Shown here: positions 1 through 64,000 of the stretch, piece after piece
Layout: each line of letters opens with the position of its first letter
Numbering within the stretch: position 1 is the first letter of the stretch
Source: Lachnoclostridium sp.
Lineage (GTDB): Bacteria; Bacillota; Clostridia; Lachnospirales; Lachnospiraceae
Direction: 5' to 3'
DNA length: 64,000 nt
NCBI GenBank assembly: GCA_023665475.1
Contig: JAMPEB010000005.1
Coordinates: 90,522 to 154,521, forward strand
Program-made: the position numbers and the translations under genes
The notes under the pieces: model-generated
The model's input: the letters and a program-made list of their open reading frames with translations, nothing else
What the model was told of the DNA's origin: nothing
The model's database searches: none

Positions 1-148
1 GGCGCTGGAAGCCATGGAGCAGGTTGCGGAAGCTGTGGTAAGCCATGAAGCGGGCACTGCTATAGTGACCCTGAAGGAAGAGGTGTCCGATGATGTGCTG
101 AAAAAGGCAGTGGAGGAGCAGGATTATAAGGTTGTGGGAATTGCGTAA
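1..148 (+). CDS. Heavy-metal-associated (HMA) domain protein, C-terminal end
   Basis: Partial gene cut by the window edge; the last 48 codons are visible in frame 2 and end in TAA at 146-148. The tail (VTLKEEVSDDVLKKAVEEQ then DYKVVGIA) matches the second half of a ferredoxin-like HMA fold, in which a strand, a helix beginning with a VSDDVLKKAVE-type segment and a closing GY-x-V strand follow one another. Such domains bind Cu(I) or other soft metals in CopZ-type chaperones and in copper ATPases. The metal-binding CxxC lies upstream of the window, so whether this is a free chaperone or the end of a larger protein cannot be told. Confidence 0.6.
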   Translation, partial: ALEAMEQVAEAVVSHEAGTAIVTLKEEVSDDVLKKAVEEQDYKVVGIA

Positions 149-190
149 GTTTTACATTCAAAGTATTATAGAATTTTTATACTTTTTTTA

Positions 191-218
191 TTGATTTCTG
201 CCTGTCTGATGTTATAGT
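191..218 (+). promoter_or_regulatory. Candidate sigma-A promoter for clpB
   Basis: TTGATT at 191-196 and TATAGT at 213-218 are separated by 16 nt, about 160 nt upstream of the clpB start. No CtsR-type direct repeat or CIRCE element was found between it and the gene, so the heat-shock control of this clpB is not evident from known operators. Confidence 0.4.
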
Positions 219-280
219 GGTAATAGAACAGAGGAACATAAAAAGGAATGGATGTTCCAAAGGACATGAGTTATAATATA

Positions 281-345
281 GGCGATTGAGAAACTCTGGT
301 TTTGCGAGAGTGTCGTTGTGCAAAGGCTTGAGTTTCGCAATCGCC
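281..345 (+). promoter_or_regulatory. Large stem-loop in the clpB leader
   Basis: A 16-bp stem (arms 281-296 and 330-345, one mismatch) encloses a 33-nt loop. The bases outside the stem are also partly complementary (TTATAATATA on the left against TATACTATAA on the right). There is no T-run after the stem, so it does not look like a terminator. It sits about 20 nt upstream of the clpB ribosome site and could be a structured 5' leader or an operator. Confidence 0.5.
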
Positions 346-378
346 TAGAGTTATACTATAACATGAGGAGGTATCAAT

Positions 379-2955
379 ATGAATATTCGGAAATTTACGC
401 AAAAGTCCATGCAGGCAGTGGAAGACTGCGAGAGTCTTGCCTATGAGTACGGCAATCAGGAAATTGAGCAGGAACACTTGCTCTATAGCTTGCTGACTCT
501 GGACGAGAGCCTGATTTTAAAACTCATAGAAAAAATGGAAATCCAGAAGGAGCATTTTTTAAACCGCGTCAGACAGGCAGTAGAAAAGCGGGTGAAGGTG
601 CAGGGCGGACAGGTTTATGTAGGTCAAAGCCTGAATCAGGTGTTGACCGGAGCGGAGGATGAAGCAAAGCAGCTTGGGGACGAGTATGTGTCCGTAGAGC
701 ATTTGTTTCTTGCCATGTTAAGGCATCCCAATAAAGAAATTGCCCGAATCTGGGAAGAATACGGCATTACAAGGGAGAGATTCTTGCAGGCGCTGTCTAC
801 GGTGCGGGGCAATCAGCGTGTCACCAGCGACAATCCGGAAGCGACCTATGACACCTTGGAGAAGTATGGGCAGGATTTGGTGGAGAAGGCAGGAAAGCAA
901 AAGCTTGACCCTGTCATCGGCAGGGATAATGAGATACGCAATATTATCCGCATTCTCTCCCGCAAGACCAAAAACAATCCGGTGCTCATCGGAGAACCCG
1001 GTGTGGGCAAGACTGCCGTGGTGGAAGGTCTGGCACAGAGGATTGTCAGGGGGGATGTCCCTCAGGGACTGAAGGATAAAAAGATTTTTGCTCTGGATAT
1101 GGGTGCTCTGGTTGCAGGAGCAAAATACCGCGGCGAGTTTGAGGAGCGTTTGAAGGCTGTTTTGGATGATGTAAAGAACAGCGACGGACAGATTATCCTG
1201 TTTATTGACGAGCTTCACACCATTGTAGGCGCAGGAAAGACAGACGGCGCTCTGGATGCGGGCAATATGTTAAAGCCCATGCTTGCAAGGGGAGAACTGC
1301 ACTGTATCGGCGCTACCACCTTGGATGAATACAGGCAGTATATCGAAAAAGACGCGGCTTTGGAACGGCGTTTCCAGCCGGTTATGGTGGAAGAGCCTAC
1401 GGTGGAGGACACCATTTCCATTCTGAGGGGTCTTAAGGAGCGTTATGAGGTATATCATGGCGTGAAAATCATGGATAACGCGCTGGTCAGCGCAGCCGTG
1501 CTGTCCCACCGTTACATCTCTGACAGATTTCTTCCGGACAAAGCCATTGATTTGGTGGATGAAGCCTGCGCCATGATTAAGACGGAGCTTGACAGCATGC
1601 CCACGGAGCTGGATGAACTGCAGCGCAGATGTATGCAGATGGAAATAGAGGAGGCTGCGCTGAAGAAAGAGGACGACCACTTAAGCAGGGAGCGGCTGGA
1701 AAATATTCAGAAAGAACTGGCGGAGTTAAAAGAGGAATTCGCGTCAAAAAAAGCTCAGTGGGACAATGAAAAGGCGTCTGTTGACAAGCTGTCCAAGCTG
1801 AGGGAAGAAATCGATCAGGTGAATAATGAAATTCAGATTGCCCAGAGAGAAGGGGATCTGGAAAAAATGGCGGAACTGAGTTATGGCAGGCTGCCCGCAT
1901 TAAAAAAGCAGTTGGAACAGGAAGAGGGGCAGTTAAATACCAAGGATTTGTCTCTGGTCCATGAGAAGGTATCCGATGAAGAAATTGCCAAAATTATTTC
2001 CAGATGGACGGGGATTCCCATTACGAAGCTGACGGAGAGTGAACGGAACAAGATTCTGCATTTGGACGAAGAACTGCACAAAAGGGTGGTAGGGCAGGAT
2101 GAGAGTGTCACCAAAGTGACGGAGGCAATCATCCGTTCCAAAGCGGGCATCAAAGATCCCGGCAAGCCCATCGGTTCCTTCCTGTTCTTAGGTCCCACCG
2201 GCGTGGGTAAAACGGAGCTGGCAAAGTCTCTGGCGGCGACGCTTTTTGATGATGAAAATAATATGGTGCGCATCGACATGAGTGAATATATGGAGAAATA
2301 CTCCGTATCCCGGCTGATCGGGGCGCCTCCCGGATATGTGGGATACGAGGAGGGCGGACAGCTTACGGAAGCGGTGCGCAGAAAACCTTACAGCGTGGTG
2401 CTTTTTGACGAAATCGAAAAAGCTCATCCCGATGTGTTCAATGTACTTTTACAGGTATTGGATGACGGACGGATTACGGATTCCCAAGGCAGGACGGTGG
2501 ATTTTAAAAATACCATTTTAATCATGACTTCCAATATCGGAGCAGGATATCTGCTGGAGGGCATCGAAGCGGACGGCACCGTGAAACCGGAGGCGGAAGA
2601 ACTGGTGATGAATGACCTGAGGGCGCATTTCAGACCGGAGTTTCTGAACCGTCTGGATGAGACTATTTTATTTAAACCGCTCACAAAAGAGAATATCAGC
2701 AGTATTGTGCATCTGATGGTGGCGGATGTCAATAAACGCTTGGAGGACAGGAACCTCACCGTGGAACTGTCACCGGAGGCGCTCTCCTTCATTGTGGAAA
2801 ACGCCTATGATCCGGTGTACGGAGCGCGCCCGTTGCGGCGTTATCTTCAGAAGCATGTGGAGACTTTATCCGCTAAGCTGATTCTGGAGGATAAGGTGCT
2901 GCCGGGGGATACCATTTTGATTACGGTGAAGGACGGCGTCCTGCGAACGGAATGA
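379..2955 (+). CDS. clpB: ATP-dependent disaggregase ClpB
   Basis: An 858-residue Hsp100 chaperone that, with DnaK, extracts and refolds aggregated proteins in the cytoplasm. Order: N-terminal double Clp repeat (about 1-145), NBD1 with Walker A GEPGVGKT (205-212) and Walker B IILFIDE, a long helical middle domain (about 410-530) and NBD2 with Walker A GPTGVGKT (605-612), Walker B VVLFDEIE and sensor TSNIGA. The long middle domain and the length (E. coli ClpB is 857) separate it from ClpC and ClpA. The ATG follows a GAGGAGG site at 364. DUF4250 starts about 30 nt after the stop, so the genes are probably cotranscribed. No ClpP-binding IGF/IGL loop was noticed. Confidence 0.96.
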
Positions 2956-2985
2956 AGAATAACATATATTTTGAGGAGGAAGCCT

Positions 2986-3159
2986 ATGATGCCACAGGAT
3001 CCGGTAATGCTCTTGAGCTTTGTAAATTTAAAGCTGAGGGATTACTACAGCAGTTTTGATCTGTTGTGTGAAGACTTGGATGTAGAAAAGGAAGAAATTT
3101 TGCAAAAGCTGGGGGCCATTGGTTATCACTATGATAAAGAGAGAAATCAGTTCGGATAG
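2986..3159 (+). CDS. DUF4250 family small protein
   Basis: A 57-residue protein starting MMPQDPVMLLSFVNLKLRDYY, which is the signature opening of DUF4250, a short uncharacterised family widespread in Clostridia. The C-terminal half (LDVEKEEILQKLGAIGYHYD) looks like a small helix-turn-helix. I chose the ATG at 2986 because AGGAGGA at 2974-2980 sits 5 nt upstream; an upstream TTG at 2971 overlaps the ribosome site and is unlikely. The gene overlaps the 5' end of the following ASKHA gene by 29 nt, which suggests translational coupling. Function unknown. Confidence 0.85.
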   Translation: MMPQDPVMLLSFVNLKLRDYYSSFDLLCEDLDVEKEEILQKLGAIGYHYDKERNQFG

Positions 3160-4372
3160 CGGAAATATCGGGAATCGTTGTGATATATGCATCGGATGCG
3201 GAAGATGCCGGACAAAAAATCCTTTTTCCGTGACTGTAGATAGCGGACTGACAGAGGAGGTTTTTCCGCTTTCCAATCACGACGGCAGACGGTTAGTGAC
3301 GGTGGATATCGGGACTACCACCATTGCCATGCAGCTTTATGGCAGGGACGGAAAAGTGGATGCCGTGCATGCCGTCGTCAATCCCCAGACAGAGTATGGA
3401 GCGGATGTCCTGTCCCGCATTCAGGCGGCGGAGGATGCAGGAACGGCGGCAAAGCTGCAGGACATGGTGCAGGATGTGCTGGAACAGGGATTTTCGGATT
3501 TTAAAGGACGGCTTTCGGAAAACGAAAGCCTGTTTGGCGTGATAGCCGCCAATACGCCCATGGTCTATCTACTTATGGGTTATGATGCGGGAGAACTCGG
3601 GCGGGCGCCCTTTTCGGTAAGTCATCCATCGGGTATCAATGCAGATATCAGGGGAGTTTCCTGCGTGATATTTCCCTGCCTGTCCGCCTTTGTGGGAGGA
3701 GATATCGTGGCGGGCATTTACGCGTCAGGGATGACGGAGGCGGAGAAGCCGGTGCTTTTGATTGATTTGGGCACCAACGGGGAAATCGTGCTGGGAAGTA
3801 AGGACAAAATTCTGGCATGTGCAACAGCGGCGGGTCCCGCTTTTGAGGGCGGCGCAAACAGGGGAATCTGGGGAGCCGATATGGTGAGCCTGATTGCAAG
3901 GATTAAGCGGGAGCATATCGTGGATGAGACGGGGCTGCTTTCGGATGCTTACTTTGAGTCGGGTGTAAATATCGGGGATGTTTCCGTGAGCCAGAAGAGT
4001 ATCAGGCAGATACAGCTTGCCAAGGGAGCCATAGCGGCGGGAATACGGATACTGGCAAAAGAATATGGAATCGGATATTCCGAAATTTCCAAAGTGGTGC
4101 TGGCAGGCGGTTTCGGCTATTATTTGAACCCGCAGGATGCGGCTGAAATCGGACTTTTGCCTGAAGAATTGGTGAAAAAGAGCGTAGCGGGAGGGAATAC
4201 CGCTCTGGCGGGCGCCCTTTTGCTGGGCAGGGAAATTTTAGCAGAGACATGGGGAGAAGCTGTTACAAAAGCAGCCACGGGAGAAGCGTTTTTGAAATGC
4301 AGAACAAAAATAATCAATTTGGCGGAGCATCCCGATTTTCAGGAAAATTATTTGGAAGAAATGAACTTATAA
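3131..4372 (+). CDS. RACo-like ASKHA-domain ATPase (DUF4445 type) without the ferredoxin domain
   Basis: About 413 residues. ASKHA nucleotide-binding motifs are clear: phosphate-1 DIGTTTIAM near residue 60, a second DLGTNGEI, then AAGPAFEGG and the adenosine motif VVLAGGFG. This is the C-terminal part of RACo proteins, which use ATP to reactivate corrinoid proteins of methyltransferase systems. RACo normally starts with a [2Fe-2S] ferredoxin domain; here there is only a short cysteine-rich stretch (CDICIGCGRC) near residue 17. No corrinoid protein or methyltransferase gene is nearby, so the client is unknown. The ATG at 3131 is preferred; a TTG at 3119 is possible. Confidence 0.8.
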   Translation: MIKREISSDSGNIGNRCDICIGCGRCRTKNPFSVTVDSGLTEEVFPLSNHDGRRLVTVDIGTTTIAMQLYGRDGKVDAVHAVVNPQTEYGADVLSRIQAAEDAGTAAKLQDMVQDVLEQGFSDFKGRLSENESLFGVIAANTPMVYLLMGYDAGELGRAPFSVSHPSGINADIRGVSCVIFPCLSAFVGGDIVAGIYASGMTEAEKPVLLIDLGTNGEIVLGSKDKILACATAAGPAFEGGANRGIWGADMVSLIARIKREHIVDETGLLSDAYFESGVNIGDVSVSQKSIRQIQLAKGAIAAGIRILAKEYGIGYSEISKVVLAGGFGYYLNPQDAAEIGLLPEELVKKSVAGGNTALAGALLLGREILAETWGEAVTKAATGEAFLKCRTKIINLAEHPDFQENYLEEMNL

Positions 4373-4417
4373 AGGTTTAGAATATTTTGGCAAAAGAAAA
4401 AATTTTCAGAATCCTAT

Positions 4418-4445
4418 TTCAAAATCCCAAAAGATAAGGTATAAT
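4418..4445 (+). promoter_or_regulatory. Sigma-A promoter for the chemoreceptor gene
   Basis: TTCAAA at 4418-4423 and TATAAT at 4440-4445, 16 nt apart, about 70 nt upstream of the receptor start. The -10 is perfect and the -35 moderate. It is not a sigma-D type promoter. Confidence 0.55.
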
Positions 4446-4513
4446 AAATATATACTATATGCAAGGTGAAGACAGTCAAGCGGCTGTTTGTCATCGGAAA
4501 GGGGGTTCTGAGA

Positions 4514-6583
4514 ATGCAGAAGGATAAGTCCAAAGCTCATGTATTCAGTATACGCAATAAAATTATTCTATGTTTTCTTGTACCCGTTGTATTTATGATT
4601 ATTATTGGTGTTGCCGCATACCGTAAGGCTGCGGAGGGCATGAGCGACAAGTTTCAGTCCTCCACCATGCAGACGCTCAGGATGGCCACGGAGTATGTGG
4701 ATGCAAGCTGTTCCTTTATCAAGGCGGAAGGCATGAAATATGCGATAAGCGGCGATGTAAATAAATATTGCGGCGGAATGATCGGCAATGATGTGACGGA
4801 GAAGGTATCGTTAGCCGGTTCTATCCGCACGAATATTTTGTCTTCCCAGATGTCCAATCCGTTTATAGCCAATATACATATTATCCCCAGAACCGGCACC
4901 AATGTGCTTTCCACAAAAGCTGCGGAGGCAAAGGACGGTATTTTGGATGAATATAAGGAATCGGTGACAGGTGGAACGGGGCAGTTGGAGGCGTGGATAG
5001 ACAATCACGAAGTCTTGGATGAATATCTGGTTTTAAATGTGGCTTCGGATGAATATATTCTGGCATATGAGATGATGTCCCAGACCAATAATGCCTGCAT
5101 TGTTGTGGATGTAAAGGCGTCCGCATTGAGGGATTTTCTGCAGGAGCTTGATCTTGGGGAGGGAAGTATTGTCGGATATGTAACGGGGAACGGCAGAGAG
5201 ATTATCTGTGAGAATCTTCCGGAAGGACAAACCGGTGTACTGAACGAAGGTGAAAGCGTATTTTACGGGCAGGAGTTTTTTCAGTCTCTGAATGCGGAAG
5301 AGGCTTTGCAGGGTTCGGATACCATTAAATATCAGGGGCAGGATTATCTGTTCCTTTACAGCATCAGCGATACGATAGGCGCTTGCGTCTGCGCCCTTGT
5401 TCCCACAAAGGTGGTGACGGGACAGGCACAGGATATCGGAAATCTTACCGTGGGGCTGGTGATTTTAGCCTGTGCGATCGTGCTGGTAATAGGCATGGTG
5501 ACGGTGACGGGCATCCAGAGCAATATGAAGCTGATTTCCAAGAAATTCGGCGAGGTTGCAAAGGGTGACCTTACGGTTCAGGTAATAGCAAAAGGGCATG
5601 ATGAGTTTAAGGATTTGGCGGCTTCCGCATCCAATATGATTGCCAATACCAAGAAGCTGGTACACCGGGTGAGCGACGCTACGGGACAGTTAGAGGCGTC
5701 TTCCAAGGAAGTGGAACAGGCTTCCGGCATTATCAACAGCTATTCCCATGACATTACGCAGGCGATTATGGATATTAACGAGGGAATGTCGGTACAGTCT
5801 CAGAATGCATTGGAATGCGTAACCAAGACGGATATTTTGTCCACGGAGATACAGAATGTCAGCCGTATTGTGGAAAAAGTAGAAAAGTTGGTGAACGAGA
5901 CAGAGGATATGATTAATCAGGGAATGGAAATTGTCCGGGTTTTGGGAGAAAGAGCCGGAGAAACCACGCAGATGACAGTAACGGTGGTAAAGAGCATTGA
6001 TTCCCTGCGCAAGGAGTCCGAGACGATTAATTCCTTTGTGGATATGATCACTGATATTTCCGAGCAGACAAATCTGCTTTCCTTAAACGCTTCCATAGAA
6101 GCGGCAAGAGCCGGAGAGGCCGGAAGAGGATTTGCGGTGGTTGCGGAAGAAATCCGTAAGCTGGCGGATGACTCCGCCAAGGCGGCAGGAGAAATCAGCA
6201 ATAATGTGGGGCATATCACTACACAGACTATGAATAGTGTGGAAAATGCCAACAAAGCAAGTGAAATGGTGGGTATGCAGACCCACGCCGTGGAACAGGC
6301 TGTCAGCTTATTTAGGCAGATGCAGCAAAGAATGAACCAGTTGGTAGAAGGCTTGAAGGAAATTGCCGTGGGAACGGAGAGAGCGGATAATGAACGCAGC
6401 GCAGCCATGGCTGCCGTAGAAAACATTTCCGAGATTATAGAAACGACCGCAGGCAATGCGGAAACGGTTCGGGATGTAGCCGAAAAGCTGTTGGAGAATG
6501 TAGAAAACCTCAACAGGACGGCGGACGCTCTGGGAGAAAATATGGATGGCTTAAAGAACGAGATTTCCGTATTTAAGATTTAA
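4514..6583 (+). CDS. Methyl-accepting chemotaxis protein with large extracellular sensor
   Basis: A 689-residue chemoreceptor. After a basic cytoplasmic start, TM1 (about 15-36) leads into a sensor region of roughly 275 residues, of Cache-like size. TM2 (about 312-334), a HAMP linker and a long signalling coiled coil follow. The conserved hairpin tip is [20 protein letters not shown], ending in [16 protein letters not shown], which binds CheA and CheW. The ATG at 4514 is preferred over an upstream GTG at 4466 because AAAGGGGG lies 8 nt before it. It is unlinked to the che cluster at 24-35 kb but may signal into it. The ligand is unknown. Confidence 0.93.
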
Positions 6584-6596
6584 GGAAAATATTACC

Positions 6597-8348
6597 ATGA
6601 AACAAATTATCGTACATTATTTGAAACCCTACTTCCCTCGGATGGGAGTAGGGTTCCTTATTAAATTTGTCGGAACGATTATGGATTTGTGCATCCCGTA
6701 TATTCTGGCATATATCATTGATTCCGTGATTCCTCTAAAGCAGAAGAAGCTGATTTTTGCATGGGGCATACTGATGATAGTATGTTCCGTTCTGGCATTG
6801 GTCTTTAATATTATCGCAAACCGCATGGCGTCCAAAGTGGCGGGGGATGCCACGGAACAGATAAGAAACGACCTGTTCCAAAAAATGATGCATCTCTCAA
6901 ATCGTCAGACTGACAGCTTTACAAAACCATCCCTGATTTCCAGAATGACCACGGATACTTACAACATTCATCAGATGATAGGACGCATACAGAGATTGGG
7001 AGTGCGCGCGCCGATTTTGCTGGCGGGGGGCATATGTGTGACATTTGCATTGGACGCCCCCATGGCATCCGTATTGCTGGCAACGGTGCCGGCGCTGACG
7101 GTTATTACCGTGATTGTATACAAAAAGAGCATTTCCATGTATGCGGACCTACAGAATGCCATAGACCGTTTTGTGCGCATGGTCAGAGAAGACATTGCGG
7201 GAATCCGTGTGATTAAAGCTTTGTCCAAGACGGAGTACGAAAGTGAAAAGTTCAACGGCATTAACCGGGAAGTAGTGGGGAGAGAGCGTAAAAACGGTAT
7301 GGTTATGGCTGTTATCAATCCGTCCATGAATATGCTGCTGAATCTGGGAATGGTGGCGGTCATTCTGGTAGGCGCTTTCCGAGTTCAGGCGGGTAATACG
7401 GAAGTGGGTAAAATTCTGGCGTTTACCACTTATTTTACGATAATCTTAAACGCAGTGATGTCCATTTCCAAAATGTTTACCGTCCTTTCCAAGTCTATTG
7501 CATCGGGAGACCGTATCTGGCAGGTGTTGTGCTGCGAAGCGGATATGGAAATATGGGAAGAGAGATACGGGGACGCAAATGAAGGAACGCCGTATGAGAT
7601 AGAATTTGACCATGTAACTTTTTCCTATGGCAAAAATAATGAATTGACTAGAAAAGTCAATATAAGGGATTTAAGCTTTCGCATTAAAAAAGGTGAAACC
7701 TTGGGCATCATCGGGGAAATCGGCTCCGGTAAGTCCACGGTCCTCAATCTTTTAATGCGGATTTATGATGCGGATAAAGGTAAGGTGCTGATAGGGGGCA
7801 GGGATGTGCGCAGCTATGACAGACACAGCCTGCGGGAAAAATTCGGGGTGGTTTTTCAAAATGACACTTTATTTGAAGATTCCATTTCCGAAAATGTGTC
7901 TCTGGGCAGAAATCTTACGGAGGAAGATATTCAAAATGCCTTATTCTATGCCAGAGCCGGCGAATTTGTGGAAAAGCGTGACGGCAAAGAGAAAGAGGGA
8001 CTGAATATCAAAGGCGCAAATCTAAGCGGAGGGCAGAAGCAGAGGGTTTTGATTGCCAGAGCCCTTGCCGGCCGGCCTGATATTCTGGTTTTGGATGATT
8101 CTTCCAGTGCATTGGATTATAGAACGGATGCGCAGATGCGGCGGGGAATCAAAGAATATCTGAAAATGACTACTATGGTCATAGTGGCGCAGCGTATCAG
8201 CTCCGTCAAAGATGCGGATCATATTCTGGTGCTGGAGGAAGGACGGGCTATCGGCTACGGAACTCATGAAGAGCTTCTTGCCGGTTGTCAGGTTTACCGG
8301 GAAATCAGCAAATCTCAGATGGGGGAGGGAACAGGCAATGAACAGTGA
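6597..8348 (+). CDS. ABC exporter half-transporter, degenerate-site subunit
   Basis: A 583-residue type IV ABC exporter subunit: six-helix membrane domain (1-320) then an ATPase domain with Walker A GEIGSGKST (about 373), signature LSGGQKQR and Walker B ILVLDD (about 497). Two catalytic positions deviate: the glutamate after Walker B is Asp (VLDDSSSALD) and the H-loop His is Gln (VAQR). This is the pattern of the inactive-site subunit in heterodimeric exporters such as TM287/288. The next gene overlaps it by 11 nt and supplies the partner. It starts 13 nt after the chemoreceptor stop. The substrate is unknown; family members export drugs, lipids or peptides. Confidence 0.93.
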   Translation: MKQIIVHYLKPYFPRMGVGFLIKFVGTIMDLCIPYILAYIIDSVIPLKQKKLIFAWGILMIVCSVLALVFNIIANRMASKVAGDATEQIRNDLFQKMMHLSNRQTDSFTKPSLISRMTTDTYNIHQMIGRIQRLGVRAPILLAGGICVTFALDAPMASVLLATVPALTVITVIVYKKSISMYADLQNAIDRFVRMVREDIAGIRVIKALSKTEYESEKFNGINREVVGRERKNGMVMAVINPSMNMLLNLGMVAVILVGAFRVQAGNTEVGKILAFTTYFTIILNAVMSISKMFTVLSKSIASGDRIWQVLCCEADMEIWEERYGDANEGTPYEIEFDHVTFSYGKNNELTRKVNIRDLSFRIKKGETLGIIGEIGSGKSTVLNLLMRIYDADKGKVLIGGRDVRSYDRHSLREKFGVVFQNDTLFEDSISENVSLGRNLTEEDIQNALFYARAGEFVEKRDGKEKEGLNIKGANLSGGQKQRVLIARALAGRPDILVLDDSSSALDYRTDAQMRRGIKEYLKMTTMVIVAQRISSVKDADHILVLEEGRAIGYGTHEELLAGCQVYREISKSQMGEGTGNEQ

Positions 8349-10086
8349 CAGGGTGTTATTGGCAAAATATCTGTTGCGTGATAGGGGATTGTTGTTTCTG
8401 GCGTTTTTGTGTACCCTCGGGAGTAATCTTTTTGCCCTGATGGGACCGAGACTTACGGGATATGCCATTGGCGCCATTGAGCCGGGAAGGGGCAGGGTAG
8501 ATTTCGGGACTGTCTGGTATTACGCGGCATGGATGGCTGCCCTTTATGCAGCGTCCGCGGTTATGGCATATCTGCTGCAGGTACTGATGCTCACCGTCAG
8601 CAGACGGGTGGTGTACCGGATGCGTCAGGATGTGTTCGAGAAACTGCTGACCCTGCCTGTGGGGTATTTTGACACCCATCAGACCGGAGACATCATCAGC
8701 AGGATTTCTTATGATATCGACACGATCAATGCCTCTTTATCCAATGATCTGGTACAGTTGTTAACCACTGTCATTACGGTGGGAGGAGCGTTGATTATGA
8801 TGCTGACCATATCTCCGGCGTTGTCTCTGGTATTTGCGTTTACCGTGCCCCTTTCCCTGCTTATGACCAAGATGATCACCAAAAGGACAAGACCGCTGTT
8901 TCGGAAGCGTTCCGCCAAATTGGGGGAGATGAACGGTTTTGTGGAGGAGATGATTTCCGGACAAAAGACATTAAAGGCTTACGGAAGGGAAGAATATACC
9001 ATGGGGCGTTTTGCCGGGAAAAATAAAGAAGCGGTGGACGCCTATTATCGGGCGGAATATTATGGCAGCATTGTGGGTCCCTGCGTAAATTTCGTAAATA
9101 ATCTGTCTTTGTCGCTTATCAGCGTTCTGGGTGCGCTGCTTTATCTTGCGGGCAGCATGACTATAGGAAATATTTCTTCCTTTGTACTGTATTCCCGCAA
9201 ATTTTCCGGACCCATAAATGAAGCGGCAAATATTATCAGTGAGCTGCAATCCGCAATGGCTGCGGCAGAAAGAGTATTCCGCCTGTTGAGGGAGGAGCCG
9301 GAGAAGGAAGATGCGCCGGACGCCGGAGAATTGGAAGAGGTATCAAACGGAGCATTTCAAGGATTTTCGGTGGAATTTTGCCATGTAAAGTTCGGATACC
9401 GACCGGCGCAGCCGATTATCCATGATTTCAGTTTCCGGGTGAAGCCCGGACAGTTGGTGGCTATCGTAGGACCTACAGGTGCGGGCAAAACCACTTTGAT
9501 CAATCTGCTGATGCGTTTTTATGACCCGGAATCGGGCTATATTACCGTGGGAGAAAAGGAAATCCGCACACTGAAAAGAAAGAGCCTCAGAAAGGCATAT
9601 GCCATGGTACTGCAGGATACATGGCTGTTTTACGGAACGGTCTATGAAAACATTGCCTATGGCAGAGAGGGTGTTACCGAAGAGGAAGTGGAGCGGGCAG
9701 CAAAGGCAGCCCATATACATTCTTTTATTGAGCGTCTGCCTGACGGATATAATACGCTGCTTACCGATGAGGGAACCAACATTTCAAAAGGGCAGAAACA
9801 GCTTCTCACCATTGCAAGGGCTATGCTTTTAGATGCTAAGATGCTGATTCTTGACGAAGCCACCTCCAATGTGGATACCCGCACGGAACAGCAGATTCAG
9901 AAGGCAATGCGCAGCCTCATGCAGCACAAGACCTGTTTTGTGATTGCCCACAGGCTTTCCACAATACAAAATGCGGATATTATCCTTGTGGTAAATGAGG
10001 GAGAGATTGTAGAGCAGGGCACTCATAGAACATTAATGGAGCAGGGCGGCGTATACCGCCAGCTATACAATGCCCAATTTCAATAA
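8338..10086 (+). CDS. ABC exporter half-transporter, catalytic subunit
   Basis: A 582-residue partner of the preceding subunit. The N-terminal membrane domain holds six predicted helices. The ATPase domain has Walker A GPTGAGKTT (about 378), Walker B LILDEAT with the catalytic Glu, and H-loop AHRLST. Its signature motif is altered to ISKGQ, so the composite site built from this motif and the Walker motifs of the first subunit would be non-hydrolytic, while the other site is complete. The ATG at 8338 is preceded by GGGGGAGGGA and overlaps the end of the upstream gene, so the subunits should be translationally coupled. A terminator follows at 10133. Confidence 0.93.
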   Translation: MNSDRVLLAKYLLRDRGLLFLAFLCTLGSNLFALMGPRLTGYAIGAIEPGRGRVDFGTVWYYAAWMAALYAASAVMAYLLQVLMLTVSRRVVYRMRQDVFEKLLTLPVGYFDTHQTGDIISRISYDIDTINASLSNDLVQLLTTVITVGGALIMMLTISPALSLVFAFTVPLSLLMTKMITKRTRPLFRKRSAKLGEMNGFVEEMISGQKTLKAYGREEYTMGRFAGKNKEAVDAYYRAEYYGSIVGPCVNFVNNLSLSLISVLGALLYLAGSMTIGNISSFVLYSRKFSGPINEAANIISELQSAMAAAERVFRLLREEPEKEDAPDAGELEEVSNGAFQGFSVEFCHVKFGYRPAQPIIHDFSFRVKPGQLVAIVGPTGAGKTTLINLLMRFYDPESGYITVGEKEIRTLKRKSLRKAYAMVLQDTWLFYGTVYENIAYGREGVTEEEVERAAKAAHIHSFIERLPDGYNTLLTDEGTNISKGQKQLLTIARAMLLDAKMLILDEATSNVDTRTEQQIQKAMRSLMQHKTCFVIAHRLSTIQNADIILVVNEGEIVEQGTHRTLMEQGGVYRQLYNAQFQ

Positions 10087-10132
10087 GTGGGGGAAATCAA
10101 GGCAATTAGAGGAATATCATAAATTTAACCAA

Positions 10133-10161
10133 AAGCCAGCCGTATCCGGGCTGGCTTTTTT
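10133..10161 (+). terminator. Rho-independent terminator of the ABC exporter operon
   Basis: A 9-bp stem (AAGCCAGCC with GGCTGGCTT), 6-7 nt loop, then a T6 run, about 45 nt after the exporter stop. Confidence 0.9.
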
Positions 10162-10205
10162 GTATCATTAGGAAATTGCGACAGTGTAAGCCATTTAGGG
10201 AGAAT

Positions 10206-10231
10206 GCGTCGCTGCCTAGCGACGATTTTTT
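10206..10231 (+). terminator. Second intrinsic terminator
   Basis: CGTCGCT at 207-213 pairs with AGCGACG at 218-224 around a GCCT loop and is followed by ATTTTTT. It backs up the terminator 50 nt upstream and insulates the LytTR gene. Confidence 0.8.
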
Positions 10232-10329
10232 GTCCCGGATTAGTGGCGTTTTATCCGGATTGATTGCAGGGGAGGCTTGCTTTTTTTATAGTAAAAACAT
10301 CCGTTAGGAAATGCAAATACAAAAGATGA

Positions 10330-11037
10330 ATGGGGAATATAGGGGAAATGGGGGAAAGAAAGGGCAATTTTATAAAAATAGCACAACAGGTTGTGGAATG
10401 TATTTATCAGGGAAAGCGTCTGCCGCTTTATGAGGGCGATATGGTATGCATTTGTCCCCTTCCGTACAGGAACAGTAAGGCAGGCAGGAGAAGTTCCCGC
10501 CCCATGAATCCGCAAAAAGGCGTCTGGAGCATTTTACATGGGGACTATAGGATGATGTACAGAAATGAAAGAGTAGCTGTAGTCACAGGAAGATATTGCG
10601 CCATGAGGAGAGAGGACGCGTTATCTAAAGAATGGTTTTATATTACCGTGATTCTTGAAGTTCTGCCAACGGGAATTAAGATTCCCCACATACATATTTC
10701 CAACGGGGAAGAAGAAAGAATTTATCAGCTCAGAGATTCTTTGGAACGCCGCTTCAGTGTTCATGAATCGGAAATTTTATATCTGGAAGCGGGACATAAT
10801 TATGTGTTATGGCATTGTGCGGACAGTGTCATAGAGATAAGAGGAAGCTTGAAGGAATCGGAGCGGGAGGTATCGGGGGAATTTGTGAGGATACACAGAA
10901 GCTTTCTGGTAAACAGGAACCATATTCAAAAAATAGCCAGATGTTATGTACTGCTGGACAATGGAGAGACACTTCAGATTCCGGTGAAAAAGTACAGTGA
11001 AGTCAAGAAAAAACTGATGCCGCTGCATGGACAGTGA
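10330..11037 (+). CDS. LytTR-domain transcriptional regulator
   Basis: About 235 residues. The C-terminal 95 residues are a LytTR DNA-binding domain: EILYLEAGHNYVLWHC, then RGSLKESE, FVRIHRSFLVNRNHI, and VKKYSEVKKKL. The N-terminal about 130 residues are not a receiver domain and hold no phospho-acceptor Asp pattern; a small alpha/beta sensor fold of the kind seen in stand-alone LytTR proteins is possible. The start is uncertain: ATG 10330 has a poor ribosome site and ATG 10348 is an alternative. It heads a co-directional run of genes (endolysin, DUF2589 proteins) and is their most likely regulator. Confidence 0.8.
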   Translation: MGNIGEMGERKGNFIKIAQQVVECIYQGKRLPLYEGDMVCICPLPYRNSKAGRRSSRPMNPQKGVWSILHGDYRMMYRNERVAVVTGRYCAMRREDALSKEWFYITVILEVLPTGIKIPHIHISNGEEERIYQLRDSLERRFSVHESEILYLEAGHNYVLWHCADSVIEIRGSLKESEREVSGEFVRIHRSFLVNRNHIQKIARCYVLLDNGETLQIPVKKYSEVKKKLMPLHGQ

Positions 11038-11116
11038 ATATGGCCGGCATAGATTGCTGCCATGGTGCGGTTTACATAAATAAGAATAAAATATGCGGAA
11101 AGGAAGGAAGAAAAGA

Positions 11117-12235
11117 ATGGAATTAAGGGAAAGTATATTGACCAATAATCCCTGCTTTAAGGCGGGAAGAAAAATTAAGGTGGCGGGGCTGATGCTTCAC
11201 AGTGTAGGATGTCCCCAGCCTAACGCGGAAGTGTTTGTGAGAAATTGGAATAAGGCTGAGAGTTCCAGAGCCTGTGTCCATGCCTTTATTGACGGAAATA
11301 CGGGGGTGGTATACCAGACACTGCCGTGGGATCACAGAGGATGGCATTGTGGAGGGGACGGAAACGGCACCCATATCGGCGTGGAGATGTGTGAGCCGTC
11401 CTGCATTAAGTACACGGGCGGCGCATCCTTTCAATGCTTGGACCGGGCGGCGGCAATGGCTGTGGTAAAGCGTACTTATGACGCAGCGGTGGAGCTGTTT
11501 GCCTTTCTCTGCAGGCAGTATCAGTTAAATCCTCTCGGGGACGGGGTCATCATCAGTCACAAGGAAGGGCATGGACGGGGGATTGCCTCGGGGCATAGTG
11601 ACCCGGAGCATCTCTGGAAAGGCTTGGGAGCGGAATATACCATGGATACCTTCAGACAGGCGGTGGCGGCAGCCATGGGCAAAGCTGTCATTGGCGGAGT
11701 GGCGGCAGACAATGGCAAAGCTACGGGAACGCAGGCAGCAGATATAGCACAGGCAGTTAAAACAGTACAGGCGGACAATATAGCACAGATGCCTCAAAAC
11801 GGAGAAATGACCGTATCAGTCAATGGGGTTGAACTGATAGCCGGATATGAGGGATGCCGTCTGGAAGCATACAAATGTCCCGCAGGAGTGTGGACAATCG
11901 GTTATGGACATACGGAAGGAGTCAAAGAAGGTGACAGGCTGGCTTCTAAAGAGGAGGCAAAGGAACTTCTGAAGAAAGATGTGCAAAAATATGCAAACTA
12001 TGTCAATGACTGCGTAAAGAAGGGGCAGATTACTTTTCCGTTGAACCAGAATCAATTTGATGCCCTTACCAGTTTTTGCTATAACTGCGGAAACGGAAAT
12101 CTGCAGAAGCTGGTGACGGGCAGGGACGCCCCCACGGTGGCGGACAAGTTGCTTTTATATAATAAGGGCGGCGGCAAGGAACTGCCGGGGCTTGTCAGAA
12201 GAAGACAGGAAGAAAGAGCATTATTTTTAAAATAG
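11117..12235 (+). CDS. Two-domain endolysin: amidase_2 plus GH24 lysozyme
   Basis: About 372 residues. Residues 1-175 form an amidase_2/PGRP-like domain (zinc-ligand His at AGLMLHSVG and in SHKEGHG...GHSDPEH) that would cut MurNAc-L-Ala bonds. An Ala/Gln/Val-rich linker (about 176-232) joins a GH24 phage-type lysozyme domain with the catalytic Glu and the TIGYGHT motif (EGCRLEAY, then AGVWTIGYGHT). There is no signal peptide, so release would need a holin-like route, lysis or delivery by another machine; none is encoded next to it. AGGAAGG lies 9 nt before the ATG at 11117. It resembles phage endolysins, but no other phage genes are present. Confidence 0.88.
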   Translation: MELRESILTNNPCFKAGRKIKVAGLMLHSVGCPQPNAEVFVRNWNKAESSRACVHAFIDGNTGVVYQTLPWDHRGWHCGGDGNGTHIGVEMCEPSCIKYTGGASFQCLDRAAAMAVVKRTYDAAVELFAFLCRQYQLNPLGDGVIISHKEGHGRGIASGHSDPEHLWKGLGAEYTMDTFRQAVAAAMGKAVIGGVAADNGKATGTQAADIAQAVKTVQADNIAQMPQNGEMTVSVNGVELIAGYEGCRLEAYKCPAGVWTIGYGHTEGVKEGDRLASKEEAKELLKKDVQKYANYVNDCVKKGQITFPLNQNQFDALTSFCYNCGNGNLQKLVTGRDAPTVADKLLLYNKGGGKELPGLVRRRQEERALFLK

Positions 12236-12273
12236 TGTGAGCAGAGGCTATGTTGGGCGAGGAGGAAGCAGGG

Positions 12274-13143
12274 ATGCCTTATAGGACAGGAAATTTGAAA
12301 GAAGAGGCTGACAGGGAGGAGAAAAAGGGTGCGGCGCAAATTGTGGATAACGAGTTTATACTGTTGGATGATCTGGTTTATGCACCCTTGCACGCATTGG
12401 CGAAATCCAATCATCAGCTACGGGCGCAGATTATAGATGCCATCAAAAGTATGGGGACCTCAAAACAGAACGGGCAGGAAGAAACCATTCACCTGAACAA
12501 TATCAATGTTGCTTATGATCAGGTCAGGGCTGAGGGGGAAGAGGGTTACAGTGTGGACACCCTGCAGGTACAGGTGCCGCTTCTGTCCATTGTTCCCATA
12601 GCCAATTTGAATGTGGAAAAGGCGGAAATCGATTTTTCCACAGAAGTAAAGGCGGTATGTGACAAAGAGACAGGCGAAACAAAAATCAATGCCCGGATTT
12701 GTTCTCCCCTGCAGAGGGACAGTGACTTTTTGCCCAAGGTATCTTATAAGCTGCAGATATCCACCCTTCCTGCCACGGAAGGCATCCTGCGTCTGACTGA
12801 CGCCTTGAGCACCAATCAGGTGGCGAAGAAGCTGGATACCACGCCCTTGGCGGTCAGCGGAGATTTAGGCTCGGAAACCCAGAAGAATATGGTACAGGAA
12901 ATCAAGAAGCTTAAGGCAAAAATCAGCAAACTGAAACAGCTCCATCAGAAGATATCGGATATGACGGCGGAACAGGAGAGACTGCATCAGATTAGTAAGG
13001 ATGCCTTTGAGGAGGAAACTTATGAATTTGATAAAGATAAATACTCCATGGCACAGTCCAATATCGTCAACCGCATCATGGAATATCAGGAAAAAATCAT
13101 GAATATGGAGATTCGGTATGGTCTGGAAAAGGATTATGAGTAA
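12274..13143 (+). CDS. DUF2589 family protein, first paralogue
   Basis: A 289-residue cytoplasmic-looking protein. The DUF2589 hallmark VQVPLLSIVPIANLNVEKAEIDF sits near residues 100-120 and is followed by a beta-rich region. A charged coiled coil fills the last 75 residues. A helix with LVYAPLHALAKSN near the N-terminus matches the LIGGPLSAAANAN helix in the second paralogue at 13617. I chose ATG 12274 because GAGGAGG lies 8 nt upstream; ATG 12250 would add 8 residues. It overlaps the next small gene by 8 nt. DUF2589 has no established function as far as I know. Confidence 0.82.
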   Translation: MPYRTGNLKEEADREEKKGAAQIVDNEFILLDDLVYAPLHALAKSNHQLRAQIIDAIKSMGTSKQNGQEETIHLNNINVAYDQVRAEGEEGYSVDTLQVQVPLLSIVPIANLNVEKAEIDFSTEVKAVCDKETGETKINARICSPLQRDSDFLPKVSYKLQISTLPATEGILRLTDALSTNQVAKKLDTTPLAVSGDLGSETQKNMVQEIKKLKAKISKLKQLHQKISDMTAEQERLHQISKDAFEEETYEFDKDKYSMAQSNIVNRIMEYQEKIMNMEIRYGLEKDYE

Positions 13144-13426
13144 ACATAACCAATCCGAAGCGGGAGAGGAAAAGCCTTTAAACCGTGAGCTGTTGGAGCA
13201 ATATCTGGAGGAACTGATACCGGACTGTAATCTGAAGCTGCTATGTGAGGGGGAGACGGTTCCGGGGAGACTGTTATGGGTGGAGCGTATTACCGTTACG
13301 GCATATGAAGCTGCTCCGTATAGCGGGAATCCGGATTTTTACAAAAGGCGTGGCAGGCGGATTCTGCAAAGGATATGGGATTTTTTAAAAATATTGTGGC
13401 AGATAGGACAATGTCCCTATCCCTAA
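13136..13426 (+). CDS. Small unknown protein of the DUF2589 cassette
   Basis: A 96-residue protein not recognised as a known family. The first 55 residues are acidic and helical (RELLEQYLEELIPD), and the C-terminal third is strongly basic with aromatic residues (KRRGRRILQRIWDFLKILW), which could be an amphipathic membrane-binding helix. The ATG at 13136 overlaps the preceding stop and is preceded by GGAAAAGGA, so it should be co-translated with the first DUF2589 gene. No signal peptide. Confidence 0.65.
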   Translation: MSKHNQSEAGEEKPLNRELLEQYLEELIPDCNLKLLCEGETVPGRLLWVERITVTAYEAAPYSGNPDFYKRRGRRILQRIWDFLKILWQIGQCPYP

Positions 13427-13444
13427 ATACTGACACCTGTGATG

Positions 13445-13482
13445 TTATGACATGAGTGACATGAATGACATATCTGTCATAA
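13445..13482 (+). promoter_or_regulatory. Palindrome with three 9-bp tandem repeats upstream of the second DUF2589 gene
   Basis: TTATGACA (445-452) and TGTCATAA (475-482) form a perfect 8-bp inverted pair. Between them TGACATGA-type units repeat three times at 9-bp spacing (448-474). It lies in the 190-bp gap between 13426 and 13617 and looks like an operator rather than a terminator, since no T-run follows. The LytTR regulator at 10330 is one candidate binder. Confidence 0.5.
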
Positions 13483-13616
13483 TATCGGAAAATGCGCTTG
13501 GTTACAAGAAATTTGAAAAACAAATTATCTGTGTCATTAAAAAATTCAAGACATCGAATCTGTACGGATTCATTTATTGTTGGAGAATAAACTGATAGAA
13601 AAGGAAGGTGAAATTT

Positions 13617-14729
13617 ATGGCAATAGGACAGGAATTTTCGGGATTAAACATGGAACAGCTTATCGGAGGACCTTTATCGGCGGCGGCAAATGCCAATACC
13701 CTGATGGCGGGGACTACCGCAAACTTTATTGACCGGGTGGGTTTTACCAATGACGGGAAACTGCGCACGGCGGCATTCGGATATCAGAAACGCAGTCAGA
13801 ATGATGACGGCACTACCAATTTAGAGGATATGAGGGTGGAAGTGCCTCTTTTATCCATTGTACCCATTCCCAATTTACAGGTGGACGAGGTCAACATTAC
13901 TTTTGATATGGAAGTGAAGCAAAGTCAGAAATCCGAGAGCTCTGCGGATGAAAGCGCAACGGTGACGGCTTCCACCAGATTTTTCTGTACAAAGGTGGAT
14001 ATCAGCGGAAGCGTTAGCGCACATCAAAGCAATACCAGAAGCACCGATAATTCCGCTAAGTATCATGTGGATGTGAGAGCAACCAACCATGGCACTCCCG
14101 AAGGTCTGGCAAGAGTGCTGGATATGATGGCGGCAAATGTTGCGCCTGCTTTGATCGGCTCAACATTAAGAGACGCCAACGGACAGGCGCTGCCGGACGC
14201 ATCCAAAGCAAAGGCGGAAAGGTTAAAGCAGCTTCGGCAGGAGATTTCACAGATAGAAAACCGTCTGTCTGCGGCAAGGGAGAAACTGGATCAAAATATC
14301 GTGCAGTTAAAGCGTACCGCGAGCGCCCAGCAAAATGTTTATAGAGCAGAAATGACCAGCTACTTAAACGGTGTAAATATAGAAACCGATGAGGGGGCGC
14401 AGGATGCGGAAAATTATGAAAAGAAAGCGCAGCCTGCTATCCAAAGCTGGGATAACATGCAGAGTCAGGCGGCGGGAATCATTCAAATGATTGCTGACAG
14501 CGGACAGGCAAATGCGGCGGAAGTATCGGCACTGTTTTCCTTAAAGGCATGGAAAGACAAAGAGGTAAAGGACTATGCGGCGGGTGAACAGCATTACGAA
14601 GCGCTGGCACAGGCACAGAACGGTGCGGTAACGGCACAGACAAGAGTAAATGAAATTGAGAAAGAGTTGTTTGACAAGAAGGAAGAATACAGCGACGCCG
14701 CTTCAGGAAAGGCGCCGGCACAGCAGTAA
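13617..14729 (+). CDS. DUF2589 family protein, second paralogue
   Basis: A 370-residue protein. A helix with LIGGPLSAAANANTLMAGT near residue 20, the hallmark VEVPLLSIVPIPNLQVDEVN near residue 80 and a beta-rich domain with GTPEGLARVLDMM place it in DUF2589. A coiled coil (about 205-300) and a long helical tail ending in KAPAQQ follow. It is Ala/Gln-rich with few Cys and has no signal peptide. The ATG at 13617 follows AAGGAAGGTG. Paired helix plus beta domains suggest a self-assembling or structural role, but this is only inference. Confidence 0.82.
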   Translation: MAIGQEFSGLNMEQLIGGPLSAAANANTLMAGTTANFIDRVGFTNDGKLRTAAFGYQKRSQNDDGTTNLEDMRVEVPLLSIVPIPNLQVDEVNITFDMEVKQSQKSESSADESATVTASTRFFCTKVDISGSVSAHQSNTRSTDNSAKYHVDVRATNHGTPEGLARVLDMMAANVAPALIGSTLRDANGQALPDASKAKAERLKQLRQEISQIENRLSAAREKLDQNIVQLKRTASAQQNVYRAEMTSYLNGVNIETDEGAQDAENYEKKAQPAIQSWDNMQSQAAGIIQMIADSGQANAAEVSALFSLKAWKDKEVKDYAAGEQHYEALAQAQNGAVTAQTRVNEIEKELFDKKEEYSDAASGKAPAQQ

Positions 14730-14752
14730 AACGGTAGATTAGGGGGGCATGC

Positions 14753-15025
14753 ATGGATAAGAGGGAAAAAGTTACTTTAGCGGATATCCGTTATATTAAA
14801 ATGGTTCCCATCGGAAGCATCAACCCCAACAACCCCCTTTCGGATCAGGGCAGGGAAGAACAGGCTGCGCTTTTGAACAGATGCCTTACCGACTATCCGA
14901 AAGGGGTTATCTTGGGAAAGGATATTTCGATTGGGCGTTATATGCTGGGGGAACATGAACTGACAATGGAAAAAGTGACCTATCATATAGGCTTTGAGCG
15001 GAAACCCGCATGGGATAATTCCTGA
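14753..15025 (+). CDS. Small unknown protein of the DUF2589 cassette
   Basis: A 90-residue protein with no family I can name. It begins with a charged segment, contains SINPNNPLSDQGREEQAALLNRCL and ends with a beta-rich part (ISIGRYMLGEHELTMEKVTYHIGFERKPAW). AGGGGGG lies upstream of the ATG, 23 nt after the second DUF2589 gene. Position and size suggest an accessory partner of the DUF2589 proteins. Confidence 0.7.
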   Translation: MDKREKVTLADIRYIKMVPIGSINPNNPLSDQGREEQAALLNRCLTDYPKGVILGKDISIGRYMLGEHELTMEKVTYHIGFERKPAWDNS

Positions 15026-15059
15026 AAAATAATACAGAAAGGAACGGACGGAAGGAAAT

Positions 15060-15359
15060 ATGAAAATAGAATCACAAAAAGACGGGGGGAACCTTATCAT
15101 AAAGCTGGAGGGCAGATTGGAGACATCCACGGCGCCGCAGCTTCAGGAAATAGCGGAAAAAGAACTTCAGGATGTCACGGATTTGCAGATTGACATGGAG
15201 CAGTTGGAATATGTGTCATCCGCCGGATTAAGAGTGCTGCTTTTTATTTCCAAAAAGATGAAAGCAAAACAGGGAAACATGAGTATCTGTCATGTGGGGG
15301 AGGATATTATGGAAGTATTTGAAATTACGGGCTTTAATAATATCCTGACCATCCGATGA
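15060..15359 (+). CDS. STAS-domain anti-anti-sigma factor (SpoIIAA/RsbV type)
   Basis: A 99-residue single STAS domain. The phospho-acceptor loop is YVSSAGLRVLL; by alignment with SpoIIAA and RsbV (Ser two places before the Gly) Ser54 is the likely phosphorylation site. Such proteins bind an RsbW-like kinase when unphosphorylated and release its client. The phosphatase plus kinase encoded two genes downstream (16462) is the obvious partner. The next gene begins at 15356, overlapping by 4 nt. Confidence 0.9.
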   Translation: MKIESQKDGGNLIIKLEGRLETSTAPQLQEIAEKELQDVTDLQIDMEQLEYVSSAGLRVLLFISKKMKAKQGNMSICHVGEDIMEVFEITGFNNILTIR

Positions 15360-16453
15360 GCGGTAATGCGGAGGGGAACGGTTTTTCCCTTCATAAAAAG
15401 CGGGATTGGGGAAAGAAAATATCCCTTGAGAATAGGGAAGGCAGAATACTGACCGTGATGCTCAGACAGTATCTTCCGGGAGATGAGGAAGGGATGGTTG
15501 CCTGCATCAGGGATGAGTATGGGGATACTTATTTTAAAAGTGAGCTATATCATCCCGGGTACATACAAAAGGAAGCGGAAAGCGGGCACATTACCTTTCT
15601 GGTGGCGGAAACCAAATCGGGAGAAATCGCGGGAATGCTGATGCTGAAAGAGTTTTATCCGAAGGAAACCATGTGCGAGGTGGCTTCCGAGATTTTTAGG
15701 AAGAAATACCGGGGATATGGTCTGGCAATGCCCTTTTTTGAATATGGCATGAAGATTTTGTTGTCCCGTCCCTATTCTGCGGGTTTTTGTCTCCCGGTAT
15801 TGTTCCATGATGTGACCCAGCGGCTTTTGGGGCGTCTGGAATTTCATGCCTGCGGCTTTGTATTGAATGTGTTTGACATGGAGAAAATCGTACATTCTTA
15901 TCATAACGGCAAAAATACAAAACACTCTCAGGGCGTTCAGATTCGGATGACGGGAAAGCAGAATGCGGGCATTGTTTATGCGCCGCAGGAGCACAGGGCA
16001 TACTGTTACCGCATTTATGACAGGCTGGGAGCGGGCTGCCAACTGGCGACGGGGAGGCGGATGAAGGGGGAAAGCCTGCCCTCTTCCAGCGATATCGGAT
16101 ACTGCAATGATAGTGTACAGAGCAGTCTGGAAATCTATGTTTACGGAATCGGCGCTGATTTGCCGGCAGTCATATGTGGATTACATAAAAAATATCCGCT
16201 GTCGGGCAGGCAGACCGCCAATATCTTTTTAAACTGCAGCGATACCTATGCGCCATGGGCGTATGAAGAGCTGACGAAGCTGGGATACTTTTTTACCGGA
16301 TTAAAGCCACTGTGCAGCGAAAAGGAATACTTGATTCTGCATCATCCGGGGGAAGTGAGGATTTATTTTGAAGATTATGCGGTTGACGAGGAATTTGCGC
16401 CTTTGCTTGCCTATGTGCGCAGATGTTATATGAAATCAGGAAAAGGAGGTTAA
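15356..16453 (+). CDS. GNAT-family acetyltransferase with C-terminal extension
   Basis: 365 residues. After a short basic lead, residues about 34-170 fit a GNAT fold: IAGMLMLKEFY for strand beta-4, then the acetyl-CoA loop FRKKYRGYGLAMPFF (R-x-x-G-x-G/A). The C-terminal about 190 residues are not assigned and may be a second, degenerate GNAT-like domain. It lies between STAS and SpoIIE genes with a 4-nt overlap to STAS; GNAT proteins recur in such partner-switch clusters, but the substrate is not known. Confidence 0.7.
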   Translation: MSGNAEGNGFSLHKKRDWGKKISLENREGRILTVMLRQYLPGDEEGMVACIRDEYGDTYFKSELYHPGYIQKEAESGHITFLVAETKSGEIAGMLMLKEFYPKETMCEVASEIFRKKYRGYGLAMPFFEYGMKILLSRPYSAGFCLPVLFHDVTQRLLGRLEFHACGFVLNVFDMEKIVHSYHNGKNTKHSQGVQIRMTGKQNAGIVYAPQEHRAYCYRIYDRLGAGCQLATGRRMKGESLPSSSDIGYCNDSVQSSLEIYVYGIGADLPAVICGLHKKYPLSGRQTANIFLNCSDTYAPWAYEELTKLGYFFTGLKPLCSEKEYLILHHPGEVRIYFEDYAVDEEFAPLLAYVRRCYMKSGKGG

Positions 16454-16461
16454 GATTGCAT

Positions 16462-19014
16462 ATGAAAAAGAAGAGAAGCATCCGGCGCAAGATTACCACC
16501 GTCTTTCTTATTGTACTTATGGCAGAAATGATTTTGACCGGAGCAGTCAGTATGTGGAGTCTGTATTCCATGAAAAATGTTTCTACGGAGTCGAACAACA
16601 GTCTGGGAAAGACGGCTGCGGAAGATGCGGAGACGGCGCTGGAAGATATGGCGGGCAAGCATTTGCAGGCGCTGGCAGTGGAAAAAGCTACCTATATCGA
16701 ACAGAAATTTGAAGAGGTAGCGGCGTATCTGCATGGAATAGCAGCCGCCGCCGAAGAAATTTATGCACATCCGGAAAATTATCCGGACAGGACGGTTGCC
16801 CTGCCGCAGATGGGAAGCACGACACTTGCCGCGCAGCTTATGTGGTCGGAAAGTCTCGGGGAGCCTGTGCCGGAAAATTGGACGGAGCTCTACAAATTGG
16901 GAAATCTACAGGATATGCTGGTGCAATATAATAACCATAATGACATGGTTTCTTCTACTTATGTGGCGACACAGAGCGGATGGATGATTCAGGCGGATTA
17001 TATTGCGTTCAGTAAATATGAGGGAGGAGCACAACATCCTGATTTTTATGAGGCTGCTTCCAGACAATGGTATCAGCGTGCGCTTCTGGCGGAGCGGGGA
17101 ACGGTTGTATATTCCGATGTGATTGCCGACATTCACTCGGGAAGTAACTGCATTGTCTGCGCCCAGCCTATTTATTATGAGGAAGAAATTGTGGCGGTGG
17201 CAGGCGTGGGTTCTTATCTGGACACCGTGAATGAGGCGGTATTAAACACTACAATCGGAGAAAAGGGTTATGCCTTTTTGGTCAATGAAAAGGGACAGGT
17301 TATGGTTTCGGGAAAGGACGATGGGGAAACGGCAGCAAATGCCGAAACCAATGTCGATTTGCGGGAAAGCGGAAACGCACAGCTTGCAAAGGCTGCAGAA
17401 TCCATGGTATCCGGAAATAGCGGACTTTGTAAGCTGTCCGTGGACGGAAAAGAAGTTTATCTTGCTTATGCCCCGTTAAAGGGATTGCATTGGAGTTTTG
17501 TCACGGTGATAGATGTGGCGGAAGTGATAGCCCCTGCCATGAAAAGCAGGCAGGAAATACTTACACTGACGGAAAGCATGGCGGAAAAACAGGAAGCATC
17601 CATCAGGAATACGCAAATTATCTATCTGGCAATTCTGGTGCTCTCCGTAGGCATCATCAGCTTGGTCAGCGTTTTGTTTACCGGAAGGCTGACCGCGCCC
17701 ATACACAGATTGACGACGGAGGTTGCGGATTTTAACGGAGGAAATTTGGACCATCAGATACAAATTGCCACGGGGGATGAGGTGGAAGAATTGGGAAATG
17801 CGTTTAACGGCATGACGGCTCAACTGAAAAGTTATATCGGAAATCTTGCCGCCGCTACGGCGGAAAAGGAACGGATACAGACGGAGCTGGGGCTGGCGGC
17901 TCAGATACAGGCGGACATGCTGCCCGATTCCGAAAAAATATTGACTGACAGAATTGAGTTTGCCATCCATGCAGGAATGACTCCCGCAAAAGAAGTAGGA
18001 GGAGACTTTTATGATTTCTTTTTGACGGATGAAAACCATCTTGCCTTTTTGATTGCCGATGTATCGGGGAAAGGTGTGCCGGCGTCCCTGTTTATGGTGG
18101 TGGCAAAGACGCTCCTTAGAAGCCATATTACGGATGCGGAGTCTCTGGCGGAAAAAATGGAGGAAGTCAACGCCAGCCTTTGTGCCAATAACCAAAATGA
18201 TATGTTTGTCACGGCATGGGCAGGGATTCTGGATTTATCCACGGGAGTTTTAACTTATGTAAATGCGGGGCATAATCCGCCTTTGCTCAAGCAGAAAAAG
18301 GATAGCTATGATTATCTCAAATCCCACAACGGCTTTGTCCTTGCGGGAATGGAAAACGCCAGATATACCCGGAGCAGAGTACGGCTCAGACCGGGAGACA
18401 CCATCTTTTTGTATACGGACGGCGTAGTGGAAGCAAATAATGAAGAAGGAAAGCTTTACGGCGAAGTGCGGTTGAGGCAGCTTTTAGGCAAAAATGCCGC
18501 TTTGGAGCCGGAACAGCTTGCGGAAGAAGTTTGGAAAAGCGTCAGGGATTTTCAGGGAGCCGCAGAGCAGTTTGATGATATTACAATGTTGATTATCCGC
18601 TATAACGGGGACGGATATGAGACAAAAACCGATGTTCCCAATATGGGACGGATGGAAGAAATCAATCAATGGGTTGAGGAACAGCTCAAAAGAAACGGGA
18701 TTTCCCAAAAAACCATCACCAAAATCAGAATGGCTGTGGATGAAATATATTCTAATATCTGTTATTACAGCAAAGCGGAGGAAGTGACCATAGGATGTAA
18801 AGTAACGGAACAGAGAGAAGCGGTACTGTATTTTGAGGATGACGGTATTCCGTATAATCCTTTGAAGCGTCCCGACCCGGATGTGACACTGCTTATGGAA
18901 GAGCGGGGAGAAGGAGGTCTCGGTATCTATCTGGTGAAAAAGCGCATGGATAAGGTGGAGTACAAATTTGTGGAAGGCAGAAACTGCCTGATACTTATGA
19001 AAAGGGAAGATTGA
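16462..19014 (+). CDS. Membrane sensor with SpoIIE/PP2C phosphatase and RsbW-like kinase domains
   Basis: About 850 residues. TM1 (8-30), a dCache-sized extracellular region (about 31-385), TM2 (about 386-408), HAMP, a SpoIIE phosphatase domain (EVGGDFYDFF, IADVSGKGVPASLFM, LYTDGVVEA, FDDITMLIIRY) and a C-terminal HATPase domain of RsbW type (MAVDEIYSNICYYS, then GGLGIYLVKKRMD). A phosphatase and its opposing kinase are thus fused to one receptor, acting on the STAS protein at 15060. AAAAGGAGGT at 16441-16450 serves either ATG 16462 or TTG 16456. No sigma factor gene is nearby, so the output may be non-transcriptional. Confidence 0.9.
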   Translation: MKKKRSIRRKITTVFLIVLMAEMILTGAVSMWSLYSMKNVSTESNNSLGKTAAEDAETALEDMAGKHLQALAVEKATYIEQKFEEVAAYLHGIAAAAEEIYAHPENYPDRTVALPQMGSTTLAAQLMWSESLGEPVPENWTELYKLGNLQDMLVQYNNHNDMVSSTYVATQSGWMIQADYIAFSKYEGGAQHPDFYEAASRQWYQRALLAERGTVVYSDVIADIHSGSNCIVCAQPIYYEEEIVAVAGVGSYLDTVNEAVLNTTIGEKGYAFLVNEKGQVMVSGKDDGETAANAETNVDLRESGNAQLAKAAESMVSGNSGLCKLSVDGKEVYLAYAPLKGLHWSFVTVIDVAEVIAPAMKSRQEILTLTESMAEKQEASIRNTQIIYLAILVLSVGIISLVSVLFTGRLTAPIHRLTTEVADFNGGNLDHQIQIATGDEVEELGNAFNGMTAQLKSYIGNLAAATAEKERIQTELGLAAQIQADMLPDSEKILTDRIEFAIHAGMTPAKEVGGDFYDFFLTDENHLAFLIADVSGKGVPASLFMVVAKTLLRSHITDAESLAEKMEEVNASLCANNQNDMFVTAWAGILDLSTGVLTYVNAGHNPPLLKQKKDSYDYLKSHNGFVLAGMENARYTRSRVRLRPGDTIFLYTDGVVEANNEEGKLYGEVRLRQLLGKNAALEPEQLAEEVWKSVRDFQGAAEQFDDITMLIIRYNGDGYETKTDVPNMGRMEEINQWVEEQLKRNGISQKTITKIRMAVDEIYSNICYYSKAEEVTIGCKVTEQREAVLYFEDDGIPYNPLKRPDPDVTLLMEERGEGGLGIYLVKKRMDKVEYKFVEGRNCLILMKRED

Positions 19015-19056
19015 AAGGGTGAAGGGGCTGACGAAAGGTCGGCTCCTTTATCAATG

Positions 19057-19368
19057 CTATGCTAATTTTGCCTTTAGGTCTCTTACATCCGATTCCAGCA
19101 TTCCGACTCTGATTGCCAATGTTTCGACTTCAGCGCCGGGTTTTATTGCATGGTGCAGATTTCTGGATAAATCCAGATGCCCTTCGGCTACCCGCTGAAT
19201 ATTCACGCGGATTTCATTTTCCAATATCAATTTAGTTTCTGTGACCGTGCTTTCTACATTGGACATTCTGTCTTCCATATTGGACATTTTCTCGTCCATG
19301 GTTGTTGCGTGCTGCTTTAAGTCTTGCACTTCCGAAAGCAGGAGATCAAGCTTTTCACTGTCTGTCAT
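19057..19368 (-). CDS. Small coiled-coil protein downstream of the invertible promoter
   Basis: 103 residues, nearly all predicted coiled coil: heptads through SEVQDLKQHATTMDEKMSNM and EDRMSNVESTVTETK, and a final ESDVRDLKAKLA. It resembles small phage- or plasmid-type coiled-coil proteins but no function is known. AAAGGAGA precedes the ATG on the minus strand. In the orientation present here the sigma-D promoter at 19523-19549 reads through the left inversion site straight into this gene, about 150 nt away, so it would be expressed with flagellar genes while csrA-hag is not. It may also have its own sigma-A promoter near 19410-19435. Confidence 0.75.
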   Translation of the reverse strand: MTDSEKLDLLLSEVQDLKQHATTMDEKMSNMEDRMSNVESTVTETKLILENEIRVNIQRVAEGHLDLSRNLHHAIKPGAEVETLAIRVGMLESDVRDLKAKLA

Positions 19369-19474
19369 ATTATCGTCTCCTTTCTTTGTAATTTATGTAT
19401 GGTTGAATGGTTGTAAGGATAGTATACCATAGCTTAGGTGCAAAGTCTATTGTGAAAAATGTATAATAAAATAA

Positions 19475-19507
19475 GAATGCAACATAATGATACATTGTGT
19501 TGCATTC
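19475..19507. repeat. Left inversion site (IR-L)
   Basis: A 33-bp near-palindrome with arms GAATGCAACA and TGTTGCATTC. It is matched in inverted orientation at 20315-20347 with 30 of 33 bases identical (one difference at the end, two in the centre). The 10-bp arms flanking a central 13 bp fit a tyrosine-recombinase core site. Confidence 0.85.
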
Positions 19508-19522
19508 TTGCTTACACCATAT

Positions 19523-19549
19523 ATATCGACAGCTCTAAAAAATACTTTA
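19523..19549 (-). promoter_or_regulatory. Sigma-D (sigma-28) flagellar promoter inside the invertible segment
   Basis: On the minus strand TAAA (19549-19546), 15 nt, then GTCGATAT (19530-19523). The consensus is TAAA-N15-GCCGATAT, so only one base differs; the extended -35 reads TAAAGTAT against TAAAGTTT. It lies 16 bp inside the left inversion site and points outward to the left. After inversion it would face csrA and hag. Confidence 0.85.
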
Positions 19550-19580
19550 GGGCAATTTCGGATTTTTTTTTGAAAAATTT

Positions 19581-19608
19581 GAAAAAGCCCTGATTCCGGT
19601 GGGGGCTT
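19581..19608 (-). terminator. Terminator of the recombinase gene
   Basis: On the minus strand AAAGCCC and GGGCTTT pair around a 12-14 nt loop, followed by a T-rich run, 14-40 nt past the recombinase stop. It would separate recombinase transcription from the sigma-D promoter that follows. Confidence 0.65.
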
Positions 19609-19621
19609 TCCGACCGCATAT

Positions 19622-20206
19622 CTATAGTGCAATATTCATAAATACATTATCTTTGTCATCCTGCTCGATTCCCAAATATCGTTTTGTAATCTGATAAGAA
19701 GAATGATTGTAAATATTCATTAATAATGCGGGCGGAATTCCCTGCTGCCATGCATAATAGCCAAAGGTCTTGCGCAGGGAGTGGCAGCTAATATGCTCGT
19801 TTAATCCTATATCCCGGGCGGCTTCTTTTATAATGCGGAAAGCCTGATATCTGCTCAGGGGCTGATTCTGTCCTTTTCTGCTGGGAAACAGATAGGTCTG
19901 AAACGAGGGAACGGAGGAAAGGGACGCCATGTAAAAACCGAAACTCTCCTTGACCGTTCTGTTTAAGGCAATCATATTCCTTTTTCCCGTCTTTTTTTCC
20001 GTTACCATAATATGGGAATGAAAGGTTCCTTTTGAGAAGTCATAAATATCTCCCCATTTCAAATGTAATACATCCGTAATCCGCAGAGCGGTATTTAAAC
20101 ACAAAATGCATAAGGCATAATTCCGCTTATTGGGGTGAAGTTTACCATAATACTCTTTGAATTCCAGAAGTTTTTCGGGGTCTCTGATAGGTTGTGTCGT
20201 ACTCAT
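19622..20206 (-). CDS. Single-domain tyrosine recombinase (DNA invertase)
   Basis: 194 residues, consisting almost entirely of the catalytic domain of the phage-integrase family with no full core-binding domain, as in FimB/FimE-type invertases. Catalytic residues visible: Arg in TALRITDVLHLKW, Lys in the TEKKTGKR hairpin, HSLRKTFGYYAW (His-x-x-Arg), His in IYNHSSYQIT, and the nucleophile Tyr in TKRYLGI. The ATG at 20206 is preferred over an upstream ATG at 20257 because AGAGGAGAT precedes it. The gene lies wholly between the two inverted 33-bp sites, which are its likely substrate. Confidence 0.9.
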   Translation of the reverse strand: MSTTQPIRDPEKLLEFKEYYGKLHPNKRNYALCILCLNTALRITDVLHLKWGDIYDFSKGTFHSHIMVTEKKTGKRNMIALNRTVKESFGFYMASLSSVPSFQTYLFPSRKGQNQPLSRYQAFRIIKEAARDIGLNEHISCHSLRKTFGYYAWQQGIPPALLMNIYNHSSYQITKRYLGIEQDDKDNVFMNIAL

Positions 20207-20255
20207 GCTAATCTCCTCTTTTCTGTTGTTGTGTGCAATTCGTTTTTGAAAAGCC

Positions 20256-20283
20256 ATAATACATCAAAAAAATTTCCTTGTAA
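20256..20283 (-). promoter_or_regulatory. Promoter of the recombinase gene
   Basis: On the minus strand TTACAA (20283-20278), 16 nt, TATTAT (20261-20256), about 50 nt upstream of the recombinase ATG and inside the invertible segment, so it is kept in both orientations. Confidence 0.5.
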
Positions 20284-20314
20284 ATATAATGCGCTTTTCT
20301 TAAGGCCTGACCGC

Positions 20315-20347
20315 AAATGCAACACAATGTATCAAAATGTTGCATTC
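20315..20347. repeat. Right inversion site (IR-R)
   Basis: Inverted copy of IR-L, with arms AAATGCAACA and TGTTGCATTC and central CAATGTATCA shared with the reverse complement of IR-L. It lies 39 bp before the csrA start. Between it and csrA I see only the ribosome site. Confidence 0.85.
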
Positions 20348-20386
20348 AAAAAAGCAGGGATCGCTTAGGGCGACAAGGAGGTTAAC

Positions 20387-20752
20387 ATGTTAAGACTGAC
20401 AGTGAGCACGGAAGAGTACCTGATGATTGGGGATGATATCAAGCTGGTGTTTCTGGGAGGCACGGGAAAACACCTGAGGATCATGGTGGACGCCCCCAAA
20501 GAGACAAATATTTTGAGAAGCTCGGTGCTGGAAAAGGACATCAAGGACCCAGAGAGGCGGGCAAATCTGCCCAAGTATTACGCTCAGGTCGAGCATCCGG
20601 AAAAATATGTGAAGAAAACGCAGCAGACCCGGAACAAGGCAGACAAGGCAGAATCGGAAGCAATCATGGAACAGGCTGCCCGGCAGACATCAAGTCAGAC
20701 GGCAAAGCCCCACATCATCATAGCCCGCGGGAACGCAGGAAGCAACAGGTAA
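20387..20752 (+). CDS. csrA: CsrA-like RNA-binding regulator with long C-terminal tail
   Basis: 121 residues. Residues 1-48 match CsrA: MLRLTVSTEEYLMIGDDIKL (usual form MLVLTRKxGESIMIGDDI), then GKHLRIMVDAPKETNILRSSV. CsrA binds GGA motifs in mRNA leaders and represses flagellin translation in Bacillus. Typical CsrA has 60-75 residues; here a basic, Lys/Gln/Ala-rich tail of about 55 residues is added. AAGGAGG precedes the ATG. It stands immediately before hag, the usual place, but fliW (its antagonist) is not in the window. Transcription probably depends on the invertible promoter. Confidence 0.85.
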   Translation: MLRLTVSTEEYLMIGDDIKLVFLGGTGKHLRIMVDAPKETNILRSSVLEKDIKDPERRANLPKYYAQVEHPEKYVKKTQQTRNKADKAESEAIMEQAARQTSSQTAKPHIIIARGNAGSNR

Positions 20753-20814
20753 TTATCGGACGGCACGGCATCAAGGTCAGGGCCCGGCAGTGAAGTCGGC
20801 CGCCCGGTCATTAT

Positions 20815-20879
20815 AAAGGAAACCAATAACAATCATTCACCGGCGTAAAAGGATTTGCGTCAGGTAAAACCAAGGAGGT
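20815..20879 (+). promoter_or_regulatory. CsrA-type GGA sites and ribosome site in the flagellin leader
   Basis: Three AnGGA-like motifs occur in the 130-nt csrA-hag gap: AAAGGA at 20815-20820, AAAAGGA at 20847-20853, and AAGGAGGT at 20872-20879, which is also the hag ribosome site. The last would be blocked by CsrA binding, as known for hag of Bacillus subtilis. No sigma-D promoter was found in this gap. Confidence 0.6.
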
Positions 20880-20885
20880 AATTTT

Positions 20886-22295
20886 ATGGTAGTACAACAC
20901 AATTTAACAGCAATGAATTCCAACAGAATGTTGGGTCTGACCACAAAGTCACAGGCTAAGTCCACAGAGAAACTGTCATCCGGTTACAAGATCAACCGTG
21001 CGGCTGACGATGCTGCAGGATTAGCAATCAGCGAAAAGATGAGAAGACAGGTTAGAGGTCTGACTCAGGCTTCCGCAAACGCTCAGGACGGCATTTCCGC
21101 AGTGCAGACCGCAGAAGGCGCATTGACAGAAGTGCACGATATGCTCCAGAGAATGAACGAGCTGGCAACCAAGTCCGCAAACGGAACCAACTCTCAGGAA
21201 GAGCGCGACTACATCCAGAGTGAAGTTGACGCTTTGATCAATGAGATTGACCGTGTATCCGAGACTACCAAGTTCAATGAGATTTATCTGCTGAAGGGCG
21301 ATGGTACAGAAATGCAGAAAGTTACCACAGCAGCAGAAGCGGAAGTTCCCGTTGCGGCAGAGTATGCTACAGGCAAAGGTGGCAGCGGTGCAATTACATT
21401 AGCAGCTAGCTATGCGGCTAACAAAATGGGTGCTGGCAAGGATGAGTCATGGTATGCAAAGGGTGGTACTACAGCACTTACTGAAGCAGAAATCCTTGAC
21501 AGTCTGGAAGTAGGTACAGATGGAAAAGTAAAATTTAAAGATAATGTAGAAATCTACACTGTAGCGGCAAATACAGGAACGAATTATGGCGCCCAGACCG
21601 TGGATAAGAAAGCGACGATAACAGATGCAAACTTTACCATTGCTTCCACAAAGATTTCCACAGCAGCTGATGGAACTGCTTTAGTTGAGGAAAAGGATTT
21701 GGCTGATTTGTTTAATTTGGACGGCACACTGAAAGCGGATGTTTATGCACAGGATGGAACCGATTGGGAAAAAGTTGGTGCAGAGCAGTTATCGAAGTTT
21801 GTTGAGGTAACGCCTGGTAAGGAAGCAGTTGAAGAAGGAGAAAAGGAAGTAGAAGTTTCCAAGGCTTTGGAATTCAACCTCCATGTAGGTGCAGAAGGCG
21901 GTGCAAAAGATGATCCCAAGGCTATCGCTAATAAGATTACCGTTAAGATTGAAGCCATGAGCGCAAAAGGGATCGGCGTTGACGGATTAAAAACTTCCGG
22001 CGTAAAAACAGAAGAGGCTGCTACCGCAAGCATCGAAACCATCAAGTCTGCAATCAAGAAGGTTTCCCAGCAGCGTTCCGACCTCGGTGCAGTCCAGAAC
22101 CGTCTGGAGCACACCATCAACAACCTTGACAATATCGTTGAGAATACACAGTCCGCTGAGTCTGCAATCCGCGATACTGACATGGCTACCGAGATGGTGA
22201 AGTATGCCAACAACAACATCCTTGCTCAGGCAGGTCAGGCAATGCTTGCACAGGCAAATCAGGCAAATCAGGGCGTTCTGTCCTTACTTAGCTAA
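20886..22295 (+). CDS. hag: Flagellin
   Basis: 469 residues, the filament subunit. The N-terminal D0/D1 (MVVQHNLTAMNSNRMLG, then KSTEKLSSGYKINRAADDAAG and ELATKSANGTNSQEERD) and C-terminal D1/D0 (QRSDLGAVQNRLEHTINNLDN to QANQGVLSLLS) are strongly conserved. Residues about 140-370 form a variable surface domain rich in Ala, Lys and Glu. There is no signal peptide, as expected for flagellar type III export. It follows csrA by 133 nt and is ended by a strong terminator. Confidence 0.97.
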   Translation: MVVQHNLTAMNSNRMLGLTTKSQAKSTEKLSSGYKINRAADDAAGLAISEKMRRQVRGLTQASANAQDGISAVQTAEGALTEVHDMLQRMNELATKSANGTNSQEERDYIQSEVDALINEIDRVSETTKFNEIYLLKGDGTEMQKVTTAAEAEVPVAAEYATGKGGSGAITLAASYAANKMGAGKDESWYAKGGTTALTEAEILDSLEVGTDGKVKFKDNVEIYTVAANTGTNYGAQTVDKKATITDANFTIASTKISTAADGTALVEEKDLADLFNLDGTLKADVYAQDGTDWEKVGAEQLSKFVEVTPGKEAVEEGEKEVEVSKALEFNLHVGAEGGAKDDPKAIANKITVKIEAMSAKGIGVDGLKTSGVKTEEAATASIETIKSAIKKVSQQRSDLGAVQNRLEHTINNLDNIVENTQSAESAIRDTDMATEMVKYANNNILAQAGQAMLAQANQANQGVLSLLS

Positions 22296-22339
22296 TTGAT
22301 TTGATGCTGTTAAAAAGTAATGGAAAACCACGGAAGAAG

Positions 22340-22392
22340 TAAAAAACAGGGCAGCACACCAATTTTCGGTGTGCTGCCTCATTGCTGTTTTT
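22340..22392 (+). terminator. Terminator of hag
   Basis: An 11-bp perfect stem (350-360 with 368-378), a 7-nt loop, and a T6 run at 386-391 that pairs further with an A6 run at 341-346. It can also serve the convergent gene on the other strand. Confidence 0.92.
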
Positions 22393-22424
22393 TGGAAAAA
22401 TAGGTTTTATGTAGTCTGCATCCA

Positions 22425-23471
22425 TCACAGGCCTTCAATTCGTTCTTCAAACTCCTGCAGGCTCTGCGCTCTGGCGGCAGACTTGCACCAGAGGCGGAGG
22501 ATTTTCGGATTTTTCTGATTCTTGATCCGATTCTCGAGCTCCGCAGGAATTTCTCCCAATTCCCCCAGAAAATCTAAAATTATCTCGGTTTTTTCCTGTT
22601 CTATTCCTTGAGATATTCCCTGTTCTATTCCCTGTTCTATTCCTCGTCTGAGTATCGTCTTTGCTTCATATTCAAGAACCCTTCCTACCATAACCTCTTT
22701 CACTCCTTCCCTGACAATGCCGTATTTTGCGGTGATATGTTCCAACACCTTGTTTGACATATCCATGATGGTGCATTTTGTGTACTCCGTGATGGAGCCG
22801 TTGTGTAACAATTCTTCCAGTTTGCTGCTGATTTGTTTGTATTCTTCCTGTAATTCCCGGAGCTTCGCCTTGTCATGCTCATATTCTCTAAACCTTTTCT
22901 CATGGACAAAAATGTAAAACGGAAGCAGAAACAGCAGATTTTTCTCAAAAATTTCGGTCAGCATGTATTCCTGCAGTTTCATTACCGGAATATCATATTC
23001 CGATGTCATATCAGGCATGACCATCCTGATTTTCAATTTATCAGGCGTGGATGCGGTGCTGCGCAGGAAAAACACGGCAGAATAAGGAAACTTTACCGTC
23101 AGGACATTCTCCTTTATCCCTCTGTCCTCAAGCGCTATCTGGGTATCATATTCAAAAAAACGCACCAGCATGCTGCTGTCTGTGCCGCTCTGGCATTCCA
23201 AATGGTATTTTTTTGTTTCGGTCCCCACAATCCGGAAACTTGTGTCCGTTATCCGCTCATATTGACTGCCCCCCTGACGGTTCAGGAAATGTTCGTTCGG
23301 TGAAAATAAGATTTTTTCCTTCCCGGTATATTTTTCCCCGAATACTTCGTTTATCACAGGGATGATTAGGGGGCTGCAGTCGTTGAGCAATGTGCGAAAT
23401 ACATCATCATAGGGGGTGCTTGTTGACTGTACGCTTTTTCCTTCCTGTGTTTTTTTCTCTTGTTGGTTCAA
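22425..23471 (-). CDS. Rpn-family PD-(D/E)XK nuclease / putative transposase protein
   Basis: 348 residues, of the recombination-promoting nuclease / PD-(D/E)XK transposase family (TPYDDVFRTLL, FGEKYTGKEKILFSPNE, TDTSFRIV, KKYHLECQS, ILRRGIEQG). The conserved acidic and ECQS core fits the nuclease fold. Near the C-terminus a tetrad repeat (GIEQGIEQGISQGIEQE, 12-bp tandem repeats at DNA level, about 22590-22650) is typical of the family and prone to length change. The start is TTG at 23471 with AGGAGG just before it on the minus strand. It is convergent to hag. These genes are spread by horizontal transfer, but no terminal repeats were seen. Confidence 0.8.
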   Translation of the reverse strand: MNQQEKKTQEGKSVQSTSTPYDDVFRTLLNDCSPLIIPVINEVFGEKYTGKEKILFSPNEHFLNRQGGSQYERITDTSFRIVGTETKKYHLECQSGTDSSMLVRFFEYDTQIALEDRGIKENVLTVKFPYSAVFFLRSTASTPDKLKIRMVMPDMTSEYDIPVMKLQEYMLTEIFEKNLLFLLPFYIFVHEKRFREYEHDKAKLRELQEEYKQISSKLEELLHNGSITEYTKCTIMDMSNKVLEHITAKYGIVREGVKEVMVGRVLEYEAKTILRRGIEQGIEQGISQGIEQEKTEIILDFLGELGEIPAELENRIKNQKNPKILRLWCKSAARAQSLQEFEERIEGL

Positions 23472-23887
23472 TATTCCTCCTTCTCATGGAAACCGGAAGG
23501 AAAACATTGTCCTGTGCTTCTGCGGAATCCATGCATTGTAAAATGTTTTGGGGTAAAAGCATGGATTTCATTGAAGCTTTATGGGAGAGTTCCCTGTTTG
23601 AAACGGCTTATGCCGTCTGAGATTCAAAGAATATATGCTTTTGATTTATTGTATCAGAAAATATGATTATATGCAAGGATTTTAATTTTTATGTTTTTGT
23701 TGTAATTGAGAGCAGGATAAGATAAAATTAAAAAAATGAAAGGATATTTGAAATTTGCCATTAATAAAGACCAAGAAGAGGTGGAAGCTATTATTGAGGG
23801 TAAAAAGCCGGCGTTTCTGCCGCAGTGATTTCACTTGAAGGGCGGAAATCCTCTGTGAAGCGGCCGGGGGTCGGAAAGGGGTAATCC
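23472..23887. other. 416-bp gap without a clear gene
   Basis: The left 200 bp hold the Rpn ribosome site and AT-rich sequence with a weak hairpin (ACGGC and GCCGT around 23610). A 30-codon reading frame at 23736-23828 (MKGYLKFAINKDQEEVEAII) has no ribosome site and may be a remnant of a gene or chance. The last 80 bp are GC-rich and precede the next gene; AAAGGGG there is its ribosome site. Confidence 0.4.
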
Positions 23888-24403
23888 ATGAACCCAAACA
23901 GTAATCCAAACGAAGAAAAAGTCAGGGAAATAGAAAACTTGCTGGAAAGTCCCCGCGCCGTGAAGGCTATGGAGCTTTTTAAGGAGGGCTATAACTGTTC
24001 TCAGGCGGTGGTGCTGGCGTTTGCGGATTTATATGATGAAGATGTGCATACCCTCCTGAAGCTCAGTTCTTCCTTCGGGGGAGGCATGGGCAGACTTCGC
24101 GAGGTCTGCGGTTCGGTTTCGGGGATGTTCCTTGTGGCGGGACTTTTGTGCGGCTATGATTCGCCAAAGGATTTTGAGGGCAAAACCAGACATTATGAGC
24201 GAATCCAGCAGCTTGCCCATGAGTTTCGGAAGCTTAACGGTTCCATTGTGTGCAGGGAACTTTTGGGGCTTAATAAAAAGGAGGATGATTTTGTCCCGGA
24301 AAAGAGGACGGAGGAGTATTACAAAAAGCGTCCCTGCATGCAGTTAATCGGGATGTCCACAGCCATTTTGGAGAGGTATCTCAAAGAAAATCAATTTTCT
24401 TAG
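23888..24403 (+). CDS. C_GCAxxG_C_C family protein
   Basis: 171 residues. The family's cysteines are in place: YNCSQAV near residue 38, VCGSVSGMFL (in place of GCGxxG) near residue 78, CGYD, IVCRELLG and RPCMQLI. These conserved Cys suggest binding of a metal or redox cofactor; members lie near redox or transport genes, but the reaction is unknown. About 20 N-terminal residues (NSNPNEEK) precede the domain. AAAGGGG lies before the ATG. Confidence 0.88.
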   Translation: MNPNSNPNEEKVREIENLLESPRAVKAMELFKEGYNCSQAVVLAFADLYDEDVHTLLKLSSSFGGGMGRLREVCGSVSGMFLVAGLLCGYDSPKDFEGKTRHYERIQQLAHEFRKLNGSIVCRELLGLNKKEDDFVPEKRTEEYYKKRPCMQLIGMSTAILERYLKENQFS

Positions 24404-24444
24404 AAAATAAAATTTCTTTGGAAATATTTTTTGTACGGATATTA

Positions 24445-24474
24445 TTGACAACAATACTTAAATAGTGGTATCTT
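24445..24474 (+). promoter_or_regulatory. Promoter of the response regulator-HD-GYP gene
   Basis: A perfect TTGACA at 24445-24450, 18 nt, TATCTT at 24469-24474. This sits about 85 nt before the gene and is the best candidate for the start of the chemosensory cluster. Confidence 0.6.
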
Positions 24475-24560
24475 ATTCATGATAATAGAATTTTCGCAAT
24501 GCGTGAATTTTATTATTGATAGAATTGTTACAAAGGCAGTAGTAGTAGGGAGAGTTAGTT

Positions 24561-25652
24561 ATGGATAAGCAACAGATATTAATTGTTGATGATGAAGTAG
24601 TAAACAGAGCGGTGCTTTGTGAAATGTTCCGTAAAGATTCGGAAAGTTATGAGCTGTTGGAGGCAGCCGACGGGCAGGAGGCAATCAACCTGATACAGAA
24701 CAGAAAGAATCTGGTACTGATTTTGCTGGATGTGGTGATGCCTGTTATGGACGGTTTCAAGGTGCTGGATTATATGAAGGAGAATGACCTGATAGAGAAG
24801 ATTCCGGTCATACTGATTACCAGCGAATCCGCTTTGGACAGTGAAGATCAGGCATATGCATACGGTATTGCGGATGTAATGCACAAGCCTTTTTATCCGC
24901 ACATTGTCAAGAGAAGAAGTAAGAATATTATCGAACTGTATCAGAACAAGCACAATATGGAGGTGCGCTTAAAGGAGCAGGAGGAGAAAATAAAGGCTCA
25001 GGTAAAAGAAATTCGTGAGAACAACGAATTCATGGTTGAGACTTTAAGCTCCGTGGTGGAAGCCAGAAGCGCCGAGACAGGGGAACATACCCGGCGTATC
25101 AAGTATTTTACAAGGATTCTGCTGAAAAGCCTGATGGCTCTTTATCCCAAATACGGACTGACGCCGGAACAGATAGATCAGATTGCAAGGGCATCCGCAC
25201 TGCATGATATAGGGAAAATCGGAATTCCCGATGCAATTTTGTTAAAGCCGGGCCGCCTGACGCCGGAGGAGTTTGAAGTAATTAAGACACATACCACAAT
25301 AGGATGTGACATATTGGATAAGACCTATAGAAACAAGGAAAGCAGCTTTTACCGTTATGCTTACGATATCTGCCGCCACCATCATGAGAGGTGGGACGGA
25401 AACGGATATCCCGATCACCTGGCGGGAGATCAGATTCCACTCAGCGCACAGATAGTTGCCATTGCGGATGTATATGATGCATTGGTAAGCCCCAGAGTTT
25501 ATAAGAGTCCATATGCCAACAACACGGCGTTTGACATGATTATGAATGGGGAGTGCGGACAGTTTTCTCCGGAGATGCTGGAATGTTTCGAGTTTGCAAA
25601 GGCGGATTTCTTTAATGTTGTAGAAGTAATCAAGATGTTTAGCTTTACATAG
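24561..25652 (+). CDS. Response regulator with HD-GYP c-di-GMP phosphodiesterase
   Basis: 363 residues. The receiver domain (1-125) has the acidic pocket and phospho-Asp57 (ILLDVVMPVMDG) and Lys in HKPFYP. A linker coiled coil (125-165) leads to an HD-GYP domain with HDIGKIGIPD (His215-Asp216), HHHERWDGNGYP (the GYP motif) and DVYDAL. All main metal ligands appear present, so it should hydrolyse cyclic di-GMP on phosphorylation of the receiver. It opens a cluster with a PAS kinase (25818) that may phosphorylate it. The following 165 nt are structured. Confidence 0.93.
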   Translation: MDKQQILIVDDEVVNRAVLCEMFRKDSESYELLEAADGQEAINLIQNRKNLVLILLDVVMPVMDGFKVLDYMKENDLIEKIPVILITSESALDSEDQAYAYGIADVMHKPFYPHIVKRRSKNIIELYQNKHNMEVRLKEQEEKIKAQVKEIRENNEFMVETLSSVVEARSAETGEHTRRIKYFTRILLKSLMALYPKYGLTPEQIDQIARASALHDIGKIGIPDAILLKPGRLTPEEFEVIKTHTTIGCDILDKTYRNKESSFYRYAYDICRHHHERWDGNGYPDHLAGDQIPLSAQIVAIADVYDALVSPRVYKSPYANNTAFDMIMNGECGQFSPEMLECFEFAKADFFNVVEVIKMFSFT

Positions 25653-25677
25653 TTTTGTAACAGAAACAGAGCATGGG

Positions 25678-25790
25678 GCTGTCGCATTATGGTAAATCGG
25701 CCATTCCAAGCACAATATTTTGTCTGCGGCAATGGCTGTTTACAAAATAACATGCAGGGAGTCGTATTTACTCATAATGCGGCAGCTTTT
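25678..25790 (+). terminator. Long-range stem-loop between the HD-GYP gene and the PAS kinase gene
   Basis: GCTGTCGCATTATG (25678-25691) pairs with CATAATGCGGCAGC (25773-25786), one G-T pair, and is followed by a T-run. The 81-nt loop holds a further GCCATT/AATGGC stem. It works as a terminator or attenuator with an unusually big loop. Its stem sequence recurs after the receptor gene at 35181. Confidence 0.55.
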
Positions 25791-25817
25791 TAACATCTTG
25801 GGAAGGAAGAGAAGATC

Positions 25818-27260
25818 GTGGAACAGAACATAATGAGCATGTTTTCCATGGAAGATGCGTTGGAAATGATTTTTATGTTTGACGGGACGGGGAAAATCTC
25901 TTATGCCAATACATCTGCAAGGGAAAAACTGCAATATGGAAAGGAATTGTGCGGGAAACATATAAGCGCAGTGTTTCCGGGCACATTCAAAGAAACAGAA
26001 GATGGATTTGATACAGATTATGTTTTCGGACGGGAACAGAAGAACCTTGTGGCATACCGCAGGAATCTTACCTGTTTTCCGGTAGAGGCAAGGATTGTTC
26101 AAAGTGAGGGCAGCCCTCTGGCCTATATCTGCATGGCGAATGATATTTTGGAAAAAGAGTTCCTGAGCCGTGAAGTGGAACAGGTGCGGCAGGAAGCAAA
26201 GCAGGCAATGAAGGTGAAGTCGGAATTTGTGGCAAATGTGACGCATGAACTGCGGACTCCCGTAAACGGCGTGCTTGGCAATGTCCGTGAACTGATGGAC
26301 ACGGTGACGGATGAGAAGACCATGAAATCGCTGCAGTTGATAGAGCGCTGCTGTGGCGATATGAATAAGATTATCAACAATATTCTGGATTTTTCAAAAT
26401 TGGAAGCCGGAAAATTTACGCTGGAGCCCCGGAAATTTAATTTCAGGGATATGTTGAATTATGTAAAAGCCCAGCATATCAATAAGATTACCGAGAAGGG
26501 ACTGGGATTTTTTCTGACGGTATCGCCCCAGATACCGGAGTATGTGGTAGGGGACGAATTGCGTATTGTGCAGATTCTCAACAATCTTTTGTCCAATGCC
26601 CAGAAGTTTACCACTGTGGGAAAAATCACTGTGGAAGTGCTTAAGACGGCACAGGCTAACGGTAAGGTGGAGCTGTTCTTTATCGTGAAGGATACGGGAA
26701 TCGGCATCGGCGATGAGGACAGGGATAAGCTGTTTCAAAGCTTTTCTCAGGTAGATGCTTCCATTTCCCGTAAATACGGCGGCACCGGTCTGGGATTGAA
26801 TATCACCAAACAGTTAGTGGAGCTTATGGGCGGCAGAATAGAGCTGGAAAGTGAAAAGAATAAGGGCAGCACCTTTACCTTTTCCCTCTGGCTGGGGGCA
26901 TGTGAAGGAGATGAAGGAGTGCCCGCAGGTCCGGAACAGATGACCACCACTTTTGAAATGGCTCCTCCCGAGGATGACGAGGGAGAATTAGAGGATATCC
27001 GTAAGTACGGGACTCCGGAAAACTTTGACACATTGAGACGGAATCTGTCCAAGCTGATTCTTTGTGTGGAAATGGAGAACTGGGAAAAGGCAGAAATGTT
27101 TATGGAGACCATCAGGCAATTGACGGACGGCGCTCCCCATGAAGTGAGCAGAGGGGTGCTCAAACTGAAAATGGCAATCCAGAAGGAAAATTATGAGAAA
27201 GCACTGGCGGAGTATGAAGCGTTAAATCATTTCGTTACAGCCCCGGACGAGAATAAATAA
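25818..27260 (+). CDS. PAS-domain sensor histidine kinase
   Basis: 480 residues, soluble. A PAS-like sensor (about 8-115) is followed by HisKA with the phospho-His in VTHELRTPVNG (about residue 141) and HATPase (N box NNLLSNAQKF, G1 DTGIGIGDED, F box LFQSFSQVDA, G2 GGTGLGLNITKQL). A 110-residue helical tail follows, the size of an Hpt domain but without the H-x-x-K-G motif. The start is GTG 25818 after GGAAGGAAG. Neighbouring receiver proteins at 24561 and 27292 and the Hpt at 35245 are probable partners. No membrane helices, so it senses a cytoplasmic signal. Confidence 0.9.
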   Translation: MEQNIMSMFSMEDALEMIFMFDGTGKISYANTSAREKLQYGKELCGKHISAVFPGTFKETEDGFDTDYVFGREQKNLVAYRRNLTCFPVEARIVQSEGSPLAYICMANDILEKEFLSREVEQVRQEAKQAMKVKSEFVANVTHELRTPVNGVLGNVRELMDTVTDEKTMKSLQLIERCCGDMNKIINNILDFSKLEAGKFTLEPRKFNFRDMLNYVKAQHINKITEKGLGFFLTVSPQIPEYVVGDELRIVQILNNLLSNAQKFTTVGKITVEVLKTAQANGKVELFFIVKDTGIGIGDEDRDKLFQSFSQVDASISRKYGGTGLGLNITKQLVELMGGRIELESEKNKGSTFTFSLWLGACEGDEGVPAGPEQMTTTFEMAPPEDDEGELEDIRKYGTPENFDTLRRNLSKLILCVEMENWEKAEMFMETIRQLTDGAPHEVSRGVLKLKMAIQKENYEKALAEYEALNHFVTAPDENK

Positions 27261-27291
27261 TTTTAGGTGTGCCATTTTAGGCATTGCAGAA

Positions 27292-28365
27292 ATGGAGCAG
27301 CATATGATTTATGGAAGTGAAACCATTGCAGGCAAAAAAATTCTGATTGCGGATGATGTGGAAGCCAACAGATTGGTTTTGGAAGCAATTATTCAGGAAA
27401 TGGGCTGCGTGCCCATTTTGGCGGAAAACGGGCAGCAGGCGCTGGAGTTTGCCAGAAAATGCAAACCTCACTTGATTTTGACGGATATTTCCATGCCGGG
27501 AATGAACGGCTATGAACTGTGCCGGGCATTAAAGGGAAAAGAAGAAACCAGAAATATTCCGGTTATTTTTATCTCTGCTTTTGATGAGGCGGAAAATATC
27601 GTGGAAGGATTTTCCATCGGAGGGGCGGATTATATTACAAAGCCCTTTATCCCTGCGGAAGTACAGGTGAGGGTAGGCGTTCATCTGCGTCTTCATGTGG
27701 CAAACCACGAACTTAAGGAGATGAACAGAAAACTTCAGGTTTCGGTTACGGAGCAGTTGAAACAGATGGAGGAGGAGAAAAAGAATATCTTATATGCTCT
27801 GGCAAACATTGCTTCACAAAATGCCAATTATGAGAAGGAACATATGGAGCGTCTGAGAAAGAATTGCAGGATTCTGGCGCAGGGAATGCAGCTTTCGCCT
27901 CTGTTTGAAGGAGAAATCTCGGATACTTATATCGATACCATAGAATTGTCCGCGCCCTTGTGCGATGTTGGCAATCTCGGAATCCCCATGGAGCTTCTGC
28001 GAAAGAAAGAGGAGCTGACGGAGGAAGAGGAGCAGGTTGTAAGGAACCATACCGTAATAGGTGCAAAGCTGTTGAACGATCTTCATGTCAACAATGATTA
28101 TAATGACTTTATCAGCACATCCAAGGATATTGCGCATTACCATCATGAAAATTATGACGGAAGCGGATATCCGGAAGGGCTGAAAGAGGGGCAGATTCCC
28201 CTTGCGGCGCAGATTGTGGCTCTGATGGACCGGTATTGCGGGTTGACGGAAAAGAATCAGTGCAGCAGGGAAGAGGCATTGGAAGTATTGGGCAGGGAAG
28301 CCGGCACCAAATACAATCCGAAAATTTATGAGATCTGCCGCAAAATCGCCCGTCAGCTTTGCTGA
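27292..28365 (+). CDS. Response regulator with degenerate HD-GYP domain
   Basis: 357 residues. The receiver has phospho-Asp65 (LILTDISMPGMNG) and Lys in TKPFIP. A long coiled coil (about 135-165) leads to an HD-GYP-like domain in which the metal-binding HD is replaced by Cys-Asp (LCDVGNLGIP, residue 224), while HHENYDGSGYP is kept. Loss of the His should weaken or abolish phosphodiesterase activity, so it may act as a c-di-GMP receptor, a pseudoenzyme or a dimer partner of the active protein at 24561. The ATG overlaps none of its neighbours; the kinase ends 32 nt before. Confidence 0.9.
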   Translation: MEQHMIYGSETIAGKKILIADDVEANRLVLEAIIQEMGCVPILAENGQQALEFARKCKPHLILTDISMPGMNGYELCRALKGKEETRNIPVIFISAFDEAENIVEGFSIGGADYITKPFIPAEVQVRVGVHLRLHVANHELKEMNRKLQVSVTEQLKQMEEEKKNILYALANIASQNANYEKEHMERLRKNCRILAQGMQLSPLFEGEISDTYIDTIELSAPLCDVGNLGIPMELLRKKEELTEEEEQVVRNHTVIGAKLLNDLHVNNDYNDFISTSKDIAHYHHENYDGSGYPEGLKEGQIPLAAQIVALMDRYCGLTEKNQCSREEALEVLGREAGTKYNPKIYEICRKIARQLC

Positions 28366-28415
28366 AGCAATATCATTTTTAAAAGTAACAAAAGTAATAC
28401 AGGAGGAACAAAAAG

Positions 28416-29222
28416 GTGCTTTCAGATGAGGAGTTTTTAAGAATTTCAACCTACATGAAACAGCGTTACGGCATTGATTTGAGCCAGAAAAAGATTATTA
28501 TTAACGGGAGGCTGGAAAATTATATCCGCAAGGGCGGATGGAAAAGCTTTAATGAGTTTATGAATGCCGTGGAGAATGATGCCACCGGTAATCAGGAAAA
28601 AATGCTGGTCAATTTTTTGACGACGAATCATACATATTTTATGAGGGAGTTTGAACATTTTGATTATTTCAGGAAAGTAGTGCTGCCATGGCTTAAGACC
28701 AAGGAAAGCCGTACAAAGGATCTGCGTATCTGGTGCGGTGCGGCTTCCTCCGGGGAAGAACCCTATATGATAGCCATGGTTTTGTCGGATTTCTTCGGTT
28801 TGGAGCGTGAACAATGGGATACCAAAATTTTGGCAACGGATATCTCCACGAAAGTATTGCAAAAGGCAATAGCGGGGGTTTATAATGAAGAGCAGTTGGA
28901 TAAACTTCCGGATCAATGGAAGAGGCACTTTTTCAGGCATACGAAAGGAACCGATCAATATGTTGTGACGGACGAGTTAAAGCGGGAGGTGATTTTCAGG
29001 CAGTTTAACCTGATGGACCCGCTGCCTTTCAGAAAGAAGCTGCACACCGTATTTTTGCGCAATGTAATGATATATTTTGATGATGCCACCAAAAAGGATC
29101 TGGTGCAGAGGGTGTATGATGTCATGGAACCGGGAGGATATCTCTTTATCGGAACTACGGAAACCCTTGACAGAAGCAGTACGCCGTTCCAGATTATCCA
29201 GCCGTCCATATTCAGAAAATAG
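28416..29222 (+). CDS. cheR: Chemotaxis protein methyltransferase CheR
   Basis: 268 residues. Transfers methyl groups from S-adenosylmethionine to glutamates of chemoreceptors. The N-terminal helical domain (1-80, with MLVNFLTTNHTYFMRE) and Rossmann domain (LRIWCGAASSGEEPYMIAM for SAM, ATDIST, FLRNVMIYFD) are complete. The start is GTG 28416 after AGGAGG. It sits directly before cheB (15 nt), the opposing methylesterase. Confidence 0.95.
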   Translation: MLSDEEFLRISTYMKQRYGIDLSQKKIIINGRLENYIRKGGWKSFNEFMNAVENDATGNQEKMLVNFLTTNHTYFMREFEHFDYFRKVVLPWLKTKESRTKDLRIWCGAASSGEEPYMIAMVLSDFFGLEREQWDTKILATDISTKVLQKAIAGVYNEEQLDKLPDQWKRHFFRHTKGTDQYVVTDELKREVIFRQFNLMDPLPFRKKLHTVFLRNVMIYFDDATKKDLVQRVYDVMEPGGYLFIGTTETLDRSSTPFQIIQPSIFRK

Positions 29223-29237
29223 AAAGAGAGGAAATAC

Positions 29238-30272
29238 ATGGAACCGATTAAAGTCCTGATAGTGGAAGATTCCATTGTTTTTAGAGAATTGTTAGTGCAA
29301 AATCTGGGCAAAGACCCGGCGATTAAGATTGTGGCAACGGCAAAGGATCCTTTTGAGGCAAGGGACTTAATTTTGGAACATCATCCGAATGTCATGACGC
29401 TGGATGTAGAATTGCCGAGAATGAACGGAATTGATTTTTTGAGGAAGCTGATTCCCCAATACCCGCTGCCTGTAGTGGTCATCAGTTCCCTGAGCGATAA
29501 GGTGTTTGACGCCATGAATGCGGGGGCTGTGGATTTTGTGGCAAAACCCACGGTATCCAACCGTACTCAGTTGGAGGATTTTATAAAAAATGAGCTTTTG
29601 GTAAAGATTAAAATTGCATCCACGGCTAAAATCAGCAATATCAAAAAGACGGTTATGATGCAGCAGGGCAGCCAGCAGCATCTTTCCAATCAGAGAAGCA
29701 ATCTGATTGTTGCAATCGGCGCTTCTACGGGTGGTACGGAAGCCATTTTTTCCGTGGTAAAGGATTATGCTACGGATATTCCGGGTATTGTATGTGTACA
29801 GCATATGCCGCCGGGCTTTACGGCGATGTATGCCAAGAGGCTGAACGACCAATGCCGGATTCAGGTAAAAGAGGCGGAAACCGGTGACAGGGTTCTGCCG
29901 GGACATATGCTCCTTGCGCCGGGAGGAGACAGGCAGATGCGGTTGGTGAAGGTAGGGGATTCCTATCAGGTGGAGGTCAAGCCGGGACCACGGGTGAATG
30001 GGCATTGTCCTTCCGTGGATGTGCTTTTTGATTCGGTGGCAAAGGTTGCCGGCAGGGATGCATTGGGAATTATTCTCACCGGTATGGGTGGTGACGGTGC
30101 AAAAGGGCTTTTGAACATGAGAAGGGCGGGAGCCAGAACCATAGGACAGGACGAATCGACCTGCGTGGTTTACGGAATGCCCAAGGTTGCTTATGATCTG
30201 GGGGCGGTGGAATATCAGGAGAAATTGTCTGATGTCGCCAAAAGAACATATGCTTTATTAAATAAAATGTAA
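29238..30272 (+). CDS. cheB: Chemotaxis methylesterase/glutamine deamidase CheB
   Basis: 344 residues. A receiver domain with phospho-Asp near 56 (MTLDVELPRMNG) is linked to the esterase domain with its catalytic triad: Ser about 162 (AIGASTGGTEAI), His about 189 (CVQHMPPGFT), Asp about 286 (LTGMGGDGAKG). It removes methyl groups from receptors when phosphorylated by CheA. It lies between cheR and a cheY-like gene. Confidence 0.96.
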   Translation: MEPIKVLIVEDSIVFRELLVQNLGKDPAIKIVATAKDPFEARDLILEHHPNVMTLDVELPRMNGIDFLRKLIPQYPLPVVVISSLSDKVFDAMNAGAVDFVAKPTVSNRTQLEDFIKNELLVKIKIASTAKISNIKKTVMMQQGSQQHLSNQRSNLIVAIGASTGGTEAIFSVVKDYATDIPGIVCVQHMPPGFTAMYAKRLNDQCRIQVKEAETGDRVLPGHMLLAPGGDRQMRLVKVGDSYQVEVKPGPRVNGHCPSVDVLFDSVAKVAGRDALGIILTGMGGDGAKGLLNMRRAGARTIGQDESTCVVYGMPKVAYDLGAVEYQEKLSDVAKRTYALLNKM

Positions 30273-30299
30273 GGAAATCAAAGGTAAAGGAGAAGAGAT

Positions 30300-30692
30300 A
30301 TGAAGATTCTATTGGCAGAAGACGATTTTGCAACAAGAAAATTTATGATGGGTTTTTTGTCAAAGTATGGCGAGTGCGATGTGACTGTGGACGGAATGGA
30401 AGCAGTGGACGCCTTTAACATGGCTTTGGAGGACGATGAGCCATACGATTTGATATGCCTTGACATCATGATGCCGGTTATGGACGGTTATCAGGCTCTG
30501 ATGGGTATCCGCAATCTGGAAAAGCAGCGGAATATTCCGGAAGACAGGGCAGTGAAGGTGATTATGACCACTGCCTTGAACGAGGAGAGAAATGTGAAAA
30601 TGGCATTTGAATTAGGCTGTACCATTTACTCCGGAAAACCCATTGATCAGGACAGGTTTGAGCAGGCTTTGAAAAAACTTAACTTGATTTAA
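30300..30692 (+). CDS. CheY-like single-domain response regulator
   Basis: 130 residues: acidic pair AEDD (7-9), phospho-Asp55 (CLDIMMPVMDG), Thr in MTTAL, Lys in SGKPID. The likely phospho-receiver of CheA encoded at 30905. Whether it binds the flagellar switch or a different target cannot be read from sequence. AAAGGAGAAG precedes the ATG. Confidence 0.9.
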   Translation: MKILLAEDDFATRKFMMGFLSKYGECDVTVDGMEAVDAFNMALEDDEPYDLICLDIMMPVMDGYQALMGIRNLEKQRNIPEDRAVKVIMTTALNEERNVKMAFELGCTIYSGKPIDQDRFEQALKKLNLI

Positions 30693-30711
30693 AGCGGGGA
30701 TATGATATAAT
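30684..30711 (+). promoter_or_regulatory. Promoter for cheA-cheW-receptor genes
   Basis: TTGATT at 30684-30689, 16 nt, TATAAT at 30706-30711, overlapping the end of the cheY-like gene. It leaves a leader of about 185 nt before cheA. Confidence 0.6.
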
Positions 30712-30772
30712 AAAACCGTATGGCAAAATGTTGGAAAGGTTATCCGCTTGGCGGGTGATAGGTACCATAACT

Positions 30773-30874
30773 TATACTCGTTAATGAAAACATGTGCCGT
30801 TCAAAATGTATAGCGAATGAACGCACTGAGAAATGCGACATGAGAAACGGCAAAGAAATGCGTTCATGAGTATA
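30773..30874 (+). promoter_or_regulatory. Structured cheA leader with crossing stems
   Basis: An outer pair TATACTC (773-779) and GAGTATA (868-874) encloses two pairings that cross each other: GCCGTT (796-801) with AACGGC (846-851), and TGAACGCA (818-825) with TGCGTTCA (859-866). They could form a pseudoknot or two alternative folds. No known riboswitch class is recognised. Confidence 0.45.
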
Positions 30875-30904
30875 GATCTATAATACACAGGGAAGGAGAA
30901 GGAT

Positions 30905-33082
30905 ATGGCTGAAGGATTTAATACAGAAGATATGCTGGATATGTATCTGTTTGAGAACGGACAGCTTTTGGAACAGCTTCAGGAAACGGTTCTTGAACAA
31001 AAAGATGCAGACTGCTTTGACGAAGACAGCATAAATGAAATCTTTAGAACCATGCATACCATTAAAGGTTCTTCCGGTATCATGATGTTTGACGAGATAA
31101 CGGCTGTATCACACAAGCTGGAAGATATCTTCTATTTTCTGAGGGAGTCCCATCCCGAGAATGTGCCGCATCTGGAATTGGTGGAGCATGTATTGGAAGT
31201 GGAGGATTTCATTTCCAACGAGATGGAAAAGATTAGAAATGGCGATCCGGTGGATGGCAAATCAGGCAAAATTGTAGCTGACCTTGATAAATTTTTAAAG
31301 AAAATCAAGGATGGCGCTGCCGGGGAAGGTGCGGAACCTATTCCCGAAAATGTGCATGAGGAACCCAAACAGTTCTATATAGCGCCGGTAGCCACAAAGG
31401 ACAGCCGTTTCTACAAGATTTACATTACCTTTTTTCAGGAAACGGAGATGGCAAATGTCCATGCATACAAGACAGTGTATGCCTTAAAAGAGATTGCGGA
31501 AGATATTTTGTATTCGCCCGAGGACATCATTGCAGATGAATCCAGCGCGGAGACCATTTTGAAGGAAGGATTTAAAATCCTCCTTCAGGCGCAGTGTTCG
31601 GAGGCGGAAATCAGGGAATATATCGGTGAGGGATATGACATCGAAAAGGTGGATATCTACGAATGCAAACCGGAAGAATTTCATCAGGGCTTTGACTTTG
31701 GTGACGATCATCCGATTGCGCCGGCAATCGATTTGGATTCCAGTGTAGAAGATATTGAGGCGAGAGTCCACGAGGCGGAAGAGGCAAAAGAGGCGGAGGA
31801 AAAGGCGCCGGAGAAGAAGCCTGCAAAGGACGCTATTGCTCCCGGTGATTTCGTTATTCAGTCCAAAGAGCCGGGCAAAAAGAAAAAGCTGGCAAAGGAT
31901 AAGCCTAAAGTGGAAAAAGCGGCCTTTATCAGCGTAAATATCAGTAAGATGGACCAGTTGATGGAATTGATCGGCGAATTGGTCATTCAGGAGTCGGTGG
32001 TGCTGCAGAACTCCGATTTGAGGGTTCCCGGGCTTAATCTGGATAACTTTAATAAAGCGGCAGCGCAGTTGTCAAAGATTTCCACGGATCTGCAGAATGT
32101 GATCATGTCCATGAGGATGGTGCCTCTGGCGAACACCTTCCAGAAGATGAACCGAATTGTCTTTGATGTATCCAGAAAGCTGGGGAAAGATATCGAGTTT
32201 GTGATGGTAGGCGAAAACACTGAGGTGGATAAGAATATCATCGAGCATATTTCCGACCCGTTGATGCACATTGTCAGAAATTCCGTAGACCACGGAATTG
32301 AGTCAAAAGAGGAGCGCAAGGAGCACGGAAAATCCGAGAGAGGTAAAGTTACCTTGTCGGCAAAGACGGAAGCGGGAAAAGTATGGATTTCCGTGGAGGA
32401 CGACGGTGCGGGACTTGACAGGGAGAAGATACTTGCCAAGGCAAGAAAGCAGGGGCTTCTGGATGATAATAAGCCGGACAGCTCATACAGTGACAAGGAA
32501 GTTTATCAGTTGATTACCCTGCCGGGCTTCTCTACCAACGAACAGGTCACGGAGTATTCGGGACGAGGCGTTGGAATGGATGTGGTAGTCCAGAATATTC
32601 AGGCAATCGGCGGCGCTCTGGAAATCGAGAGCACACCGGGCATGGGAAGTATCATGAGTCTTAAGATTCCCCTGACACTTGCCATTATAGACGGCATAGT
32701 TATGGAAATCGGAGATTCTTCCTTTGTCATGGAAACCGGTGCGATTAAGGAATTTGTTCGTGTAAGGGAAGACATGATGATTCAGGAGCCTAACGGCGAT
32801 GAGTATGTCATGATACGAGGCGACTGTTTCCCGGTGCTCAAGTTGGGCAAATGGTATGGTCTGGAGCATTATCAGGAATCCGTAGAGAATGGCGTAATGT
32901 TAATTCTTGAGGTAGAGGATAAAAGAGTTTGTCTTTTAGTTGACAGGCTGATTGGGGAACAGGAAATCGTTGTGAAACCGATTCCCTCTTATATCAAGAA
33001 GGTTAAAGGGCTGTCAGGCTGTACGCAGCTTGGAGATGGTAGCATTGCCCTGATTTTAGATGCACCCGGATTGATAGAATAA
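30905..33082 (+). CDS. cheA: Chemotaxis histidine kinase CheA
   Basis: 725 residues in the standard order: P1 with phospho-His51 (MHTIKGSSG), a P2-like region (about 150-265), an acidic/Lys-rich linker, P3 dimerisation (about 345-410), P4 ATPase (DPLMHIVRNSVDHGIE, VEDDGAGLD, GFSTNEQVTEYSGRGVGMDVV) and P5 CheW-like domain (about 590-725). It phosphorylates CheY and CheB in response to receptors. AAGGAGAAGG precedes the ATG. CheW follows by 28 nt. Confidence 0.97.
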   Translation: MAEGFNTEDMLDMYLFENGQLLEQLQETVLEQKDADCFDEDSINEIFRTMHTIKGSSGIMMFDEITAVSHKLEDIFYFLRESHPENVPHLELVEHVLEVEDFISNEMEKIRNGDPVDGKSGKIVADLDKFLKKIKDGAAGEGAEPIPENVHEEPKQFYIAPVATKDSRFYKIYITFFQETEMANVHAYKTVYALKEIAEDILYSPEDIIADESSAETILKEGFKILLQAQCSEAEIREYIGEGYDIEKVDIYECKPEEFHQGFDFGDDHPIAPAIDLDSSVEDIEARVHEAEEAKEAEEKAPEKKPAKDAIAPGDFVIQSKEPGKKKKLAKDKPKVEKAAFISVNISKMDQLMELIGELVIQESVVLQNSDLRVPGLNLDNFNKAAAQLSKISTDLQNVIMSMRMVPLANTFQKMNRIVFDVSRKLGKDIEFVMVGENTEVDKNIIEHISDPLMHIVRNSVDHGIESKEERKEHGKSERGKVTLSAKTEAGKVWISVEDDGAGLDREKILAKARKQGLLDDNKPDSSYSDKEVYQLITLPGFSTNEQVTEYSGRGVGMDVVVQNIQAIGGALEIESTPGMGSIMSLKIPLTLAIIDGIVMEIGDSSFVMETGAIKEFVRVREDMMIQEPNGDEYVMIRGDCFPVLKLGKWYGLEHYQESVENGVMLILEVEDKRVCLLVDRLIGEQEIVVKPIPSYIKKVKGLSGCTQLGDGSIALILDAPGLIE

Positions 33083-33110
33083 AAAATTATAGAAAGGAAC
33101 GGTATATCAC

Positions 33111-33653
33111 ATGGATGAAGAAATCGAACTGAGGAGACAGATGGAAGATTATGTCGATCCATATGAGCGAGATACGCAAAAAGGAAAGTATATGACCTTC
33201 AAATCCGGAAAAGAGTTCTTCGGGCTGGAAATCCAATATGTAAATGAGATTATTCAGCTCCAGACGATTACGGCAATTCCGGAAACGGAGGATTATATCA
33301 AAGGTCTTATCAACTTGCGCGGAAAAGTCATTCCCGTGGTTGATGTTCGGCTGAGATTCAAACAGCCCCCTTTTGAGTATAACGACAGAACCTGCATCAT
33401 TGTCATCAGCGTGAAGTCTATGATGGTTGGACTGATTGTAGAGCAGATTGCAGAAGTGGTTGAAATCAGGGAAGAGAACATACTGCCGCCGCCTACATTC
33501 GGACGCGTTGATAAGATACAGAACAAATATGTATATGGCATCGGCAAAGTAGGCGATTCAGTAAAGCTTTTGTTAGATCCCGACAAATTGTTGAACGACG
33601 AAGACTTATCAGTTGTGGAACAAGCAAGTGAAATGAATATTGAAGAGGAATGA
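33111..33653 (+). CDS. cheW: Chemotaxis coupling protein CheW
   Basis: 180 residues, one CheW domain (about 23-165) with [35 protein letters not shown], and [11 protein letters not shown]. It links receptors to CheA. It has short acidic ends before and after the domain. It lies between cheA and the receptor gene, which starts 13 nt past its stop. Confidence 0.95.
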
Positions 33654-33666
33654 GAGGTATGAAACA

Positions 33667-35142
33667 ATGAAAAACATGAAGATGAAAACAAAAATGATTA
33701 TTGGTTTTGCAATTCCGATTATACTTACCATTATTAATGTGATAGTCGGAATGTCTTCCGTAAACAGGGTTACAAGCTCTATTCAGGATATGCAGACAGT
33801 GGAGTATGAAAAAATCCAGACCGAATTAACCGAGCTTCAGGTAGATCCTACGAAAGCAGCACAGCTTTTGGAAGACCTTGCTACACTGAAAACAAATGAG
33901 ATGACAGATATCAAAGATGTTGCCATGATATCTAATATTGTTAGCTTTGCAATGATTGTATTTTCTGTTGTAATAACCTTGATTATTGCATTCGCTTTGA
34001 TAAAGATCATCAACAAGTCTGTTGCGCAGTTGTCCAATGCAGCCAGCGATATCGCTATGGGTCGTGTGAATATTAAGCTGGTGAAGTACAATGACGATGA
34101 GTTTGGCGAATTGGTAGATAAGTATACGCAAGTAATTGAAAACATTAAGTATCAGGCACAGATTGCAGAGGAAGTGTCAAACGGAAACCTGACCATCAGC
34201 GTTAACCCCAAGTCTTCCGAAGATTTGCTGGGTAACTCTTTAAAGAAGCTGGTAGACGACAACCTTCGTACCCTGTCCAATATCAGCGAGGCAGGTTCTC
34301 AGGTTACCGTAAGCTCTTCACAGGTGGCAAGCGCCAGTCAGGCATTGGCACAGGGCTCCACAGAGCAGGCAAGCGCTATTGAAGAGATTACTGCTTCCAT
34401 CGATGAAATTGCAGAGAAGACCAAGCAGAATGCAGAGCAGGCAAACGATGCTGCAACTCTGGTTGCGAAGGCAATCGAGGATGTTAAACAGGGTAATCAG
34501 CAGATGCAGGATATGATGGTTGCTATGCAGGATATCAACAAGTCATCCGAAAGCATTTCCAAGATTATCAAGACCATTGATGATATTGCATTCCAGACCA
34601 ACATCCTTGCACTGAACGCAGCAGTTGAGGCGGCAAGAGCAGGCGAAGCAGGAAAAGGCTTTGCAGTGGTTGCCGAGGAAGTTAGAAGCCTTGCGGCAAA
34701 GAGTGCTGCGGCGTCCGCTGAAACGGCTGAACTGATTGAAGGTTCCATCGAGAATGTAAACTCCGGTTCCAGAATTGCAGAGAATACGGCAAAGGCAATG
34801 GAAGAGATTACCAAGGTGGTACAGGAAAGCGAACTTATTATCAACAATATTGCAGAGTCTTCCAATTATCAGGCAACTGCAGTTGCACAGATCGAACAGG
34901 CAATCACACAGGTTTCTCAGGTAGTACAGACCAACTCCGCTACCAGCGAGGAGTGTGCGGCAGCCAGCGAAGAACTGTCCAATCAGGCATCCAGAATGAG
35001 AGAAATGCTCTCCATCTACAATCTGGGTTCCGGCTCTGCAAGCGGATCTGCTTCTTTTAGAGGCGGTTCCTCCTCATACTCTTCTCAGGTAAGCTCCAAT
35101 GAGCAGGTAATTTCTCTTGGAGATGATTTTGGAAAATATTAA
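33667..35142 (+). CDS. Methyl-accepting protein with minimal extracellular domain
   Basis: 491 residues. TM1 (about 8-28), an extracellular part of only about 50 residues, TM2 (about 84-106), HAMP and a full signalling domain with [20 protein letters not shown], then [13 protein letters not shown]. The tail is Ser/Gly-rich and carries no clear CheR-docking pentapeptide. The small outside domain suggests that it signals through a partner or senses the membrane or cytoplasm. The ATG at 33667 follows AGAGG; a TTG at 33640 overlaps cheW and is unlikely. It is the dedicated receptor of this cluster. Confidence 0.93.
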
Positions 35143-35176
35143 TTTCAAACCGACTGATAAGTAAACAGTTTTGTTT

Positions 35177-35224
35177 AAAAGCTGCCGCATTAGCTTAATT
35201 ACCGTAATGCGGCAGCAAAATTTT
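35177..35224 (+). terminator. Stem-loop after the receptor gene
   Basis: A 12-bp perfect stem (GCTGCCGCATTA at 181-192 with TAATGCGGCAGC at 205-216) and 12-nt loop, flanked by A and T runs. It shares its stem sequence with the structure at 25678-25790. Confidence 0.75.
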
Positions 35225-35244
35225 AGAAAAAGGAGGGATTTTCA

Positions 35245-35601
35245 ATGAGCTTATTGGATGAATTGAGGGGGTTAGGTGTAAATGTCGACGAAGGGCTGAA
35301 GCGCATTATGGGAAATGAAGCTCTTTATAAGAGGCTCTTGGGTTCTTTTGTCAAAACGCTCAGGGAGAATTCTCTGGCTCCGGATTTTGATGCGGCAGAC
35401 TGCACGGAGGCCATTGAGAAAACCCATGCCATTAAGGGAACTTCGGGAAACTTGTCCATAACCCCGTTGTATGAAGCATATACAGAGATTGTAAATGAGC
35501 TGCGAGCAGGCAATCCGGAGAAAGCAAGGGCGCTTTTGGTGGATATTCTTCCTGTGCAGGAACAGATTGTACAATGCATCGAAAATAATTCCGAATCATA
35601 A
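35245..35601 (+). CDS. Hpt-domain phosphotransfer protein
   Basis: 118 residues, a four-helix Hpt with phospho-His61 in EKTHAIKGTSGNL. It can pass phosphate between a kinase and response regulators such as the HD-GYP proteins of the cluster. It has its own AAAGGAGGG ribosome site and is followed by a strong terminator, closing the chemosensory cluster. Confidence 0.92.
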   Translation: MSLLDELRGLGVNVDEGLKRIMGNEALYKRLLGSFVKTLRENSLAPDFDAADCTEAIEKTHAIKGTSGNLSITPLYEAYTEIVNELRAGNPEKARALLVDILPVQEQIVQCIENNSES

Positions 35602-35620
35602 TAAAAGATTCCGTCATGTG

Positions 35621-35649
35621 GGACCGACTGAAAAGTCGGTCCTATTTTT
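35621..35649 (+). terminator. Terminator of the chemosensory cluster
   Basis: GGACCGACT and AGTCGGTCC around a GAAA tetraloop, then TATTTTT. Confidence 0.93.
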
Positions 35650-35761
35650 GTTGTGAATGATTAAAGTGCGTTAAGGAGGATATACTGAAAAAGAATAACA
35701 GGTGTGTAAAAGGACATAATGACTGAAATGAAAGTCAATATCTAATAGGGAGGTAAAAAAG

Positions 35762-37075
35762 GTGAAAAAAGCAGTTGCATTATTCATGGCAGCAGCCATG
35801 GTATTTACATTTGCTGCCTGCAGCAAAGACGCGGAAACGCAGGAAAGCAGTGTTTCTAATTCCGGGGAGACATCTTCCGGCGGTGAATTACAGAATGTAT
35901 CCTTAAGAATTTGGGGAGCGGAGGAAGACCAGAAGATGCTTCAGGACATGATTGATTCTTTCAAGGAGAATTATGGGAATAAGGCAAATTTTAATATTCA
36001 GCTTGGTGTAGAGTCGGAAGCTACCGCAAGGGATACCGTGCTGACGGATATTCAGGCTGCTGCGGATGTATATGCATTTGCGTCTGACCAGCTTCCCACC
36101 TTGGTTGACGCCGGTGCGCTTATGTCCATTGATTCTTTGGATGACGCGTTAAGGGCATATGCCGGAAAGGGCGTAGCTGATATAAAGAGCGCAAACTCTT
36201 CCGGTTCGGTGGAAGCTGCCACATACAAGGATATCTTGTATGCGTTTCCCATGACTGCGGACAACGGTTATTTCCTGTTTTATAATTCCAATATAGTATC
36301 TGCGGAGGAGGCAGAGAGCTGGGACACTCTGCTTGAAGCTGCAGGCAGGGGTGGCAAGAAAGTCGGCATGACTTTAGCTTCCGGATGGTACAATGCTTCC
36401 TTCTTCTATGGTGCGGGATTTATCACTGAGAAAAGGGAAGACGGAGGCACGGATATGGATTGGAACCAAACTTCTAAGACCGGATACACGGGAGTACAGG
36501 TAGTACAGGCCATGTTGGATATCGCCGGAAACAGTGCGTTTATGGCGGTGGCGGACAACGATTTGTCCAACCAGATTGCTTCCGGAAATTTGTGCGCAGT
36601 GGTTTCCGGTGTTTGGGATGCGGAAGTAGCGCAGAAAGTATTTGGCGACGGTTATGCAGCAACAAAACTTCCCACTTTTACCGTAAACGGTGAACAGGTT
36701 CAGCAGGGCTCCGTAATCGGCTGCAAGCTGATAGGCGTAAACGCCTATTCTCAGAATGCGGGATGGGCGGCTTTATTGGCAGAGTGGATTACCAATGAGG
36801 AGAATCAGGTGATTCGCTTTAAGGAAAGGGCGCTTGGACCTTCCAATATTAATGCGGCTTCCTCCGATGAAGTAAAGGCTAATATTGCAATAGCCGCATT
36901 GGCAGAGCAGTCTTCTTACGGAGTGATTCAGTTGGTTGGCGATAACTATTGGGATACCACAAAGACTTTTGGGGAAAATATTGCTCAGGGGACATTTAAG
37001 AGGGATAGCGAAGAAGAAATCCAGAAAGCATTGGATGATTTGCTGACAGGCGCTACGGCTCCTTTGGCACAATAA
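35762..37075 (+). CDS. Sugar ABC transporter substrate-binding lipoprotein (GanS/MalE type)
   Basis: 437 residues. A signal peptide with lipobox FAAC (Cys20) is followed by a Ser/Gly-rich linker and a family-1 extracellular solute-binding fold (LRIWGAEEDQKMLQDMIDSF, PMTADNGYFLFYNS, ACL-type hinge). It binds an oligosaccharide outside the cell and hands it to the two permeases that follow. Close linkage to a GH53 galactanase points to galacto-oligosaccharides (the ganSPQ arrangement). The start is GTG 35762 after GGAGG. The ATPase of the transporter is not encoded here, as is usual for MsmX-type shared ATPases. Confidence 0.9.
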   Translation: MKKAVALFMAAAMVFTFAACSKDAETQESSVSNSGETSSGGELQNVSLRIWGAEEDQKMLQDMIDSFKENYGNKANFNIQLGVESEATARDTVLTDIQAAADVYAFASDQLPTLVDAGALMSIDSLDDALRAYAGKGVADIKSANSSGSVEAATYKDILYAFPMTADNGYFLFYNSNIVSAEEAESWDTLLEAAGRGGKKVGMTLASGWYNASFFYGAGFITEKREDGGTDMDWNQTSKTGYTGVQVVQAMLDIAGNSAFMAVADNDLSNQIASGNLCAVVSGVWDAEVAQKVFGDGYAATKLPTFTVNGEQVQQGSVIGCKLIGVNAYSQNAGWAALLAEWITNEENQVIRFKERALGPSNINAASSDEVKANIAIAALAEQSSYGVIQLVGDNYWDTTKTFGENIAQGTFKRDSEEEIQKALDDLLTGATAPLAQ

Positions 37076-37100
37076 GAATAACCGGCGGCGGTTTAAGATA

Positions 37101-37151
37101 GGAGGACGCCCTGAAACTATGAGATAGGACCGTAGTTAAAGGGCGTCTTTT
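37101..37151 (+). terminator. Attenuating stem-loop between binding protein and permease genes
   Basis: GACGCCCT (105-112) pairs with AGGGCGTC (140-147), extended by an AACTATG/CGTAGTT stem, and is followed by only four T. Such a partial terminator would give more binding protein than permease. Confidence 0.65.
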
Positions 37152-37182
37152 GGTAACTTGACAGGGAAGGAATGAATGAGAA

Positions 37183-38625
37183 ATGAATAAAGGCAAATCG
37201 GGATGGAAGGTGTTTTTTGCCACAATCGGCGGATTTTTTAAAAATTTTGGGCGCAGTGTGGTGAAAGGCGATATTTTTGTAAAATTATCTCTACTATGGA
37301 TGGGTGCGGGGTATATTCGGAGAAAGCAGTTTATAAAAGGGATTTTAATGACCTTGTTTGAAGTCGTGGTCATCTGGTATTCCGTTGTATTTGCGGGCGA
37401 ATATGTGTCGAAATTCCACACATTGGGTACCGTGCAGCAGGAATCTATATTTAATATTGTCACTATGAAGAATGAGTTCAATGATTATGACGATTCCTTT
37501 ATGATTTTGCTTTTTTCGGTATTCAGTCTCGTGGTTTGGGCGGTCTCGCTGGCAGTGTGGATGTATAATGTGACAGTCTGCTATCGTTTGCAGCAAAAGG
37601 CACAGGCAGGGGAACATATTAATACTTTTAAGGAAGATATAAGGGCGCTCGTCAACGAGAAATTTCATATTACGCTGCTGGCGCTTCCCGTGGCGGGAGT
37701 GGTATTGTTTACCATTGTTCCCCTGTTTGTACTGATAGCGGTTGCTTTTACCAATTACGACCAGCAGCATATGCCTCCCAGCGCATTGTTCACATGGGTG
37801 GGCTTTCAGAATTTTAAGAATCTGTTCAGCGGCAGTCTGACCGTCTCTTTCGGATATGCATTCCGCAAGATTTTGGTGTGGACTTTGGTATGGGCGGTGT
37901 TCGCCACAATCACCACTTATCTGGGAGGGATTCTTCTGTCCCTGCTGCTTAACAGCAAGTATACCAAACTGCCGAAAATGTGGCGTACGCTTTTTGTCGC
38001 TACCATTGCGGTTCCGCAGTTTGTATCCCTGCTTCTTGTGAGGAACTTTTTTGCCAATAACGGCATTATGAATACCATTTGTGAGAGCATCGGATTAACC
38101 GGCTGGTTAAGAAGTATCGGGGCGGTGGGCACCAGCTATATTCCGTTTCTGTCCGCTCCCGTGTGGGCGCATGTGATGATCATTCTGATCAATATATGGA
38201 TTGGAGTGCCTTATCAGATGTTAATAGCTACCGGCGTATTGATGAATATACCTGTGGATCAGTTGGAGAGTGCGAGGATTGACGGGGCTACCCCCGCCCA
38301 GACATTCAGGCATATTACCATGCCTTATATGCTGTTTGTGACGGGTCCCGCTCTGGTGACGGATTTTGTGAAAAACATTAACAATTTTAATGTTATCTAC
38401 CTGTTGACACAGGATGTTTATGTGACTACGGATCAGATGATGGCAAACGCCCAAGGGAAGGAAACGGATCTGCTGATTACCTGGCTGTTTAATCTGACAC
38501 AGAACTATTATAATTACAAGATGGCGTCGGCAATCGGTATTATCGTGTTCATCATTTGCGCCGCATTTACTCTGGTGGCATTTAACCGCTTCCTGAAAGG
38601 GGATAGAGAGGAGGCATACAGATAA
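37183..38625 (+). CDS. Sugar ABC transporter permease (MalF/GanP type)
   Basis: 480 residues with about eight membrane helices. The cytoplasmic EAA loop is ESARIDGATPAQTFRHITMP. A long N-terminal region with two helices before the core is usual in GanP/MalF. It ends with a TAATG overlap to the second permease. Confidence 0.92.
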   Translation: MNKGKSGWKVFFATIGGFFKNFGRSVVKGDIFVKLSLLWMGAGYIRRKQFIKGILMTLFEVVVIWYSVVFAGEYVSKFHTLGTVQQESIFNIVTMKNEFNDYDDSFMILLFSVFSLVVWAVSLAVWMYNVTVCYRLQQKAQAGEHINTFKEDIRALVNEKFHITLLALPVAGVVLFTIVPLFVLIAVAFTNYDQQHMPPSALFTWVGFQNFKNLFSGSLTVSFGYAFRKILVWTLVWAVFATITTYLGGILLSLLLNSKYTKLPKMWRTLFVATIAVPQFVSLLLVRNFFANNGIMNTICESIGLTGWLRSIGAVGTSYIPFLSAPVWAHVMIILINIWIGVPYQMLIATGVLMNIPVDQLESARIDGATPAQTFRHITMPYMLFVTGPALVTDFVKNINNFNVIYLLTQDVYVTTDQMMANAQGKETDLLITWLFNLTQNYYNYKMASAIGIIVFIICAAFTLVAFNRFLKGDREEAYR

Positions 38626-39467
38626 TGAAGAAAACAATAAAAATCATTATCAATAATCTGGTACTGGCGGTTCTTGCATTTATCTGGCTGATACCCATTG
38701 TCTGGCTGGTGGCAACTTCCTTCAACTCATATACCGGTATTAACACCGGCACTTTTTTCCCGGAGGAATGGAGTCTGCAGGGTTATAAGAATCTGTTGTT
38801 TTCCGCAGACAGTGTGGCGCAGTTTCCCAATTGGTTCAAAAACACATTTGTGATTGCCTGCTTTACCTGTGCAATTTCCACCATATTTGTATTGATGGTG
38901 GCGTACGCAACATCCTGCATGCGTTTTCCCATGCGTAAGCCTTTAATGAATATAGCGGTGATCGTGAATCTCTTTCCGGGTGTGTTATCCATGATAGCGG
39001 TATATTTTATTTTAAAGACATTCAATCTGACCAATACCCATTTTGGTTTGATTTTAGTATATTCCGCAGGAGCCGGTCTGGGCTATCTGATTGCGAAAGG
39101 GTTCTTCGACACGATACCGACTTCCCTGCATGAGGCGGCTTTTCTGGATGGGGCAAGCGAGGCTGCCATTTTTTGGCGAGTGGTGATCCCCATAAGTCGG
39201 CCGATTATTGTATATACGGTTATCAGTTCTTTCCTGATACCCTGGATGGATTTCGTATATGCCAAGATGATTTTGAATTCCGGTATTTCTTCTCAATGGA
39301 CCGTGGCAATCGGACTTTATAATATGTTGGAGAAGAGTTTGATCAACAGATACTTTACGCAGTTCTGCGCAGGCGGTGTGCTGGTATCCATTCCCATTTC
39401 CGTATTGTTTGTGATTATGCAGAAATTCTATGTGGAGGGCGTGACGGGGGGAGCTGTGAAAGGATAA
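38625..39467 (+). CDS. Sugar ABC transporter permease (MalG/GanQ type)
   Basis: 280 residues, six membrane helices, EAA loop EAAFLDGASEAAIFWRVVIPIS. It overlaps the preceding permease by one base and forms the second half of the channel. A large palindrome follows. Confidence 0.92.
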   Translation: MKKTIKIIINNLVLAVLAFIWLIPIVWLVATSFNSYTGINTGTFFPEEWSLQGYKNLLFSADSVAQFPNWFKNTFVIACFTCAISTIFVLMVAYATSCMRFPMRKPLMNIAVIVNLFPGVLSMIAVYFILKTFNLTNTHFGLILVYSAGAGLGYLIAKGFFDTIPTSLHEAAFLDGASEAAIFWRVVIPISRPIIVYTVISSFLIPWMDFVYAKMILNSGISSQWTVAIGLYNMLEKSLINRYFTQFCAGGVLVSIPISVLFVIMQKFYVEGVTGGAVKG

Positions 39468-39489
39468 GAACGGGGTGTGCTTCGGGTAC

Positions 39490-39627
39490 GCGCTCCATGA
39501 CTGCCCCATTCAGGAAGACACGCTTTCGCTTGGATAAAAACGCAGCGGACACATAAGACGCCAGAGTACGGCGTCTAAGTGCCGGCGTTTTTATACAGTC
39601 TTCCTGAACGGGGCAGTCATGGAGCGC
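39490..39627 (+). repeat. 138-bp nested palindrome
   Basis: The outer arms 39490-39519 and 39598-39627 are complementary over 30 bp with one mismatch. A middle stem ATAAAAACGC (534-543) pairs with GCGTTTTTAT (585-594). The core AGACGCC (556-562) pairs with GGCGTCT (570-576). The whole unit folds into one long stepped hairpin. It could be a strong terminator, a processed RNA or a miniature mobile element. Confidence 0.85.
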
Positions 39628-39732
39628 TGGGAAATCGCACGCCGGAGCGAAGGACGCTCCTGAAGCGCTCGCTTAAGTGAGAAAGAAAAAGAAAGTAAGA
39701 CAGAAGAAAGTAAGGCAGAAAGGGAATTTTTT

Positions 39733-40878
39733 ATGGCTTTGAGTGAGTTTATCAAGGGGATGGATGTTTCGTCGCTGATGGAGGAAAGGGCGTGTGGAGC
39801 TAAATATTATGATGGTGGGAAGGAGGAATCCGCTCTTTCCATCCTGAAAAGATATGGTGCGGATTCTCTGCGTATCAGGCTGTGGAATGACCCCTACAGT
39901 TCGTCGGGGAACCCCCATAGAAAACCTTATGGGGGTGGAACGAATGATTTTGACAAGCTGGTCAAGTTGGCGGAAGAGGGCAGGAAATTAGGGTATAGTT
40001 ATCTTTTGGATTTCCAATACAGTGATTTCTGGGCAGACCCCGGGAAGCAGTTTCCGCCCAAGGCATGGAAGCATTACAGTGTGACGGAGCTGGAGCGGGC
40101 AGTGTATGATTTTACAAAGGAGACTCTGTTAAAACTGAAGGAAAGGGATTTACTGCCGGATATGGTTCAGGTGGGCAATGAAGTGACCAACGGGCTTTTG
40201 TGGCCCCATGGGGCGGAGGGCTGTTATGATAATATTGCAAAGTTCCTGAATGCGGGAATCAGGGCTGTGAGGGAAATTGTGCCGGACGCCCCCGTGATGC
40301 TGCATTTGGACTGCGGCGGAAACAATGCAAGATGCCGTCAGTGGTTTGACGAGTATATGCAGCGTGGGGAAGCATTTGACTTGATTGGTCTGTCCTATTA
40401 TCCTTTCTGGCATGGCACCATTGATGATTTGACTTTTAATATGAATGATTTGGCAAATCGTTATGACAAGGACATTGTGTTAGTGGAGGTTTCCATGGGT
40501 TATACTATGGAGGATTATGTCGGTTATGAGAAGCTTGCCGCCAATGAGCGAAAGGGCATGGCGACCAAGCCTCACTTGGTGGAAAATCTCGAGTTTCCCA
40601 TGACCGGGGAGGGACAGGCGGCTTTCATGCAGACGGTGATGGAGCGCATTGCACAGATTCCGGGCGGAAGGGGAAGAGGCTTTTATTATTGGGAACCGGC
40701 GTGGATTCCCGTTCCCGGATGCGGATGGGCAAACGAGGAATCCCTTGCTTATATAGAGGACAAGGGACCCGGAGGAAACGAATGGGCAAATCAGGCATTG
40801 TTCGATTATGAGGGCAATGTCCTGCCTGCGCTTGCCGTCATACGGGATTTTTCACTATTGCCCGATAATCAAAAATAA
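39733..40878 (+). CDS. GH53 endo-beta-1,4-galactanase, intracellular
   Basis: 381 residues, GH53 (TIM barrel). Hallmarks: DSLRIRLWNDP, acid/base Glu150 in VQVGNEVTNGLLWP, nucleophile Glu252 in LVEVSMGYT, FYYWEPAWIP. It hydrolyses beta-1,4-galactan or its oligomers. Most GH53 enzymes are secreted; here no signal peptide is present, so it should act on oligomers imported by the transporter just upstream. The ATG lies after AAGGGA and a 15-bp tandem repeat (39678-39720). Confidence 0.93.
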   Translation: MALSEFIKGMDVSSLMEERACGAKYYDGGKEESALSILKRYGADSLRIRLWNDPYSSSGNPHRKPYGGGTNDFDKLVKLAEEGRKLGYSYLLDFQYSDFWADPGKQFPPKAWKHYSVTELERAVYDFTKETLLKLKERDLLPDMVQVGNEVTNGLLWPHGAEGCYDNIAKFLNAGIRAVREIVPDAPVMLHLDCGGNNARCRQWFDEYMQRGEAFDLIGLSYYPFWHGTIDDLTFNMNDLANRYDKDIVLVEVSMGYTMEDYVGYEKLAANERKGMATKPHLVENLEFPMTGEGQAAFMQTVMERIAQIPGGRGRGFYYWEPAWIPVPGCGWANEESLAYIEDKGPGGNEWANQALFDYEGNVLPALAVIRDFSLLPDNQK

Positions 40879-40892
40879 AAAGGAGAAAGAGC

Positions 40893-42770
40893 ATGGATAA
40901 GTTTGTTGTGAACATCATCCATCGTCCCGAGATGGTGCCGGAGTATGCGGAGAAAGTCACCGGACATGGAAAAGAAGAGGATATCGGAAGAAAGGCGCTT
41001 TTGACAGAGTCCTTGGATATCTTTAAGTTTCAGCAGGAGACTGCTCACCAAAACGGTTTAAAGACCACAATTCAAATGACATACGCTTCTCTGTTTAACG
41101 ATGAAGCCGTGGAGATTGCAAAGGAGCATCATGAGAAATACGGTGATGAGATTTCTCTCTCTTTGCTGGGGCTGCCCTGTACGGAGTTTCGGGAAAAATA
41201 CAAGACCAAGGATTTCTGTATCTGGATGTTTTCTATGGAAGACAAGAAATCCATTGTGGAAGATGTGTTCGGCAAGTTTTATGAGAGATTCGGTTTTTAC
41301 CCGGAGTCTACCGGTTCTTATTATATGGATGCGGATTTGACCAATTATATCAAAGAAAAGTATCCTTCCGTGAAATGTGCGGTTGCCACATGCTGGGAGG
41401 AGGGACCTAAGGCGTACCATACCTGTAACAATTCTTGGTATACCTTTATGGACGGCGGTCCCTGGGCGCCTTGGATTCCCTCGAAACAGAATACCCATGC
41501 GCCGGCGGCAAACGAGGCGGAGGACAGCGGAATCGTGGCAATCCCTCATCTTTCGAGGGACTTGCTTGCCTGCTATGACGGCAACGGCTCCAATTTCGGA
41601 ACCCATCCCCAGAATGTGCTGCGGGGTATGATTTATGACACCGAGACTTGGGAGTACCCGTACCTTTATAATCTGATAGACCAATACCGCAGCCTTGAGA
41701 AGTACAATAACGGCTACGCCTATAATATGATGTTTGTGGGTCCCGGCTGGTTAAACAAGATGGGGCGCTGGGAGCAGCCCTATGAGCTTTTAAAAAAGAG
41801 TTATGAGGACGGCATGAAATATTACGGTGAGTTAAAGAAGGAGGGGAAACTCACTGATATGACCATGGCGGAGTTCGCCGACTATTACCGTCGGAAAAAG
41901 ACTTATACCGAGCCGGAATGCGCGCTTTGGAGGGATATCCTCTATGGTTCCGACAAACAGCTTTTCTGGTACTGTGACCCGTATATGAGAGCCTGTGTCA
42001 ATATGGATCAGGGAGGAGCCATTGTGGATCTCCGTCCTTATGCGGCAAAGCTTGAGTGGCCGGTGGGCATCGGTACGAAGCATGTGACGGACGCCTCTTA
42101 TCCCTTTTTGATTCAGGAGAAGTACCGGGCAGGCTATTTTACCCATTATGCAGGGGAAGGCACCGTCAGAAGCGCGAAGCTGCGTTATCATGGCGAGGAG
42201 GTTGACCTCTGCCTCTGCCGTACCAAAGCGCATTTTTCACAGGAGGGAAATACCCGCACCCTGACCCTTGATCCTGTGGAGATTGTGTTTTCCGATTTGA
42301 CGGTGAAATTGCAGTCCGTGATTTCTTTTACCGAGGGAAGCTCGGAGATTAAGATGGAGAGAAAGATTCTGGAAATGAGCAATCCCGATGCGGAAGTGGA
42401 GATTGACGAGTATATAGTGGCCTGCTACGGCACCACCGAATACTCCGAGGACATGACGGGCATTACGCTTTCCTGTCAAAAAGGCGGGACTGCGGAAAGC
42501 CTCGCTTATGAATATAAATGCAGGGAGTTGAAGATGGCGGGGGCGGAAGAGGCAGCAGCCGTGATACCGCAGATAAAGACCCGGCTATCACTGCGATGTA
42601 AGGATATCGCAGTGGGGTGTGATAACGGGCAGGACAGCGGCGGTATGGCGGCGGAAGGATATGTAAGGGAAGGTTACGCCTTTTCTCCCATGTTTACCTT
42701 GGGCTATAGCGCGGAAATAAAGGATAAGGAGGTAATGACCACATGGCTCAGGCTGGAAAGGGCAGATTAA
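40893..42770 (+). CDS. Unknown 625-residue protein of the galactan locus
   Basis: Not recognised with certainty. The N-terminal about 330 residues look like an alpha/beta barrel (opening FVVNIIHRPEMVPEYAEKV; IQMTYASLFNDEAVEIAKEH; YPESTGSYYMDADLTNYI; RGMIYDTETWEYP), recalling polysaccharide deacetylase or GH57/GH38-like barrels and possibly DUF3863. The last about 240 residues are beta-rich (VKLQSVISFTEGSSEIKMER). No signal peptide. AAAGGAGAAAG precedes the ATG, 14 nt after the GH53 stop, so a role in galactan or side-chain metabolism is likely. Enzymatic activity is a guess. Confidence 0.6.
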   Translation: MDKFVVNIIHRPEMVPEYAEKVTGHGKEEDIGRKALLTESLDIFKFQQETAHQNGLKTTIQMTYASLFNDEAVEIAKEHHEKYGDEISLSLLGLPCTEFREKYKTKDFCIWMFSMEDKKSIVEDVFGKFYERFGFYPESTGSYYMDADLTNYIKEKYPSVKCAVATCWEEGPKAYHTCNNSWYTFMDGGPWAPWIPSKQNTHAPAANEAEDSGIVAIPHLSRDLLACYDGNGSNFGTHPQNVLRGMIYDTETWEYPYLYNLIDQYRSLEKYNNGYAYNMMFVGPGWLNKMGRWEQPYELLKKSYEDGMKYYGELKKEGKLTDMTMAEFADYYRRKKTYTEPECALWRDILYGSDKQLFWYCDPYMRACVNMDQGGAIVDLRPYAAKLEWPVGIGTKHVTDASYPFLIQEKYRAGYFTHYAGEGTVRSAKLRYHGEEVDLCLCRTKAHFSQEGNTRTLTLDPVEIVFSDLTVKLQSVISFTEGSSEIKMERKILEMSNPDAEVEIDEYIVACYGTTEYSEDMTGITLSCQKGGTAESLAYEYKCRELKMAGAEEAAAVIPQIKTRLSLRCKDIAVGCDNGQDSGGMAAEGYVREGYAFSPMFTLGYSAEIKDKEVMTTWLRLERAD

Positions 42771-42970
42771 ATTACAGATGTCCCTCATGCTTTATGAGGG
42801 ACTTGGATATGGATATGTTTTACGATAAGGACAAGGAGGAATATTACTGCCTCCGCTGTCAGTTTAAGGGGAAGGAAGAGGAAGTCCTTGCCGGGAATGA
42901 GATGGCAAGATTCCGCTATGGCGCAATGCATAAGCGCTATCATAAGTTTGATTTTGATTCTTACAAATAA
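42743..42970 (+). CDS. Small zinc-ribbon protein
   Basis: 75 residues with CPSC (13-16) and CLRC (36-39), a zinc ribbon, followed by a charged tail. The ATG at 42743 overlaps the preceding gene by 28 nt and has AAGGAGGT 8 nt upstream. Function unknown; probably nucleic-acid or protein binding. Confidence 0.75.
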   Translation: MAQAGKGRLNYRCPSCFMRDLDMDMFYDKDKEEYYCLRCQFKGKEEEVLAGNEMARFRYGAMHKRYHKFDFDSYK

Positions 42971-43248
42971 TTATTCGGGGACTTTTTTAAAAGAAATTTC
43001 ACATTATATCCGGCTTCATCACAGATGTTGCGCACGATGTTTTCCGCCTCATCTCTGGAATTATCGTTGATGCAGATAATGCAGGAATCTTTGGAACGGC
43101 TGAAAAAGGAGGATTTCTGCCAGCGGATATAGTAAGAAATCCGCTTTTTAAGAAGTTCCCGTTCTATAATCTGCTTACATTCCGGGTCATTGACCTCGCA
43201 CAATTCAATCTCGTTGTTTACTTTTAATGTAGTATATAAGGGCTGCAT
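42961..43248 (-). CDS. Small unknown cytosolic protein
   Basis: 95 residues, not recognised. An alpha/beta pattern (NEIELCEVNDPECKQIIERE, KDSCIICINDNSRDEAENIV, AGYNVKFLLKK) of ferredoxin-like shape. AGAGGTGA precedes its ATG on the minus strand. It converges with the zinc-ribbon gene, overlapping by 10 bp at the 3' ends. Confidence 0.7.
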   Translation of the reverse strand: MQPLYTTLKVNNEIELCEVNDPECKQIIERELLKKRISYYIRWQKSSFFSRSKDSCIICINDNSRDEAENIVRNICDEAGYNVKFLLKKSPNNYL

Positions 43249-43320
43249 GAAATCACCTCTGTCAAAAAATAATCATGGTCTTATTATAGCATAACTCATT
43301 ATAAATATGCAATGAATAAC

Positions 43321-43349
43321 TTGTACAGAAAAAATGGGGATGATATAAT
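43321..43349 (+). promoter_or_regulatory. Promoter of the Sel1-repeat gene
   Basis: TTGTAC at 43321-43326, 17 nt, TATAAT at 43344-43349, about 120 nt before the gene. Confidence 0.65.
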
Positions 43350-43416
43350 AAACGGGATTGGTGTGGAATCATATCATCATTTCCGGCGGTTATTTTAGGG
43401 AGCTGCCTGAACGAAT

Positions 43417-43465
43417 CAAAGTTCCCACTGATTAAAATGCCGCTTACGCGGCGGAATGAGAGGAA
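43417..43465 (+). repeat. Shared leader element, copy 1
   Basis: About 49 bp directly upstream of the Sel1 gene, starting CAAAGTTCCCACTGATTAAA, with a GCCGC-TTAC-GCGGC hairpin and ending in the AGAGGAA ribosome site. A near-identical copy lies before the SPKTG protein gene at 54493-54541. Confidence 0.85.
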
Positions 43466-43468
43466 ACA

Positions 43469-46400
43469 ATGGAGAAAGAATTCGGAGAGAAAATTGCAAT
43501 AGAGAATACCAATGCAAACGCGAAGCGTTATCACGACGACTTCTACATAAATAGTCATGGAGCAGCATCCTATGAGGATAAAACCCATACATGGTATGAG
43601 GAAGCGGCGGAAAGCGGGGACGCTTCCGCAGCAATGATGCTTGGGGATTTGTATTGGGACGAACAGGATTACGAGAAGGCATTGTATTGGTATGAAAAGG
43701 CGGCGGAAAACGGTTATGTGAAAAGCTGTGCCAAAATCGGCTATATGTATGTATATGGTTTGGGAACAGAGCCGGATGTAAACAAAGCCATTGCATGGTA
43801 CGAAAAGGCGGCGGAAAGAGGCTATAGCACGGCGCTGACTTTACTGGGCGCTCTTTTTTATAACGGGGATGAGATAGAGCAGGATTACGGGAAAGCCAGG
43901 GAATATTTTGAAAGAGCGGCAGAGCAAAACGATGAGTTGGCGCTGGAATGCCTCGGGCGCATGTATACATATGGTCAGGGCGTGGAGCAGGATTACGAGA
44001 AGGCATTAAACCTCTTTGAAAGGGCGGTAGAAAACGGTAATATAGATGTCTGTGCCACGGTCGGCTATATGTACGAATATGGAGAGGGCATGGAACCGGA
44101 TAAAGAAAAGGCCCTTGCATGGTATGAAAAAGGGGCGGAAAACGGCTCAAGCCAGGCACAATATGATCTGGGCGTTACTTATTACGAGGGGGATTTGGCA
44201 GAGCAGGATTACGGGAAAGCAAGGGAATACTTTGAACAGGCGGCGGAGCAGGACCACGCCGGCGCACAGGATTATCTCGGGTATATGTATGCATTCGGTC
44301 AGGGTGTGGAGCAGGATTACGGGAAAGCCAAAGAATACTTTGAACAGGCGGCGGAGCAGGACCACGCCGCCGCGCAGAATCATCTCGGGCATATGTACGC
44401 ATCCGGTCAGGGCGTGGAGCAGGATTGCGAGAAGGCATTATACTGGTTTGGACAGGCAATAAAAAACGGTAGTCTTGACAGCTATGCCGCGATCGGCTAT
44501 ATGTACGAAAACGGACAGGGCGTGGAACCGGATAAAGAAAAAGCCCTTGCATGGTACGAAAAAGGGGCGGAAAACGGCTCAAGCCAGGCGCAATTTAATC
44601 TGGGCGTTACTTATTATGAGGGGGATTTGGCCAAGCAGGACTATGGGAAAGCCAAGGAATATTTTGAACAGGCGGCGGAGCAGGGCAATGCGGGCGCGAA
44701 GAATTTTCTTGGGCTTATGTATGAATACGGTTATGGCGTGGAGGCGGATTCGGAAAAAGCGATCGCGCTGTATGAACAGGCGGCGGAAGGCGGCTGGAGA
44801 GCAGCACAGAATAATCTGGGGATGGCTTTTTACAAGGGAAGAGGGGTAGAGCAGGATTACGGGAAGGCCCGCGAATATTTTGAACAGGCAGCCGCGCAGG
44901 ACTTTGCGGATGCGCAGAATTATCTCGGGCGTATTTATCAATGCGGTTATGGCGTGGAACCGGATATAGAGGCGGCCATTGCATGGTATGAAAAAGGGGC
45001 GGAGAACGGGAGTGAATTTGCGGCAAATAATCTTGGAATCTTATATTATGACGGAAAACTGGTAGAGCAGGATTATGAGAAAGCCAAAGAATATTTTGAG
45101 AGAGCCGCCGAGAAAAACTTTGCGGATGCGCAGAATCATCTGGGGCTTATATACCAATACGGCAGGGGTGTGGAGCCGGATATAGAAAAAGCGGTGGCGT
45201 GGTATGAAAAAGCCGCGGAAAACGGTGAAGCATATGCGGCAAATAATCTCGGAAATTTATATTATAACGGAGAAATGGTAGAGCAGGATTATACGAAGGC
45301 ATTATACTGGTATGCAAAGGCAGAAGAAAACGGCTTAAATATCTGTAACCGAATCGGCTATATGTATGACTATGGTCTGGGCGTGGAACCGGATATAGAC
45401 AAAGCCATTGCGTGGTATGAAAAGGCGGCGGAAAACGGCGAGAGTGCAGCCTTTTATAATATGGGACATCTTTTTTATGAGGGAAAAAAGATGCAGCAGG
45501 ATTATCGGCAGGCTAAGCAACATTTTGAAAGGGCAGCCGAGAGAAACCATGCGGGCGCGCAGAATTATCTTGGGATCATGTATCAATGCGGTTATGGCGT
45601 GGAACCGGATATAGACAAAGCCCTTGCATGGTATGAAAAGGCGGCGGAAAACGGGAATGAACTTGCAGCAAATAATCTTGGAAATTTATATTACGATGGA
45701 AGAGGGGTAGAGCAGGATTATGGGAAAGCCGCAGAATATTATGAAAAAGCCGCCGAGCAAGACTACGCGGGCGCGCAGAATTATCTCGGGATCATGTATC
45801 AATGCGGTTATGGCGTGGAACCGGATATAGACAAAGCCATTGCGTGGTATGAAAAGGCGGCGGAAAACGGCGAAGCACATGCGGCAAATAATCTTGGAGA
45901 GTTATATTATAACGGAGAAATGGTAGAGAAGGATGATGCGAAAGCATTATATTGGTATGAAAAAGCAGTAGAAAACGGTTTTACGGATAACTATGTCCGA
46001 ATCGGTTATCTGTATGAATGGGGTCAGGGAGTGGAAAGGGATATGGACAAAGCCCTTGCGTGGTACGAAAAGGCGGCGGAGAAAGGCGTGGCGGCAGCCT
46101 TTTATAATATGGGCGTTATTTTTGATGAGGGAAGAGGGGTAGAGCAGGATTATGGGAAAGCCGCAGAATATTATGGAAAAGCCGCCGAGCAAGACTTTGC
46201 GGAGGCGCAGAATTCTCTGGGGTTTATGTATCAATATGGTCAGGGTGTGGAACCGGATATGGAAAAGGCTCTTGCGTGGTATGAGAAAGGGGCGGAGAAT
46301 GGGAGCGCACATGCGGCAAATAATCTCGGAAATTTATATTACGATGGAGAAGGGGTAGAGCAGGATAACGCAAAAGCACTATATTGGTATGAAAAAGCGA

Positions 46401-46894
46401 TAGAAAACGGTTATACGGATAATTATGCCAGAATCGGCTTTATGTATCAATTCGGACAGGGAGTGGAGCCGGACCCGGACAAAGCCGTTGCATGGTATGA
46501 AAAAGGCGCCGAGAACGGTCAGAGAGAGGCGCAGTATAACATGGGCGTTCTTCTCTATGAAGGGGAACTGGTGGAGCGGGATTACGGGAAAGCAAAAGAA
46601 TATTTTGAAAAATCGGCAGGGCAGGACTATGCGGAGGCGCAGAATAATCTGGGGTTTCTTTATGAAAACGGTTATGGCGTAGAGCTGGATATGGAAAAGG
46701 CGGTTGCATGGTATGAAAAGGCGGCGGGAAACGGCATATGCGAGGCGCAGTATACTCTGGGTGTTATTTTTTATGAGGGAAGAGGGGTGGAGCAGGATTA
46801 CAGGAAAGCCCGGAAATATTTTGAGATGGCAGCCGGGCAGAATGATGAAGGCGCTGTCCAAAAATTGAAGGAAATGGAAAATAAAGGAAAATGA
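43469..46894 (+). CDS. Giant Sel1-like repeat protein
   Basis: 1141 residues made of about 30 Sel1/TPR-like repeats of 36 residues (typical units: YMYEYGEGMEPDKEKALAWY and EKAAENG). Each is a helix pair; together they should form a long solenoid for protein-protein contact. No signal peptide, membrane helix or enzymatic domain is seen. Some repeat pairs are almost identical at DNA level (about 45558-45650 and 45774-45870, spaced 216 bp), a sign of recent internal duplication. AGAGGAAA lies before the ATG. The client is unknown; Sel1 proteins often scaffold signalling or host-interaction processes. Confidence 0.93.
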   Translation: MEKEFGEKIAIENTNANAKRYHDDFYINSHGAASYEDKTHTWYEEAAESGDASAAMMLGDLYWDEQDYEKALYWYEKAAENGYVKSCAKIGYMYVYGLGTEPDVNKAIAWYEKAAERGYSTALTLLGALFYNGDEIEQDYGKAREYFERAAEQNDELALECLGRMYTYGQGVEQDYEKALNLFERAVENGNIDVCATVGYMYEYGEGMEPDKEKALAWYEKGAENGSSQAQYDLGVTYYEGDLAEQDYGKAREYFEQAAEQDHAGAQDYLGYMYAFGQGVEQDYGKAKEYFEQAAEQDHAAAQNHLGHMYASGQGVEQDCEKALYWFGQAIKNGSLDSYAAIGYMYENGQGVEPDKEKALAWYEKGAENGSSQAQFNLGVTYYEGDLAKQDYGKAKEYFEQAAEQGNAGAKNFLGLMYEYGYGVEADSEKAIALYEQAAEGGWRAAQNNLGMAFYKGRGVEQDYGKAREYFEQAAAQDFADAQNYLGRIYQCGYGVEPDIEAAIAWYEKGAENGSEFAANNLGILYYDGKLVEQDYEKAKEYFERAAEKNFADAQNHLGLIYQYGRGVEPDIEKAVAWYEKAAENGEAYAANNLGNLYYNGEMVEQDYTKALYWYAKAEENGLNICNRIGYMYDYGLGVEPDIDKAIAWYEKAAENGESAAFYNMGHLFYEGKKMQQDYRQAKQHFERAAERNHAGAQNYLGIMYQCGYGVEPDIDKALAWYEKAAENGNELAANNLGNLYYDGRGVEQDYGKAAEYYEKAAEQDYAGAQNYLGIMYQCGYGVEPDIDKAIAWYEKAAENGEAHAANNLGELYYNGEMVEKDDAKALYWYEKAVENGFTDNYVRIGYLYEWGQGVERDMDKALAWYEKAAEKGVAAAFYNMGVIFDEGRGVEQDYGKAAEYYGKAAEQDFAEAQNSLGFMYQYGQGVEPDMEKALAWYEKGAENGSAHAANNLGNLYYDGEGVEQDNAKALYWYEKAIENGYTDNYARIGFMYQFGQGVEPDPDKAVAWYEKGAENGQREAQYNMGVLLYEGELVERDYGKAKEYFEKSAGQDYAEAQNNLGFLYENGYGVELDMEKAVAWYEKAAGNGICEAQYTLGVIFYEGRGVEQDYRKARKYFEMAAGQNDEGAVQKLKEMENKGK

Positions 46895-46901
46895 TAATCA
46901 C

Positions 46902-46930
46902 TTGCGGCTTTGGAAAGAAAAGGCTATACT
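46902..46930 (+). promoter_or_regulatory. Promoter of the small coiled-coil gene at 46970
   Basis: TTGCGG at 46902-46907, 17 nt, TATACT at 46925-46930, about 40 nt before the ATG. Confidence 0.65.
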
Positions 46931-46969
46931 TATAGTATGATAACAAGGTTAGAGGAAGGAGCAAAAGCC

Positions 46970-47248
46970 ATGGATTTTTTGGAAAAGATTGGGGATGTGA
47001 TTGCTGAGAAGGGGCAGGAAGCGGTGGATAAGGCAAAGGATGTGGCGGAGATTGTAAATTTAAAGAGCCGCATTTCCACCTGTGAGGATGTCATCAAAAA
47101 GAATTATGCGGAGATCGGAAAGCTCTATTACGAACAATTTAAGGATATGCCGGATGCGGATTTCCAAAAGCAGTGCCGCACCATTGCCAATGCCGAAAAC
47201 GGCATCGCTAAACTGCAGGCGAAAATCAAGGAAATCAAAGGGTTATAG
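46970..47248 (+). CDS. Small helical protein of unknown function
   Basis: 92 residues: amphipathic N-terminus (MDFLEKIGDVIAEKGQEAVD), then a helical core (AEIVNLKSRISTCEDVIKKN and YAEIGKLYYEQ) and a C-terminal coiled coil (IAKLQAKIKEIKGL). This resembles a clostridial small-protein family that often carries a C-terminal zinc ribbon, missing here. The ATG at 46970 after GGAAGG is preferred to upstream in-frame codons. Confidence 0.7.
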   Translation: MDFLEKIGDVIAEKGQEAVDKAKDVAEIVNLKSRISTCEDVIKKNYAEIGKLYYEQFKDMPDADFQKQCRTIANAENGIAKLQAKIKEIKGL

Positions 47249-47252
47249 CGTG

Positions 47253-47308
47253 AAAAGAATGGAGATTTTCTAAGCAGTCAAAATACGCCTGCTAAGAAAA
47301 TCTATATC
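47253..47308 (+). repeat. Stem-loop element after a stop codon (TTTTCTAAG family)
   Basis: AGATTTTCTAAGCAG (263-277) pairs with CTGCTAAGAAAATCT (289-303) with one mismatch, flanked by GAATG/CATTC. The 5' half resembles the element at 53172 (GTGAAAAG, TTTTCTAAG, CAAAATACGC). Confidence 0.65.
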
Positions 47309-47316
47309 ATTCTATG

Positions 47317-47353
47317 AAAAACACCATGCGAATTTATCCGCATGGTGTTTTTC
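47317..47353. terminator. Bidirectional terminator
   Basis: AAAAACACCATGCG and CGCATGGTGTTTTT form a 14-bp stem with an 8-nt loop, with A-run on one side and T-run on the other. It ends the 46970 gene and, from the other strand, the penicillin-binding protein gene. Confidence 0.92.
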
Positions 47354-47371
47354 ATAAGTCAGTGTCACTGT

Positions 47372-50047
47372 TTAATCATCATCATCCGAGCCGCCGTTTA
47401 GCTGCCACTGTTCCTGACTCAGAATCGCTTCATAATTCGGGTCCGCAAAGAATGCGGCGTCATGGTGGCAATAAGTGCGGGTAACGGGGGTGGACAGGAT
47501 GGTCTGTGAGCCGTCTTCATTTTCCATAATTACGGTGGAGCCGCTGATCAGAGCCTCTTCCTCCGCCAGAGGGAAGCTTCCCTCGCCCTCATATGTGAAA
47601 GGACAGTCAGGGCTTGCCGGCAGATGGTCGTAAGCGCAGATGTTGCCGCGGTAGTGGATGGTGCAGCTTTCCGTAGGCTCCGTTCCCTGCTCGAAGTATT
47701 CCGTGCGCGTGGTTGCGTCACAAAGACCGGGCACGGGCAGTTTTCCGGACTTAGAACAGATTTCAATCTGTACGATATCCGGAGGTGTGGGAAACTGGGC
47801 TCTGGGCAGATTTTCGTGAACCCGCTTCATGACTGCCGCCCATATTTTTTTGGAGCAGTCCGTTTCCTTGTTCGGAGCATTATTGTTCATTCCTACATTA
47901 TTGTCATAGCCTGTCCACACGGTGCCGGTATAATAAGGGGTAAAGCCCGCAAACCATACATCCACATATTCGGTGCTGGTTCCGGTTTTGCCCGCGATTG
48001 CCATATTGTCGTCAAAGCGCGTCATAGTGCCGTTGCCGATGGTAACCACATCCACCATGGCGTCCGTCAGCAAAAAGGCGGTGGTTTCTTTGATCACACG
48101 GTGGGAGTTGGGGGCAGTATTATCCAAAATCACATTGCCATCCGAGTCCAGAACTCTGGTATAAAGCTTTGGCTCCACATAAACGCCCTGATTGGCAATA
48201 GCCGCATAGGCGGCGTTTAATTCATAAGGGGAAGTGCCGTGGGTCAGTCCGCCCAAAGCGAGGGGCTGCCTCACATCGGTATAGAATCTGCCCTTAATCA
48301 TTTCGCCGTCCGTTATAGTGGTGAATCCAAAGTTCAGCAGATAGTCATAGCCAAGCTGCGGTGTGATAACGGTCAGGTTCTTAACGGCAATGATGTTTAA
48401 GGACTGCTCTATGGCATAGCGGATGGAGCAGATACCTTTATAACCGGTGGTATACCAGTTATTTATGGGAGTGCCGTCGTCATAACAGAAAGGCGCGTCG
48501 TTATAGACTGTGGCAAGGGTTTTACCGGCGCTGTCAAGTGCCGGGGCAAAAGATGCCAATACCTTAAATGTGGAACCGGGCGAACGGGTGGAACTCATTG
48601 CCCTGTTCAGGGTACGCCGTCCCTCCTTTGTACCTCTGCCGCCCACCATGGCTACCACATACCCGGTGCTTTGGTCTTGGACTACCATAGCGGCCTGAGG
48701 CTGGGGAGTCATGGAAATGCTCTCTTCATAATTGGCGGGCTCGTCCGCCACGCCCAGCTCCGTAAGCATTGCCGTACGGTAAGTGACAATGGCTTCCTGC
48801 GCGGCGTCCTGAGAGGAGAAAATCAGGTTAAAGTTTTTGTCCACATGACTCTGGAACCAAGTCATCATGTTTTCCTTGCTGAAATTGTGCTTTTCGTCAT
48901 TGGCGTCATGGATGGTCAGGGCATAGGTCAGATACCATTTGACGCTGGGGCTGAAGTTGTCAGGATTTTCAAATTCCTCATCCATGATTTTCTGGATGGA
49001 GGGGTCCATGGTGGACTCTATGCGAAGTCCTCCGGAAGTCAGCAGATTTCCGGCAATGGTATCATTGTATCCGGCGGCTTTTAAGTCCTTTAAAACCTGT
49101 TCATATACGGCATCGGAAAAATAGGAGCCGGAGGTGGTATTATTTTCCTGAAGATGGGTGTCATAAAGCCCGATGCGTTCATAAACATCCTCGGTATCCG
49201 CCATGGCTTCCGCATATTGTGCATCTGTGATAAAGTTTAAGTCCAACATATCGTTCAGACATTTTTTCCGGCGGTCCTTATTGTTTTCGGGATGGCGCAG
49301 CGGGTTGTATCTGGAAGGATTCTGGGTGATGCTGGCAATCACGGCGCATTCCGACAAGGTAAGCTCGCTGCAGGATTTACCGAAATAGCGCTGTGACGCG
49401 GCTTCTACGCCCAGAGTATTCTGTCCTAAGTTAATGGCGTTCAGATAACGGATCAAAACTTCGTCCTTGGTGAAGTTCTTGGTAATTTCAAGGGCAAGGT
49501 ACTGTTCCTGTATTTTACGCTTGATCTGCTTGATGTCATTATCACCCTCGGAGGTCCAATCGGTGAAGATCGTATTTTTCAGAAGCTGCTGGGTGATGGT
49601 GCTGGCGCCCTCCTTACGCTTTCCGCCGGATGCAAGGAACACATAGCCGGCGCGGACGATTCCCTTTACGTCAATGCCGTTGTGGTCATAAAAACGAGCG
49701 TCTTCAAGAGCCACAAAAGCAAGCTGTAAGTTCTTGGGAACCTGATCCAAGGTGACTTCAATACGGTTGGAGTTGGTGCTGACATACTGGTCCAGCGCAT
49801 TGCCTTCACAGTCATAGACAATGGTTGCCTGACCGGAAGCCACCACATCGCTTAAACGGATGTTGGGGGTGCAGGCAAGAATGCCCTTGAAAGCGCCGAT
49901 TCCGGCGGCAACGCCGCAGATTCCCACGCTGACAATAGCTATCAGAATCACCTTAAAACAGGTAAGTATGATTTTCTTCACAAATTTGGAGGATTTTGAA
50001 CTTAATTCCTTTTGTTTGGCATAAACACCTTTTTTGCTGTAATTCAT
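47372..50047 (-). CDS. Class A penicillin-binding protein (PBP1A)
   Basis: About 891 residues. A short Lys-rich cytoplasmic part, one membrane helix (about 27-50), a GT51 transglycosylase domain (ALEDARFYDHNGIDVKGIVR, GASTITQQLLKN) and a transpeptidase domain with SPGSTFK (active Ser), SLN and KTGTS. It polymerises and crosslinks peptidoglycan outside the membrane. The C-terminal about 130 residues are a Cys- and acidic-rich extension. The ATG at 50047 is preferred over a TTG at 50095, as GAAAGG stands before it on the minus strand. Confidence 0.95.
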   Translation of the reverse strand: MNYSKKGVYAKQKELSSKSSKFVKKIILTCFKVILIAIVSVGICGVAAGIGAFKGILACTPNIRLSDVVASGQATIVYDCEGNALDQYVSTNSNRIEVTLDQVPKNLQLAFVALEDARFYDHNGIDVKGIVRAGYVFLASGGKRKEGASTITQQLLKNTIFTDWTSEGDNDIKQIKRKIQEQYLALEITKNFTKDEVLIRYLNAINLGQNTLGVEAASQRYFGKSCSELTLSECAVIASITQNPSRYNPLRHPENNKDRRKKCLNDMLDLNFITDAQYAEAMADTEDVYERIGLYDTHLQENNTTSGSYFSDAVYEQVLKDLKAAGYNDTIAGNLLTSGGLRIESTMDPSIQKIMDEEFENPDNFSPSVKWYLTYALTIHDANDEKHNFSKENMMTWFQSHVDKNFNLIFSSQDAAQEAIVTYRTAMLTELGVADEPANYEESISMTPQPQAAMVVQDQSTGYVVAMVGGRGTKEGRRTLNRAMSSTRSPGSTFKVLASFAPALDSAGKTLATVYNDAPFCYDDGTPINNWYTTGYKGICSIRYAIEQSLNIIAVKNLTVITPQLGYDYLLNFGFTTITDGEMIKGRFYTDVRQPLALGGLTHGTSPYELNAAYAAIANQGVYVEPKLYTRVLDSDGNVILDNTAPNSHRVIKETTAFLLTDAMVDVVTIGNGTMTRFDDNMAIAGKTGTSTEYVDVWFAGFTPYYTGTVWTGYDNNVGMNNNAPNKETDCSKKIWAAVMKRVHENLPRAQFPTPPDIVQIEICSKSGKLPVPGLCDATTRTEYFEQGTEPTESCTIHYRGNICAYDHLPASPDCPFTYEGEGSFPLAEEEALISGSTVIMENEDGSQTILSTPVTRTYCHHDAAFFADPNYEAILSQEQWQLNGGSDDDD

Positions 50048-50367
50048 GCGGTTCGCCTTTCTCTTTGCGGATATGCAAAGTCTGCAAACATGCAAAGCAT
50101 GTATGACGGATAGGTATGCTTGGCAAGGATGCCTTAATGTACGCTTTGCAAGCTATATTATACCAAATATTGTCATGTATGGAAAGTTTTTCTTTCTTTA
50201 TTTAATAATTGTTTCACATTTTAGGAAGATTATGCTACACTTTTATAAGATAAAGCGTGAAGAGAGCCATGCGAACAAGTTCGCATTATGCGGCATTTTT
50301 TATCCGGCTTGAAGTCTCGGCGGGGCTGCGATATGGCGGGCGAAGCGGTAAGGAAAAGGAATCGGGA

Positions 50368-51024
50368 ATGGATAATCAGGCAAAAGAATATAAGGTGCTG
50401 CTGTCCGGAGGGCAGGGGGAAATTGTGGAGAAAAAATCCAGATTCCTTGCCACGGTGCGAAAATGTGAGACGGAAGAGGAAGCGGCGGCATTTATAGAGG
50501 AGATGAAAAAGAAATATTGGGATGCCTCCCACAACTGTTCGGCGTTTGTAATCGGCGCAAGGGGTGAGGTAACCAGATGCAGCGATGACGGAGAACCAAG
50601 CGGGACTGCCGGAAGACCCATGCTGGAGACGCTTCTTTCGGAGGGTATACGCAATGTGGCGGTAGTAGTCACAAGATACTTTGGCGGTATACTGCTTGGA
50701 ACGGGCGGTCTGGTAAGGGCATATACCCAGGCGGTAAAAGAAGGCTTAAACGCCTGCAAAACGGGAGTGATGCGATATGGCTGCGAACTTAAGATAGAGA
50801 CGGACTATAACGGAGTGGGCAAGGTTCTGTATCTTTTGGAGAGGCAGGGAATAGAGCCCTTCGAGAGCGAGTATGGGGAAGAGGTTTTGTTAAAAATCCG
50901 CATTCCCATACAGTTAAAGGACAAAATGTGCAAGAATTTGGCGGATGCTACCATGGGAAGGGCAAAAGTGGAAGAACTGCAGAAGCTGTATTTCATAGAT
51001 ATGCGGAATTGTAAAGTGGAATGA
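50368..51024 (+). CDS. YigZ/IMPACT family protein
   Basis: 218 residues. The N-terminal UPF0029 domain (KKSRFLATVRKC, SHNCSAFVIG, DDGEPSGTAGRPMLE, NVAVVVTRYFGGILLGTGGL) is followed by a DUF1949 domain. It binds RNA or ribosomes in homologues, but the bacterial role is not settled. I placed the start at ATG 50368, which gives the usual family length. MgtE follows by 34 nt. Confidence 0.92.
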   Translation: MDNQAKEYKVLLSGGQGEIVEKKSRFLATVRKCETEEEAAAFIEEMKKKYWDASHNCSAFVIGARGEVTRCSDDGEPSGTAGRPMLETLLSEGIRNVAVVVTRYFGGILLGTGGLVRAYTQAVKEGLNACKTGVMRYGCELKIETDYNGVGKVLYLLERQGIEPFESEYGEEVLLKIRIPIQLKDKMCKNLADATMGRAKVEELQKLYFIDMRNCKVE

Positions 51025-51058
51025 ATAATGATAAACGGTTCCCGCATGGAGGATAATG

Positions 51059-52408
51059 ATGGAAAAAGTGAAGGATTTTGAGGAGCTTTTGGAGCTTCTT
51101 CGGACAAAACAGTACACAAAGCTGCGCCAATATCTGGCGGAACTCAATGACGCGGATATCGCAGGCATGATGGAGGAATTGGAAAAAGAAGATATGTTAA
51201 AGGTTTTTCGCATTCTTCCCAAGGATTTGGCGGCGGATATTTTCTCCTATCTGGAAGTGGACAATCAGCAGACGATCATTACTTCCCTCTCCGAAAAAGA
51301 GGCGGCCAACATTATCAATAATCTGATGGCGGATGATGCCACGGACCTTTTGGAGGAGATGCCGGCCAATATCGTAAAGAGGCTGCTCGCCAATGCCAGC
51401 CCCGATACTCGCAGGGATATTAATCATTTGCTGCGTTATCCGGAGGATTCCGCCGGAAGCATCATGACGGTGGAGTATGTGGATTTGAAGGAAAATCTTA
51501 CAGTGAATCAGGCGATTGAGCGTATCCGCAAGGTGGGCGTGGACTCCGAAACCATCAATATCTGTTATGTGCTGGATGCACAGAGGAAGCTGCTGGGAAC
51601 CGTGGCGCTTCGGTATCTTTTGCTGAGCGGAGGAGATGAAATTATCGGAGACATCATGCATGAAAATGTCATTGCAATCCATACCCTGATGGATCAGGAA
51701 GAAGTTGCAAGGCAGTTTCAGAAATATGATTTCACTTCCATGCCGGTGGTGGATAATGAAAACCGTCTGGTAGGCATCATCACCGTGGACGATGTGGTGG
51801 ATATCATGGAGGAAGAAACCACGGAGGATATGGAAAAAATGGCGGCTATCGTGCCCAGCGACAAGCCATATATGAAGACCTCCGTATGGGAAACCTACCA
51901 GAAAAGGATTCCGTGGCTGCTGCTGTTGATGGTGTCGGCAACCTTTACGGGAGCCATCATCACTTCCTTTGAGGAGGCGCTCAGCGTATATGCTTCTTTG
52001 ATTGCGTTTATTCCCATGCTGATGGACACGGGAGGCAATGCGGGAGGACAGGCAAGCGTGACGGTTATCCGCGGACTGTCTCTGGGAGAGATTGTATACA
52101 GGGATGTGCCGGGGGTAGTCTGGAAGGAAATCCGAGTGGCGCTTTTGTGCGGAGTGTCGCTGGCGGCGGCAAATTTTGCAAAACTGATGCTTTTTGACAG
52201 GGTGGGTCTTACGGTATCTCTGGTAGTGTGCCTTACTTTGGTGGTGGCGGTGCTGATGGCTATGCTGGTGGGCTGCATTCTGCCCATCGGAGCCAAGAAG
52301 CTGGGATTTGACCCGGCGGTGATGGCGAGTCCTTTTATCACTACTATCGTGGACGCGCTGTCTCTGTTGGTTTATTTTCAGGTGGCAAGCATGCTGTTAG
52401 GGATTTAG
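51059..52408 (+). CDS. mgtE: Magnesium transporter MgtE
   Basis: About 449 residues. A cytoplasmic N domain (1-125), two CBS domains (about 130-255) and five membrane helices with the Mg2+-channel motifs (FIPMLMDTGGNAGGQ, then ASVTVIRGL). It imports Mg2+ and is gated by cytosolic Mg2+ bound between N and CBS domains. GGAGG at 51049 serves the tandem ATG at 51056/51059. Confidence 0.95.
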   Translation: MEKVKDFEELLELLRTKQYTKLRQYLAELNDADIAGMMEELEKEDMLKVFRILPKDLAADIFSYLEVDNQQTIITSLSEKEAANIINNLMADDATDLLEEMPANIVKRLLANASPDTRRDINHLLRYPEDSAGSIMTVEYVDLKENLTVNQAIERIRKVGVDSETINICYVLDAQRKLLGTVALRYLLLSGGDEIIGDIMHENVIAIHTLMDQEEVARQFQKYDFTSMPVVDNENRLVGIITVDDVVDIMEEETTEDMEKMAAIVPSDKPYMKTSVWETYQKRIPWLLLLMVSATFTGAIITSFEEALSVYASLIAFIPMLMDTGGNAGGQASVTVIRGLSLGEIVYRDVPGVVWKEIRVALLCGVSLAAANFAKLMLFDRVGLTVSLVVCLTLVVAVLMAMLVGCILPIGAKKLGFDPAVMASPFITTIVDALSLLVYFQVASMLLGI

Positions 52409-52431
52409 ATAAAAAACTTTTCAAAAAATGG

Positions 52432-52460
52432 TTTTCAATGATAGCAAAATTTGTTAAAAT
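52432..52460 (+). promoter_or_regulatory. Promoter of the DUF1905/C39-like gene
   Basis: TTTTCA at 52432-52437, 17 nt, TAAAAT at 52455-52460, about 40 nt before the ATG. Confidence 0.5.
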
Positions 52461-52502
52461 AAATAATACAGGCGCGCAGCGCCGGAATGGAGGAACAAAG
52501 AC

Positions 52503-53171
52503 ATGAGATATTTTTTTGAATCCACAGTAGAAAAGAAAGATCAGGGTTACACAATCCAGATACCTTTCAATGTATGGGAGGTGTGTAAGCAGAGAGAAGT
52601 CATCATCGGCGATGTAGTGCTTGACAATAAGATTATCGACTGCGAACTGCATCCCAAGGAGAAGGGCAATTACGAGATTCATATAGCGGATGAATCCAAA
52701 GTCAATGTAGAGCTGGGTGTTCCCCACAAGATTCTGCTGCATGTAAACGGTTCCCTGATTCGCATGGATCAGAACAGCCCTTACAGTTTTGAAAATCCTA
52801 TTCGTAAGATTGACGGTATTGATGTTATCATTCAGCCCGAGGACGGACTTTGCGGACAGTCCTGTGTGGCTATGCTGGCAGGCGTGACCATTGCCGAAGT
52901 GATCAGCGTTATGGACTGCAGGGAGTGGCAGGCAACCATGGGGCGTGTGATTTCCGCATTAAACTATTACGGAATTGACCATACGGATATTATCGTGTAC
53001 ACCGAGGGACGGGACACCGTACTTCCCAAATGCGCGATTTTAATGGAAAAGATGGGGCGTTTCTGCCACTATCTGGTACACTATGACGGCAAGTTCTATG
53101 ATTCCAATCTGGGTGTGCTGGAAGAGTATGACACAAGCAAACTGTTGGGATATCTGGAAATTAAGTGCTAA
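52503..53171 (+). CDS. DUF1905-like domain fused to a C39-like cysteine peptidase domain
   Basis: 222 residues, two parts. Residues 1-90 fit a DUF1905-type beta barrel (RYFFESTVEKKDQGYTIQIP, GDVVLDNKIIDCELHP, HKILLHVNG). Residues 108-222 look like a papain-fold peptidase: Cys121 in PEDGLCGQSCVAMLAG, His189 in CHYLVHYDGK, Asp200 in FYDSN, the order used by C39-type domains. There is no signal peptide or transporter domain, so it is not a bacteriocin exporter; it would act in the cytoplasm. The domain calls are by motif only. GGAGGAA precedes the ATG. Confidence 0.65.
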   Translation: MRYFFESTVEKKDQGYTIQIPFNVWEVCKQREVIIGDVVLDNKIIDCELHPKEKGNYEIHIADESKVNVELGVPHKILLHVNGSLIRMDQNSPYSFENPIRKIDGIDVIIQPEDGLCGQSCVAMLAGVTIAEVISVMDCREWQATMGRVISALNYYGIDHTDIIVYTEGRDTVLPKCAILMEKMGRFCHYLVHYDGKFYDSNLGVLEEYDTSKLLGYLEIKC

Positions 53172-53278
53172 GTGTGAAAAGATTTTCTAAGACAGCAAAG
53201 TACGCTGCCCATAGCGCTGGAGCGCATGAAAAATCTAAGTTTCACACTGAAGAACGCAAGAACAGCGTTCTTCTCATT
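53172..53278 (+). repeat. Compound stem-loop after the DUF1905/C39-like gene
   Basis: GTGTGAAA and TTTCACAC enclose a first structure whose 5' half (GTGAAAAG, TTTTCTAAG, CAAAGTACGC) resembles the element at 47253. A second perfect hairpin follows (GAAGAACGC 249-257 with GCGTTCTTC 265-273). It may end transcription before 53305, although no long T-run is present. Confidence 0.65.
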
Positions 53279-53304
53279 GATTGTATGCAAAGGACAAGTT
53301 TGAA

Positions 53305-54291
53305 ATGAACAAATATTCGGAGAAATATGCTATGTTGGCGATGGCTGTGGGGTTGTCTTATGATGCCGCCAACGATGTACTGTACGGATTAAAGAATGAA
53401 TATCAGGTTATGGTTTATGCGCCGAACAGTTCCTATCCCTATATGCTGTGTATTTATGTTTCGGCAAGAAACGAATACGGCGGAGGGCTGAGCGCGGCGG
53501 AGTTGAAAACATTCGCCAAGTCGGTCAAGCCCATTGCAAGGTGTGAACAGAAGAACAACAGCGTGATTGCTTATATGAAAAATCAGGCGAACGCCGAGAA
53601 ACTGAAAGAATGTCTGGGGGAGGCGCTGGGCGCTTTCACAGGTTTCCTGCGTCAAAAAGGGTTTGTATCCTGCTGCGCCTCCTGCGGAAGGCCGGGAGAG
53701 GTTTCCGGTTATCGTCTGGTAAATTCCTATTTTCAGGTGTGTGAGGAATGCGAGACGGGAATGCGCGGTAATTTGACGGTACTGGCGCAGCAGGAACAGC
53801 AGAAAAAGGAAAATGTCATCGGCGGCGTTGTGGGAGCGCTGCTCGGCTCCCTTCTGGGTGTGCTCTGCATTGTGCTGTTGGGCTCGCTCGGATATGTGGC
53901 GTCCATTTCCGGCGTAGTGATGGCAATCGGCGTGTTGAAGGGCTATGAGAAGCTGGGAGGCAAGCTGACGAAAAAGGGAGTGGTCATCGGTTTTGTGATT
54001 ATGATGGTCATGACCTATTTCGGCAACCAGTTGGAGTGGGCGATTAAGCTTCTTACGCAAGCCGGGTTGGGAAATTGGGGGTTCAATCTATTTGACTGTT
54101 ACCGGATGGTGCCCACGATGGTTTTTGATGTTTTCAGAGAAGATCTCATGTCGTCTTATGTCTTCAATCTGATTATGATTTATGTATTCCTGCTGCTGGG
54201 AGCGGTGCCCACAATACGCAACAGGGTTTATGAACAGGACATCAAGGGAACCATGGTGAAAATCGGTTCCGCGGGTCCTTTCGGCAATTAA
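53305..54291 (+). CDS. Membrane protein with N-terminal domain and zinc ribbon
   Basis: 328 residues. Residues 1-115 form a soluble domain, then a zinc-ribbon CASC...CEEC (about 132-156), and from about 175 at least four membrane helices with Gly-rich packing (IGGVVGALLGSLLGVLCIVL). Similar architectures are common in Clostridia but have no known function. The ATG 53305 follows AAGGAC; a TTG at 53281 is possible. Confidence 0.75.
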   Translation: MNKYSEKYAMLAMAVGLSYDAANDVLYGLKNEYQVMVYAPNSSYPYMLCIYVSARNEYGGGLSAAELKTFAKSVKPIARCEQKNNSVIAYMKNQANAEKLKECLGEALGAFTGFLRQKGFVSCCASCGRPGEVSGYRLVNSYFQVCEECETGMRGNLTVLAQQEQQKKENVIGGVVGALLGSLLGVLCIVLLGSLGYVASISGVVMAIGVLKGYEKLGGKLTKKGVVIGFVIMMVMTYFGNQLEWAIKLLTQAGLGNWGFNLFDCYRMVPTMVFDVFREDLMSSYVFNLIMIYVFLLLGAVPTIRNRVYEQDIKGTMVKIGSAGPFGN

Positions 54292-54297
54292 GAAAAG

Positions 54298-54331
54298 TGC
54301 GGCAGCCTGCGAATGGGCTGCCGTAATAATT
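54298..54331 (+). terminator. Stem-loop after the zinc-ribbon membrane protein
   Basis: CGGCAGCC (300-307) pairs with GGCTGCCG (316-323) around an 8-nt loop. The tail is TAATAATTAAAT instead of a pure T-run, so it may be a weak terminator. Confidence 0.6.
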
Positions 54332-54336
54332 AAATA

Positions 54337-54364
54337 TTGACAAAACCTTTCGGGGGGGTAAAAT
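54337..54364 (+). promoter_or_regulatory. Promoter upstream of the SPKTG protein gene
   Basis: A perfect TTGACA at 54337-54342, 16 nt including a G7 run, TAAAAT at 54359-54364. Transcription would start near 54371, right at the next hairpin. Confidence 0.6.
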
Positions 54365-54370
54365 GTGTTT

Positions 54371-54405
54371 GGATATCATACTCAAAATGATATCCTTATT
54401 TTTTT
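54371..54405 (+). terminator. Promoter-proximal terminator or attenuator
   Basis: GGATATCA (371-378) and TGATATCC (388-395) with a 9-nt loop, followed by TTATTTTTTT. It starts at the expected transcription start of the promoter just upstream. Confidence 0.65.
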
Positions 54406-54442
54406 GTCGGAAAACAGGAAAACATAACAAAGAAAGGAAAAA

Positions 54443-54467
54443 GATTGAAAATTAAAAATTTTCAATC
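54443..54467 (+). repeat. Perfect hairpin in the leader
   Basis: GATTGAAAATT and AATTTTCAATC pair over 11 bp with an AAA loop. It lies between the attenuator and the shared leader element. Confidence 0.6.
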
Positions 54468-54492
54468 TCGGAATTTGTGACGCTGCGCGTCC

Positions 54493-54541
54493 CAAAGTTC
54501 CCACTGATTAAAATGCCGCTTGCGCGGCGGAAAGAGAGGAA
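54493..54541 (+). repeat. Shared leader element, copy 2
   Basis: Near-identical to 43417-43465 (CAAAGTTCCCACTGATTAAA, then the GCCGC-TTGC-GCGGC hairpin and AGAGGAA), ending at the ribosome site of the SPKTG protein gene. Confidence 0.85.
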
Positions 54542-54543
54542 GT

Positions 54544-56169
54544 ATGAAAAAAAGAATGGTAGGTAAACTGTTGGCGGCAGTATTGGCATTTGCCGTGGTG
54601 TCGGGCTTTGCTCCGGCGCTGTCCACAGCCGCGGCGGAATCCGCGGAGGCGCAGGCTGAAACGGCAGAGCAGGCGGATGCGGGAGCGGCGTTCTGGACTG
54701 CGGTGGAAGGCTATTGGGGAAACGAGACCTCCAAAGGAGCGCTGTATGGATTCTGGGGCGATGAAGAAAAGGGAGAAAAAGGACCCCTGCAGGCATTTGA
54801 GGAGGAAGCGAGAAAGGATGTGTTTGACTTTAAGGCAGTGGATTCAGACAAGGCTTATCTAAATGTGGAGCCGATAAAAGAGAAGGGCGCCGCTGCCGTT
54901 ACGGCGTACAATGCCGCAATAGACGCCTATGAGGCGGTGAAAGCCGCTTATGAAAGCTGTCCTGCGGATGTGCGCGCCGAGAAAGACGAATCCAATCCGG
55001 AGAGCAAGAGCATCAATGAGGTTTGGGAAGAAATACAGCAGGATTATGTATATCTGGAGGAAAACTGTGTAGGTCAGGAGCTGGTGGATTATTTCGCCGC
55101 ATGGTGCGACGCCTATGGTCCCGTGAGAGCTTTTGTCGGTCCGGCGGGAGTCTATCTCGGGCTGCATTTGGGAGACGAGAGGGATCATGACGGAGTGATT
55201 GACCAGTACAATAAGGCTGTGAGCGAAGGAGCGGATAAGGAAGAAATTATGCAGTTATACAAGAAAGCGATGAAACTGCGTTCCGAGGCTCTGGCAGCCG
55301 AACCGCTTTTTGTAGAAAAATTCGGCGTTTATACCGAGGCGTACCAAAAGATGGCAGAGTCCGATAAGGATACCTTCGGGCTGTATAACTGGGCTAAGGA
55401 TGACGCCCACGGGAGAATGAATGCAAATCTGGAAAGCGGCGAGGTGCTTAGGACACAACTGCCTCAAGTGCCGACATTGTCAACCGGCGATGTGCCCAAG
55501 ACCAAGGTGAATGACAATGTGGAGGAACTTGTACAGAAGATTGACATGACGGATGAGGAAAAGGCGGAGGCAGCGAAAGGAGAGGTGCCCGTGGTTTCCG
55601 TATCGGTGGAAGAGGTGAGCGCGCCGGATGCCGCAGAGCTGGAGAAGATTGCAGAGGTCGCCGCAGATGCGGGAGATTACAGTATCGGCAAGCACATGAA
55701 CATTGAAGTGTCCCTGCAGATCGGCACATCTTCCAGAAGGGTAACCGATTTGAATGCAAAAATCACACTGTCGTTTGAAATGCCGGAAGCATTGCTCAAC
55801 AAGAGCGCAGGGGTAAACAGAAGCTATGAGATAGTGAGAATCCACAACGGAGTTGCATCCCGCCTTGCGGTAACATTGAATGCAGGAACCGGTATGTATG
55901 AATTTGAATCCGACGGTTTCTCGACTTATACGATTATCTACAAAGACATTCCCGTAGAGGATGCAGGCGAAAATGAGGACGAGGACGATGATGACACATC
56001 GGCGGCGCAGGCGTCCGCAGCGGCTCCTGCCGTAAAAGATGCGGTTCGTTCCCCCAAGACGGGCGACGAGGTTCCCTTTGCAGGGGCGGGAGCGCTGTTG
56101 TTTGCAGCAGCCGCAGCGGTATGCGCATTGTATGCTGCAATGCCGCGTGCCGGAAAACATTTGTCCTGA
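54544..56169 (+). CDS. Secreted SPKTG-anchored surface protein
   Basis: 541 residues. A signal peptide (about 1-30, KRMVGKLLAAVLAFAVVSG), an Ala/Glu-rich mature N-terminus, a helical domain (about 45-300), a beta domain (about 370-465), an acidic linker (GENEDEDDDD) and a C-terminal sorting signal: SPKTGD, a hydrophobic stretch and a short basic tail. SPKTG is the sortase motif form used in many Clostridia, so the protein should be covalently linked to the cell wall. The N-terminal part matches no family I know. AGAGGAAG precedes the ATG. Confidence 0.85.
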   Translation: MKKRMVGKLLAAVLAFAVVSGFAPALSTAAAESAEAQAETAEQADAGAAFWTAVEGYWGNETSKGALYGFWGDEEKGEKGPLQAFEEEARKDVFDFKAVDSDKAYLNVEPIKEKGAAAVTAYNAAIDAYEAVKAAYESCPADVRAEKDESNPESKSINEVWEEIQQDYVYLEENCVGQELVDYFAAWCDAYGPVRAFVGPAGVYLGLHLGDERDHDGVIDQYNKAVSEGADKEEIMQLYKKAMKLRSEALAAEPLFVEKFGVYTEAYQKMAESDKDTFGLYNWAKDDAHGRMNANLESGEVLRTQLPQVPTLSTGDVPKTKVNDNVEELVQKIDMTDEEKAEAAKGEVPVVSVSVEEVSAPDAAELEKIAEVAADAGDYSIGKHMNIEVSLQIGTSSRRVTDLNAKITLSFEMPEALLNKSAGVNRSYEIVRIHNGVASRLAVTLNAGTGMYEFESDGFSTYTIIYKDIPVEDAGENEDEDDDDTSAAQASAAAPAVKDAVRSPKTGDEVPFAGAGALLFAAAAAVCALYAAMPRAGKHLS

Positions 56170-56205
56170 GAGGGGAACTTGACTTAAATTAAGAAAAAAC
56201 AGGAG

Positions 56206-56251
56206 GGACCGCTGTAGGTGCAGATGACAGGCTGTACCCGCAGCGGTCTTG
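56206..56251 (+). terminator. Possible terminator hairpin after the SPKTG gene
   Basis: GACCGCTG (207-214) pairs with CAGCGGTC (241-248) around a 26-nt loop; only two T follow, so this is a weak call. Confidence 0.4.
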
Positions 56252-56473
56252 GCGTGAAGGGAGGCGCTTTTCCTTATTATTTGTGCCGTTAACCGAAATG
56301 CGGCGGAATGGATGATTCGTGTGAAAAATAAAATTGCAGGCTGCGGAAAAACATGGTCAATTATAAAGGAAATATAAAATCTGCTTTTTGATGGTGAAGT
56401 AAGAAAACGGGAGAAAAAGAGAGTAAATAAGAGAAAATAGGAGAAAATAAAATATAATAACGCGTGAATGCGT
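56252..56473. other. Rest of the 407-bp gap before groES
   Basis: Between the hairpin and the groES promoter nothing gene-like was found; the sequence is A-rich in its second half with no long ORF or clear repeat. Confidence 0.5.
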
Positions 56474-56502
56474 TTGCCAAGTTTTACATATAAAACTAAT
56501 AT
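56474..56502 (+). promoter_or_regulatory. Promoter of groES-groEL
   Basis: TTGCCA at 56474-56479, 17 nt, TAATAT at 56497-56502, just upstream of the CIRCE operator. Confidence 0.75.
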
Positions 56503-56514
56503 ATGTTTTAGTGA

Positions 56515-56541
56515 TTAGCACTCGAATACAAAGAGTGCTAA
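56515..56541 (+). promoter_or_regulatory. CIRCE operator (HrcA binding site)
   Basis: A perfect TTAGCACTC, 9 nt, GAGTGCTAA, matching the CIRCE consensus exactly. HrcA binding here represses groESL until heat shock. Confidence 0.98.
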
Positions 56542-56576
56542 CAAACAGCAAAGTGATGATTAAGGAGGCATGATTT

Positions 56577-56864
56577 ATGAAATTAGTACCTTTAGGCGAC
56601 AGAGTGGTATTGAAACAGATGGTGGCGGAAGACACAACCAAATCCGGTATTGTTTTGCCCGGACAGAGCAAAGAGAAACCCCAGCAGGCGGAGGTAATCG
56701 CAGTAGGCCCCGGCGGAGTGGTTGACGGCAAGGAAATCAAGATGGAAGTCAAGGCAGGAGATAAAGTTATTTTCTCTAAGTACGCAGGCACGGAAGTAAA
56801 GCTGGAAGAGGAAGAATATATTATTGTAAGACAGAGTGACATCTTGGCAATAGTAAACAACTAA
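56577..56864 (+). CDS. groES: Co-chaperonin GroES
   Basis: 95 residues, the lid of the GroEL chamber. [20 protein letters not shown], mobile loop with [14 protein letters not shown] and [21 protein letters not shown] are typical. AAGGAGG precedes the ATG. CIRCE lies 36 nt upstream. Confidence 0.98.
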
Positions 56865-56867
56865 GAA

Positions 56868-56990
56868 ATTCTAAGGTTTGAAAAGACCAAACCTAAGAAT
56901 TTCTAAGTTGTTCGGAGAATCGCAAGCGATTCTCCCCAAAGGTTGAAAAGACCGGCTCAGACCTAAGAATTTCTAAGGTTTGGAAGGACT
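56868..56990 (+). repeat. Hairpin repeats between groES and groEL
   Basis: AAATTCTAAGGTTT (from about 56868) pairs with AAACCTAAGAATTT (one mismatch), then GGAGAATCG with CGATTCTCC, then a second copy of the CCTAAGAATTTCTAAG motif. Such stems may tune the groES to groEL ratio or stabilise processed mRNA. Confidence 0.6.
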
Positions 56991-57011
56991 CAAAATTAAA
57001 AAGCAGAATAA

Positions 57012-58652
<1,641 letters not shown>

Positions 58653-58707
58653 GCTTCAGGACCTGAAAAGCTTAAAAATACAAGGTTGACAGAAAGAAAC
58701 AGGCATA

Positions 58708-58748
58708 AAACAGCCGGGAAACCCCAAGGGTTTTCCGGCTGTTTTTTT
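58708..58748 (+). terminator. Terminator of groESL
   Basis: A 17-bp stem with one mismatch (AAACAGCCGGGAAACCC with GGGTTTTCCGGCTGTTT), loop CAA, T7 run. Confidence 0.95.
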
Positions 58749-58752
58749 ATGA

Positions 58753-58781
58753 TTGTTGAAATGGGGGAAATATGGTACAAT
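58753..58781 (+). promoter_or_regulatory. Promoter of the GtrII-like genes
   Basis: TTGTTG at 58753-58758, 17 nt, TACAAT at 58776-58781, 35 nt before the ATG. Confidence 0.5.
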
Positions 58782-58815
58782 AGTTTTTAAATATACTTGA
58801 GAGGATATCATTTGC

Positions 58816-60465
58816 ATGAAACGCCTATCACAGGAAATCGGTTGGTTTTTACATCAGAAAATATATGTGGGAATGCTGTGTCTGACCGCTCTGTGCAGTT
58901 ACGGATTTGCAGTCACCGGTTACAGCATCGGTATTGATGATACTGCCGTAGGGTTGTATCTGGAGGATGGATTGACCGTAGTCAGGGGAAGATGGACCAT
59001 ATTTTTGATAAACAAGCTGTTTCACATGTCGGATTTTACGCCCTTTATGATGGAGTTGGCAGGGGTTCTTCTTTTGATGCTGGGCGTTACTTTATTTGCC
59101 GTCCTCTTGAAAAGGATTTTTGGCGAGAAGGTAGGAATTTGGGGCTATATTCTTTTTGCCTGCATGTTTTTGTCCAATCCCATGATAGGTAAGATATATG
59201 TATATTATTACCATACCGGTGTGGATTTGGGTTATATTTTGACTGCGCTTGCCCTGATGTTCTTTATGGATGGGATGGAACAGAAAAAGGGGCGCAGAAA
59301 GCTGTGGAGTTATCTGGGAAGTATGCTGCTTATATGGGCTGCGGTAGGATGCTACGAATCTTTCCTGATTTTGTATGTTTTGGGAATTTTAGTCATTTTG
59401 TTTCTCAGGGGAATGACGGGAAAGGAAAAGCTGACTTTTCTCCATGTGGCGAAGCATCTTGGAATCGGGGCGCTGCTGAGCGTAGGCAGTATCCTTTTGC
59501 GTAATGTTACCCTTGAAGTGGTGACGATTATTTTTCAATTGCAGAACATGGAGAGTGTGTCAGCCCGCAGGAGTCTCTTCGAGATGTCGGAATTGTTTCG
59601 GGGAAGAGAAGGGTTATCGGAATTTTTTATGCTGATAAAGAGATTTTGGCTGGTATATCATGTCAATGCGCTGGTTTATCTGCCGATTACGGTATACGAG
59701 CTTGCCTGTGCCTGTGTGGGGGGTTATGCGGTTTTTGCGGCTGTGCGGAAGAAAAATATATGGTATCCGGTCCTGTTTGCGGGAATGTTGGTTACTCCCT
59801 TTTTGCTGACAATCATAGAAACCCATGTAACCTTTTATCGTTCCTGCCAATATTTACCCTTTTTTGCCGCACTGGGAGCGCTGCTGCTTTATCAGGCATT
59901 CGGGCAGTGGAAATATAGCGGATATTGGAGATATGCAGTGGTTTTCGGGGGAGTAATTCTGATATACAATCAGGCGTTCATGATGAATCGGGATTTCTAT
60001 ATGGATTATAGGGAGTATGAACTGGCAAAAGAGACGCTTACGGGAATTGCTTATGATGTGGAAAAGCAATATGGCAGGGAAATACCTGTTGTGCTGGTGG
60101 GAGAGTATGAACTGCCTTATGAATTTACAAAGTATTATTATGTGGGTTATGATTCCTGGCAATATCGTATGATTGCGGGAATTACGGATTTGGTGGATGA
60201 GCATTTGAAGGAAAAATATTTTGAACCTCAGGGATATTGCTTTATCGGGGAGAAGAATCTGCCCATGATACGCTGGGGATTCGACGCTTTTGACGGCACA
60301 AACCGTGAGTTGATGCGTTTTCTGGAAATGCACGGATATTCCTTTGCCACCATTACGGATAAAGAAGAAATAGAGAGAGCCAGAGAAATCGGGGAGACTA
60401 TGCCCCGCTGGCCGCAGGAAGGCTCTATTTCCCTGCAGAACGGTTATGTTTTGGTAAATTTGTAG
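58816..60465 (+). CDS. GtrII-like membrane glucosyltransferase, copy A
   Basis: 549 residues, ten or so membrane helices, of the GT-C type Glucos_trans_II (GtrII) family. The acidic catalytic loop follows the first helix (YSIGIDDTAVGLYLE, Asp-Asp), then RWTIFLINKLFHMSDFTPF. The C-terminal about 130 residues are extracytoplasmic (YYVGYDSWQYRMIAGITDLV, DAFDGTNRELM). It probably moves glucose from a lipid carrier to a surface polymer. Its neighbour at 60495 is a close paralogue in tandem. Confidence 0.82.
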   Translation: MKRLSQEIGWFLHQKIYVGMLCLTALCSYGFAVTGYSIGIDDTAVGLYLEDGLTVVRGRWTIFLINKLFHMSDFTPFMMELAGVLLLMLGVTLFAVLLKRIFGEKVGIWGYILFACMFLSNPMIGKIYVYYYHTGVDLGYILTALALMFFMDGMEQKKGRRKLWSYLGSMLLIWAAVGCYESFLILYVLGILVILFLRGMTGKEKLTFLHVAKHLGIGALLSVGSILLRNVTLEVVTIIFQLQNMESVSARRSLFEMSELFRGREGLSEFFMLIKRFWLVYHVNALVYLPITVYELACACVGGYAVFAAVRKKNIWYPVLFAGMLVTPFLLTIIETHVTFYRSCQYLPFFAALGALLLYQAFGQWKYSGYWRYAVVFGGVILIYNQAFMMNRDFYMDYREYELAKETLTGIAYDVEKQYGREIPVVLVGEYELPYEFTKYYYVGYDSWQYRMIAGITDLVDEHLKEKYFEPQGYCFIGEKNLPMIRWGFDAFDGTNRELMRFLEMHGYSFATITDKEEIERAREIGETMPRWPQEGSISLQNGYVLVNL

Positions 60466-60494
60466 TGTTTTAAGACAGAGAGGTATTTATCGGA

Positions 60495-62150
60495 GTGAAG
60501 CGTTTATTACAGGAAATCGGTTGGTTTTGGCGTCAGAAGATATATGTGGGAATGCTGTGTCTGACCGCAGCATGCAGTTATGGATTTGCCGTTACCCACT
60601 ATAGTATCGGGATTGACGATACGGCGGTAAGCTTGTATTTGGAAGAAGGATTGGAAGTCGTGATGGGGAGATGGACGGTTTTTCTGGTGAATAAACTGTT
60701 TCATCTGTCGGATTTTACCCCTTTTATGTCGGAACTGGTGGGAGTGCTTCTTCTGATGCTGGGAGTTACGCTGTTTGCGGTTCTGATGAGAAGGATTTTC
60801 GGGCAGGGGACGGGAATTTGGGGTTATACCCTGTTTGCCTGTGCATTTCTGTCCAATCCCATCCTCAGTGAGGTGTATATTTATTATTATCATGACGGTG
60901 TTGATCTGGGCTATGTTTTGACGGCGCTGGCGCTTCTTTCTTTTATGGAAGGAATGGAGAGGACAGGGCGCGGGAAGCTGTCGGCGTATCTGGGCAGCAT
61001 GGTGTTTGTCTGGATTGCCTCGGGGTGCTACGAATCGTTGATTATCTTGTATATTTTGGGGATTTTGCTCATAGTATTTCTTCGGGGAGCAGTCGGAAAG
61101 GACAGACTGACTTTTTCCCATCTGGCAAAAAATCTGGGAACAGGAGCTCTTTTGAGCGCGGGATGCGTTATTTTACGCAGCATTACCATCCCGCTTATGA
61201 CTGTGCTGTTTGGGCTGCAGGATGCGGTAGGCATTCTGCCCCAGAGAAGCCTGACGGAGATGTTTACCTTATTTCGGGGAAAAGAAGGACTGCTTGATTT
61301 CTTTATGCTGGTGAAGAGGTTCTGGGTGGTGTACCATGTCAATGCTTTGGTGTATCTGCCGGTTACGGTCTATGAGACTGCCTGTATCTGCATGGGAATT
61401 TATGCTGTAGTCATGGCGGTGCGAAAGAAAAATTTGTGGTATCCGGTTTTGTTCGCGGGCATGCTGATAACCCCGTTTCTTCTGACGGTAGCCACGGCTG
61501 AGATAACCTTATACCGCGCCTGCCAGTATCTGCCCTTTTTTGCGGCGGCGGGCGTGCTGGTGATTTACAGGGCGTTTGAACAGAAGAAAAAGAGCGTTCC
61601 TTACTTAAGGTATGCGGTTTCCTTTTTGGGGATTGTGCTGCTTTGGAATCAGGCAGCCATGATGAACAGAAACTTTTACAGGGATTATCAGAAATATGAA
61701 TATACCAGAGGGGTCTTAAGCAAAGTGGCATATGAGGTGGAGAAGACCTACGGAACCGATTTGCCGGTGGTATTTACCGGGCATGACAGCGTACCCTATG
61801 AATTTGTTTCCGATTATTATGTGGGGTACGGTTCATGGCAGTACCGCATGATTGCAGGGATTACGGATTTGGTGGATGAACATTTGAAGGAAAAGTATTT
61901 CCAGCCTCAGGGTTATTGTTTTATCGGAGAGGCGCAGTATCCTTTTATCCAATGGGCTTTTGACGCCTTTGACGGGACGAATCGCGAGATGATTGCATTT
62001 CTTAAGATGCATGGGAATGAGTTTTCCACGGTTTCCGACAAGGAAATTTTGGAGCAGGCGCGGGAAATCGGGGATTCCATGCCGGGGTGGCCGGCGGAAG
62101 GCTCTATCTCGCTGCAGGACGGTTATGTATTGGTTCATTTTGACGAATAA
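60495..62150 (+). CDS. GtrII-like membrane glucosyltransferase, copy B
   Basis: 551 residues, paralogue of the preceding gene over the full length, with long identical stretches (RQKIYVGMLCLTA, SIGIDDTAV, SWQYRMIAGITDLVDEHLKE). The start is GTG 60495. The pair arose by tandem duplication; differences are spread over membrane helices and the C-terminal domain, which leaves room for different acceptor specificity. Confidence 0.82.
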   Translation: MKRLLQEIGWFWRQKIYVGMLCLTAACSYGFAVTHYSIGIDDTAVSLYLEEGLEVVMGRWTVFLVNKLFHLSDFTPFMSELVGVLLLMLGVTLFAVLMRRIFGQGTGIWGYTLFACAFLSNPILSEVYIYYYHDGVDLGYVLTALALLSFMEGMERTGRGKLSAYLGSMVFVWIASGCYESLIILYILGILLIVFLRGAVGKDRLTFSHLAKNLGTGALLSAGCVILRSITIPLMTVLFGLQDAVGILPQRSLTEMFTLFRGKEGLLDFFMLVKRFWVVYHVNALVYLPVTVYETACICMGIYAVVMAVRKKNLWYPVLFAGMLITPFLLTVATAEITLYRACQYLPFFAAAGVLVIYRAFEQKKKSVPYLRYAVSFLGIVLLWNQAAMMNRNFYRDYQKYEYTRGVLSKVAYEVEKTYGTDLPVVFTGHDSVPYEFVSDYYVGYGSWQYRMIAGITDLVDEHLKEKYFQPQGYCFIGEAQYPFIQWAFDAFDGTNREMIAFLKMHGNEFSTVSDKEILEQAREIGDSMPGWPAEGSISLQDGYVLVHFDE

Positions 62151-62183
62151 GCCTAAAAATAGAAAAGGGAGGAAAAAGAAACT

Positions 62184-62363
62184 ATGTCATCGCTCAGAGA
62201 AGAGTTTGGTTTGGAGGAGTACACAAAGAAGGCAGTGGATACGGTGGTCCGTATGCAGACAAAGGGCGGCGCAAGCATTCAGGAAATGGCGGAAGCGGCA
62301 GATATATCCGTAGAAGATGCGGAAAAAATCATATCAGCTACTTTTCAGGTTTGGGGCCACTAG
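62184..62363 (+). CDS. Small helical protein
   Basis: 59 residues, ending in TAG. A helix-turn-helix-like stretch (ASIQEMAEAADISVEDAEKI) follows an amphipathic helix (EEYTKKAVDTVVRMQ). GGGAGGA precedes the ATG. It is possibly a small regulator; the GH43 gene starts 40 nt later. Confidence 0.6.
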   Translation: MSSLREEFGLEEYTKKAVDTVVRMQTKGGASIQEMAEAADISVEDAEKIISATFQVWGH

Positions 62364-62403
62364 AGAAGGGCAGGAGAAGAAAGGAGAAGAAAGGAGAAGC
62401 TTT

Positions 62404-63963
62404 ATGGCAGAGCAGAGAGTTTATCACAATCCGGTGCAGAGGGGATTTTTCCCGGACCCGTCCGTTATCCGGGTGGGGGATGATTATTACATGGTCAATT
62501 CCAGCTTTCAGTATTTTCCGGCAATTCCCATTTCCCATTCCCGGGATATGGTGCATTGGCATATTATCGGGCATGCCGTTACGAATCCGGAGTGGCTGGA
62601 TTTGAGTGAGACAAAAGACTCCCACGGCATCTGGGCGCCGGATATCGAGTATGTGGACGGAAAGTTTTATATTTATGCGACATTGCGCCTTAACGCCGAC
62701 GGCAAGAGAGATAACAATGTGATGCGCAGGCAGCTTGTGATGGTGTCCGACAAGCCGGAAGGACCATACAGCAAACCCGTATGTCTGGAAGTGGACGATA
62801 TTGACCCTTCGCTGTTTGTGGATGATGACGGAAGCAAATACATGGTGATTGCCAAGGCGGCGAGGACGGTTCCTTTAAGTCCGGACGGGCTTTCTTTGGC
62901 GGGACCTGTAAAGACGGCATGGGAAGGCACGGGCGAAAGATGTCCGGAGGGTCCCCATCTCATGAAAAAGGATGGCTATTATTACGCGATTCTTGCGGAG
63001 GGCGGTACCGGCTACGGTCATAGAATCAATGTGGGCAGGAGCAGGGAGCTTTATGGCGTTTATGAAAATTCTCCCTACAATCCGGTGATGCGCCAGACGG
63101 ACCCCGATGCGCCTATTCAGAGGACGGGGCATGGGAAGCTGGTACAGGACCAGAACGGACAGTGGTGGTGCTATTATCTCTGCGGCAGGCCCAATCAGGG
63201 AAAATATACCACGGTGGGCAGGGAGTCTGCCTTAGACCCGGTTCAGTGGACCGAGGACGGCTGGTTTACCGTAAATGAAGGGAAGGGTCCCAGCCTGACC
63301 CAGACGGCGCCGGATTTGCCGGAATGCGTTTACGAGCGGAATCTCTCGGATGATTTTGATGACGGTAAGCTGAATTTAGAATGGGAATTTGTACGGAATC
63401 CCGATAACGGATCTTGGTCTTTGACGGAGCGTCCCGGATATTTCCGCATCTGGACCAGGGACGGTCAGTTGAACGAGATTCGTGCCAAGAATACCCTGCT
63501 TCGCAGGGAGCAGGAGCTTTCCTACAAGGCTTGGACCAAGGTGGAATTTTATCCTGACAAGGACGGGGAGCAGGCGGGACTGACCTGTTATTACAGCACA
63601 GCCACTTATGCAAGATGCGCGCTGTGTTATGAGGGAGGCAGGAAAATACAGCTTGTGATCAACAGGAACCACGGCGAGGAGCTGGTGGCGGAAATAGCGG
63701 ATATAAAGGAAGTCCCGGTGCATTTAAAAGTGGAAGTGGATAAGCTGGACAGAATTTTTTATTACAGTTATGACGGCGAGGAGTGGATGCCTATAGGAGC
63801 GTTAAAGAACTGTATTTACCTGTGCGATGAGGGTGTGCCCGATGACCCCAAGCGTCATACGGGAACCCTGGTGGGCATTTATGCCAACAACGGCGGCTGC
63901 GGCAGCAGGAAAGCGGCGGATTTTGATTATTTCAAATATAAGGACTACAGCTCTGAAGAATAA
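62404..63963 (+). CDS. GH43 glycosidase (beta-xylosidase/alpha-L-arabinofuranosidase type), intracellular
   Basis: 519 residues. A five-bladed GH43 propeller with catalytic Asp18 (RGFFPDPSVIRVGDDYYM), pKa-modulating Asp in DDIDPSLFVD and acid Glu in CPEGPHLM. A C-terminal concanavalin-like domain (about 335-519) of the beta-xylosidase type follows. No signal peptide, so it acts on imported oligosaccharides. AAGGAGAAG precedes the ATG 62404; an upstream reading frame start at 62317 overlaps the small gene and is rejected. Xylosidase and arabinofuranosidase activity cannot be told apart by eye. Confidence 0.9.
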   Translation: MAEQRVYHNPVQRGFFPDPSVIRVGDDYYMVNSSFQYFPAIPISHSRDMVHWHIIGHAVTNPEWLDLSETKDSHGIWAPDIEYVDGKFYIYATLRLNADGKRDNNVMRRQLVMVSDKPEGPYSKPVCLEVDDIDPSLFVDDDGSKYMVIAKAARTVPLSPDGLSLAGPVKTAWEGTGERCPEGPHLMKKDGYYYAILAEGGTGYGHRINVGRSRELYGVYENSPYNPVMRQTDPDAPIQRTGHGKLVQDQNGQWWCYYLCGRPNQGKYTTVGRESALDPVQWTEDGWFTVNEGKGPSLTQTAPDLPECVYERNLSDDFDDGKLNLEWEFVRNPDNGSWSLTERPGYFRIWTRDGQLNEIRAKNTLLRREQELSYKAWTKVEFYPDKDGEQAGLTCYYSTATYARCALCYEGGRKIQLVINRNHGEELVAEIADIKEVPVHLKVEVDKLDRIFYYSYDGEEWMPIGALKNCIYLCDEGVPDDPKRHTGTLVGIYANNGGCGSRKAADFDYFKYKDYSSEE

Positions 63964-64000
63964 AAACTTTTCGCACTAAAATAGCAAGATTTCATGCACG

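What the first reader, a model, noticed from the sequence alone, without database searches (positions are those of the whole stretch)
19475..20347. Hin-like flagellar switch built from a tyrosine recombinase and an invertible sigma-D promoter
Two 33-bp sites in inverted orientation (30/33 identical, each with 10-bp palindromic arms) flank a recombinase gene and, just inside the left site, a promoter matching sigma-D (TAAA-N15-GTCGATAT). The promoter faces outward. Inversion would turn it toward csrA-hag, which lie 39 bp beyond the right site and show no promoter of their own. This predicts ON/OFF phase variation of flagellin. The Salmonella hin segment has the same logic but a serine recombinase; RecV of C. 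difficile is not encoded inside its flagellar switch. I do not know of a description of this arrangement.
Basis: partly seen in the sequence, partly recalled or inferred. Interest (0 to 1): 0.93.

Follow-up and report, generated by a model that had tools for sequence, protein, structure and literature searches.

The report
Self-flipping promoter switch for flagellin
Between two matched inverted sites next to a flagellin gene, this bacterium carries a DNA segment holding a recombinase gene and a likely flagellar promoter; the segment is predicted to flip, so that the promoter would either run into a probable terminator or turn the flagellin on, and related bacteria carry the same kind of unit in both orientations.

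Summary
19475-20347 is bounded by inverted sites (30/33 matches) and holds a tyrosine recombinase gene with intact catalytic residues and, 15 bp inside the left site, an outward-facing sigma-D-like promoter. A csrA-like gene starts 39 bp beyond the right site, then hag. As assembled, hag is predicted OFF. Of 152 distinct relatives of the recombinase, 124 have csrA/flagellin on one side. Of 96 of these with both sites and a scorable promoter, 93 point away and 3 toward that side (91 and 2 where a flagellin is in reach). The 3 ON copies need at least three changes on the tree; two have an OFF relative with the segment inverted at the sites. The 7-bp core is identical within a genome in 90 of 100 pairs, with 75 distinct cores. 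New: outside the far site stands a hairpin with a T tract (78 of 94; csrA side 8 of 94), so the parked promoter probably fires into a terminator built from the recombination site. Three relatives place the segment between two divergent flagellins. Inversion within one population and transcription were not testable. New variant of a known kind (Hin/Fim-type invertible promoter); not found in the papers searched.

The parts
19475..19507 (.). Far recombination site (away from csrA): TGCAACA-N13-TGTTGCA, core TGATACA; the palindrome extends from 19473 to 19509 (17-nt arms, 94% complementary)
20315..20347 (.). csrA-proximal recombination site, inverted relative to the far site, same core TGATACA
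19523..19549 (-). sigma-D-like promoter TAAAGT-N13-GTCGATAT facing outward through the far site (predicted OFF orientation for hag)
   Evidence: position conserved in 96 cassettes
19462..19509 (-). Predicted intrinsic terminator for the OFF-state transcript: far-site hairpin (19473-19509) followed by U-rich AUUUUAUUAUA
   Evidence: fold of 19462-19512: -17.3 kcal/mol, z -5.2, 0 of 200 shuffles as good; T tract on the far flank in 78 of 94 relatives. The consensus terminator scan did not list it.
19622..20206 (-). Tyrosine recombinase, 194 aa (open frame to 20257); R42, K72, H142-x-x-R145, H168, Y177 invariant in the alignment
20256..20284 (-). sigma-A-like promoter TTTACA-N17-TATTAT of the recombinase gene, inside the segment (predicted)
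   Evidence: 10 of 12, the best in the region
20387..20752 (+). csrA-like gene, first gene of the switched unit
   Evidence: PF02599 2.7e-16; NCBIfam CsrA equivalog cut-offs not reached
20842..20861 (+). Hairpin with AGGA in the loop in the hag leader, resembling a CsrA binding site (resemblance recalled)
20886..22295 (+). Flagellin gene (hag), 469 aa
   Evidence: PF00669 8.7e-42, PF00700 3.3e-27

Best explanation
The 0.87-kb segment 19475-20347 is likely an invertible promoter switch: the recombinase encoded inside it is predicted to flip it between two inverted sites, so that its sigma-D-like promoter would drive csrA-hag in one orientation and, in the assembled orientation, would be stopped at a probable terminator formed by the far site. 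Shown by sequence: sites, promoter motif, recombinase gene, orientation, conserved geometry, covarying cores, both orientations among relatives, and the hairpin plus T tract on the far flank. Inferred: that this recombinase does the flipping, that sigma-D reads the promoter, that the hairpin terminates, and that the outcome is heritable ON/OFF phase variation of a second flagellin, mostly OFF. In three relatives the segment lies between two divergent flagellins and would choose between them.
For: Site pair found only here in the genome. Core 7-mer identical in 90 of 100 site pairs, one mismatch in the other 10, 75 distinct cores; the best of 2000 re-pairings reached 7. sigma-D-like -10 ends a median 18 nt from the site, 5-95% range 9-24, in 96 cassettes. 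93 OFF and 3 ON; the ON ones lie at 3 places in a tree of 146 of the 152, at least 3 changes forced by well-supported branches. L191/L195: half-sites exchanged at core TCTATA, both junctions read. L122/L125: segment inverted relative to csrA. Leader from site to hag has a sigma-D-like site toward hag in 1 of 96. Far-side genes differ: no family in more than 7 of 87. T tract on far flank 78/94 against 8/94 near csrA, also in the 3 ON cassettes; absent from both flanks of the 3 two-flagellin loci. FliA/sigma-D gene present. The genome's next match to the recombinase is 25% identical.
Against: The nearest relative (L077, about 91% identical DNA) has the same orientation. No genome was seen in both states. 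The OFF excess, also in 5 of 5 classified records without MAG in the title, would fit a switch that rarely moves. Of the 3 ON cassettes, L195, which gives the cleanest junctions, has a csrA-like frame but no flagellin in the 3 kb held on that side, so only 2 ON cassettes face a flagellin. The terminator scan did not list the far-site hairpin. sigma-D-like motifs are common genome-wide, and with the loose score 16 of 96 segments matched in one reversed-sequence control, 2 of 96 in the other. Four weak sigma-70-like matches in the segment point toward csrA. The third inverted pair (L211/L218) has many N and a chimeric edge. 16 of 124 flagellin-side cassettes had no scorable promoter.
Confidence: 0.85

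Rival explanations
1. The segment was once invertible but is now locked OFF in this lineage, and hag is silent.
For: Window and its 91% sister L077 share the orientation; 93 of 96 cassettes are OFF. The two sites of window and sister differ at two positions of the outer half-site (AA against TT).
Against: Recombinase frame open with all catalytic residues; the two cores are identical; the mismatches lie in outer half-sites, where relatives also vary. hag and csrA frames are open.
Confidence: 0.1
2. A mobile element (transposon-like) inserted upstream of csrA-hag; the inverted repeats are its ends and the recombinase moves it.
For: Different far-side genes; several copies per genome in some relatives.
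Against: csrA/hag are on one side in 124 of 152, so the unit that occurs at different places mostly includes them; promoter at a fixed distance from the site; related cassettes differ by inversion. No empty-site comparison was made.
Confidence: 0.03
3. The promoter serves the far-side gene (ORF 19057-19368) and the csrA-hag side is incidental.
For: As assembled the promoter faces that gene; in 39 of 87 relatives the first far ORF is on the reading strand.
Against: Far-side genes differ, and in 48 of 87 the first ORF is convergent; a hairpin with T tract stands between promoter and far gene.
Confidence: 0.02

Closest known systems
Salmonella hin-fljBA flagellar phase switch (mostly recalled; review PMC11868660, passages seen)
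   Same: Recombinase gene and outward promoter inside the invertible segment; controls a second flagellin together with a regulator gene; the two-flagellin loci resemble an alternate-antigen switch in outcome.
   Different: Hin is a serine recombinase; in Salmonella one flagellin is moved by promoter inversion and the other repressed (recalled), whereas in the two-flagellin loci here one promoter would serve both.
E. coli fimS with FimB/FimE (passages in PMC2784873)
   Same: Small tyrosine recombinases inverting a promoter; NCBIfam's tyrosine-type DNA invertase models are among the hits.
   Different: Recombinase encoded inside the segment here; fimbriae, not flagellin; scores far below those family cut-offs (44.7 against 221 bits).
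Clostridioides difficile flagellar switch Cdi4 and RecV (PMC5386303, PMC7446863, PMC5903667, passages)
   Same: Tyrosine recombinase and inverted repeats change flagellar expression in a Clostridia gut bacterium.
   Different: That 154-bp switch lies in the 5' leader of the early flgB operon, holds no functional promoter and acts after initiation, with Rho; RecV serves several switches.
C. difficile cwpV switch (PMC2784873, abstract and passages)
   Same: The inverted repeat takes part in a proposed intrinsic terminator in OFF; about 5% of cells express in standard culture, so a mostly OFF population is precedented.
   Different: Promoter lies outside the inverted segment; the terminator is proposed to block the regulated gene itself, whereas here it would catch the promoter parked away from the gene.

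Membership tests
Tyrosine recombinases | Catalytic domain with R-K-HxxR-H-Y residues and fold | tested here: met
   PF00589 6.5e-25; residues invariant in 20 and 23 aligned sequences, the window's included; model pLDDT 87, top PDB match XerA 5hxy TM 0.69
FimB/FimE-type DNA invertases (NCBIfam PRK09870, PRK09871) | Score above the curated cut-off | tested here: not met
   44.7 and 42.6 bits against 221 and 222
Hin-type invertases | Serine recombinase | tested here: not met
   Pfam and NCBIfam hits are tyrosine recombinase or integrase families only
Hin-type switches, by architecture | Recombinase and outward promoter both inside the inverted segment, flagellin outside | tested here: met
   (sequence only)
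Invertible promoters (invertons) | Promoter flanked by inverted repeats | tested here: met
   (promoter by motif only)
Invertible promoters (invertons) | Both orientations in one population | not testable with these tools
   No reads; one genome per species; only between-species flips
C. difficile Cdi4/RecV switch | Promoterless segment in an early flagellar operon leader, recombinase not in the segment | tested here: not met
   Promoter-like site and recombinase are inside; the neighbour is csrA-hag
Intrinsic terminators (far site) | Hairpin followed by a U tract | tested here: inconclusive
   Strong fold and U-rich tail in the window and TTTT within 14 nt in 78 of 94 relatives; but the consensus scan did not list it and termination is untested
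sigma-D (FliA) promoters | TAAA-N15-GCCGATAT (consensus recalled) | tested here: met
   One mismatch (T for C in GTCGATAT); use by sigma-D untested
CsrA | NCBIfam equivalog score | tested here: not met
   39.6 bits against 73 and 33.5 against 70.1, though the Pfam CsrA cut-off is passed: a divergent CsrA-like protein

The most novel reading that the evidence does not exclude
Lachnospiraceae carry a recurrent, self-contained flagellin reserve: a portable cassette of recombinase, sigma-D promoter, private csrA and flagellin whose promoter is parked against a terminator made from its own recombination site and is flipped onto the flagellin in rare cells; variants between two flagellins alternate antigens, and the module has been reused for other secreted proteins.
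Probability: 0.55. Interest if true: 0.88.

Novelty: new variant of a known kind. Interest (0 to 1): 0.78.

Why it matters
Lachnospiraceae flagellins are prominent gut antigens; CBir1, recognised by about half of Crohn's patients according to PMC13353774 (passage seen), is one (whether CBir1 itself is switched was not tested). If many of these flagellins sit behind a mostly OFF inversion switch, gene presence in metagenomes will not predict flagellin exposure, and read orientation would be a readout of expression state. The site-as-terminator layout is also a compact design in which one promoter is either used or quenched.

Tried and rejected
Far-side gene as the target: rejected, genes differ (no family in more than 7 of 87). 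Close sister as a flipped form: L077 is not flipped. L211/L218 as a clean inversion: downgraded because L211 has many N and its recombinase start runs into flagellin sequence. Half-site asymmetry as the cause of OFF bias: the csrA-side outer half-site is degenerate in 33 of 98 (Fisher 4e-7 against the far outer half-site), but it would stay put on inversion, so by itself it gives no direction; it may instead weaken the leader hairpin (inference). Contig ends within 1400 nt of the recombinase (27 of 124) were counted but not tested against chance and are not used. A viral-contig scan gave 10 relatives at 32-54% identity, not followed. Papers: ten searches; none of the listed titles and abstract starts, nor the passages I opened, describes this arrangement. 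Flagellin + phase variation + tyrosine recombinase + Lachnospiraceae gave 0 papers and invertons + flagellin + Lachnospiraceae gave 0. The library holds no preprints and lacks most subscription journals. PMC3720852, on flagellin genes of Roseburia and Eubacterium, has no occurrence of recombinase, integrase or phase variation in its main text (passages seen).

Rows dropped: 181 recombinase hits became 152 after removal of identical copies; 101 had an accepted site pair, 100 entered the core count; of 99 with csrA/flagellin on one side, 96 had a promoter, 98 entered the half-site count, 94 the flank counts; 87 had at least 600 nt of far flank; 146 of 152 entered the tree (too short, a stop, or N).

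Full report
WHAT IS THERE. The segment 19475-20347 is bounded by two inverted sites of the form TGCAACA-N13-TGTTGCA with the same asymmetric core TGATACA. The pattern occurs twice in the window and in none of 100 shuffles, and a search of the 3.1-Mb genome found no further copy at E<=0.001. Inside lie a 194-aa tyrosine recombinase (19622-20206, minus) with a sigma-A-like promoter of its own (20284-20256) and, at the other end, a sigma-D-like promoter (19549-19523) that faces out through the left site. A csrA-like gene begins 39 bp beyond the right site and hag follows. As assembled, the promoter points away from hag.

THE RECOMBINASE. Pfam Phage_integrase, 6.5e-25. R42, K72, H142, R145, H168 and Y177 are invariant in 23 aligned sequences, the window's included. 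The model has pLDDT 87 and matches XerA best (TM 0.69, 19% identity). It falls well below the cut-offs of the Fim-type invertase models. The genome has no second close copy; the next match is 25% identical.

RELATIVES. Matches at E<=1e-30 occur in 35 of 397 genomes drawn from the family, the window's included, and at E<=1e-50 in 44 of 138 genomes of the genus, likewise. After removal of identical copies there were 152 distinct cassettes. A csrA or flagellin gene lies on one side in 124, on both sides in 3, on neither in 25. Of the 124, 104 are OFF, 4 ON and 16 could not be scored. Requiring both sites leaves 99, of which 96 have a promoter: 93 OFF, 3 ON. Where a flagellin match is in reach the figures are 91 and 2; the third ON cassette, L195, has a csrA-like frame but no flagellin in the 3 kb held on that side. 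In 10 OFF cassettes and in L195 the promoter is at the other end of the recombinase gene; the 9 of those 10 that entered the tree fall with L195 in one clade of 11 rows.

WHY INVERSION. (a) The central 7 bp are identical between the two sites in 90 of 100 cassettes and differ by one base in 10, while 75 different cores occur; the best of 2000 re-pairings gave 7 identical pairs. This is what a recombinase that needs identical overlap regions would maintain. (b) In 96 cassettes the -10 box ends a median 18 nt from the site. (c) The ON cassettes L091, L122 and L195 lie at three places in a tree of 146 cassettes, and well-supported branches force at least three changes. (d) L195 (ON) and L191 (OFF) are close relatives (84% over the recombinase gene). 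In L195 the csrA-side outer half-site is joined through the core TCTATA to the promoter-side half-site, and the far outer half-site to the other one: the products expected of a crossover in the core. L122 (ON) and L125 (OFF) show the segment on the same strand and csrA on opposite strands. L211/L218 suggest the same for a two-flagellin locus, but L211 is a poor assembly.

A TERMINATOR FROM THE SITE. Reading outward past the site, the 12 nt on the far side hold 7.6 T on average against 2.0 on the csrA side (far higher in 92 of 94, lower in 1), the palindrome is longer and the hairpin stronger (-16.4 against -10.2 kcal/mol). TTTT occurs within 14 nt in 78 of 94 far flanks, 8 of 94 near flanks, and 23 of 94 in each of two windows further out on the far side. 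The three ON cassettes keep the T tract on the far flank although their promoter now faces the csrA side. The three two-flagellin loci (L139, L179, L218) have no such tract on either flank (sequences, read by eye). In the window the OFF transcript would fold at -17.3 kcal/mol with none of 200 shuffles as good, followed by AUUUUAUUAUA. A consensus scan with its own stem rules did not list it, so termination is a prediction. The csrA-side outer half-site is imperfect in 33 of 98 against 4-5 of 98 for the other half-sites; this would weaken the hairpin in the ON leader (inference).

WHAT IT CONTROLS. The far-side genes differ among relatives (no family in more than 7 of 87), and the first far ORF is convergent in 48 of 87. 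Between the site and hag a sigma-D-like site toward hag was found in 1 of 96 cassettes; within the segment 91 of 96 have one pointing away and 2 one pointing toward hag, against 16 and 2 of 96 in two reversed-sequence controls. So csrA-hag is the likely target and its promoter the one in the segment, though four weak sigma-70-like matches in the window's segment also point that way. The genome also has FliA/sigma-D and another flagellin, cut by the edge of contig C25, with its own sigma-D-like promoter and no relative of the recombinase on that contig. hag would thus be a second, switched flagellin. Its leader carries a hairpin with AGGA in the loop, as do 28 of 121 leaders by a strict rule, the window's included, against 0.2 in shuffled leaders; a CsrA site is a recalled resemblance, not a test.

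LIMITS. No within-population data were available. The nearest sister has the same orientation. The OFF excess may reflect biased recombination, selection, or rare movement; of 10 records without MAG in the title, 5 are OFF, 1 is a two-flagellin locus and 4 could not be classified. Cassettes share ancestry, so counts are not independent.

COMPARISON. In what it would do it is Hin-like; by family it is not Hin (tyrosine recombinase). It differs from the C. difficile flagellar switch, which holds no functional promoter and lies in the flgB leader (PMC7446863, passages), and from cwpV, whose promoter is outside the segment and whose terminator is proposed to block the gene itself (PMC2784873, abstract and passages). 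None of the listings and passages from my ten paper searches describes this arrangement.

Noticed in passing
L189 and L190 (G441:C2:240000-276500): At least eleven flagellin genes in one array on one strand, with three separate recombinase-csrA-flagellin switches, each with its own core sequence.
   Followed up: partly
L127 (CAJTFX010000022.1), 1799-6531: The same recombinase type, sites and sigma-D-like promoter lie beside a secreted-looking repeat protein instead of flagellin, with a T-rich tail on the other flank: the module seems reused for another surface protein.
   Followed up: partly
L139, L179, L218: Segment between two divergent flagellin genes, no csrA match at these loci; inversion would choose one of two flagellins.
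   Followed up: partly
L195 (G484:C13:5574-12194): ON-oriented cassette whose csrA side has no flagellin; the next ORF there (1087-2571, minus, 494 aa) looks like a LicD-type protein (recalled look, not searched).
   Followed up: no
window 20842-20861 and hag leaders of relatives: Hairpin with AGGA in the loop just upstream of hag, in 28 of 121 leaders by a strict rule (0.2 in shuffles); possible CsrA site.
   Followed up: partly
csrA-proximal outer half-site in 98 cassettes: Degenerate in 33 of 98 while the other three half-sites are intact in 93-94 of 98.
   Followed up: partly
25 of 152 cassettes (for example L021-L025, L123, L141, L144): Relatives of the recombinase with no flagellar gene in reach; some lie at contig ends, the targets of the others were not worked out.
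   Followed up: no
window 15060-19014: STAS-domain protein and a SpoIIE-phosphatase/kinase-like protein with Cache and HAMP domains, a partner-switching pair by look, stand beyond the far side.
   Followed up: no
L085 (JAMPHU010000096.1): Record named Candidatus Gastranaerophilales carries a cassette that groups with Lachnospiraceae ones on a 7-kb contig; probably a binning error.
   Followed up: no
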